Assembly (NCBI GenBank): GCA_013815325.1
Contig: JACDGM010000051.1
Location: forward strand, 1 to 33,665
DNA: 33,665 nt
DNA from: Chthoniobacterales bacterium
GTDB lineage: Bacteria > Verrucomicrobiota > Verrucomicrobiia > Chthoniobacterales > UBA10450
Direction of reading: 5' to 3'
Below, in pieces: positions 1-33,665 of the stretch (position 1 is the first letter of the stretch; each line of letters begins with the position of its first letter). The notes under the pieces were generated by a model. The model saw only the letters and a list, made by a program, of their open reading frames with translations. It was not told where the DNA came from and did not search any database. The translations under genes were made by a program, and so were the position numbers.

Positions 1-190
1 AATCCGAAGACGTCCAGCCCGTCGCTCGCAGCCAGCCACGGCGCTCGCTTCCTCGGCGGCAGAGCGTAGCCCATGGCCAGGCTGCTCCACCGATAATCCA
101 AAATGCTTTCCCCTTTGGCCACGCGCAGGAGCCGCGCTCTGACCGGATTGAGATGGATATAGTCGGCTAACGTAACATGGCTGCGATTTT
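1..190 (-). pseudogene. REP-associated tyrosine transposase fragment (Y1/HUH type)
   Basis: Read on the minus strand, this stretch encodes ADYIHLNPVRARLL, then a segment with DYRWSSLAMGY. This is the hallmark 'YxHLNPVRAGL...PWSSY' region found after the catalytic Tyr in the TnpA_REP family. It is not a copy of the transposase at 26-27 kb, because the sequence differs, so it is a second family. The upstream half with the HUH motif and catalytic Tyr is missing: similarity fades near position 190, where an unrelated plus-strand gene starts. The gene continues beyond the left edge. It is a decayed or truncated remnant. Confidence 0.7.
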
Positions 191-198
191 TTGCCTTA

Positions 199-639
199 AT
201 GGGCACTGCGATAGCTATGCGAGAAAAAAGGCCATTGGTTCCTAGCACTCCGACGAATAAAAGCGAATTGATGCATGAACTTAGAGATGCGGCGAAAAAA
301 GAGGCCGTCCTGGAATGTCTCTTAGCTTGGGGAAATACGATTAAGCTTCTCGATGCGGAGACGGACATGCTCCGCGAGTATCCAAATCCCTACATGTTCT
401 TACTTAATTTGGATCCAGTTAAGAATACGTTAAATGTCACCCCATACATTAAGGAACAACTGAAAGAAGCCGAGGCGAGATACTTGATCGCAGAAAAGGA
501 ATCGGGAGAGTCGTCTCAGGTCGTGTTAGTGTCGGTGGAATCCTTGGGTGCACTTAAAAAAGCGTATCCTAACTATTTTGCCGATACGACGGATTTCGTT
601 ACTGCGGTTAGGCAGGAAATCGGCTTGCTCCCGTCTTAA
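199..639 (+). CDS. hypothetical protein, C terminus resembles RelA/SpoT-domain proteins
   Basis: A 146-residue soluble protein with no signal peptide or membrane segment. The start is uncertain: ATG at 199 or the ATG at 217. By eye it is richer in A and T than the genes from 5.6 kb on, suggesting recent acquisition. The C-terminal part, VSVESLGALKKAYPNYFADT, recalls the tail of some RelA/SpoT-domain (ppGpp synthetase-like) proteins, but no nucleotidyltransferase core is visible, so that link is weak. It sits between a transposase remnant and an opposite-strand DUF4062 gene. Function unknown. Confidence 0.6.
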   Translation: MGTAIAMREKRPLVPSTPTNKSELMHELRDAAKKEAVLECLLAWGNTIKLLDAETDMLREYPNPYMFLLNLDPVKNTLNVTPYIKEQLKEAEARYLIAEKESGESSQVVLVSVESLGALKKAYPNYFADTTDFVTAVRQEIGLLPS

Positions 640-740
640 GAGGTCGAACTGGGGTCAGCTTCAGAATCTCGCTACTCGTATTACCGAACCGCGCATTATG
701 ACGCGGAGCGCAGTTCTAAATCTGACTCCGCTTTCTGCCT

Positions 741-1735
741 CTAGGGGCCCGTTGGGGGCGCTTTTCCCCAGTTGGCCGCCGCTTCCTTCGTCTGAAGGAA
801 CCATTGTCCGTTCCGAGTTTCTGGGTCGGGATCGCCCCATTCCCCTAACGGAGTCCAAAAATAGTCGCAGCGACGGCCTCTTTTAATGAGCCATTCTGCG
901 AAAAGGTGACCTTCGTCGGTAAGACGCAGAACACGATTATTCCCCGCGTAGCGCAGAACACCCGCATTTGCTAGGCGCTCGCGGTCACCACCTATAGATC
1001 CGCTGCCACCGCCGCCGTTTTTGTCGCCATAAGCATATGGAGGGGGAACTGGAACGTCCTTACCGGAGTCCAACATCAGGATGGCGGCCTGACAATCCAC
1101 GTCGTCGGCCATGGAGTCGATCAAGGAGAATTGCGCCTCCAAACTCGCTTTTTGCTTGAGAGCGGAATTCTCTTCACTTAGGTGGGCAACCTCCCTGCCG
1201 AGTCCTGCCAACTCCGCGAGCACCTCCGGCCCGGGAACGTCATCGGCCCGCACCCAGCCTGGTCGTGGATTTACCGCCTTTTGCTTGCTCAGCGCGGCCA
1301 GCACCTTGCCCGCTAACGAATCTGCGTTCGACCAGAAGCTGATCATCCGAGACTTGATCTTAGCTTTGAAGTGTTCGAGGTGCACGCGGGCTTCGGCCAC
1401 GGTGTCGACGTCGTTTGCCGGCCATTCGGCAGACGGCTCAATGACAAAACCGAGCACCGGTACGCCGCTTTCGACTGCATAATCGTATTCGCGTTCGGTG
1501 AACGAGACGTTACCCGCCATCGAACCATATCTGTGTGCAACAATTAGTATGTAGTAATCGCTTTGATCGATCTGCCGTTTAATAAGTTTCCATTGCTCCT
1601 CGTCAGCAGCGCTAAACATCTCCATACCGACCGGAATGTCCCCAAGCTCAAGGATCGTTTTGGCAACGAGTTCACGTTCGTGCCGTAAGTCCTCGTATGT
1701 GGAACTTACAAAAACCTGAATTTCCTGTCCATCAT
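741..1735 (-). CDS. DUF4062 domain protein, start region frameshifted
   Basis: The N-terminal 100 or so residues match DUF4062: QVFVSSTYEDLRHERE, then GDIPVGMEMF, DEEQWKLIKRQIDQSDYY, AHRYGS and SFTEREYDYA. This TIR-like Rossmann fold is usually fused to other modules, often in conflict or defence proteins. The remainder has a short coiled-coil-like stretch and a C-terminal winged-helix-like part (RLANAGVLRY, LRLTDEGHLFAEWL). Start problem: the conserved frame runs back to a TGA at 1743-1745 with no ATG, GTG or TTG. The ATGATG at 1730-1735 is in another frame, so one base is probably missing just after it; otherwise a non-standard start is used. The CGTTAGG core at 844-850 lies inside the gene. 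Role in defence is inference. Confidence 0.75.
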
Positions 1736-1742
1736 TACCGCT

Positions 1743-2025
1743 TCACGTTAACTCCTCATCTAGGATTTCTCGAACGCTTAGGGGCTTAATCTCGCGCCCT
1801 TCTTTCCGGCGAAAACGGTCGATCTCGTAGAGAGCACTTGGCGGCACGAAGAACGCGAGGCAAGTCGGCGACATGGGAATCGATCCGCTGAGGATGATTT
1901 TACGCGGTGATCCAGGGTGAGCAAACTTGCGGTGGCTTCCTTTACCTCCGCCGCTGTGAAGCCAGCCGGCTTTTTTTTGGTCTGCGGCCAGTTCGCGGAT
2001 CTTTTCGCGGCATGATGGGTTCTTG
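1743..2025 (-). pseudogene. HicA-like mRNA interferase toxin remnant
   Basis: The minus-strand frame reads REKIRELAADQKKAGW, then GGGKGSHRKFAHPGSPRKII. This is the HicA double-stranded RNA-binding fold signature (helix, AGW, KGSHR with the catalytic His, HP). HicA toxins cleave mRNA and pair with HicB. Here no start codon lies in this frame near the domain. After the 'ILSGS' strand the usual C-terminal helix is replaced by an unrelated sequence ending LSVREILDEELT, which looks like the tail of a separate antitoxin. A run of eight T at about 1971-1978 is a possible frameshift point. No HicB is seen. The reading continues in frame to the stop next to the DUF4062 gene. Confidence 0.5.
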
Positions 2026-2186
2026 TGGCGAAGGCGCGGGTGTCTTTTGTGGGCGGCGGGTCTTAAGGGGCGCGGCGAAGAAGCTAGCCGAGCAAGAAGT
2101 AAGAGGGCAAGGTTTAACCGCGGCGGGCATCGAATTGTTCCCGCCACACCCCGTCGCCGACTCGCGGCCGCAATTCGTCAGCCGCT

Positions 2187-2268
2187 GCATCCTGACGCCC
2201 GATTACAGCTACAATTCGCCTCCCGGCGCATCCTGACGCTCGATTGCAGCTGCAACTCGCCTTCCGCC
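2187..2268 (+). repeat. imperfect 41-bp tandem duplication
   Basis: Two adjacent units begin GCATCCTGACG at 2187 and 2228, each followed by (T/C)CGATT-CAGCT-CAA-TCGCC with a few substitutions. The stretch 2148-2405 holds no convincing gene. The duplication and several pyrimidine-rich segments are all that is visible there. GTTAGGC occurs once at 2364-2370, without an evident hairpin partner. Confidence 0.6.
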
Positions 2269-2405
2269 GTGTCCGGCTGCCTAGTTGCGGCCTCAACTCT
2301 CGTTCCCGAAGTCCCCACCCTAACTGGGCTCCGACCCGCCTCCGAGATCCATCCGCCGCCAGGGTTAGGCTCACCATCTCTAACTGACGGGATAGTATTG
2401 CCGAA

Positions 2406-2621
2406 TTACTCAGCCCACTCGTTAGCGCTATGGCGCTGTTTACATTCGAATGCCAACTCTACGGAAAACCGTCGAGCAGCCCGTGCTATCTGTATTGCTT
2501 CCTCTGGACAGTAGAGCGTGCGATCGGCCAGTGCGCCGTTCACTGGTAGGGACGGGCCGAGGCCGCGGATGAGAACAGTCCCGCTGCCCGTCTGACGCGT
2601 AATGATGCATCCCGCCGCCAC
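2406..2621 (-). pseudogene. fragment of a secreted GPSLP-family protein
   Basis: The minus strand contains SGTVLIRGLGPSLPVNGALA, closely resembling the 'R(A/G)IGPSLP-NGALADPTLEL' repeat of large secreted proteins common in Verrucomicrobiota. Only about 25 residues of similarity remain. Before and after it the frame becomes low-information sequence, and no signal peptide or full repeat is present. It is best read as a relic of a longer exported protein. Confidence 0.45.
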
Positions 2622-2711
2622 TTTGCGAGAGGGGACGGCAAGCTTGCGCCAGCCGGCGGCCCCGCGGACGCAGGCTTCCAGCCGATTGGTATTTGGCGGT
2701 TCCGTTGTTGG

Positions 2712-3392
2712 TTAGGGCGCGCGGTATTGTTTCGCGATTCGGGCGTTATCAAGGCCGAGATCCCAAAAAAAGAAGGGATAAAAGAAGCCCGGCGTGCCCA
2801 GCTCCACTCCAAGGGTTTCCACGTCCTGCATCAGCGCCTGCCAATCGGCGTCGGTGCCTCTCTTCCCGTTTCCGCGCGTGACCACCCAGCCGGGGGGTAT
2901 GGTCGGCGAGTTCGCATCCACCGGGAAGGCATAGGTGTGCCAGCCGACCGGTAGCTTCGAGATATCTGTCCCGATGTAGTAGGCATCTACGCCTTTGCTG
3001 AAATCGCCGGTGCCGAACGTGGTCTGAATATCCAGTGTGACCGCCCGGTCCGGCACTTGGAGACCGCTGAAGATATTAAGGTCGAAGCTCATCCCGCCGA
3101 CGCCTTTCTTGGCGTAGTTACCGAGGAAATGCGTCGGCGCAGTGCCTAACGGAACGTACCAGGTCGGTATCGCGGAATCCACCTGCCCGTGCAGATACGC
3201 GCCCGGATTACCACCAGCAGGCTCGATCACAAGCAGGCGACCGGGGTCGCTCGTCAGGTGCCAATCGCCATCGTCGCTCCCGTTTTCAAAAGTCTCCACA
3301 AAACCCGCCCGCGCCATAGGGAGGACGAGTAGGAAGAGCGACGCGAGAACCATGCGAAGAGCAGTCCGAAGCGTAGGAGGTTTTGGAGCCAT
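2712..3392 (-). CDS. secreted laminin-B-like hypothetical protein
   Basis: A 226-residue protein with an N-terminal signal peptide (RTALRMVLASLFLLVLPMARA). The mature part begins GFVETFENGSDDGDWHLT, with GGNPGAYL shortly after: the 'F...F..G.DGW...G..GGNPG..L' pattern of laminin B-like/carbohydrate-binding domains in exported bacterial proteins. I chose the ATG at 3392 because the sequence before it (the frame is open to 3566) is not protein-like and the signal peptide starts here. No catalytic motif is visible; a binding or surface role is inference. It lies opposite the cassette-like genes that follow. The CGTTAGG core (3145-3151) falls inside it, in 'PLGTAP'. Confidence 0.7.
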   Translation of the reverse strand: MAPKPPTLRTALRMVLASLFLLVLPMARAGFVETFENGSDDGDWHLTSDPGRLLVIEPAGGNPGAYLHGQVDSAIPTWYVPLGTAPTHFLGNYAKKGVGGMSFDLNIFSGLQVPDRAVTLDIQTTFGTGDFSKGVDAYYIGTDISKLPVGWHTYAFPVDANSPTIPPGWVVTRGNGKRGTDADWQALMQDVETLGVELGTPGFFYPFFFWDLGLDNARIAKQYRAP

Positions 3393-3497
3393 GCCGTCTA
3401 GGTTATCCACTGGGGATTGCGCAGTCAATTCCGTCCGACGTGATCTAATTTGGGCAAACCCCCGGCGCTCCCCGGGCTGTGGCAGGGGCTGCGCACA

Positions 3498-3725
3498 ATG
3501 GAAGCAGAGCCGACGACAATCCCATGGAAACAGCATTGGATTACCCAGGCTTGGCTGTTCGAACACTTTGTCTTGGCCCTCGCCCTCGACTCTTTCTCAA
3601 GCGAAGAGATCAGACGCCGAGTCGCCCGATCAACTTTAATGCTTGCCGCCGCCCAATGGACATGCCAAGAAATCTGCCGTGATTTGCGATTTCCCCACCG
3701 GCTGGCGCAGAGGCATCCCGATTAG
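3498..3725 (+). CDS. possible small cassette-type protein, unknown
   Basis: A 75-residue frame starting MEAEPTTIPWKQHW, with regular helix-like composition (WLFEHFVLALALD, EEIRRRVARSTLMLAAAQW) and a stop only a few bases before the hairpin at 3729. I do not recognise a family. It is listed because its position, a short ORF ending directly at an attC-like site, matches the three genes that follow. If it is not coding, 3393-3725 holds nothing I can identify. Confidence 0.3.
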   Translation: MEAEPTTIPWKQHWITQAWLFEHFVLALALDSFSSEEIRRRVARSTLMLAAAQWTCQEICRDLRFPHRLAQRHPD

Positions 3726-3776
3726 ACGGAACACTCCGACCTTAAAGGCGGAGTGTTCGACCTATACTTGGTTAGA
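3723..3776 (+). other. attC-like site (short form), candidate cassette boundary
   Basis: A perfect 10-bp stem, GAACACTCCG (3729-3738) with CGGAGTGTTC (3749-3758) and a 10-base loop, is followed 12 bases later by GTTAGAA (3771-3777), close to the integron R' box GTTRRRY. The arrangement (stop codon, paired arms, 12-base spacer, GTTAG) parallels the better site at 4042-4159. The left R'' box (RYYYAAC) is not recognisable, so a plain terminator hairpin is an alternative, although no T-tract follows. Confidence 0.35.
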
Positions 3777-3794
3777 ATGGTGTATCCGCATCGT

Positions 3795-4042
3795 ATGAAA
3801 GGTAGATTTCCGTCAGACCTTCTGATTGTCGTCTTCGGCGCCTTCTTGTCATGGTGATTGCTCTCTCGGTCGGCTCACTCATCTATCATGCCGTGGAGTG
3901 GAGAATGAGTTGGATGATCTTCGCCACGATTGTCGTCAGCATTGTATCCTTGCTACTCCTGTTTCTCTGCTTTAGGCGTCGCCATCGGCCTGACGCTGTT
4001 TCAAGTACAGAAGTACGTGATGAATCCACGCGAACCAAGTAG
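3795..4042 (+). CDS. small two-helix membrane protein, probably frameshifted
   Basis: ATG at 3795 opens MKGRFPSDLLIVVFGAFLSW, then stops at TGA. An overlapping frame from ATG 3851 continues with IALSVGSLIYHAVEWRMSW, IFATIVVSIVSLLLLFLCFR and a charged tail, ending at 4042. The two hydrophobic parts join naturally into a two-helix protein of about 81 residues, implying one extra base near 3850. Alternatively only the 63-residue second part is made. Family unknown. The stop codon abuts the attC-like site that begins at 4042, as in gene cassettes. Confidence 0.5.
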
Positions 4043-4159
4043 CTAGGCGCGGGAGCTGACCGAGAGCCGCGGTACTATCCAGCTTCCCATGACTTCAACC
4101 CGTCAATCCGCAGCGACGCGCGCTCTCGCTCACGGCAGCTGATCTTGCGGTCGTTAGGC
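4042..4159 (+). other. attC-like recombination site W
   Basis: It begins at the stop of the membrane-protein gene. Left arm AGCTG (4054-4058) and CGAGAGC (4061-4067) pair with CAGCT (4136-4140) and GCTCTCG (4122-4128), with unpaired bases between. After GATCTTGCGGTC comes GTTAGGC (4153-4159), an exact R' box (GTTRRRY). The right arm AGCTGATCTTG plus TCGTTAGGC is nearly identical to that of the site at 4675-4795. A long imperfect hairpin with extrahelical bases and a conserved R' box is the attC architecture. The left R'' box is degenerate (GCTAGGC). Confidence 0.6.
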
Positions 4160-4180
4160 GTTTCGCCATCCCTTTCGAGC

Positions 4181-4660
4181 ATGAGCACCACTGAAAATCC
4201 AAGACCGCCATTCCCACCCTTCGACGCCGAAACCGCAGCCCGGAAAGTGCGCATGGCTGAGGACGCTTGGAACACTCGCAACCCGGAACAAGTTTCACTC
4301 GCCTACACGCACGATAGCGCCTGGCGCAACTGCTCTGAGTTCCTCTCAGGGCGTGAAGCCATCATCCAGTTCCTCACCCGTAAATGGAATAAGGAATTGG
4401 ATTATCGGCTCATCAAAGAACTTTGGGGATTTCGTCTCAACCGCATGGCCGTCCGCTTCGCCTACGAGTGGCATGACGACTCCGGTCAATGGTTTCGTTC
4501 TTACGGGAATGAGCTTTGGGAGTTCGACGAAGGTGGGTTCATGCGGCGACGCCTTGCCAGCATCAACGACCTCCCTATTCCGGACAGCGATAGGAAGTAT
4601 CATTGGCCTCTTGGTCGCCGTCCTGACGAACATCCCACCCTTTCCGAACTTGGACTATGA
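4181..4660 (+). CDS. DUF1348 family protein (NTF2-like fold)
   Basis: A 159-residue protein ([20 protein letters not shown]...). The order '[20 protein letters not shown]', '[20 protein letters not shown]', '[19 protein letters not shown]', '[17 protein letters not shown]' is that of the DUF1348/nuclear transport factor 2-like family, which forms a cone-shaped pocket; members are usually about 150-160 residues, so this is full length. The biochemical role is not established. The ATG at 4181 was chosen because homologues begin around here and it lies 22 bases after the R' box of the upstream attC-like site. Its stop is 14 bases before the next site: one ORF per unit, without a clear promoter, as expected for an integron cassette. 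Confidence 0.85.
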
Positions 4661-4674
4661 CGCTAATGAGCAAC

Positions 4675-4795
4675 GCTAACCATGCTATGCAGCTAACGGC
4701 TACCGCTGTAGGATCAACTTTTGCGATGGCGACACTCTTCAGCTCCGCGCCACGCTCGCTCCCAATAGCCGTAGCTGATCTTGTTCTCGTTAGGC
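4675..4795 (+). other. attC-like recombination site X
   Basis: This is the best site of the series. GCTAAC (4675-4680) faces GTTAGGC (4789-4795) as R''/R'. Inside, CAGCTAACGGCTA (4690-4702) pairs with TAGCCGTAGCTG (4766-4777), leaving one extrahelical A, the asymmetry that directs attC recombination to one strand. The right arm (AGCTGATCTTG, three bases, TCGTTAGGC) repeats that of site W with about three differences. Length is about 121 bp, within the attC range. It lies between the DUF1348 gene and the carbonic anhydrase gene. Confidence 0.65.
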
Positions 4796-4853
4796 TTTGC
4801 TCCGCCTCCACGGTTTCGACAGCATTTTCCACCTCGAATAATAAGAACGAACT

Positions 4854-5517
4854 ATGAAAACTACATCCAAACTTACTCTCTTCGCCACCGTCGCCTGCTT
4901 GAGCGGCGCCGCTTTGGTCCCGGCCGCCGACCATCCTGCTGCCTCTCTCAGTGCTAGTGAGGCCCTCGCCAGACTTAAGGAGGGCAATCTCCGGTTTGCC
5001 ACGAGTGAGGTATCCCAGGGCAAGCCGACCGCAGCGCGCCGGGCGGAGACGGCCTCGACGCAGCACCCCTTCGCCATCATCGTCGGATGCGCCGATTCCC
5101 GCATTCCGCCTGAACTGGTCTTCGACCAGAACCTGGGGGACCTTTTCGTCGTTCGCTCCGCTGGCAATCTGGTCGACGACCATGCCTTGGGCAGTATCGA
5201 ATACGCGGTGGCGCACTTGGGCGCGCGCCTGATCGTAGTTCTGGGACATTCACGTTGCGGGGCAGTCATGGCTGCCTTGGAGAGTGACCACGCGCCCGGG
5301 CACATCCAATCATTGGTCCGCGACATTCAGTCCGCGATCAAAGCCGCCAAGGGCAAGCGAGGAGACGCGCTGGCCGCGGCCATCAGCGAAAACGCGCGCG
5401 AGGTGGCGGATGAGATTAAGGCGAAGGCGGCGCTTTGGCGCCCTTGCCGGGGAGGTGCGGATTGTTTACGCCATCTATGTTCTCGATACGGGTAAGATTA
5501 ACTGGGCCGAGGACTGA
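4854..5517 (+). pseudogene. periplasmic beta-carbonic anhydrase, frameshifted near its C terminus
   Basis: A signal peptide (MKTTSKLTLFATVACLSGAA) precedes a beta-class carbonic anhydrase, which interconverts CO2 and bicarbonate. The zinc site is visible: Cys79 and the Asp81/Arg83 dyad in GCADSRIPPELVF, then His132 and Cys135 in GHSRCGAV. The reading frame breaks at a T run (5434-5436). The original frame ends at 5495 with an odd tail, while the next frame supplies the family ending ALAGEVRIVYAIYVLDTGKI and stops at 5517. One extra T explains it. The helix before the break also looks shorter than usual. It lies between an attC-like site and a left half-site, so it is probably a cassette gene. 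A sequencing error could explain the single lesion. Confidence 0.8.
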
Positions 5518-5528
5518 TAGCCGCCGCC

Positions 5529-5585
5529 GCTAACCAAGCCTGCAGGCGCTACACCCGCACCGGTTGCGCGGGGACCGAGCTTGGC
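5529..5585 (+). other. attC-like left half-site Z
   Basis: GCTAACCAAGC...TGCAG...CGCTAC at 5529-5552 repeats the left arm of site X (GCTAACCATGC...TGCAG...GGCTAC), at the same distance after a stop codon (11 versus 14 bases). CCAAGC (5534-5539) pairs with GCTTGG (5579-5584). No GTTRRRY box ends it, so the site is truncated or degenerate and may mark the edge of the cassette run. Confidence 0.4.
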
Positions 5586-5648
5586 GGATCATAATAGCTG
5601 GAAGCGCGGCGTTTTGCGGGAGTGAGCGCGTTTCAAGCCCACACATCT

Positions 5649-6878
5649 ATGAAGACTTTTGTTCGCGCCGCAGGGTTGTGCGGTTCACTAAGCCGAAGGG
5701 TTGCTGTCACCGTTTTTTGCTGCTGCCTGATTTTCTGCGTAACCAGGGGCGCAGATGCGGCCGAGAAGAGCGGTCAACCGATGGGGCTTTACGTTCGCCA
5801 CGGTACTTTGATGCGAGAGGGCAAACCGTATGCAGGCATTGGGGCTAACTATGACACCCTTTTCGGGCGTTTGGTTCAGAACAAAGATGACTCTTCTTCC
5901 TTAACTAACCTGGGGCTACTGGCGAAGAAAGGGATCCCTTTCGTACGTTTCCGGGCGGGCGGATTCCGGCCGCAGAATTGGCAGCTTTATCTGCAAGATC
6001 GCGCCGAATATTTTCGGCGCCTGGATTTGGTTGTCCACACGGCGGAGCAGCATCGGATCGGCCTTATTCCATCGCTCTTCTGGAAGCTCGGGACAGTGCC
6101 CCGGCTGGTAGGGGAGTCACCGCCGCAGTTAGGTGATCCCAAGAGCAAATCGATCGCTTTCATAAAGCGTTATACAAAGGAAGTGGTTGAACGTTACAAA
6201 GACTCTCCCGCGATCTGGGGCTGGGAATTCGGCAACGAAGCCAATCTAGGTGTTGCTCTGTCGCCTGGGGGTCAAAATACGGAACGCGGCTTCTTTTCGC
6301 GAGACGCGGAGACGGTGGAACCAGAAGGGGGCGGGAGACTGACTTTTGAGCAATTAACCAATGCTTACCGGACGTTCGCGCAGACGGTGCGAAGCATCGA
6401 TGCCTCACGCGTAATTGATCCTGGCACGAGCACTCCCCGCCCAGGGGCCTGGCATGGTGCGCACGGTCAGCCACGGCAACGTGACAGCGCGGCGCAGACT
6501 TACGAGATGTTAGCGATGCAAACTCCCGACCCGATGGATCTCACATCGGTGCACATCTATACGAAGCCGCGAAAGCTGGCGCCCTATGGGCCGGAGACGG
6601 TGTCACACTTCATAGCTCGCTTCGCCACCGCGGCCGCGGAGGGAGGCAAGCCATTGTTCATCGGAGAATTCCCCACGCAGAATCGTGCCCAGGCAAACGA
6701 GTATCTAGAGGCGATCAAGCAGGGCCATGTTCCTTTATCGGCCTTTTGGGTTTTCGATCACGCGAGTCAGGAGGCGCATATGAACATTAGCTTCGAGAAT
6801 GACCGATCATTTGTTCTCGACCTGGTTGCCGCAGCAAACCGTGAGCTGGGGGCACGCCCTGGCGGCGGTTCGCGCTGA
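5649..6878 (+). CDS. secreted GH5-like (clan GH-A) glycoside hydrolase
   Basis: About 409 residues. A signal peptide ends near 'TRGADAAEK'. The (beta/alpha)8 glycosidase pattern follows: 'VRFRAGGF' strand, 'IWGWEFGNEANL' with the acid/base Glu after Asn (NE), 'SVHIY', 'FIGEFP' with the nucleophile Glu, and 'AFWVFDHA' with the substrate-stacking Trp. This suits GH5-type cellulase/mannanase-like enzymes, so cleavage of a plant or microbial beta-glycan outside the cytoplasm is inferred; the exact substrate cannot be told. I prefer ATG 5649 over GTG 5622 because the signal peptide starts there. No sugar-utilisation genes flank it. Confidence 0.8.
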   Translation: MKTFVRAAGLCGSLSRRVAVTVFCCCLIFCVTRGADAAEKSGQPMGLYVRHGTLMREGKPYAGIGANYDTLFGRLVQNKDDSSSLTNLGLLAKKGIPFVRFRAGGFRPQNWQLYLQDRAEYFRRLDLVVHTAEQHRIGLIPSLFWKLGTVPRLVGESPPQLGDPKSKSIAFIKRYTKEVVERYKDSPAIWGWEFGNEANLGVALSPGGQNTERGFFSRDAETVEPEGGGRLTFEQLTNAYRTFAQTVRSIDASRVIDPGTSTPRPGAWHGAHGQPRQRDSAAQTYEMLAMQTPDPMDLTSVHIYTKPRKLAPYGPETVSHFIARFATAAAEGGKPLFIGEFPTQNRAQANEYLEAIKQGHVPLSAFWVFDHASQEAHMNISFENDRSFVLDLVAAANRELGARPGGGSR

Positions 6879-6944
6879 GAGCAGGCTCTGCGGTGGCATA
6901 ATGTTCTTGTCTTTCCTGGGGGCATCTGCTATGAGAGCTCAAGA

Positions 6945-7697
6945 ATGAGAACAAAACTTTCCTCAACAATAGCTGTCGCGACTATGTTGATCTGCACTCA
7001 CTTCAGCTATGGCCGAAGCGATCTCGACCCGGCGACAGCAGGCTCGCAACTCGATGCAGGGTTATACACGAGTTACGGCCTGGACCCTGCGCAAACCGTC
7101 TTGAGCTGGATCGTCTGTGGGTCCACTGGCGGCTCCGAGGGCTGCTACGGGGCAGGGAACTTGGGTCCCTTTGGCAAGATAGGAGCCTTGCTGGAAGGCA
7201 AACCAAAGACTGATGTCACTACGAATACGGTGACTCGCGCGATTTACGTCCTGGACGTCGCCAGCGGCAGCAATCGGATCGGGGTCACTCTTTTTGTTTA
7301 CACTAAGACCGACATGATCGCTGCGGGATTCGATACCGTGGATGTGATCTTAGCCAAGACCGTGAGTCTGCCGATAGCGGGCGGCGCTACGGCCCGCGCT
7401 TCAATGGCGGCAAACAGTCGGTTCCTCTATCTCGGTACGAACCAGAGCCCGCTCGGGGTTAAGGTCGAAAAGCGGATCCTGAGCGTGACGACGTTCAGCG
7501 AAGGTTCGCCGTCCATCAATGTGTCCGCGATCACGGCTGATCACGCTGGTTTCGTCACGGTTACTTTTGGCAGCTTCGCGGGCGCCGACAATGGGAACAT
7601 TGTCTTTGGCCCGGACGGTACTTCGCAGGGAGACGGTGGTGGTGCGGCTTTTCTATTGAATACGGTGCAGGCCCTCCTCCCCTCTACGCTTCACTAA
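6945..7697 (+). CDS. secreted hypothetical protein
   Basis: A 250-residue protein with a signal peptide (MRTKLSSTIAVATMLICTHF, cleavage near SYG). The mature part is Gly/Ser/Thr/Val-rich beta-type sequence with one likely disulphide pair (IVCGSTGGSEGCYG). No catalytic motif or lipobox is visible, and I do not recognise the family. It follows the glycosidase on the same strand after 66 bases and is convergent with the acyl-CoA dehydrogenase gene. Export to the periplasm or surface is the only safe inference. Confidence 0.65.
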   Translation: MRTKLSSTIAVATMLICTHFSYGRSDLDPATAGSQLDAGLYTSYGLDPAQTVLSWIVCGSTGGSEGCYGAGNLGPFGKIGALLEGKPKTDVTTNTVTRAIYVLDVASGSNRIGVTLFVYTKTDMIAAGFDTVDVILAKTVSLPIAGGATARASMAANSRFLYLGTNQSPLGVKVEKRILSVTTFSEGSPSINVSAITADHAGFVTVTFGSFAGADNGNIVFGPDGTSQGDGGGAAFLLNTVQALLPSTLH

Positions 7698-7818
7698 CTG
7701 CGCCCATCACGGCGTCAAATTCTCTCTCCTGTAAGTGACTTTTTTTGTTGTTATGGCTGGTTGAGATTCAGTCGTGACGCGGCGGTGACCCGGGAAAGTC
7801 GCACTCCTGTGAGATACC

Positions 7819-9030
7819 CTAGCAAGCAAAGGCCGGTATCCCAGTGATCTGTTGACCGAGCACGAGCAGGTGGATGTCGTGCGTCCCTTCGTAGGTCTTA
7901 ACGCTTTCCAGGTTACACATATGCCGGAAGCATTGGTGCTCATCAAGGATGCCGACGGCGCCGAGGATGTCGCGCGCGGTGCGGGCGATGTCGAGAGCTA
8001 TCTCGACGTTGTTCATCTTGGCCATGGAGATGTGGTAATGCCGCGCGGTGCCGGCGTCCTTTAGCTGCGCGAGACGAATAGCGAGCAGCTGGGCTTTGGT
8101 GATCTCGGTGAGCATGCGCGCCAGTTTCGCCTGCACCAACTGAAAGCTGCCGATCGGTCGACCAAATTGCTCGCGGCCGATCGCGTACTGCCGTGCCTCG
8201 TCGTAACAGGCCATCGCCGCACCGAGCGCTCCCCAGGCTATCCCATAACGCGCGTGGTTAAGGCATGTGAGCGGCGAGCGCAGCCCATCGCTCTGGGGAA
8301 GGAGCGCGCTCTCCGGCAGGAGGCAGTCATTGAATGCCAGCTCCGCCGTCAAAGCCGCGCGCAGCGAGAGTTTGCCTTCGATCAGCGTCGCGCTGAAACC
8401 GGGGTTACCTTTTTCTACAAGGAAGCCACGAATCGCGCCAGTGCTTTCCGGGTCGAGGCCGGCTTCGCCATCGATTCTCGCCCAGACTATCGCCACGTCA
8501 GCGACGGTGCCATTACCAATCCACTTTTTCTCTCCACTAAGTCTATAACCTTCACCTGTCTTAGAGGCCCGGCAGCGCAGCCCGGCAGGATTGGATCCAA
8601 AGTAAGGCTCCGTCAGGGCAAAGCAACCAAGCTTCTCGCCTCGTGCCATCGCCGGCAGCCAGCGGCTCTTTTGTTCTTCGGAGCCGAAGAGATCGATCGC
8701 CATCATCGCGAGCGAACCTTGCACCGAGGCGAAGGTGCGCAGCCCACTGTCGCCGCGTTCTAGTTCCCGCATGATGAGTCCGGCGGCCAGGCTCCCAAGT
8801 CCGGCGCAGCCATGGCCTTTGATGGTGGGGCCAAAAACGCTAAGTTGAGCCAGCTCCGGCACTAGCTCCATCGGAAAAGTGGCGTCGCGATAATGTTGCC
8901 GCACGACTGGCAGAAAACGCTCTTGTACCCAGTCGCGCACTTGATCGCGAAGGCGGCGCTCTTCGAGGGTTAACAGGTCGTCGAGCTGGTAGAAGTCGGT
9001 TGCTTCAAAGGTAAGCGGAGAGTTACTCAT
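7819..9030 (-). CDS. gcdH: glutaryl-CoA dehydrogenase-like acyl-CoA dehydrogenase
   Basis: A 403-residue FAD-dependent acyl-CoA dehydrogenase. The order is: N-terminal helical domain (LLTLEERRLRDQVRDWVQE), the middle beta-domain with CFALTEPYFGSNPAGL (FAD/substrate contact) and KKWIGNGTVADV, and the C-terminal helical domain with ARYGIAWGALGAAMACYDEA, REQFGRPIGSFQL and KTYEGTHDIH, where Glu381 is the predicted catalytic base. The YEGTHDIH...G..ITG.PAF ending is typical of glutaryl-CoA dehydrogenases, which convert glutaryl-CoA to crotonyl-CoA in lysine and tryptophan degradation. The kynurenine genes nearby support this, but another short-chain acyl-CoA is possible. ATG at 9030. It stands alone on the minus strand. 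Confidence 0.85.
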   Translation of the reverse strand: MSNSPLTFEATDFYQLDDLLTLEERRLRDQVRDWVQERFLPVVRQHYRDATFPMELVPELAQLSVFGPTIKGHGCAGLGSLAAGLIMRELERGDSGLRTFASVQGSLAMMAIDLFGSEEQKSRWLPAMARGEKLGCFALTEPYFGSNPAGLRCRASKTGEGYRLSGEKKWIGNGTVADVAIVWARIDGEAGLDPESTGAIRGFLVEKGNPGFSATLIEGKLSLRAALTAELAFNDCLLPESALLPQSDGLRSPLTCLNHARYGIAWGALGAAMACYDEARQYAIGREQFGRPIGSFQLVQAKLARMLTEITKAQLLAIRLAQLKDAGTARHYHISMAKMNNVEIALDIARTARDILGAVGILDEHQCFRHMCNLESVKTYEGTHDIHLLVLGQQITGIPAFAC

Positions 9031-9148
9031 GGGATCTCAGATTAGCAGCGACTTCGCTCGAACTCCATTGCGGATTCACCCGAGCCGTGGACTCCCTCAC
9101 AAATCAGTGTCTTGACAAACCGCCTTGGACTTGGTCAGTTTCGATCCC

Positions 9149-11083
9149 ATGTTTCCACACAATTTGAAAAGTTTTAGCGTTGCACCGGCAAGCCTTCTCG
9201 GCAGTCTTATTTTGTTTTCCAGCCTAACGATCGGATCCGGCCAGGCCGTGAAACACAAACCTCTCCCGACCGGGGAGCTGGAAAAATATGGCGACTCCCC
9301 GATTTACGTCTGGCGCAGCGGGACTTCGCCTCGCATGGTTTCGCAGCGCGACTCTTTCACCAGTACCCAGGTAAACGTGTCCTCGAATGGCTTGAATATC
9401 ACTGGCGACGCCGCGAACGAACCATCGATCTGTGTCGATCCGACCAATGGCAGCCGGATGGCCATCGGCTGGCGGCAGTTTGATAGCGTCGCTTCCAATT
9501 TCCGGCAGGCCGGTTGGGGTTATACTAGGAACGGCGGCGCCTCGTGGGCGTTTCCCGGCATCCTCGAGAACAATGTCTTTCGCAGTGACCCGGTCCTCGC
9601 TTCCGATAGCACCGGTGGCTTTTTCTATCTCAGCTTGCTCGAGACATTCTTCGATGACATGTGGCGCTCGCTCAACGGCGGCATCTCCTGGACTCGGCTG
9701 GCCCCCGCGACCGGCGGCGACAAGCAGTGGTTCACGATCGATAACACCAGCAGCACCGGGCATGGCTTTCAATATCAGAGCTGGAGCACAGGCGGGAATA
9801 ACTATGGCGGTCGGCAATTCAGCCGTTCGACCAATGGCGGGTTCACCTGGCTCAACCCAATCAATATTCCTAACTCTCCCTCCTGGGGAACACAGGACGT
9901 CGATACGGCTGGCAATCTCTTTATCGGCGGGGTGAATCTGAACACCGGGCAAATCTGGTGCGAACGCTCGACCGATGCGAAAAACGCGGCGCTCACTCCG
10001 GCCTTCGATCAAAGCACCGCGGTGAATCTAGGCGGCGACATCGGCTTCGGCGAGCCAATCAATCCTGTGGGCCTGGTTGGACAAGTGTTTCTGGCGGTGG
10101 ACCATTCGAGCCTCGCGACAAGGGATAACGTTTACATGCTGGCGAGCGTGCAGCCGACTGGCGCGAGTAATGGAAGCGATGTCATGTTCGTCCGCAGCTC
10201 CGATGGCGGCCGCACCTTCAGCACGCCGCTCCGGGTCAACGACGATCCGATTAACCACAATAAATGGCATTGGTTTGGCACACTCGCTGTCGCGCCTAAT
10301 GGTCGCATCGACAGCGTTTGGCTGGATAGCCGCAATGCCGCGAATAACACCGATTCTCAGCTCTTTTATTCCTACAGCGTGGACGCCGGGGTCACCTGGG
10401 CGCCGAACGTGGCGGTGAGTAACTCTTTCAATCCGTTCCTGGGCTATCCGAACCAGAATAAAATGGGTGATTACATTACTATCGTATCCGATAACACGGG
10501 CGGTAATGTCGCTTACACGGCTACCTTTAATGGCGAGGAAGACATCTACTATGTGCGGGTCGCTCCCACTGGAGGCGGCGAACTTACCCTGACGAGCGCG
10601 GCGTCAGTGAAAAGTGGGTTCGGCATCGATTTGCCGCTGACCGGGACGCCTGGAATCGAAGACCGGAGCGGCGGCCGGGCAGGCGATTATGAGGTCGATT
10701 TCCTATTCAATAACAGCTTGAACGCCGTTGGCGGAGTCGCCACCAGCTGCGGGACTGTTTCCAGCACGAGGATTAGCGGCGACCGATTGGTGGTTAACCT
10801 GACCGGCGTAACCTGCAACGCGCAGGACCTGACTGTGACTCTAACGAATGTTACCGATACCCAGTCGAACACGCTGCCTTCGGCGTCTGTCACCATCGGT
10901 CTTTTACTTGGCGATGTGGACGGCGATGGTTCTGTGACTAGAACAGATTTCAATCAGGTGAAGGCGGACCAGGGGAAAACGACTGACGCGTCGAACTTCC
11001 ACGAAGATGTAAACGCGAACGGTACGATCGACAGAATGGACGCGAACCTGGTGAAGCGGGGCATAGGCACCTCCCTCCCCTAG
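9149..11083 (+). CDS. secreted Asp-box beta-propeller protein with C-terminal dockerin
   Basis: About 644 residues. After a signal sequence (LLGSLILFSSLTIGSGQA) comes a sialidase/BNR-type beta-propeller with recurrent Asp-box-like turns: RNGGASW, LNGGISW, TNGGFTW, SDGGRTF, VDAGVTW. A beta-rich linker follows, then a type I dockerin: DVDGDGSVTRTDFNQVK and DVNANGTIDRMDANLVK, two calcium-binding F-hand loops. No sialidase RIP or catalytic Tyr motif is recognised, so enzymatic activity is unproven. Dockerins outside clostridia often occur singly in soil bacteria without a scaffoldin. ATG 9149 was preferred over an upstream TTG at 9125. The stop lies inside the left end of the MITE-like element. 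Confidence 0.8.
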   Translation: MFPHNLKSFSVAPASLLGSLILFSSLTIGSGQAVKHKPLPTGELEKYGDSPIYVWRSGTSPRMVSQRDSFTSTQVNVSSNGLNITGDAANEPSICVDPTNGSRMAIGWRQFDSVASNFRQAGWGYTRNGGASWAFPGILENNVFRSDPVLASDSTGGFFYLSLLETFFDDMWRSLNGGISWTRLAPATGGDKQWFTIDNTSSTGHGFQYQSWSTGGNNYGGRQFSRSTNGGFTWLNPINIPNSPSWGTQDVDTAGNLFIGGVNLNTGQIWCERSTDAKNAALTPAFDQSTAVNLGGDIGFGEPINPVGLVGQVFLAVDHSSLATRDNVYMLASVQPTGASNGSDVMFVRSSDGGRTFSTPLRVNDDPINHNKWHWFGTLAVAPNGRIDSVWLDSRNAANNTDSQLFYSYSVDAGVTWAPNVAVSNSFNPFLGYPNQNKMGDYITIVSDNTGGNVAYTATFNGEEDIYYVRVAPTGGGELTLTSAASVKSGFGIDLPLTGTPGIEDRSGGRAGDYEVDFLFNNSLNAVGGVATSCGTVSSTRISGDRLVVNLTGVTCNAQDLTVTLTNVTDTQSNTLPSASVTIGLLLGDVDGDGSVTRTDFNQVKADQGKTTDASNFHEDVNANGTIDRMDANLVKRGIGTSLP

Positions 11084-11418
11084 AGGGTGTCATGGACTTT
11101 ATTCCCTGAGAGGGGGTTCCCTCATCGCTGACGAGCTTCTGCGGTTGGACGTCTCGCATGCGTTTGAAAGCCCGGCCTCACTCGCTGTGCGAGCTGCGTT
11201 ACGGCGCGTGCTGGCGACGGTGTTGCACCGTCGCGAACTTTCCCAAGACGCGGCGAGCGCACGAAAATGATGGGGGAAGGAAAAGTTCGTCGCGCTAAAT
11301 CAGCGCGACCGGCACACGCCGTAACGCAGCGCGCCTAGCGAGCGAGGCCGGGCTTTCAAACGTGTGCGCTACCCGGGCGCTACCTGCTCCTCTGCAAAAG
11401 TGCATGACACGCTCTAGT
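11079..11418. mobile_element. MITE-like element with terminal and subterminal inverted repeats
   Basis: Left end TAGAGGGTGTCATGGACTTT (11082 on) and right end AAAGTGCATGACACGCTCTA (to 11415) are inverted copies with two mismatches. Further in, a second arm pair of over 50 bp (around 11154-11211 and 11314-11370) shares TTTGAAAGCCCGGCCTC and TGCGTTACGGCG. The centre holds smaller hairpins (GACGGTGTTGCACCGTC). No ORF of note lies inside. A non-coding element of about 335 bp with inverted ends is MITE-like and would need a transposase in trans. The left end overlaps the stop codon of the dockerin gene. Target duplication is unclear beyond CTAG on both sides. Confidence 0.55.
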
Positions 11419-11492
11419 TGACTCTGCCAAAGAAAGCGAAACCGCGGTGGTAGGGCCTGGACATGCGGACTCGCCACGATGGCGACCTTCAC

Positions 11493-12215
11493 CTAACGAG
11501 CATGGGAGAGGCCCGGCCGGAAGGTAACCCGCTGTTCGTCGATCACCCCGCCCCGCTCAAGAAAGTATCGGCGAACGTTTTCGGGATAGAAGCGGCCATC
11601 ATTCTCCCGATTGAAGCCTAGCTGGATCCGGCCGCCCCCCTTGAGCCGCGTCTCAAGATCATCGAGGAAAAACGACCATTCCGCTGGCTCCCAAAGGGTG
11701 GGACTCTTGTGGCCGTTGAAGCAGATCATAAAAGCGGTAATGAGATCGAATTTGTGATCGAAGGGGGGCAGCGGCTCGTAAGCCTTTACCCGCCAGATGA
11801 TCCGCGGGATCCCGAGCATCCGAGTCATTTCCCCATACATCGGCAACTCGTCGAGGTCGAGCCCGAGCGGGTCATGCCCAAGCCACTTGCAGATGAAAAG
11901 AAAGTAACCGGCTCCCGAACCGATATCGAGAATCTGTTTCCGCCGACCCCAGTCGAGATCGAGCTCATGAACTCGTTGCAGATTGGTCCGGATCCATCTG
12001 TTGAGATCGAGGTACTTCGGCCAAGTATCCCCTGGATCCGCCACCGCATGTCGATCGTAAATTGCCTGAAACTTATCCCGATCGATCGCCTTAAAGATGG
12101 CCTCGTCGAGGGAGAAGACGAAGCGCCGGCTCAGCAAGACAACACCGATGTGCTGGCGCGCGCTGCGTAGAACGAGCGGGTTCATTAGCTTCTTAAGCTT
12201 ATGCGAAAGGCGCAT
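11493..12215 (-). CDS. class I SAM-dependent methyltransferase
   Basis: About 240 residues. Motif I is QILDIGSGAGYFLFICKWLG, binding S-adenosylmethionine, followed by an acidic residue after the second strand (GLDLDELP) and a motif IV region (FDLITAFMICFNGHK). The N terminus has a basic helix (LSHKLKKLMNPLVL). Substrate unknown. I start at ATG 12215, 13 bases after the stop of the monooxygenase gene, giving a tight minus-strand operon; a longer start at 12257 would overlap that gene. The stop TAG is part of a TCGTTAGGT copy of the recurrent motif (core 11492-11498). Confidence 0.75.
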   Translation of the reverse strand: MRLSHKLKKLMNPLVLRSARQHIGVVLLSRRFVFSLDEAIFKAIDRDKFQAIYDRHAVADPGDTWPKYLDLNRWIRTNLQRVHELDLDWGRRKQILDIGSGAGYFLFICKWLGHDPLGLDLDELPMYGEMTRMLGIPRIIWRVKAYEPLPPFDHKFDLITAFMICFNGHKSPTLWEPAEWSFFLDDLETRLKGGGRIQLGFNRENDGRFYPENVRRYFLERGGVIDEQRVTFRPGLSHAR

Positions 12216-12228
12216 GGTTAAGAAGGCG

Positions 12229-13563
12229 CTACCCGGAGATACGTCGTAGCACGCCAATGAGTAGGGTCACGACGACGAAGACAAGGACGAGCAAACCGGT
12301 ATAAACGATACGATCCTGCCGTAGGGCACGCCGCGCGGCTTCCGCATATGGGATGCGAGTGAAAGATACCATGGTATAAAGCGGCAGGTAAACCCCTGGA
12401 AGCCATCCTTCGAGGGTGTGCTCGAGCTTCTTCTTCGCCCGGAATACGCGCGAAGCAGTTTTGTCGCGCATCTCGATGAAGTTATGCAGCGCGAGGTCGG
12501 CAAGGGCATCGGCGTTTTCCTTGCGCCGGTCGAAATACTCGGCAAAGGCCCGCTTACGTTCGTTAGGGAACTCGGCCAGGCATTCGTCCAAGACGACGCA
12601 GTCTTCGAAGGCGGCATTCATCCCCTGGCCATAAAACGGCACCACCGCGTGAGAGGCGTCCCCAAGGAGCGTGACCTTGTCTTCGTAATACCACGGTGCG
12701 CAGCGAATCGTTACGAGTGAGCCGGTCGGGTTCCTCTTAAAGTCGTCGAGCAGCGCCGGCATGAGCGCGACGGCATCGGGAAATTCCTCGTCGAAAAAGC
12801 TCCGCACTTCGTCGTCCGTCTGAGTGGTCGCGAAACTACACGGACCCTCAAACTCCCAGAAGAGCGTGCAGGTAAAAGAGCCGTCCGGATTGGGCAAGGC
12901 AATCATCATGAAACTTCGGCGCGGCCAGATATGAAGCGCGTTCTTTTCCATCTGCCACGAGCCTTCAACCGAGGGCGGGATTGTCAGCTCCTTGTAACCA
13001 TGTGGCAGATAACTCTGGCTATACTTAAACGGGCTCAGCCGTTGCATCGCTCCGCGCACGGCCGAGAAGGCGCCATCAACTCCTATAATGGCGTCAGCCC
13101 GCGCTGTGCTCGGAACGTTCGTTTCGCTCTGAACCAAATGCGCGGCGGGCGCGTTAAGGTCAACATCGGTACAGCGTTGGTTGAACATCACCCGCACGTT
13201 TGCGTAACGCTGCGCGGCTTGAATGACTATGGTATTTAATACATCACGTCCGATGGAGTTGATGCACTTGTTCGGATCGCGATCGTAGGGCGAAAAGTGC
13301 AACGTGCCGGCCTTGTCGTGGATCATCCGGCCGCGCATCGGGATGGCGTGTCGCAAAACTTCATCGGCGAGATCGAGCTGCCGCAGCGCATGAATCCCGC
13401 GGGTCGAGAGTGCAAGATTGATGGAGCGCCCGCCGACCGTATTACCCGCTCGCGGATCGGGCCGGCGCTCGAAGAGGTCGACCTCATAACCGCGGCGACC
13501 GAGGAAACCAGCGAGTAATCCCCCGGCCAGACCACTACCGATGAGGGCAAATTTGGAACCCAT
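12229..13563 (-). CDS. kmo: kynurenine 3-monooxygenase with C-terminal membrane anchor
   Basis: A 444-residue FAD monooxygenase that hydroxylates L-kynurenine to 3-hydroxykynurenine with NADPH and O2. The N-terminal Rossmann motif is ALIGSGLAGGLLAGFL. FERRPDPR and GRSINLALSTRG are diagnostic for this family, as are GRDVLN and the second FAD motif TLLGDASHAVVPFYGQGMNA. The C terminus ends with YTGLLVLVFVVVTLLIGVL, a predicted transmembrane helix, as in mitochondrial enzymes. ATG 13563 is chosen since the FAD motif follows directly. It is the first gene before the methyltransferase; kynureninase lies 0.7 kb away on the same strand, separated by a plus-strand response regulator. Confidence 0.92.
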   Translation of the reverse strand: MGSKFALIGSGLAGGLLAGFLGRRGYEVDLFERRPDPRAGNTVGGRSINLALSTRGIHALRQLDLADEVLRHAIPMRGRMIHDKAGTLHFSPYDRDPNKCINSIGRDVLNTIVIQAAQRYANVRVMFNQRCTDVDLNAPAAHLVQSETNVPSTARADAIIGVDGAFSAVRGAMQRLSPFKYSQSYLPHGYKELTIPPSVEGSWQMEKNALHIWPRRSFMMIALPNPDGSFTCTLFWEFEGPCSFATTQTDDEVRSFFDEEFPDAVALMPALLDDFKRNPTGSLVTIRCAPWYYEDKVTLLGDASHAVVPFYGQGMNAAFEDCVVLDECLAEFPNERKRAFAEYFDRRKENADALADLALHNFIEMRDKTASRVFRAKKKLEHTLEGWLPGVYLPLYTMVSFTRIPYAEAARRALRQDRIVYTGLLVLVFVVVTLLIGVLRRISG

Positions 13564-13681
13564 GCAGGCTCTACCGTGGCCAGTTCCGGCAATTTGCCAA
13601 GCGCTGAGAGTTGCGGCATCCTCACCCGGACCGGCCTCGGCGCCGCTTGGCACTTCGACTGCTAACTAAAAGTCCGCTGTT

Positions 13682-14095
13682 ATGAACCCTCAATCGCAAC
13701 CAGAAGGCCCAGAGCGGGGGAAAACTTACGAGCTCAAAGCCGTTCTGGTGGTCGATGACGACCAGCAGCTCGCCTCCGCTTTGCAATGGATTTTGGCCGA
13801 TGAAAATTACCTCGTGGACGTCGCCCATGATGGCGAGGAAGCGCTTCTGAAAGTTAAGGCGCACGACTACGATGCCGTGATCTGCGACTTGAAAATGCCC
13901 AATCTTCGGGGCGACGCATTCTATCTCCAAGCAAAGGAAATGCGGCCCTCCCTGGCGGACCGTTTTATCTTCATCACCGGTTACGCCACGGATCCGGCGA
14001 TCAGACACTTTCTCATCGAACAGGAGGTCAAGTTCCTGGTGAAGCCTTTCCCAATCCCAGGTTTGATCAACTGCTTGAAACAGTTACTCGGCTAG
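13682..14095 (+). CDS. single-domain response regulator
   Basis: A 137-residue CheY-like receiver with no output domain. The acidic pocket is VVDDD (25-27), the phosphoacceptor is Asp69 in VICDLKMP, the switch Thr/Ser position is in FIFITGYA, and the conserved Lys121 is in FLVKPF. Such stand-alone receivers act in phosphorelays or bind a partner protein. No histidine kinase lies in the window. It is divergent from the monooxygenase gene (about 118 bases between starts). Confidence 0.85.
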   Translation: MNPQSQPEGPERGKTYELKAVLVVDDDQQLASALQWILADENYLVDVAHDGEEALLKVKAHDYDAVICDLKMPNLRGDAFYLQAKEMRPSLADRFIFITGYATDPAIRHFLIEQEVKFLVKPFPIPGLINCLKQLLG

Positions 14096-14148
14096 AGTCC
14101 TTTACCGGTTAAACCAAGGCCGATGCCTGGCGAGAAGAAACTGGACGC

Positions 14149-14222
14149 GCGGACTCGCCACGGCGTAGCCCGTCGGCGGAGTCGGGAGCGCCTCCCTCCA
14201 GAGGGACATGCTTCGTCATGTC
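14149..14222. repeat. palindromic repeats in the response regulator/kynU gap
   Basis: The gap 14096-14267 contains GGACTCGCCACGGCG with an inverted partner (GGCGGAGTC), and a second small hairpin GGACATG-CTTCGT-CATGTCC. GGACTCGCC recurs at about 11468 and in the perfect palindrome at 21967. No gene is seen here. It lies between convergent genes, so a transcript-end role is possible. Confidence 0.4.
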
Positions 14223-14267
14223 CAGGCTGATACAGCGCGCGCTGGAGTAACGCGAGGTGGAATAGCG

Positions 14268-15545
14268 CTAGCTGTGCTCCACGAGAACCTTCGCGCAGCG
14301 CCAGACTTCGTGGAAGGTGTTGTAAAGCGGTGTTGGCGCGGCGCGGATGACGTTTGGTTCGCGAAAGTCACACTTCACCCCCGCGGCCTCAAGTTTCTGG
14401 AAGAGTTCCTTGGCGCGTTCGTGGACAAGGATGGAGAGTTGACAGCCGCGTTCGTTAGTCTCGTGCGGAGTGATAACTGTGAACAGCTCTGAAGTCTCGC
14501 GCTTGAGCAGAAACTGAAAATAGCCGGTGAGCCGGATTGATTTCGCCCGCAGCGCTTCCATCCCGCCTGCTTCATCAAAGAGTGCAAGCGAAGTTCGCAG
14601 CGGCGCCATCGCGAGGATCGGCGGGTTGCTAACCTGCCAGGCATCAGCGGATGGCACCGGCACGAAGTCCGGCTCGAGCTGCATACGAAAACGCTTTGCC
14701 GGATCGTTACCCCACCAGCCGGCGAAGCGCGGTAAGTCGCGATCACGCGCGTGTCGCTCGTGCACGAAGGCGCCCGCCACTGCGCCCGGCCCGGAGTTGA
14801 GATACTTATAGGAACACCAGACGGCGAAATCGACGTTCCAATCGTGCAAGGCCAGAGGCGCGTTGCCCACAGCGTGCGCGAGATCGATGCCGGCAATGCA
14901 CCCACGCTCCTGCGCCAGCCACGTGATCCGGGCGATATCGAAGAGCTGCCCGGTGAAGAAATTTACCCCGGCGAAGAGGACGAGCGCGATTTGCTCGCCC
15001 TGTTTTTTGAGAACCGCCTCGATGTCTTCCTGGTGCAGGGCAAACTCTCCTACACGCGGGCGCGCCAGGACGAGAGATTCTTCCGGGTCGAAGCCGTGAT
15101 GCGCGATCTGCGATTTGATCGCATAGGTGTCTGAAGGGAAGGCCGGCTCTTCCATCATAATCTTGCAGCGCCCTTTCCTTGGGCGATAAAAAGTGGCCAT
15201 CAAAAGGTGCAGGTTCACCGTCAGGCTGTTCATGCAAACGACTTCGTTAGGCTGGGCGCCGACGAGCCGGGCCGCCGGCTCGCGCAAGGTCTCGTGATAG
15301 GAATACCAGGGGGTCGCCGCGTCGAGGTGGGCGTCCACCGCCAGCCTCGCCCAGTCATCCAACTCTTGATTGACGATTTGCCGCGTCGTCTTCGGCATGA
15401 GCCCGAGTGAATTGCCCACAAAATAAATCAGCGGCCGGCCCTCCGCGCCGCAAGGAATGTGAAAACGATCGCGAAAATCAGCGAGCGCATCTTCGCCATC
15501 CAGTTGCAGGGCAAACTCTTCGTCAGCGGAAAAAGTCATGGGCAT
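14268..15545 (-). CDS. kynU: kynureninase
   Basis: A 425-residue PLP enzyme of fold type I that cleaves kynurenine or 3-hydroxykynurenine to (hydroxy)anthranilate and alanine. Family landmarks are FVGNSLGLMPK, HLDAATPWYSYHE, VVCMNSLTVNLHLLM (phosphate binding), GIDLAHAVGNAPLALHDWNVDFAVW (PLP-contacting Asp) and SYKYLNSGPGA with Lys247 as Schiff-base lysine, then FAGWWGNDP and a C-terminal RAAPTPLYN. Full length. It starts at ATG 15545 (or 15539). With the nearby monooxygenase it makes the 3-hydroxyanthranilate branch. The tryptophan dioxygenase and 3-hydroxyanthranilate dioxygenase are not in this window. Confidence 0.93.
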   Translation of the reverse strand: MPMTFSADEEFALQLDGEDALADFRDRFHIPCGAEGRPLIYFVGNSLGLMPKTTRQIVNQELDDWARLAVDAHLDAATPWYSYHETLREPAARLVGAQPNEVVCMNSLTVNLHLLMATFYRPRKGRCKIMMEEPAFPSDTYAIKSQIAHHGFDPEESLVLARPRVGEFALHQEDIEAVLKKQGEQIALVLFAGVNFFTGQLFDIARITWLAQERGCIAGIDLAHAVGNAPLALHDWNVDFAVWCSYKYLNSGPGAVAGAFVHERHARDRDLPRFAGWWGNDPAKRFRMQLEPDFVPVPSADAWQVSNPPILAMAPLRTSLALFDEAGGMEALRAKSIRLTGYFQFLLKRETSELFTVITPHETNERGCQLSILVHERAKELFQKLEAAGVKCDFREPNVIRAAPTPLYNTFHEVWRCAKVLVEHS

Positions 15546-15659
15546 AATTCAGCGGAAAACGTTCAACCGCCTACGACGAAATTTGCGGCGTGGCAAGAGC
15601 GTGCCAGCCGCTTTTGCTCTTTACGGTCCCTGAACTCTCCTTACCTTGCGCGCGAGTTC

Positions 15660-16511
15660 ATGCAGTACGAGGATAATCCGGTCAGCATAAAGTTTTACGT
15701 TAAGCGCTACATCCTGCAGCATCGCGAGGAGTTCGTTGACAAAGTGGTGATCGATATACCGGCCGGGTCCGGAGCCACTTCCAAGGCTCTGCGGGACGCG
15801 GGCGCCGAGGTGCACGCGTACGATCTTTTTCCCGAATACTTCACGGTTAAAGGCCTGGCCTGCGTGCGGGCCAATCTTATCGAAGGCCTGCCGGTGCCGG
15901 ATGGGTTCGCAGACATCGTCTTTTGTCAGGAAGGGATTGAGCACTTCAGCGATCAATACCGCGCGTTACAGGAGTTCAATCGTGTGCTTAAAAAAAACGG
16001 CTCCTTATTCATTACCACGCCTAACTACTCCAACCTTAAATCAAAGCTGAGTTACTTTCTCTTCGAGACTGAATACCTCTTGAAGACGATGCCGCCAAAT
16101 GAGATCGATTCCATCTGGATGGCGGACCAATCGCGCAGCAATGAGGTTTACTTTGGACACCTGTTTCTTCTCGGAATCCAAAAACTGCGACTGCTCGCAA
16201 GGCTTTCAGGATTCAGGATCAAGCAGTTCGTTTTCACCAAGGCCTCGACCACTTCATTGGTGCTATTGCCATTTGCTTATCCCCTAATTCTCCTCACAAA
16301 TTGGTGGACCTATCGGAACCGTGTCCGCCGGGACCACCACATTCCCGGCTCACCCTACGAAACGTTGTATCGGGAACTGATGCAGCTCAATGCCAACATC
16401 GGTCTGCTCGTCGACAGACATTTGTTCGTTGAATTCGAGAAGGAAGCCGCCCCTGCTACGGTGCGAAGCAGTCTGCGTGGCCAGCATGGGGCGTTTAACA
16501 TGGTTACTTAG
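15660..16511 (+). CDS. class I SAM-dependent methyltransferase
   Basis: About 283 residues. SAM-binding motif I is VVIDIPAGSGATSKALRDAG, with motif II ending in an acidic residue (VHAYDLFP). Motif III/IV follows as DIVFCQEGIEHFSDQYRALQEFNRVLKKNGSLFITTPN, typical of Methyltransf_11-like enzymes acting on lipids, quinones or sugars. A hydrophobic segment (SLVLLPFAYPLILLTNWW) may contact the membrane. The ATG at 15660 was chosen because the open frame upstream (from 15459) overlaps kynU and shows no domain features. Substrate unknown. Confidence 0.75.
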   Translation: MQYEDNPVSIKFYVKRYILQHREEFVDKVVIDIPAGSGATSKALRDAGAEVHAYDLFPEYFTVKGLACVRANLIEGLPVPDGFADIVFCQEGIEHFSDQYRALQEFNRVLKKNGSLFITTPNYSNLKSKLSYFLFETEYLLKTMPPNEIDSIWMADQSRSNEVYFGHLFLLGIQKLRLLARLSGFRIKQFVFTKASTTSLVLLPFAYPLILLTNWWTYRNRVRRDHHIPGSPYETLYRELMQLNANIGLLVDRHLFVEFEKEAAPATVRSSLRGQHGAFNMVT

Positions 16512-16607
16512 GAGATATCTTCGCGCCTCCGAGAGCTCCTGCGGGTTGCAGTTCCGAATGCTTTGGACGGCACGGCCGAGTTACACGCCATGCTTCTACG
16601 GGTTCAA

Positions 16608-16628
16608 AGTGCATGACCCGCTCTGGAG
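16608..16628. repeat. solo end resembling the MITE-like terminal repeat
   Basis: AAGTGCATGACCCGCTCTGG at 16608 matches the right end of the element at 11079-11418 (AAGTGCATGACACGCTCTAG) at 18 of 20 positions. No matching inverted end is found nearby. The gap 16512-16712 has no other feature I can support. Confidence 0.45.
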
Positions 16629-16712
16629 GACGTTGAAAAATCTGCCGCGGTGAGCAGAGCGAAGGATTCTTTGGGATTTTTTGCACGGTTCCGCGAATCA
16701 CTCTGGTAACGA

Positions 16713-17279
16713 ATGATTCCATGCCCGCCCAAAATGCTCGATTATGCCGCGACTACTTTCATAACCGTGGAAGACAAAGAAACGTTCCTCCATCTGCTCG
16801 AGGAGCACGGCGGAATCATCCACAAGGTAGCGGCCAGCTATAGTACTGGACTAGCCGATCGGCATGACCTCAGGCAGGAGATCACGCTGCAATTATGGAA
16901 AGCTTACAAGCGTTACTCACCCGATCGCCCCTTTTCGACCTGGATGTATCGCATCGCCTTGAATGTGGCGATTTCGTTCCTGCGCCGCAACACGCATCCG
17001 GCCCGCCAAACTGTGTCGCTCGACGAAAACGAAATTGAGTTAGTGGACGAATCCGCCGGAAGCGCGGAACCGGACGACCGCATTCTGCTCTTGCAGCAAG
17101 TAATCGCGTCGCTTGGGCCGCTCGATAGGGGCTTGATGCTTCTTTACCTGGATGACCATAGCTACCGCGAAATCGCCGCGGTCCTCGGCATCTCCGAGAC
17201 CAATGTCGCGACCAAACTCCACCGCCTCAAGCAGCGTGTCCGCGAGGAGATGCTGAGACTCAAGCGCCAAAATCCATGA
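16713..17279 (+). CDS. ECF-type sigma-70 factor
   Basis: A 188-residue sigma factor with region 2 (DLRQEITLQLWKAYKRY, then PFSTWMYRIALNVAISFLRR, the -10 recognition and core-binding part) and region 4 (HSYREIAAVLGISETNVATK, a helix-turn-helix for -35 recognition). Regions 1 and 3 are absent, as in extracytoplasmic-function factors. It may start at ATG 16713 or 16734. Its stop overlaps the next start as ATGA, so the two genes are translationally coupled, which suggests that the partner controls it. Confidence 0.88.
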   Translation: MIPCPPKMLDYAATTFITVEDKETFLHLLEEHGGIIHKVAASYSTGLADRHDLRQEITLQLWKAYKRYSPDRPFSTWMYRIALNVAISFLRRNTHPARQTVSLDENEIELVDESAGSAEPDDRILLLQQVIASLGPLDRGLMLLYLDDHSYREIAAVLGISETNVATKLHRLKQRVREEMLRLKRQNP

Positions 17280-17923
17280 CCGAACTCGACGATCTCAAAT
17301 CAACCTGGCAAACGCTTAACCGAACTCTCGAACGGCAGCACACGCTCGCTTTTCATCAGTCTCGCGAATCCAAACTCGAGCGCCTCCGCTCAGGGTTTCG
17401 TCCGCTTGTGATCGGCCAGGTCATCCAAATTATCTGCGGCCTGCTCCTTTCCATCTGCGGGGGCAGTTTCTGGTTCGACCACATAGGTGTCGCGCACCTA
17501 ATGTTCTACGGCATTTCTCTCCACGCCTATGGCGTCATGCTAATCGTCTTTGCAGCGCGGGACCTGTTCCTGATTCAGCGTCTGGACTACGGCGCGCCCG
17601 TGCTAGCGCTTCAGAAGCAGATAGCAGGTCTGCGCGATTGGCACCTACGCTGCGCCCTTTGGTTTGCTGTCGCGGGCTGCTTCATCTGGGTTCCGCTGGT
17701 GCTCCTGATCTTTCATGGACTGGGGGCCGATGTCTGGCAGCGGGCCCCCGAAGTTGTGGGCTGGTTCTTCCTGAGCAGTGTCGTTTGTCTGGCAGTCCTC
17801 TTGGGGATTATCGCCTCGCGGCGTCGACCCGGCGGGGAAAAGCTCGACGCCAGTTCCACCGGCCGCAGTGTCACGCGCGCGCAAGCGTTACTCGCTGAGA
17901 TCGAGCGCTTCGAGCAGGAGTAA
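17276..17923 (+). CDS. four-helix membrane protein coupled to the sigma factor (putative regulator)
   Basis: 215 residues. A soluble N-terminal part with a predicted helix (DDLKSTWQTLNRTLERQHTL) is followed by four hydrophobic segments (VIGQVIQIICGLLLSIC, LMFYGISLHAYGVMLIVF, ALWFAVAGCFIWVPLVLLIF, VGWFFLSSVVCLAVLLGIIA), then a cytoplasmic-type charged tail. Its ATGA overlap with the sigma gene and its cytosolic N terminus suggest an anti-sigma role. No zinc-binding HxxxCxxC motif is seen, so this rests on context only. Confidence 0.7.
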   Translation: MTELDDLKSTWQTLNRTLERQHTLAFHQSRESKLERLRSGFRPLVIGQVIQIICGLLLSICGGSFWFDHIGVAHLMFYGISLHAYGVMLIVFAARDLFLIQRLDYGAPVLALQKQIAGLRDWHLRCALWFAVAGCFIWVPLVLLIFHGLGADVWQRAPEVVGWFFLSSVVCLAVLLGIIASRRRPGGEKLDASSTGRSVTRAQALLAEIERFEQE

Positions 17924-17925
17924 CT

Positions 17926-18351
17926 CTATCCGACCGCTGCGATGACTTTGAGCTCAATCGCGATCGGAGTTGGCAACGCGCCGACTTCGACCGTCGTCCG
18001 CGTCGGATTAGGTTTGCCCGCCCCGGCGAAGTATTCGGGATAAATACGATTAAAAACCGCAAAGTCCTGCTTCATGTTAGTCAGGAAAACTGTGACATCG
18101 ACGATGTCGTTCCAGGCTGCGCCGGCATCTTCGAGGACGAGGCGGACGTTTTCAAAAACGGCGTGACACTGTTTTTCGATGTCATAACTCGCGATGTTAC
18201 GATCCGTATCGAGAGTTACGCCGGGGATTTCCTTGCTTCCGCGAACGCGCGGCCCGATCCCAGAAAGAAAGAGCAGGCTTCCCACGCGTCGTGCATGCGG
18301 GAAAGCGCCGACCGGTTCAGCCGCCCGCGCGCTCTCGAAAGACTCGTCCAT
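17926..18351 (-). CDS. RidA-family protein, likely 2-aminomuconate deaminase
   Basis: About 141 residues, a YjgF/RidA fold: LLFLSGIGPR, then QCHAVFENVRLVLEDAGAAW, DIVDVTVFLTNM, and the C-terminal block NPTRTTVEVGALPTPIAIEL with the conserved Arg that binds the carboxylate. The spacing and the SKEIPGVTLDTDRNIASYDIE insertion resemble 2-aminomuconate deaminases of the tryptophan meta-pathway rather than generic RidA. Its place next to the semialdehyde dehydrogenase and near kynU/kmo supports that. Start at ATG 18351 rather than the TTG just before it. It is convergent with the sigma/membrane pair. Confidence 0.8.
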   Translation of the reverse strand: MDESFESARAAEPVGAFPHARRVGSLLFLSGIGPRVRGSKEIPGVTLDTDRNIASYDIEKQCHAVFENVRLVLEDAGAAWNDIVDVTVFLTNMKQDFAVFNRIYPEYFAGAGKPNPTRTTVEVGALPTPIAIELKVIAAVG

Positions 18352-18362
18352 CAAACTTGCAT

Positions 18363-18644
18363 TTAGGCGCGGGCTGCCGGAGAAAAACGCCTCGCCGATC
18401 GGAGACGGGCTTTAGCCGCCGCTGCTGCGCGATCTCGTGGCGAGGCATGAGTAACCAGCGAGTGAAGGAGCTCTTCCACGATCTGCGTCACGCCGTCCAC
18501 CGCACGGTCGAAAGCTTCTTCATTTGCCACTGAAGGTTTCGTGAAGCCACTCAGCTTGCGAACGAACTGAAGAGAAGACGCCCGTATCTCTTCCGCGGTG
18601 GCTGGAGGCATAAAGTTATCCAGAGTTTTGATGTTTCGGCACAT
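18363..18644 (-). CDS. DUF2277 family protein
   Basis: 93 residues beginning MCRNIKTLDNFMPPATAEEI, then LQFVRKLSGFTKPSVANEEAF and LVTHASPRDRAAAAAKARLR. This is the conserved DUF2277 layout and normal length; function is unknown. The start at 18644 is set by the family's invariant MCRNIK. It lies 11 bases upstream of the RidA-like gene and 31 bases downstream of the dehydrogenase on the same strand, so the three are probably co-transcribed. An unconserved longer open frame overlaps the dehydrogenase end and was not used. Confidence 0.88.
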   Translation of the reverse strand: MCRNIKTLDNFMPPATAEEIRASSLQFVRKLSGFTKPSVANEEAFDRAVDGVTQIVEELLHSLVTHASPRDRAAAAAKARLRSARRFSPAARA

Positions 18645-18675
18645 AGTTTCCTTAGGTAATCGGGAACGCTGAGAG

Positions 18676-20133
18676 TTACTTCGCGATGCAGATGTTTTTC
18701 GCCTCGGTAAAAAAGTGCAGCGCTTCGTTGCCCCCTTCCCGGCCAACGCCGCTTTGTTTCATGCCGCCGAACGGGACGCGCAAGTCACGCACGAGCCAGC
18801 AATTTACCCAGACCGTTCCCGTGTGAATTTGTTCGGCGACGCGATGGGCGCGATTCAGGTTTTGCGTCCAAACACTCGAGGCAAGGCCGTATTCGTTGTC
18901 GTTGGCGTAGCCGATCACCTCCTCTTCGCTCTCGAAAGGGGTGATCGTTATCACCGGGCCAAAAATCTCCTCGCGATTCACCCGGGAAGCAACCGGCAGC
19001 CCGGTGATGACGGTAGGCGGGAAGAAAAAGCCGTCGCGGCAACGGTCGTTAGGCGGCGGTGGCGCAGATCCACCGACCGTGATTTTGCCGCCCTCCTCCC
19101 GCGCGAGGCCGACGTAAAATTTTACCTTCTCGAGCTGCGTTCGCGAAACGATCGCGCCCTGGTCGGTGGTGGATTCGAGCGGATCCCCCAGCTGAAGCTG
19201 CGCGGTTTTTTCGACGAAGCGCCTAACGAACTCATCATAGGCCGACCGCTCAACAAAGACGCGCGATCCGCAGAGGCAGACCTGGCCCTGGTTCGCGAAA
19301 GACGAGCGCAGGCTTCCTACAATCGCGGCGTCGAGGTTGGCATCGGCAAAGATGATATTCGGGTTTTTACCCCCAAGCTCAAGTGAGATCTTTTTGAAAA
19401 GCGGCGCGCCCGCTTCCGCCACTTTCCGCCCGGTCACGGTGCCGCCCGTGAATGAGATCGTTCCGACTTTCGGATGCGCGGTGATAGCCGAGCCAACGTT
19501 AGGCCCGGTGCCATGCACAATGTTGAGGACGCCGTTAGGTAAGCCGGCTTCGCGACAAATTTCGCAGAGCAGGAACGCCGTCATCGGCGTCAACTCGCTC
19601 GGCTTCGCGACGGCTGTATTCCCGACCGCGATCGCGGGCGCGATCTTCCAACTGAGCAAATATAACGGTAGATTCCACGGCGAGATCAAGCCCACCACCC
19701 CCCGCGGCTGGCGCAGCGTATAATTGAAAGCCACGCCGTCCATGACGTGCGCCTCGTTCTCCGTGTGCAGGATCGCGGTGGCGAAGAAGCGAAAATTGCT
19801 CGACGCGCGCGGGATGTCGAGACTGCGCGCGAGCGAGAGTGGTTTGCCCGTATCAACCGATTCCGCGCGTGCGAATTTCTCGAGGTCGCGTTCGATGAGA
19901 TCGGCAATGCGCAGGAGAACGCGCGAACGCTCCGCCGTCGATGTGCCCGACCATTCAGGGAAAGCCTTTTCAGCAGCGGCCACTGCCTGGTCGACATCGC
20001 GGCTGTCGCTATCCGGCACCTGTGAGTACGGCTGTCCGGTCGCCGGTTCGATGTTGTCGAGATATTTGCCGCCGACTGGCCCGTCGAACTGCCCGTCGAT
20101 GAAATTTAGAATTTTGTTTAGTTCAGTTGGCAC
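18676..20133 (-). CDS. aldehyde dehydrogenase, likely 2-aminomuconate 6-semialdehyde dehydrogenase
   Basis: A 485-residue NAD-dependent aldehyde dehydrogenase. SPWNLPLYLLSWKIAPA is the cofactor-binding motif, SFTGGTVTGRK the Gly-rich turn, Glu252 in SLELGGKNP the general base, and Cys286 in NQGQVCLCGSR the nucleophile. EEIFGPV and the terminal PFGGMKQSGVGREGG are also present. GQVCLCGSR and 'RFFATAI...MDG' resemble aminomuconate/hydroxymuconate semialdehyde dehydrogenases of kynurenine and catechol meta-cleavage. Start GTG at 20133. Four CGTTAGG cores fall inside, in different codon phases. Confidence 0.88.
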   Translation of the reverse strand: MPTELNKILNFIDGQFDGPVGGKYLDNIEPATGQPYSQVPDSDSRDVDQAVAAAEKAFPEWSGTSTAERSRVLLRIADLIERDLEKFARAESVDTGKPLSLARSLDIPRASSNFRFFATAILHTENEAHVMDGVAFNYTLRQPRGVVGLISPWNLPLYLLSWKIAPAIAVGNTAVAKPSELTPMTAFLLCEICREAGLPNGVLNIVHGTGPNVGSAITAHPKVGTISFTGGTVTGRKVAEAGAPLFKKISLELGGKNPNIIFADANLDAAIVGSLRSSFANQGQVCLCGSRVFVERSAYDEFVRRFVEKTAQLQLGDPLESTTDQGAIVSRTQLEKVKFYVGLAREEGGKITVGGSAPPPPNDRCRDGFFFPPTVITGLPVASRVNREEIFGPVITITPFESEEEVIGYANDNEYGLASSVWTQNLNRAHRVAEQIHTGTVWVNCWLVRDLRVPFGGMKQSGVGREGGNEALHFFTEAKNICIAK

Positions 20134-20145
20134 GCGACTGGAGTC

Positions 20146-20816
20146 TCACAAGAATATACATGCGGCTTTCCGCGCGCGACAAACCCTCTCCGCGTTGCTG
20201 TGGGAAACGATCGGCGGCCTGGTCGTTAGGGAGAAAATTTCCTCGAAGCCGGCCGGATTGATATGCGCCAGATCGAGCAGGATCCCGAGCCGTTCGCATT
20301 CCTGCTCCAGTTCGCGGCCGAACGTCGTTAGGCCGGTGGAGGGCGAACCGCTGGCGGCAAAGATCCCGCCCGCCGCCGCCGTGTTCACCCTCGCGTGCGT
20401 GAGCGAAAGGGAGCGCAAACCCAGCTCGTAAAAATGCGCAACAGATTGAGATCGTCCCACAATGGCTCGGCCCCTTCCATCGTGAGAAGGAGTGCGATTC
20501 GTCCTTAAACCTGGGCCTGCTCGATCTCGGCAGACGTTTTGCAGAGCACGAGCCGCGACGTGCTTTCCAACTCCACCTTGAGCAGCGCGACCCGATCGAG
20601 CGCCACGCGCAACGCCTGATCGGGCACGTATTGAACCTCGATGTAAAGCGCAACGCCGAGCAGACCGATTTCGCCCGCTTCAAACTCCGGCAGGAAGTCG
20701 GCCGCAATCACATTCCGGCGCGGCCGGCTCAAAAACAGGCTGAGCGGCAGATCGAAGTGCAGATCAATCAGCCGTCCGGCGTGGAGACGCGAAACTCTCT
20801 CTTCCGTAGAACTCAA
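20146..20816 (-). pseudogene. peptidase M19 (membrane dipeptidase-like) remnant
   Basis: The N terminus has RLIDLHFDLPLSLF, the first metal-binding HxD-like motif of renal dipeptidase-type enzymes. TMEGAEPLWDDLNLLRIF carries the bridging Glu, and LDLAHINPAGF with PPIVSHSNA carry later metal-site His. Several lesions are present: an in-frame TAA near 20506 (GTT TAA GGA), a one-base deletion in a T run near 20433 shifting FYELGLRSLSLTHARVN to another frame, and loss of roughly the last third after SHSNAERV. It starts with TTG overlapping the lpxB stop (TTGA) and ends just before the dehydrogenase gene, so it was once part of this minus-strand operon. Confidence 0.82.
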
Positions 20817-21943
20817 GTTGTGGGGGCGACCGCGTCGAGAATGGCGCGGGCTGCGGTTTCGCCTGCGCCGCCTTTGCCGAGTTTGGCGACCACAGTGTCG
20901 AAATCGGCGATCATCTGCGCACGACGAGCCGGGTCGTCGAGCAGGCGCAGCAGCTCGGTTGCGATCGCGTCGGGTTGGGCATTTTCCTGGATGAACTCCG
21001 GAACAATTTCGCGGTCCGCGAGAACGTTAGGCATGCCCAGATGTTTTACGCGAATCAGGATTCGGCCGGCCAGATAGGTCAGTCCGGCGACCTTGTAGAC
21101 GAGCACAAACGGCAACCGGAAAAAAGCCGCTTCGAGGGTCGCGGTGCCGGAGGCCACCACGCCGGCCGCGCTCCGCTGCATAGTCTGGGCGGCTTCCCCG
21201 AGCAGGACCGCGATTTGGCCTAACGAGTCGCCAACTGGCTGCAGGTCGTGCCGGATTTGGCGCGCGAGCGCATCCGACGCCGCGGCGATTTCAAAGCGCA
21301 AAGCGGGGCGCTGGGAGTGGAGATGGCGCATCACCTCGAGGAGAATCGGCATCAACTTGGACACCTCACGCGCGCGGCTGCCGGGGAAAAGCCCGATGAG
21401 ATTCGGATCGCGCGGCGCTGTCACGCGCTTCGCTGCGAGGGTCTCGATCATGGGATGCCCGACAAAAATCGTATGCAGCCCGGACTGCTCGTAGAGCTCC
21501 GCTTCGAAGGGAAAAATGCAGAGCATGAGGTCGAGCCACTGCGCCATCCTGGGAATGCGTCTGCGATTCCAGGCCCAGACTTGCGGGCTGATGTAGTAGA
21601 TGATTTTTTCGCCTAACGAGCGGCGGCGCAGGGCGCGCGCGAGCCGCAGATTAAAACCCGGGTAATCGATCAGGATGACAGCGTCGGGTTTGCTCACGGC
21701 CACTTCGTCGAGCGTCTTTTGCATTTGCCGCCAGAAATAGGGGTAATGCTTCACCACTTCCCAGAGCCCGACGACGCCAGCTTGGTCGATCCAGTTCACG
21801 AACTCGCCACCGGCGAGTTGTTTCATCTGCGGTCCGCCGCGGCCGAGGAAGCGAACGTTAGGCTGGAAAGCCCGCAACCATTGCATGAGCGCCGCTCCGT
21901 GATTGTCGCCGCTCGCTTCGCCGGCGAGGAAGTAGAGATTCAT
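20813..21943 (-). CDS. lpxB: lipid-A-disaccharide synthase
   Basis: A 376-residue GT-B (GT19) glycosyltransferase joining UDP-2,3-diacylglucosamine and lipid X to form the lipid A disaccharide at the inner membrane. Motifs are FLAGEASGDNHGA at the N terminus, GLWEVVKHYP, ILIDYPGFNLRLA, YYISPQVWAWNRRR, IFPFEAELY, VGHPMIE, GLFPGSRAREV and SGTATLEAAFF. Full length. The start at 21943 (MNLYFLAGEASGD) is fixed by the family; a frame open to 22006 only adds the palindrome region. Four CGTTAGG cores lie inside it in two codon phases (SLG and PNV). The Gfo/Idh/MocA gene lies just upstream. Confidence 0.95.
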   Translation of the reverse strand: MNLYFLAGEASGDNHGAALMQWLRAFQPNVRFLGRGGPQMKQLAGGEFVNWIDQAGVVGLWEVVKHYPYFWRQMQKTLDEVAVSKPDAVILIDYPGFNLRLARALRRRSLGEKIIYYISPQVWAWNRRRIPRMAQWLDLMLCIFPFEAELYEQSGLHTIFVGHPMIETLAAKRVTAPRDPNLIGLFPGSRAREVSKLMPILLEVMRHLHSQRPALRFEIAAASDALARQIRHDLQPVGDSLGQIAVLLGEAAQTMQRSAAGVVASGTATLEAAFFRLPFVLVYKVAGLTYLAGRILIRVKHLGMPNVLADREIVPEFIQENAQPDAIATELLRLLDDPARRAQMIADFDTVVAKLGKGGAGETAARAILDAVAPTT

Positions 21944-21966
21944 GGGCGATATGGGAACACCACCCA

Positions 21967-21986
21967 GGACTCGCCGCGGCGAGTCC
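21967..21986. repeat. perfect 20-bp palindrome upstream of lpxB
   Basis: GGACTCGCCGCGGCGAGTCC is an exact palindrome in the 59-base gap between the oxidoreductase stop and the lpxB start. Related halves occur at about 11468 and 14150. In the transcript it could fold about 24 bases before the lpxB start, so it may tune translation or be a REP-like relic. Confidence 0.6.
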
Positions 21987-22002
21987 AGTTTGTCCTCCCC
22001 GC

Positions 22003-22932
22003 TCATCCGCTAAACGGCGCGTCTCCAATCTTCTTTGTAATCTCCAGCGCCAACTCGAGCGCCGCCGTCGCTTCAAACCCCGACACCTTTGGCTCCAGTC
22101 CTCCACGGGCGCATTCGATAAACGCCAAAATCTCGCGCTTGAGCGGCTCTTCGTGTTCGATCTCGACCTCTTCGCGTTCGATCCCGCCGCCGCTCCGTCG
22201 ATAAATCTCTCCCGTCTGGTTTTGGTAATCGAGCGACAAATAGGCGTCCTCCTGAAAGACCCGAATCTTGCGCATCCGCTCCGGGCTGATCCGGCTCGAG
22301 GTGATATTCGCGATGCAGCCGTTCTCGAAACGCAGCCGCGCATTGGCGATATCTTCGCGCCGGCTCAAGACCGCCACGCCGACCGCGTCGATCGTCTGCA
22401 CAGGCGACCTAACGAGATGCAAAATAATTTCAAGATCGTGAATCATGAGGTCAAGGACGACGCCGATATTGGTGCTCCGATTTGGGAAAGGCGAAAGCCG
22501 GTGCGCCTCGATGAAGCGCGGATGCGAGAGCCGAGCTTCGAGCGCGCCGAGCACCGGATTGAAGCGCTCGACATGTCCGACCTGCAGAACCAAACGACGC
22601 GTCGCCGCCAGCGCGGCCAGCTCGCTCGCCTGCGCGGTCTTATCGGCGATCGGTTTTTCGACAAGCAAGTGCTTTCCTTGCTCGAGCAAGGCGCGCCCGA
22701 TTTGGAAATGCGAATCGGTCGGAGTGGCGATGGAAGCCGCGTCGATCAAGTCGCTGAATTCCTCCAGCGACGCAGCCGCGCGCACGGCATATTGCGCCGC
22801 GATTTTCGCGGCGTTTGCGGCATCGGTGTCGTAGACCGCGGTGAACTCGGCTCCCGTGCTCTCGGCATAAATACGCGCGTGATTTTTTCCGATGTGACCG
22901 ACGCCGACAACGCCGACGCGAAGCGCTTTCAT
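22003..22932 (-). CDS. Gfo/Idh/MocA family oxidoreductase (sugar dehydrogenase)
   Basis: About 309 residues. The N-terminal Rossmann fold is RVGVVGVGHIGKNHARIYAE, then AVYDTD; the catalytic-lysine motif is LLVEKPIADK (EKP), with TDSHFQIG before it. The C-terminal domain has SFPNRSTNIGVVLDLMIHDLEIIL, with the active-site Asp/His. NAD(P)-dependent sugar oxidation or reduction is expected. Its placement directly before lpxB fits a nucleotide-sugar step in lipid A or surface glycan synthesis, such as a GnnA-like UDP-GlcNAc 3-dehydrogenase, but the paired aminotransferase is absent, so this is speculation. Start ATG 22932. Confidence 0.85.
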   Translation of the reverse strand: MKALRVGVVGVGHIGKNHARIYAESTGAEFTAVYDTDAANAAKIAAQYAVRAAASLEEFSDLIDAASIATPTDSHFQIGRALLEQGKHLLVEKPIADKTAQASELAALAATRRLVLQVGHVERFNPVLGALEARLSHPRFIEAHRLSPFPNRSTNIGVVLDLMIHDLEIILHLVRSPVQTIDAVGVAVLSRREDIANARLRFENGCIANITSSRISPERMRKIRVFQEDAYLSLDYQNQTGEIYRRSGGGIEREEVEIEHEEPLKREILAFIECARGGLEPKVSGFEATAALELALEITKKIGDAPFSG

Positions 22933-22991
22933 CGGCGCGCGCGAGTAGAAATGAGTGGGAACATGAGGAAAGCTGCCAGTCAACCGCAGCC

Positions 22992-23582
22992 ATGAAAGAA
23001 ACGCAAACCGATTGGGAAGAGGCCTACCGGCGCCGCGAAACACCGTGGGAGAAAGGTCGGCCGCATCCGGCGCTGAGTGATTTCCTGGCGACAGATGGGC
23101 CGATCGCCGGCGAGATTTTCGTGCCCGGTTGCGGCTCGGGTCACGATGTCCGCGCCCTCAGCACGGCGGCGAACCATGTGGTCGGAATCGACCTCGCACC
23201 CTTCGCGATCGCGCGGGCCAATTCCTTTCCGAAGAGGGGGAACGAAGAATATCAGCTCGCGGATCTCTTTGCTTTGCCGGCGGAATGGAATGGTCGCTTC
23301 GACGTCGTCTTCGAGCACACCTGCTTCTGCGCGATCGATCCGGCGCGCCGCGCACAGTATGTCGAAGCGATCGTTAGGCTGCTCAAACCGGGCCGCCGGC
23401 TGCTCGCGATTTTTTTCCTCAATCCGGATCACGATGAAGAAGGGCCGCCTTACGGGGTGAGCAGGCAAGAGCTGGAGGAACGCTTCGGCGTCCGCTTTAA
23501 GCTCGAAAGCGAATGGGTGCCAGTGCGCACCCATCCCGGCCGGGAAGAGCGCGAGCTGATGCGCGTGCTGGTGCGGGTGTAG
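22992..23582 (+). CDS. TPMT/thiol methyltransferase-like SAM methyltransferase
   Basis: 196 residues. An opening W..AYRRRETPWEKGRPHPAL, SAM motif EIFVPGCGSGHDVRAL, the acidic GIDLAPFAI, and FDVVFEHTCFCAIDP..R.QYV are the thiopurine/thiol methyltransferase family pattern (TPMT superfamily), normally about 200 residues. Substrates may be thiols, halides, or metalloid compounds such as tellurite; which one cannot be told. It is divergent from the oxidoreductase with 59 bases between starts, so a shared promoter region is likely. Confidence 0.85.
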   Translation: MKETQTDWEEAYRRRETPWEKGRPHPALSDFLATDGPIAGEIFVPGCGSGHDVRALSTAANHVVGIDLAPFAIARANSFPKRGNEEYQLADLFALPAEWNGRFDVVFEHTCFCAIDPARRAQYVEAIVRLLKPGRRLLAIFFLNPDHDEEGPPYGVSRQELEERFGVRFKLESEWVPVRTHPGREERELMRVLVRV

Positions 23583-23631
23583 CGGCGGCCTAGTGCAGTG
23601 CAGGGGATGTCATCTCCTCGGGAGAAGAAAA

Positions 23632-23659
23632 GCCCGCGTCACCTTGCGGCGACGCGGGC
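23632..23659 (+). terminator. strong hairpin after the methyltransferase gene
   Basis: GCCCGCGTC (23632-23640) and GACGCGGGC (23651-23659) form a perfect 9-bp GC stem with a 10-base loop, 50 bases after the stop codon. There is no long T-tract (CCGTCTCTG follows), so it is an imperfect intrinsic terminator. The rest of 23583-23766 has no credible gene; one TCGTTAGGC copy sits at 23738-23746, and its CTCG/CGAG flanks can pair. Confidence 0.5.
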
Positions 23660-23766
23660 CCGTCTCTGAGAAACGAGCGTCTAGCTTACGCGCGACAGCC
23701 TCCGGCTGCCATTTCCATTCCGTTGCCAGAGCTATTCTCGTTAGGCGAGATCGCGGCGAGCGGCGT

Positions 23767-23839
23767 GATCGCAGCCTTGGGCGACGACGCCGGCTCCGGC
23801 GCTGTCAAGATTTGCACACTGACCCTTAACGCTGTGCCC
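23767..23839 (+). repeat. second short repeat family, copy a
   Basis: GATCGCAGCCTTGGGCGA, GACGCCGGCTCC, GCGCTGTCAAGATTTGCAC and ACTGACCCTTAACGCTGTGC follow in order. Related copies lie at 24253, 33143 and 33464. A GGCG...CGCC mini-hairpin sits near the left. It abuts the broken end of an RHS fragment. Confidence 0.75.
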
Positions 23840-24195
23840 GGTTCAGGGCATCAAAAACAAAGCTGCTCGCCGGGTTCGTTCCCGGGGTGCGGGTGAGCGG
23901 GTTGCCGTTGTCATCGTAGGTATAGCTGACGACGTTGACCCCGGCATACTTCAGATCCAGCAGCTGATCGCGCCCCGTATAATCATAGGTGTAGGCGACT
24001 GGACCGGGATAGGTCGTCGTGGCCCGGCTCCCGTCGCCATCGTAGGCGTAGGTAATGGTGCGATGAACCCCGTCGCCATACGACGTGTTAACCGTCCCCC
24101 ATTCCTCCTGCGATTTGAGGCGGCTGTCATTGAACCAGGCGAAGTTGATGAAGGTGTTGGCCGTGTTGCAGGTGAGGATGAGCGGTCTTGCGAAA
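23840..24195 (-). pseudogene. RHS/YD-repeat core fragment 1
   Basis: The minus strand encodes RHS repeats: RLKSQEEWGTVNTSYGDGVH, then TITYAYDGDGSRATTTYPGP, YTYDYTGRDQLLDL, VVSYTYDDNGNPLTRTPGTN and FVFDALNR. It lacks both ends. The 5' side breaks at a REP (24200), and the 3' side stops exactly at the conserved DALNR, where repeat family 2 begins. Similar residues occur in the core at 25-26 kb. RHS cores form a shell that encloses a C-terminal toxin; this piece alone cannot do so. Confidence 0.85.
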
Positions 24196-24199
24196 GTTT

Positions 24200-24223
24200 G
24201 TGTCGATAGTAAGCTCTGACCCC
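24200..24223 (+). repeat. REP element
   Basis: GTGTCGATAGTAAGCTCTGA then CCCC; a single copy of the repeat that forms the REPINs at 27449, 30285 and 33004. It marks the 5' break of RHS fragment 1. Confidence 0.85.
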
Positions 24224-24252
24224 GATTCCGACTGCCCCCCGCCTTCAGGCGC

Positions 24253-24315
24253 GATCGCCGTCTTGGGCGATGACGCCGGCGCTCCGGTTCTGTCAAGATT
24301 TGCACCCTGACCCCC
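24253..24315 (+). repeat. second short repeat family, copy b (diverged)
   Basis: GATCGCCGTCTTGGGCGATG, ACGCCGGCGCTCC, and TGTCAAGATTTGCACCCTGA followed by five C. It is 30 bases from the REP at 24200, so both families meet here. The terminal TAACGCTCTGCC part is replaced. Confidence 0.65.
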
Positions 24316-24345
24316 AAACGACTCCTCCACTGTCTCGCGCCTCTT

Positions 24346-24820
24346 TTACTTGGGAGAGAATCGCGGCATTCGAGCGACTTCAGCGGCAAGTTTATCGATA
24401 TTGGTCTGGCGCTTTGCCTCGATCGAAATAAGTGCCTTTAGATGCTCGTCTAAAGGTATAACCGTTTCCTGGCGGATGAGTCCGTTGCTCGTTTTCTTGT
24501 ACCAAGTAACGTCAAACTTCCCAAACCGACCTTTCATCTTTGTCTCGAAGCCCGATGCGTCGAAATCCGGATACCATCCAAGATACAACTCGACCTTGCC
24601 GGACAAGGGTGGGGAGGCGTGACCTTCGAAAAACTCGAAGTCGGGACCTTGCTTCCTTACCCACTTGATCAAGGTGGAGTCGGACAGGCCAAGATACTGA
24701 GCGACCCCATTCTTGTCAGAATCGGCTCCTCGGCGGCTCCGGTCGCCGAGAATGCCAAGCAAACTGCAAAGAGCAAAAATAACGTCCGCTCGACAAAGTT
24801 ACTCCAAGACAAGGTCTTTA
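24346..24820 (-). CDS. small exported protein downstream of RHS tip, probably frameshifted (candidate immunity)
   Basis: The 3' part (to 24346) reads LGLSDSTLIKWVRKQGPDFE, then SPPLSGKVELYLGWYPDF and a Lys-rich C terminus. The frame upstream lacks a good start, whereas the neighbouring frame supplies a signal peptide (RTLFLLFAVCLAFSATGAAE) that ends at 24749 or so. Joining them needs one indel near 24690-24740. A small exported protein placed directly after an RHS tip on the same strand is the usual position of an immunity protein, but I do not recognise the family. Confidence 0.5.
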
Positions 24821-24865
24821 TTGGGCGGTGGGTATACCTACGGGCCCCGCTGTAGTCACTCCTTC

Positions 24866-26263
24866 TCATAAGAAACCGGATGGAATCCTTCCGCCAGGTT
24901 GTCCGCCGTAGAAGGTCGCAAGATAAAAGCCTGCTTCGGCACTCAGGTTTCCCAAATAGGCATTATAACCGTCCGTGCCGGGGGCAAACCCGCCAAAAGG
25001 TCCGCTAAACGCTCACTGGAAGGTAGAAATTAACGTTGTTTCCATACTGCGTGTACTGAAAGCCTTCGCCAGAAGGATCGCTGCAGTTAAAGGGATTATT
25101 GGCGCAGTAGCGGTAGAGGTTGGCGGGGTCGCCGCCGAAGCCGATCGGGTCGGGCTGGAGGAAGCGGCCCAGGCCGGCCAGGTAGGCGCGGGCGCGCAGG
25201 TCCAATATCCCGTAGCCCACATACCACTTCTGCCCCGTGAAGAGCATGTCCACGGTATAGTTTCCTCCCGCCGTCAGCACGACCCCTGCGGGGCTGAGGA
25301 AGGTCGGTTTGCCTCCCACGTCATAAGTGTATTTCTCCAGGAGTAGGCCCGTGCCATCGGCCAGGTAGCTCGTGCTCCCCGAGCCGTCCGCGTAATAATA
25401 TATCTGTTGCGGCATCGGGCTGCGCACCAGGTCGCCCCCGGCATAGACCCAGCGGTTGAGCGCTGTCGCGCTCCCACCCGGGGCATATTCCGCCACCCGG
25501 TTCGCCCCGTCCCACACGCTGTAGATCGTGGCGGTGCCTATCTTGCGCGCCACCTGTCGTCCCAGTCCATCGTAGTAGAAGTCCGAGGTCGTCCCACCGA
25601 TGTCCGCGCTTGTTAGCCGGTTCAGCGCGTCGTAGCTGTAGGTCCAGCCGGCGTAGCCGGTCACGTTGCCATTCCCGCTGTAACCGAGGGAATTTGAGCC
25701 CGCGAGGGTGTATTGATTCAGCCCGTTGGGCGTGTAGTTCGTCGTCACCCCGCCTGCGACGAGCTTGGTCCGGTTCCCGCTCTCATCGTAGGTCAAGGTC
25801 GAGACCGCTCCGCCCAGGCTATAGCTGGTCATCTGGCTGTTCTTATCGTAGCCCAGCGAGTCGATCACGCCGCCCTCGCGTTGCGCCGTCATCCGGTTGC
25901 CCACCTCGTCATAGGTGTAATTGAAGACCTTCGCCCCGCCATTGGCCCCGGCAAAATTGTGCGTGATCTTCGTCACCCGGTTCATCGGGTCATAGATGAA
26001 GCTGCTCGCCGGGTTGGTCCCGGGCGTGCGCGTCAGCGCGTTGCCGCTGTCGTCGTAGGTGTAGCTGACGACGTTGGCCCCGAAGTAGCTCATACTCGCA
26101 AGCTGATCGCGCCCCGTATAACTCTAATCATACGGCACCGGCCCGGGATAGGTGACCGTGGCCCGGTTCCCGTCGCCGTGGTAGTCGTAGCTGATGGTGC
26201 GATGGGTGCCGTCGCCATAGAGCCCGGTGCCCCATTCCTCCTGCGATTTCAAGCGGAGCCATA
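24866..26263 (-). pseudogene. RHS core 2 with short variable tip
   Basis: The frame 26093-25005 carries many YD repeats (YTYDDSGNALTRTPG, YDEVGNRMTAQREGG, FYYDGLGRQVARKIG) and the hallmark core end LRARAYLAGLGRFLQPDPIG with NLYRYCANNPF..SDPSG; the variable tip then starts GFQYTQYGNNVNFYL. Upstream the same frame continues through a TAG (Y-D-stop-S-Y-T-G, about 26125) to the REP at 26264, so the 5' end is lost. After the stop at 25005 a shifted frame gives SGPFGGFAPGTDGYNAYLGN to a stop near 24866, probably the real tip end. It is a broken toxin-delivery protein. Confidence 0.85.
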
Positions 26264-26287
26264 GGGGTCAGAGCTTACTATCGACAC
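26264..26287 (-). repeat. REP element overlapping the transposase stop codon
   Basis: Inverse orientation of the 24-base REP. On the minus strand it encodes the transposase's last residues SVDSKL and its TGA stop, so transposase and REP are fused. Confidence 0.85.
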
Positions 26288-27197
26288 TGGAAAGAAGGTT
26301 CGAAACGTAACTCGCGCTGCCCATGCGCAGGCGCTCGGCAATCCAGCGCCGACTCATCGGCGTCTGACTGCGTAACTGCCGGGCTAGCTCCACTTTCACC
26401 GGGTGCCCTTTCGGCTGCAATGCCAGATCCACTTCCCGCCACCGCACCACCGCGAGCGCTTCGCGCACCAGGCGCTGCGCCAGCGCCGTGTCGGTCTCCG
26501 CCCGTTCCGACGCGCGCTCCCCCCGCCGGCCCGCGCGGGAGAGTTTCTCCGCCAGCCAATCCGCAAAATCCTCCGCCCCCAGTTTCCAGCCTCCGCGCAG
26601 CTGCTCCTCTTCCTCACCCTCTGCTCTGGCCCGCGCCACAATCATTCGCCGTTCAAATTCTCTCCTGCTCCGGGGCGTATCCTCGACCAGCCCATGTTCC
26701 CCCAACAGCCGATCGGTCCGCAGCCACGGCGGCCGTTCCTTGGGATGCCGATACGCTCCGTAGCTGCTCCACGGATAGCCCTCCAATTTCTCCCCCGGCC
26801 CAACCAGTCCCGCTCGCACCGGATTGAGATGCACGTAATCGCAGGCCGCGCGCAGGTAGCTCTCCGAGCGTTCATCGATCAACTGCGCCTTGTAGCGGCC
26901 TTGGAAGAGATGTCCGCTCAGCCGATGCCGCCGATTAAAGCGCTGCGTGTAGGTGCCGAGGAACCACTTCATCCCAAGGGCCAGATTGGCCTGCGGCGTC
27001 TCCACGACCAGATGAAAGTGATTGCTCATCAGACAATAGGCGTGCACCTCCCAGCCCGTCTTGCCACAGACTTGCTCCAGCGCGCACAGGAACGCCCGCC
27101 GGTCCGCGTCATCGAGAAAGATGGCTTCGCGCCGATCGCCCCGGCTCAGCACATGATAAAGCGCTCCCGCGTATTCGATCCGGAGCGGTCGGGCCAT
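26268..27197 (-). CDS. REP-associated tyrosine transposase (RAYT), full length
   Basis: 309 residues. MARPLRIEYAGALYHVLSRG opens the Y1 transposase fold. His60 and His62 of SNHFHLVVETP form the HUH metal site, and Tyr83 in GTYTQRFNRRH is the likely nucleophile that nicks single-stranded REP DNA. GHLFQGRYKAQLID, CDYVHLNPVRAGL and GYPWSSYGAYRH follow. The C-terminal part is helical, with SRRWIAERLRMGSASYVSNL as a DnaA/Trp-repressor-like helix-turn-helix. REPs lie on both sides in inverted orientation (26264 and 27226). RAYTs are normally single-copy, vertically kept genes that mobilise REP/REPIN repeats in trans. It interrupts RHS sequence. A truncated near-identical copy is at 33181. Confidence 0.93.
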   Translation of the reverse strand: MARPLRIEYAGALYHVLSRGDRREAIFLDDADRRAFLCALEQVCGKTGWEVHAYCLMSNHFHLVVETPQANLALGMKWFLGTYTQRFNRRHRLSGHLFQGRYKAQLIDERSESYLRAACDYVHLNPVRAGLVGPGEKLEGYPWSSYGAYRHPKERPPWLRTDRLLGEHGLVEDTPRSRREFERRMIVARARAEGEEEEQLRGGWKLGAEDFADWLAEKLSRAGRRGERASERAETDTALAQRLVREALAVVRWREVDLALQPKGHPVKVELARQLRSQTPMSRRWIAERLRMGSASYVSNLLSSVDSKL

Positions 27198-27225
27198 GTC
27201 AGCACTCTCACAAGATCATCGAGGA

Positions 27226-27249
27226 GTGTCAATAGTAAGCTCTGACCCC
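27226..27249 (+). repeat. REP element upstream of RAYT
   Basis: GTGTCAATAGTAAGCTCTGA then CCCC, one change (A for G) from the consensus. The same variant precedes the truncated RAYT at 33431. It lies 28 bases upstream of the start codon. Confidence 0.85.
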
Positions 27250-27257
27250 GATTCTGA

Positions 27258-27436
27258 CCCTCTCATCGTAGGTCAAGGTCGAGACCGCTCCGCCCAGGCT
27301 GTAGCTGGTCATCTGGCTGTTCTTGTCGTAGCCAAGCGAGTCGATCACCCCGCCCTCACGTTGCGCCGTCATCCGGTTGCCCACCTCGTCATAGGTGTAG
27401 TTGAAGACCTTCGCCCCGCCATTGACCCCGGCAAAA
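27258..27436 (-). pseudogene. RHS core fragment, copy B of a repeated segment
   Basis: About 175 bases nearly identical to 25779-25954 and to 33542-33665. The minus strand reads FNYTYDEVGNRMTAQREGGV, then SLGYDKNSQMTSYSLGGAVS and LTYDE. Both ends are cut, by a REP plus CCGATTCTGAC on one side and by the REPIN at 27449 on the other. Confidence 0.85.
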
Positions 27437-27448
27437 ATGCGTCAGATA

Positions 27449-27578
27449 GGGGTCAGCGCTTACTATCGACACTGTTGAATGAGGACGCGGCATTCAAATG
27501 AAGTTAGGCAGGCGGTGTCGACTATGCAAACCAGAAACATTGCTCAAAAATCTTGTGTCGATAGTAAGCTCTGACCCC
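27449..27578. repeat. REPIN copy 1
   Basis: Two 24-base REPs face each other (27449-27472 and 27555-27578) across an 82-base spacer. The spacer contains TTGAATG...CATTCAA (a small stem) and GGTGTCGACTATGC. Total 130 bases, the same as the copy at 30285. Confidence 0.88.
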
Positions 27579-27591
27579 GATCCCTCGCTTC

Positions 27592-27969
27592 TCAATCCTC
27601 TGCCGCTTCCGGTAGAACTCGCGAGAGTCCCTCTTTTGAGATCAAAAAGAACAGCTCAAACCCGCCCTTCGCGTAGTCTGTCCTATCTTTCGCTGTGAAG
27701 GCTAAGGTCAAGTCGCCCAAATCTTCTCCCGCAGCCGAACTGACCGCCGCTCGGCCGAATGTAATCTGGCAACGTCCTGTCGAATGCGGTGGAACCTCCA
27801 CCTTGCTGAAAACGGTGTTACTTGGATAAGCGAACACCGTGACGGTAGCCGGAATATCCAAGGTGTTGGAGAATGTGCCATGCCATACGGGAAGGCAGCC
27901 GGAAAGCAGAGATATTGCAGCTAATGTGCCGAGTCTCTTAATGACCGCCAGGAGGATGTGCAAGTGCAT
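27592..27969 (-). CDS. lipoprotein, candidate immunity protein
   Basis: About 125 residues. A signal peptide ends in a lipobox (LAAISLLSGC), giving a lipid-anchored mature protein of about 100 residues: a beta-rich domain (IPATVTVFAYPSN, KVEVPPHSTGRCQITFG, DLTLAFTAKD). Start at ATG 27969; 27990 is possible. It overlaps by about 30 bases the end of the metallopeptidase-like RHS tip, an arrangement typical of toxin/immunity pairs. A periplasm-facing lipoprotein would suit a toxin acting there. Family not recognised. Confidence 0.6.
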   Translation of the reverse strand: MHLHILLAVIKRLGTLAAISLLSGCLPVWHGTFSNTLDIPATVTVFAYPSNTVFSKVEVPPHSTGRCQITFGRAAVSSAAGEDLGDLTLAFTAKDRTDYAKGGFELFFLISKEGLSRVLPEAAED

Positions 27970-29589
27970 AGTTGTCCGCGCCACGTTCAAATGGATTCAC
28001 TCCCGGAAATGGTTCGGCCAGTCCGTAGAAGGGAAGGAATAAAGGTCCAAATATTTGATATTGGTAGGTATGGCCCATTTCATGGGCCCCTAAGGCAACA
28101 TTCGCAGTGTAGCTAGGATTAATGTCATTAAGCAAATCGGTATTGTAACTAATACATTGCCGAAAGTGATTCCAGGCAACCTACCCAAAATGGGGTTGTT
28201 TGTGAACTGAATCGCATTATGCCCTAGAGTCGGAGCGTCTCCGCCGAAAAGGACACCTGCATAGCCTAAGGCCAGTCCGATAATGTCATTCGGAATATTC
28301 CAAATTTTCCCGATGAAGTCACCAAGGCCTCCGCTGTCGACAGCGGTAGCGCGGGGGATAGACGTGCCATCAGAGGTGAAAGCTCCCTGGTTCGAATATC
28401 CGCTGATGACATTGTGATCAACCCGGTCGAATAAATCGGTCCCAGGAATCTGCGTGTAGGTTTGTGTTGAGGGAATATTGCTCCCTGTCGGCGGTGCGCC
28501 ATAGCGCGTGACCGACTCGCCACTATTCGAACTGCTTGAGCTACTGGAACTGCTTGAACTTGAGCTGCTGGAGCTTCCCGCGAAAATACCGTTGATACTT
28601 CTCAGTAAGTTCTTGAAGAAAGCCCCTATGTCGAGCAGTCCGCTGAGATCACTTCGATTCACCGGATTATTGCCACAATAGCGATAAAGATTGGCGGGAT
28701 CGCCGCCGAACCCGATCGGGTCGGGCTGGAGGAAGCGGCCGAGGCTGACGAAGTAGGCGCGGTTGCGCAGGTCGAGGATGCCGTAACCGGTATACCACTT
28801 CTGGCCGGTGAAGAGCATGTCCACTCCGTAGGCGCTCCCAGTGAGCGCGTTCTTCGCAGCATCGAGGTAGCTCGGTTTGCCGTAGAGATCGTAGGTGTAT
28901 TGCTCCTGCAGAAGACCCGAAGTGTTGGCGACGAAGCTCGTGCTGCCTTGCGCATCTGCGTAGTAGAATTGGCCCTTGGCGTCATTCTTCACCAGGTCGC
29001 CTCCGGCGCCGTAGAAGTAACGGTTGAGCAGGGCCGAGGAGGGGCCATATTCAGCCGCCAGGGTCCAGCCATCCCATACGCTGTAGATCGTGCTCCCGTC
29101 GACCACCCGCTTCACCTGCCGGTTCAGTCCGTCGTAATAGTAGGCCGCGCTCTTGCCGGTCGCGCTCGCGCTCGTCAGCCGGTTCAAGCCGTCATAGACG
29201 TAGGTCCACCCGTTGTACGTGTTGAGGTTGCCATTCCAGTCGTATCCGGCCGTCTGCGCCCCCACTTTCGGATACTGGCTCAAATCATTGGCGGTGGTGT
29301 AGGTGGTCAAGGTCCCGTTCGCCGTCACGCCTGTGCGGTTGCCGCGCTTGTCGAAATCGTAGTGGGTCAGAACGCCCCCCGTCACTGCCCCCGTGCTCAG
29401 GTTCACCGTCCCGCCCACCCGGAAGTCGTAAATCTGCTCGCTCTGCCCATACCCGTAGCCATCCGCCGCGCCCCCATTGCGCTGCAGATATTGCCGGCGA
29501 CTCACGCTGTCATAGCCGTAGTCGAAGCTCCGCACCCCCCCGTTCAGGCCGCTGAAGGTATGGTCGATGTGGGTCAACCGGTTCGGTCA
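27938..29589 (-). pseudogene. RHS core 3 with HEMGH metallopeptidase-like tip, frameshifted
   Basis: The minus strand opens at PNRLTHIDHTFSGLNGG, directly after an in-frame TGA, so the N-terminal shell is missing. YD repeats follow to LRNRAYFVSLGRFLQPDPIG and NLYRYCGNNPV..SDLSG, then a linker with 16 consecutive Ser, then the variable tip. The tip's frame breaks near 28135 (GTATTAGT/TACAAT): the original frame ends at 28090, the shifted frame continues NINPSYTANV-like sequence (NDINPSYTANVALGAHEMGH) with TYQYQIFGPLFLPFYGL to a stop at 27938. HEMGH fits HExxH zinc peptidases. One missing base explains the break; it could be an assembly error. Confidence 0.85.
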
Positions 29590-29692
29590 TCTAAGAATGT
29601 TTGTCTAAAAGTGCTCAAGTATCGGATATTCTCCTGACCCCTTCTTTCACGCCGATTCTGACCCCACTATTCGGCCGCTCTATTCCCTTTCT

Positions 29693-29899
29693 TCAAGGAA
29701 GTTTGCCTCCGAAGAAAATCCAAGCGCAAGCTCCCGCCCCACACAGAGACACTATACCAATCAGGCGTAATTCGACGAGGTAACCTGATCCTTTGACTCG
29801 TCGCAGTATGATGTCTCGGCCGATCCAAAACCCCCATTTCCCCTGTACGCAAGCATCGATAATGAATTCGCGCACTCGACCGGGCCATCCCGTTAACAA
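29693..29899 (-). CDS. small membrane protein after orphan RHS tip (candidate immunity)
   Basis: From TTG 29899 it reads LTGWPGRVREFIIDACVQGK, then WGFWIGRDIILRRV and a hydrophobic end (LIGIVSLCGAGACAWIFFGG). The frame is open back to the TAA stop of the preceding tip and adds another hydrophobic helix (PLFVVFTVFLVFGLLL) without a standard start apart from TTG, so the true start is unresolved. Two helices and its place after a tip suggest a membrane immunity protein. No family recognised. The gap 29590-29692 is short-repeat sequence (CTGACCCC, CCGATTCTGAC) without a gene. Confidence 0.45.
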   Translation of the reverse strand: MLTGWPGRVREFIIDACVQGKWGFWIGRDIILRRVKGSGYLVELRLIGIVSLCGAGACAWIFFGGKLP

Positions 29900-29950
29900 T
29901 AGTCCGAATACAAGAAAAACGGTAAAAACAACGAACAGAGGGATCAGATA

Positions 29951-30217
29951 TTAATGGCCTGTCGGCACCTGAAAGGTGTAGCCCAAACTTACGCCCGCTT
30001 GTGGACTGAAAAAACCTACGCCGTAAGTAGTCGGCGCGCCCGCTCCTTGCATACTAAACGGGTTAAATATGGACGCATATGCTGGCCCGGCCACTTGACC
30101 GCCGGCATAATAACCTAGGCTCCCATTGTAGCCTAGACCCTGAATGTTATGGGCAAGCTCCGCCGCGCTGGGCTGAGCATTTCCGATTACATCAACTCCG
30201 GACATTGATAGTGACAC
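29951..30217 (-). pseudogene. orphan RHS-type tip remnant
   Basis: 88 residues (MSLSMSGVDVIGNAQPSAAE, ELAHNIQGLGYNGSLGYYAG, then a Gly/Pro-rich end VGFFSPQAGVSLGYTFQVPT). It begins near the REPIN at 30285 with no core attached, and is followed at once by a small membrane protein gene. That is the layout of a displaced toxin tip with its immunity gene. The assignment rests on position and composition only; no catalytic motif is seen. Confidence 0.4.
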
Positions 30218-30284
30218 AGGCCAAGATTTGCCAATTTGACCACCGAAAGAGACGTAGGAAACGTCAGATACGGGTCAGCAGATA

Positions 30285-30414
30285 CGGGTCAGAGCTTACT
30301 ATCGACACTGTTGAATGAGGATGCGGCATTCAAATGAAGTTAGGCAGGCGGTGTCGACTACGCAAACCAGAAAGATTGCTCAAGAATCTTGTGTCGATAG
30401 TAAGCTCTGACCCC
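30285..30414. repeat. REPIN copy 2
   Basis: Inverted REPs at 30285-30308 (first base changed) and 30391-30414 with an 82-base spacer closely matching copy 1. A partial tandem copy of the left edge (CAGATACGGGTCAG) precedes it, suggesting slippage. Confidence 0.88.
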
Positions 30415-30446
30415 GGGAAGATTCCGCTGACCCCGATTCCCCGCCC

Positions 30447-30929
30447 TCAATTAGATTCTGGGCCGCAATTCCGAACGATGAAATAAACGCCTACTCCCAG
30501 CCACCAAAGAAGGACAGCAAAGAAAATCACTAACTTGAGGTTGGGCCATAACAATCCCGCCAACAATCCGAAGATTAGAGCACAAGTAAATCCAAGCGAC
30601 AATGCTGACAGAACTGCCACAAAGCTGCTTAAGATGCGTGGATGTAAATTCGCTTCACGTCTGACTGATCCTGCCCAATCAGCGTGCCGTTTGAAAGCCT
30701 CTGTCCATCTTCGCCACTTCACGATGTGCGCGCCCCCATCCCGGCAGACCACTATCGTTAACCCCATAAGCCACCATGAGTAGACTATGAGGAACGCCGG
30801 AATTTTCATAATCGGCCAAGCTAGGGCCACGGGGTATGCAACAAGCACCGCTGGAATCAAACCTAGCGCGATTGTCCCCACATTTGTGACCCAATAACCC
30901 ATTGGCGTCAATTTCACCGCCACCTCCAA
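30447..30929 (-). CDS. four-helix membrane protein, candidate immunity protein
   Basis: 160 residues with hydrophobic stretches VTNVGTIALGLIPAVLVAYP, IPAFLIVYSWWLMGLTIVV, SFVAVLSALSLGFTCALIFG and LKLVIFFAVLLWWLGVGVYF, and a central charged loop. The gene overlaps the end of the RHS tip by 16 bases, implying coupled expression. Toxin/immunity pairs in RHS loci are built like this, and multi-pass immunity proteins usually guard against membrane-acting toxins. No family recognised; the role is inferred. Confidence 0.6.
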   Translation of the reverse strand: MEVAVKLTPMGYWVTNVGTIALGLIPAVLVAYPVALAWPIMKIPAFLIVYSWWLMGLTIVVCRDGGAHIVKWRRWTEAFKRHADWAGSVRREANLHPRILSSFVAVLSALSLGFTCALIFGLLAGLLWPNLKLVIFFAVLLWWLGVGVYFIVRNCGPESN

Positions 30930-33003
30930 GATTCGTATGCTTCTTCAAGGAGCTCATGTGCTACCGGATTTGTTACGGTGAGAGTTGACGTCGGAATGAC
31001 GACGCCCAAATAGATGTATGTAACTAACGGCTGTGCTTGGGAGAGAACAGCGGCTGCAACAGCAGGCACAGCTTCCACCGCAGCGAGAGAGGCTGCGCCG
31101 ATGGCCGGCGCAGCTGCCGCAACACCAACTCCGCCCAAGTATGAAATGGTCGTTGCGTCGACGACGTTGGCAAACTGCCGCATCCTAGCTCCAGCGGCTG
31201 GGCTTGGACCGTAAGAGGCGAGTTGATGCGGATCGATGTTGAATCCTCCGCCACCGCCACCACCACGACCGTCACCTTGGGAGCCACCATCGAAAGGACT
31301 GTAGTCTCCTACTCCCGCAGTTCTGTCGAAGCCGGGATCCCACAGATTGCCAATGGTGTCTCCGCTAGAAACGTAGACGTGGTCGGTAGTGAGAGTCGGT
31401 CCGGTGGCCGATGGAACCACATTGCTACCGTCGGGTGCGACGGGGTAATAGTCGCCATTAGAATTCTGCGCAGACCATGAACTGCTTGAACTGCTTGAAC
31501 TGCTCGATTGAATACCGTTGTTGCTGAATATCTTCAAAAACTTGGTCCAAATACCGGTCAAAGAAAATAGTCCGCTAGGGTCACTCAGGTTCGACGGACT
31601 ATTGCCACAATAACGGTAGAGATTACTTGCATCGCCGCCAAAGCCGATCGGGTCCGGCTGGAGGAAGCGGCCGAGGCTGGGGAGATAGGCGCGGTTGCGC
31701 AGGTCGAGGATACCCAGCTGGCTGTACCACTTTTGGCCCGTGAAAAGGTGGGTCACGTCGTAAAGCGTTCCACCGGACGGATGACTCCGTTGGGATCATA
31801 AACCGTCGGCGTCCCAGCCAAGTCGTAGGTGTATTTCTCGATCAAATTGCCCGCGGAATCGGCCACATAGGCAGTGCTGCCCACGCCATCGGGGTAAATA
31901 AAGGTCGTCGGCAGTCCCGCCTCGCTTTGCTCGATCAAGTCGGCCCCGGCTCCGTGGATGGGGAGGTTGTCCAGGATGTTACCCGCCGTGTATTCGGCAT
32001 ACAAGGTCCACCCATCCCAGACGCTAAACGTGGTCGGGCTCCCGCTAATGGTGCGGGCCACCTGCCGGTTCAAGCCGTCATAATAAAAATTCGCGGTCAC
32101 TCCGCCGGGCCCGCTCGCCACCGTCAGGCGGTTCATCGAGTCATAGGTATAGGTCCATCCGTTGTAGGTCTTCAGGTTGCCGTTGCCCCCGTAGCTCAGC
32201 GCTGCTCCTCCCACTGTCGTGTATTGGTTCAATGTGTTCGCCGCCCCGTAGCTCGTGCTCCCCACGCTCTTCCGATTCCCACTCGCGTCGTAGGTCAGGC
32301 TGGTGCTGACTCCGCTCTGGCTGTAGCTCGTCATCTCGCTGTTGTTATCGTAGCCGATCGAGGCGAAGGCGACCCCGTTGCGCTGCTCGGAAATGCGATT
32401 GCTCACTTCATCGTAGCCGTAGCTCAGGGAGCGGCTGCCGTTGGCGAAGGGATGCGTGATGCTCGTCACCCGGTTAAGCGCGTCGTAGGCAAAGCTGCTG
32501 CCAACACTGTTATTGAGGGTGCGGGTGGTCATGTCGCCGTTCTTGTCGTAGAGATAGCTGCCATAGACAATGCCATTGCCCGCATTGGTGACGGTCGAAA
32601 TCTGATTCCGAGAAGTGTAGCCGTAATTCAGCGTCAGACCAGGAAAGCCGACACTCGCCCGGTTCCCATCTGCATTGTATGTGTAGCTCCCGATGTGGTG
32701 AACATTATCGCCAAAGTAACTCGTCCATTCCTCCTGCGAATTGAGGAGGTTGTCCTTGTAACAGGTAAAAAGGATATGCGTACTGATGGTGTCGCAGGCG
32801 GTGACGCGGGAGGCGTCGTCGTAGATGAGGGTGCGCGTCTGAGGCGAGCCCGTGCTCCAACTGTTGTTCTTCTCCCGGTTGCGCACGTCGTAGGCGAAGG
32901 TTTGCATCGCCCCGGCGCGATTCTTGAAGGTGAGCAGGTTGCCCGCAATATCATAGCCGCGCGTCTCGGTCGCGCCGCCCGGATAGGTCGGGGTAGTCAG
33001 ATA
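30914..33003 (-). pseudogene. RHS core 4 and variable tip, split by a frameshift
   Basis: Core frame (33003-31753): YD repeats (GYDIAGNLLTFKNRAG, FAYDALNRVTSITHPF, FYYDGLNRQVARTISG) to YTYDLAGTPTVYDPNGVIRP, then a wrong ending. The next frame restores TLYDVTHLFTGQKWYSQLGI and the core end LGRFLQPDPIGFGG, NLYRYCGNSPS..SDPSG (31756-30914); one lost base near 31780 explains it. After the core come a ten-Ser linker, a Gly run and an Ala/Val-rich tip (GGVGVAAAAPAIGAASLAAV), hydrophobic enough to act on membranes. The 5' end is cut by the REPIN at 33004, whose sequence supplies the open frame's first residues. Confidence 0.85.
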
Positions 33004-33129
33004 GGGGTCAGAGCTTACTATCGACACTGTTGAATGAGAACGCGGCATTCAAATGAAGTTAGGGAGGCGGTGTCGACTATGCAAACCAGAAACATTGCTC
33101 AAGAATCATGTGTCGATAGTAAGCTCCCC
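33004..33129. repeat. REPIN copy 3
   Basis: Inverted REPs at 33004-33027 and 33110-33129 around the shared spacer. The right REP lacks a few bases (AAGCTCCCC instead of AAGCTCTGACCCC), so this copy is decaying. It truncates RHS core 4. Confidence 0.85.
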
Positions 33130-33142
33130 GAGTAAGCTCCCT

Positions 33143-33181
33143 CTGTCAAGGTTTGCACACTGACCCCTAACGCTCTGCCCC
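33143..33181 (+). repeat. second short repeat family, copy c (right part only)
   Basis: CTGTCAAGGTTTGCACACTG, then ACCCCTAACGCTCTGCCCC. It ends exactly where the truncated RAYT copy begins. Confidence 0.75.
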
Positions 33182-33403
33182 AAGGGCCAGATTGGCCTGC
33201 GGCGTCTCCACGACCAGATGAAAGTGATTGCCCATCAGACAATAGGCGTGCACCTCCCAGCCCGTCTTGCCACAGACTTGCTCCAGCGCGCACAGGAACG
33301 CCCGCCGGTCCGCGTCATCGAGAAAGATGGCTTCGCCCCGATCGCCCCGGCTCAGCACATGATAAAGCGCTCCCGCGTATTCTATCCGGAGCGGTCGGGC
33401 CAT
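33181..33403 (-). pseudogene. truncated second copy of the RAYT gene
   Basis: Residues 1-75 match the full RAYT at 26268-27197 with only about two substitutions (R23G, S58G), including the HUH motif GNHFHLVVETP. After NLALG the frame runs into repeat family 2 and stops, so the catalytic Tyr and the rest are missing. The upstream sequence, including the variant REP at 33431, is also shared, so this was a duplication of the whole unit followed by truncation. Confidence 0.9.
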
Positions 33404-33430
33404 ATCAGCCTCTCACAAGATCATCGAGGA

Positions 33431-33454
33431 GTGTCAATAGTAAGCTCTGACCCC
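33431..33454 (+). repeat. REP element upstream of truncated RAYT
   Basis: The same A-variant REP as at 27226, at the same distance from the RAYT start codon (within two bases). Confidence 0.85.
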
Positions 33455-33463
33455 GATTCTGAC

Positions 33464-33542
33464 TTCATGATCGCAGCCTTGGGCGATGACGCCGGCTCCC
33501 GCGCTGTCAAGATTTGCACACTGACCCCTAACGCTCTGCCCC
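33464..33542 (+). repeat. second short repeat family, copy d (apparent insertion)
   Basis: GATCGCAGCCTTGGGCGATG, ACGCCGGCTCCCGCGCTG, TCAAGATTTGCACACTGACC and CCTAACGCTCTGCCCC. At the paralogous place near 27258 the flanks CCGATTCTGAC and CTCTCATCGTAGG are almost joined, so this copy looks inserted. Confidence 0.8.
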
Positions 33543-33665
33543 GCTCTCATCGTAGGTCAAGGTCGAGACCGCTCCGCCCAGGCTGTAGCTGGTCATCTGG
33601 CTGTTCTTGTCGTAGCCCAGCGAGTCGATCACCCCGCCCTCACGTTGCGCCGTCATCCGGTTGCC
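33543..33665 (-). pseudogene. RHS core fragment, copy C, running off the window
   Basis: Nearly identical to 27262-27384 and 25779-25903; the minus strand reads NRMTAQREGGVIDSLGYDKN, then SQMTSYSLGGAVSTLTYDES. It continues past the right edge. Confidence 0.85.

Follow-up and report, generated by a model that had tools for sequence, protein, structure and literature searches.

A probable IS5-type miniature element at the stop codon of a dockerin gene in a Chthoniobacterales bacterium

The dockerin gene and the element at its stop

The DNA analysed here (the window, 33,665 nucleotides from a Chthoniobacterales bacterium) is part of contig C141 of a genome assembly of 4.15 Mb in 209 contigs. Its forward strand carries a gene for a dockerin type I protein (9125-11083, coding-model start at 9212; PF00404 at residues 595-646), which faces a convergent gene on the reverse strand (11493-12257) with a weak methyltransferase-domain match (PF13649, below the curated cut-off). 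Between the two lies an element of 332 bp (11083-11414), with TA at either flank (11081-11082 and 11415-11416). Including this TA, its terminal inverted repeats, TAGAGGGTGTCATGGACTTT (11081-11100, forward) and TAGAGCGTGTCATGCACTTT (11397-11416, reverse), are identical at 18 of 20 positions, and by match to the end pattern the repeats within the element span 11083-11102 (forward) and 11395-11414 (reverse). Ends of this type are written GAGSGTGTCATG, and the end motif of the element group is also given as GAGCGTGTCATGCACTTT. With up to three mismatches allowed, the shared end pattern occurs three times in the window; 100 shuffles gave 0.02 matches on average. Furthermore, a solo and decayed end of the same family (16606-16625, reverse) departs from this pattern at two positions, of which one belongs to the flanking TA, replaced there by CA. 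A sequence-only reading of the window had proposed a non-coding, MITE-like hairpin element of 335 bases with inverted ends, abutting the dockerin stop, together with a solo end near 16608. Element, ends and solo end proved real, while the size was refined to 332 bp and the contact with the stop turned out to be more than mere contact, as the stop TAG (11081-11083) itself consists of the flanking TA and the first base of the element.

The element also contains the long inner arm pair noted in that reading (11155-11244 and 11279-11368, 90 nt, 78 % complementary), and its RNA is predicted to fold at -209.7 kcal/mol (z -11.8 versus 100 shuffles). No open reading frame of 80 aa or more was found within 11084-11492, a simple scan of 10900-11600 detected nothing resembling a terminator, and no stretch of the window attained the gathering score of an Rfam family.

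An element-free version of the locus exists in the same-genus genome G043, as the sequence-only reading had suggested looking for. There, the dockerin ortholog is 78 % identical, has the same last residue and ends with NGTSLP and CCCTAG; the convergent gene that follows it is that of the window, and in the DNA alignment (to locus L278) the element is absent between them. This ortholog shows that the dockerin protein was not shortened by the insertion. A very strong fold immediately after a gene, in the interval of a convergent pair, might also suggest a host terminator or an mRNA-stabilising hairpin kept by selection, but this seems highly improbable, as there are several copies, bounded by transposon ends and flanked by TA, the orthologous G043 site lacks the hairpin, and neither the terminator scan nor the Rfam search of the window returned a match.

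Dispersed copies and autonomous relatives

With 40 of the 101 candidates from a first look scored, a 340-bp query matched the own genome at 71 or more stretches. These form a mosaic, with outer parts found at few places and inner parts at many. Two-ended copies include those on contigs C141 (the window), C53, C88, C93, C172 and C198, and the genome search for the end that had been proposed from the sequence alone yielded several copies, with 19 distinct TA-flanked ends at up to two mismatches in the own-genome loci examined. At least one end with no more than one mismatch occurs in 32 of 83 family genomes, the highest counts being those of G029 (34), the own genome (24), G040 (10) and G041 (10); the reversed control of the end pattern gave scattered single matches in some family genomes. 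Furthermore, at least 117 stretches of named genomes carry this end together with a junction TAG, the matches listed including Lautropia, Lysobacter, Acidovorax and Phycisphaerae, and the same ends occur in contigs of Chthoniobacterales and Spartobacteria MAGs (for instance PNAA01000053.1 and JACCZO010000485.1). G029 may hold a recent burst of the family, since its count is the highest of the 83 genomes and several of its ends lie close to contig ends (e.g., L137, G029:C225). In G040, both contig ends of C7 and the start of C17 coincide exactly with the IS end, which is what an assembly interrupted at an IS of several copies should show.

These ends also enclose autonomous or formerly autonomous elements. 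In G040, of the same genus, they flank an 882-bp IS (L120) whose transposase is split and carries stops, with two pieces of L120 matching PF13340 and PF01609. In a Verrucomicrobiaceae MAG (L265), they flank an 897-bp IS with an open 273-aa transposase that matches the NCBIfam IS5-family model NF033580 at 1.5e-56, above the cut-off, which the transposase of L274 likewise exceeds. The stop TGA of the L265 transposase lies inside the right inverted repeat (L265:2096-2992; AGTGCATGACAC), so that the conserved end also encodes the last residues of this protein. Relatives occur in 2,320 plasmid records, mostly annotated as IS5 family and at most about 68 % identical; of four that were examined, three show recognisable ends of this type, flanked in each case by TA at left and right, and the fourth has no recognised ends. 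The IS5 family, for which ISfinder uses subgroup names such as IS427, ISL2 and others, comprises transposases of the same type (NF033580 transpos_IS5_3; Pfam DUF4096, DDE_Tnp_1) in autonomous elements of similar size. An IS630/Tc1-mariner origin, first guessed from the TA flanks, was rejected, as the own genome has no DDE_3 match and the relatives with these ends are of IS5 type.

Hence, the ends, for which the sequence-only reading knew of no named family, can be assigned to the IS5-family type through the transposases of L120 and L265. The matching transposase whose search it had recommended exists in G040 and L265, whereas a search of the 83 family genomes with the L265 transposase (E 1e-10) gave matches in four and none in the own genome, in which a more distant IS5 transposase is possible. 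Since no related transposase was found there at this threshold, the own-genome copies are probably relics. Taken together, the element is short and non-coding with terminal inverted repeats, is dispersed in several copies, is absent from the orthologous place in a same-genus genome, and has ends common to autonomous elements (L120, L265), which argues that it is a MITE. It is not a single-copy element conserved in position in all relatives, as would be expected of a terminator or RNA.

Palindromes nested inside the element

Instead of transposon sequence, the inner arm pair is built from nested palindromes that are dispersed independently. On the left side, a palindromic repeat C of 44 bp (11163-11206, forward; 41 of 44 positions matching a consensus typed by eye) is followed by the inner half of a REP unit B (11208-11243, forward; 35/36 to a consensus likewise typed by eye), and on the right side the inner half of B (11279-11315, reverse; 34/37 to consensus) is followed by a second, inverted C (11317-11360, reverse; 43/44). 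The spacer of the REP doublet (11242-11281) overlaps the arms by 2-3 nt by definition. Units B and C each also occur alone, dispersed elsewhere in the own genome. Unit B starts with GTAGCGCA followed by a short hairpin, is paired in inverted orientation, and was counted 59, 66, 66 and 23 times in the four other genomes of the genus and 85 times in the own genome, with no match to the reversed pattern. The inner core therefore shows the GTAG with hairpin, the inverted pairing and the many dispersed copies by which GTAG REP doublets are recognised, the left GTAG end of the doublet being lost in the window copy.

The spacer length is 36-41 nt in 18 of 19 doublets. In 13 standalone doublets, spacer likeness is 0.56 versus 0.53 in shuffled sequence, while the arms are 0.95 and 0.89 alike. 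The five composite copies, in which the doublet lies within the MITE, have spacers that are 0.81 alike and unlike those of the standalone doublets (C110, which has the end and a different spacer, was set aside from both groups). Because the spacers are similar among composites and little alike among standalone doublets, we infer that a REP doublet was captured once by the MITE and that the composite then spread. A 137-bp copy (C172) resembles the composite with the doublet interior deleted. In the window copy, both B arms carry an inserted unit C; at C58 (L007), one arm does. A second shell type with the same ends (C93, C32 and C88:17213) holds another dispersed palindrome. Standalone REP doublets of genome G000 (L010, L012, L014, L016 and others) combine inverted arms of high similarity and a near-constant spacer length with mostly unrelated spacer sequence.

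It could be argued that such a doublet (REPIN) was moved by a RAYT alone and that the IS5-like ends are incidental, as GTAG REP units are abundant (85 in the own genome versus none for the reversed pattern) and the own genome has five Y1_Tnp matches, four of them over the cut-off. However, the 13 standalone doublets lack such an end (within 300 bp, the best matches differ at 4-6 of the 14 positions scored), the five composite copies have common ends in addition to their similar spacers, and such ends also bound IS copies as well as other shells, in which the palindrome is a different one; we thus regard an origin by RAYT alone as very unlikely, and the doublet as cargo of an IS5-type MITE.

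The five short loci with Y1_Tnp matches contain no B or C unit at 72 % identity within their short surroundings. One Y1_Tnp (RAYT-like) gene lies in the window (26268-27197, reverse), with four copies of an inverted repeat of about 28-37 nt, GTGTC(G/A)ATAGTAAGCTCTGACCCC, around it, and it sits between two 160-nt copies that are 95 % identical (25800-25959 and 27280-27439). A second, weak Y1_Tnp match (33197-33364, reverse) falls below the family cut-off. An RHS-repeat protein is encoded at 31753-33048.

Target site, stop codons and comparison with known systems

Among 47 paired copies, selected for TA on both sides, the target was CTAG in 14, CTAA in 12, TTAG in 6, TTAA in 4 and others in 11, so that YTAR accounts for 36 of the 47. 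A short TA-containing target of the kind seen in the IS5 family is thus found in these 36 pairs and in three of the four plasmid relatives. The first base of the element was a purine in all 50 exact ends (44 G and 6 A), and TA preceded 43 of them, giving TAR in a set of ends selected neither for their first base nor for TAR. Since the two sides of the junctions often differ outside the TA, the target, as read from these junctions, appears to be YTAR with TA duplicated. YTAR contains TAR; therefore, a TAA or TAG stop following a pyrimidine is itself a target, and the purine of the element restores it.

With a probability of roughly 0.88, we consider the window element to be a non-autonomous relative of the IS5 family (MITE), placed at a YTAR target with TA duplicated and the dockerin stop rebuilt. 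According to this model, a transposase acting in trans would have cut at the terminal repeats and joined the element across a 2-bp stagger at the TA inside YTAR, which would duplicate the TA. Here, the target would have been CTAG, of which TAG was the stop codon of the dockerin gene, and as the element starts with a purine (G, sometimes A), TA plus purine again reads as a stop, leaving the protein not shortened. The MITE interior is the captured REP doublet, lengthened by the second palindrome into a long hairpin, which is now located directly 3' of the dockerin stop in the predicted mRNA.

Other own copies lie at predicted stops as well (C88:21282, C116 and C167). The C88 copy is located at the stop of a response-regulator gene, presumably kdpE-like, whose G043 ortholog is 86 % identical, both having 230 codons; the sequence directly following the G043 stop aligns to own sequence located 364 nt past the stop there, with the element and a second partial end both skipped. 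The stop of this ortholog is TGA and not YTAR, which counts against the YTAR-stop reading at that site. The second partial family end directly follows the C88 copy, starting from a shared TA (G000:C88:21282-21650; L002, L043; TAGAGCGTCTCATGCGCTTT), which suggests that the junction of one MITE served as the insertion site of a second. The copy at C167 lies at the stop of a gene that we take to be DUF2254-like; its G041 ortholog is 75 % identical, has its stop TTAG one codon later and lacks the element. For the C116 gene, no ortholog was found in the genus. A first list had held five own stop insertions, of which the gene caller upheld the window copy alone; C53, C172, C198 and C88:17213 were not upheld, their open frames having 19, 28, 80 and 49 codons.

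Stops are over-represented among the insertion sites; this is clear in comparison with non-coding DNA as a whole, and less firm when the adjacent 3' flank is the reference. The counts at predicted stops rely on a home-made, codon-based gene caller and on loci that are not a random genome sample, those from named genomes having been fetched with a pattern requiring TAG at the junction, and the background is restricted to YTAR sites. In Verrucomicrobiota, 26 of 106 ends coincide exactly with the stop of a predicted gene, 3 lie within coding DNA and the other 77 are elsewhere, against background YTAR sites (per strand) of 108 at stops, 2,015 coding and 1,136 elsewhere. The odds ratio for stops is 3.6 (p 2e-6) versus all other non-coding YTAR sites; with the comparison confined to YTAR sites located 1-100 nt downstream of a stop, it is 2.5 (p 0.015). 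Outside the Verrucomicrobiota, stops account for 12 of 82 ends; the odds ratio is 9.1 (p 5e-7) against other non-coding sites, and the excess over YTAR in the following 100 nt does not reach significance (OR 2.0, p 0.20). A tetramer-matched comparison placed 12 of 28 paired Verrucomicrobiota YTAR copies at stops versus 4.9 expected (p 0.0015), 6 of 34 pairs being left out as non-YTAR, two of these six at stops. A raw count of open frames, superseded by the gene-caller test, had given at least 100 codons for 63 of 187 ends versus 70 of 497 control TAR sites. By the gene models of an earlier grouping, 16 of the 47 paired copies lie at stops. For 14 of 16 paired copies at stops, the reconstructed empty site holds an in-frame TAA or TAG. 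For the other two it reads TAT and TAC; hence, the element may have shortened those genes.

What causes this excess? Survivorship is a reasonably probable answer: the transposase would have no preference, and a rebuilt stop would be harmless where most other insertion sites are costly. Insertions inside genes are indeed nearly absent (the 3 ends versus 2,015 coding YTAR sites in Verrucomicrobiota), and the same survivorship argument has been made for pneumococcal repeats (PMC3049150). However, the frequency of hits at Verrucomicrobiota stops is 2.5 times that at YTAR in the following 100 nt, sites expected to be similarly harmless, although in other taxa this contrast with the 3' flank is not significant. 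We tentatively put forward, as a possible but doubtful explanation, that the transposase itself favours YTAR at stop codons, with the purine first base rebuilding the stop and gene 3' ends serving as harbour. An insertion at a CTAG common to two convergent genes could even spare both stops at once; among the copies examined, no such case was found.

IS630 and IS870, which likewise target CTAG and can generate a stop codon, resemble our element in the CTAG target, the TA and the stop made at the junction; the IS630-type transposase (DDE_3) has no match in the own genome, and the relatives of the element are of IS5 type. IS5-type elements that target CTAG/YTAA and MITEs derived from them are known (PMC3189936 and PMC11677980). 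For instance, MITEPsy1, a 100-nt element made from ISPsy2, has CTAG or YTAA as its target, of which it duplicates 4 nt, whereas the element described here has TA junctions, 332 bp and, unlike MITEPsy1 and ISPsy2, a REP cargo; the available portion of that report does not mention placement at stop codons (PMC3189936). GTAG REP dimers or REPINs resemble the inner core, with GTAG, a short hairpin and inverted pairing. The termini of these repeats often supply the stop TAG to flanking ORFs, some dimers sit within palindromes, and the verrucomicrobium O. terrae is rich in them (PMC3733652). In contrast, the outer element is a DDE-type MITE, whose stop is made from the target TA and an element base.

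Repeats supplying stops are already known, as in BOX and GTAG-REP elements. BOX encodes the stop of 36 of 58 overlapping CDSs, with no strong evidence for truncation, and pneumococcal repeats are enriched between convergent genes; BOX, RUP and SPRITE differ from our element in sequence, and a target containing a stop codon is not mentioned in the consulted part of that work (PMC3049150). QMITE2 is described as supplying a C-terminal extension with a stop immediately downstream (PMC5896051). In a review (PMC10969869), the term "stop codon" is absent. We found no report of IS5-type MITEs preferring or rebuilding stops in the open-licence literature, searched with partly loose terms, which is weak evidence of absence. 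The explicit link between YTAR target, purine first base and preservation of the stop, counted against a background, was likewise not found in the literature so searched.

The element is thus real and of an ordinary kind, with an instructive placement. Element-free orthologs illustrate how a transposon can enter the last codon of a gene without changing the protein, owing to a TAR in the target and a purine at the end of the element. If the stop excess reflects target choice, IS5-type elements and the MITEs belonging to them would follow a safe-harbour rule of general validity. Furthermore, REP doublets carried as cargo in a DDE-type MITE would let a RAYT-dependent repeat spread by means of another transposase.
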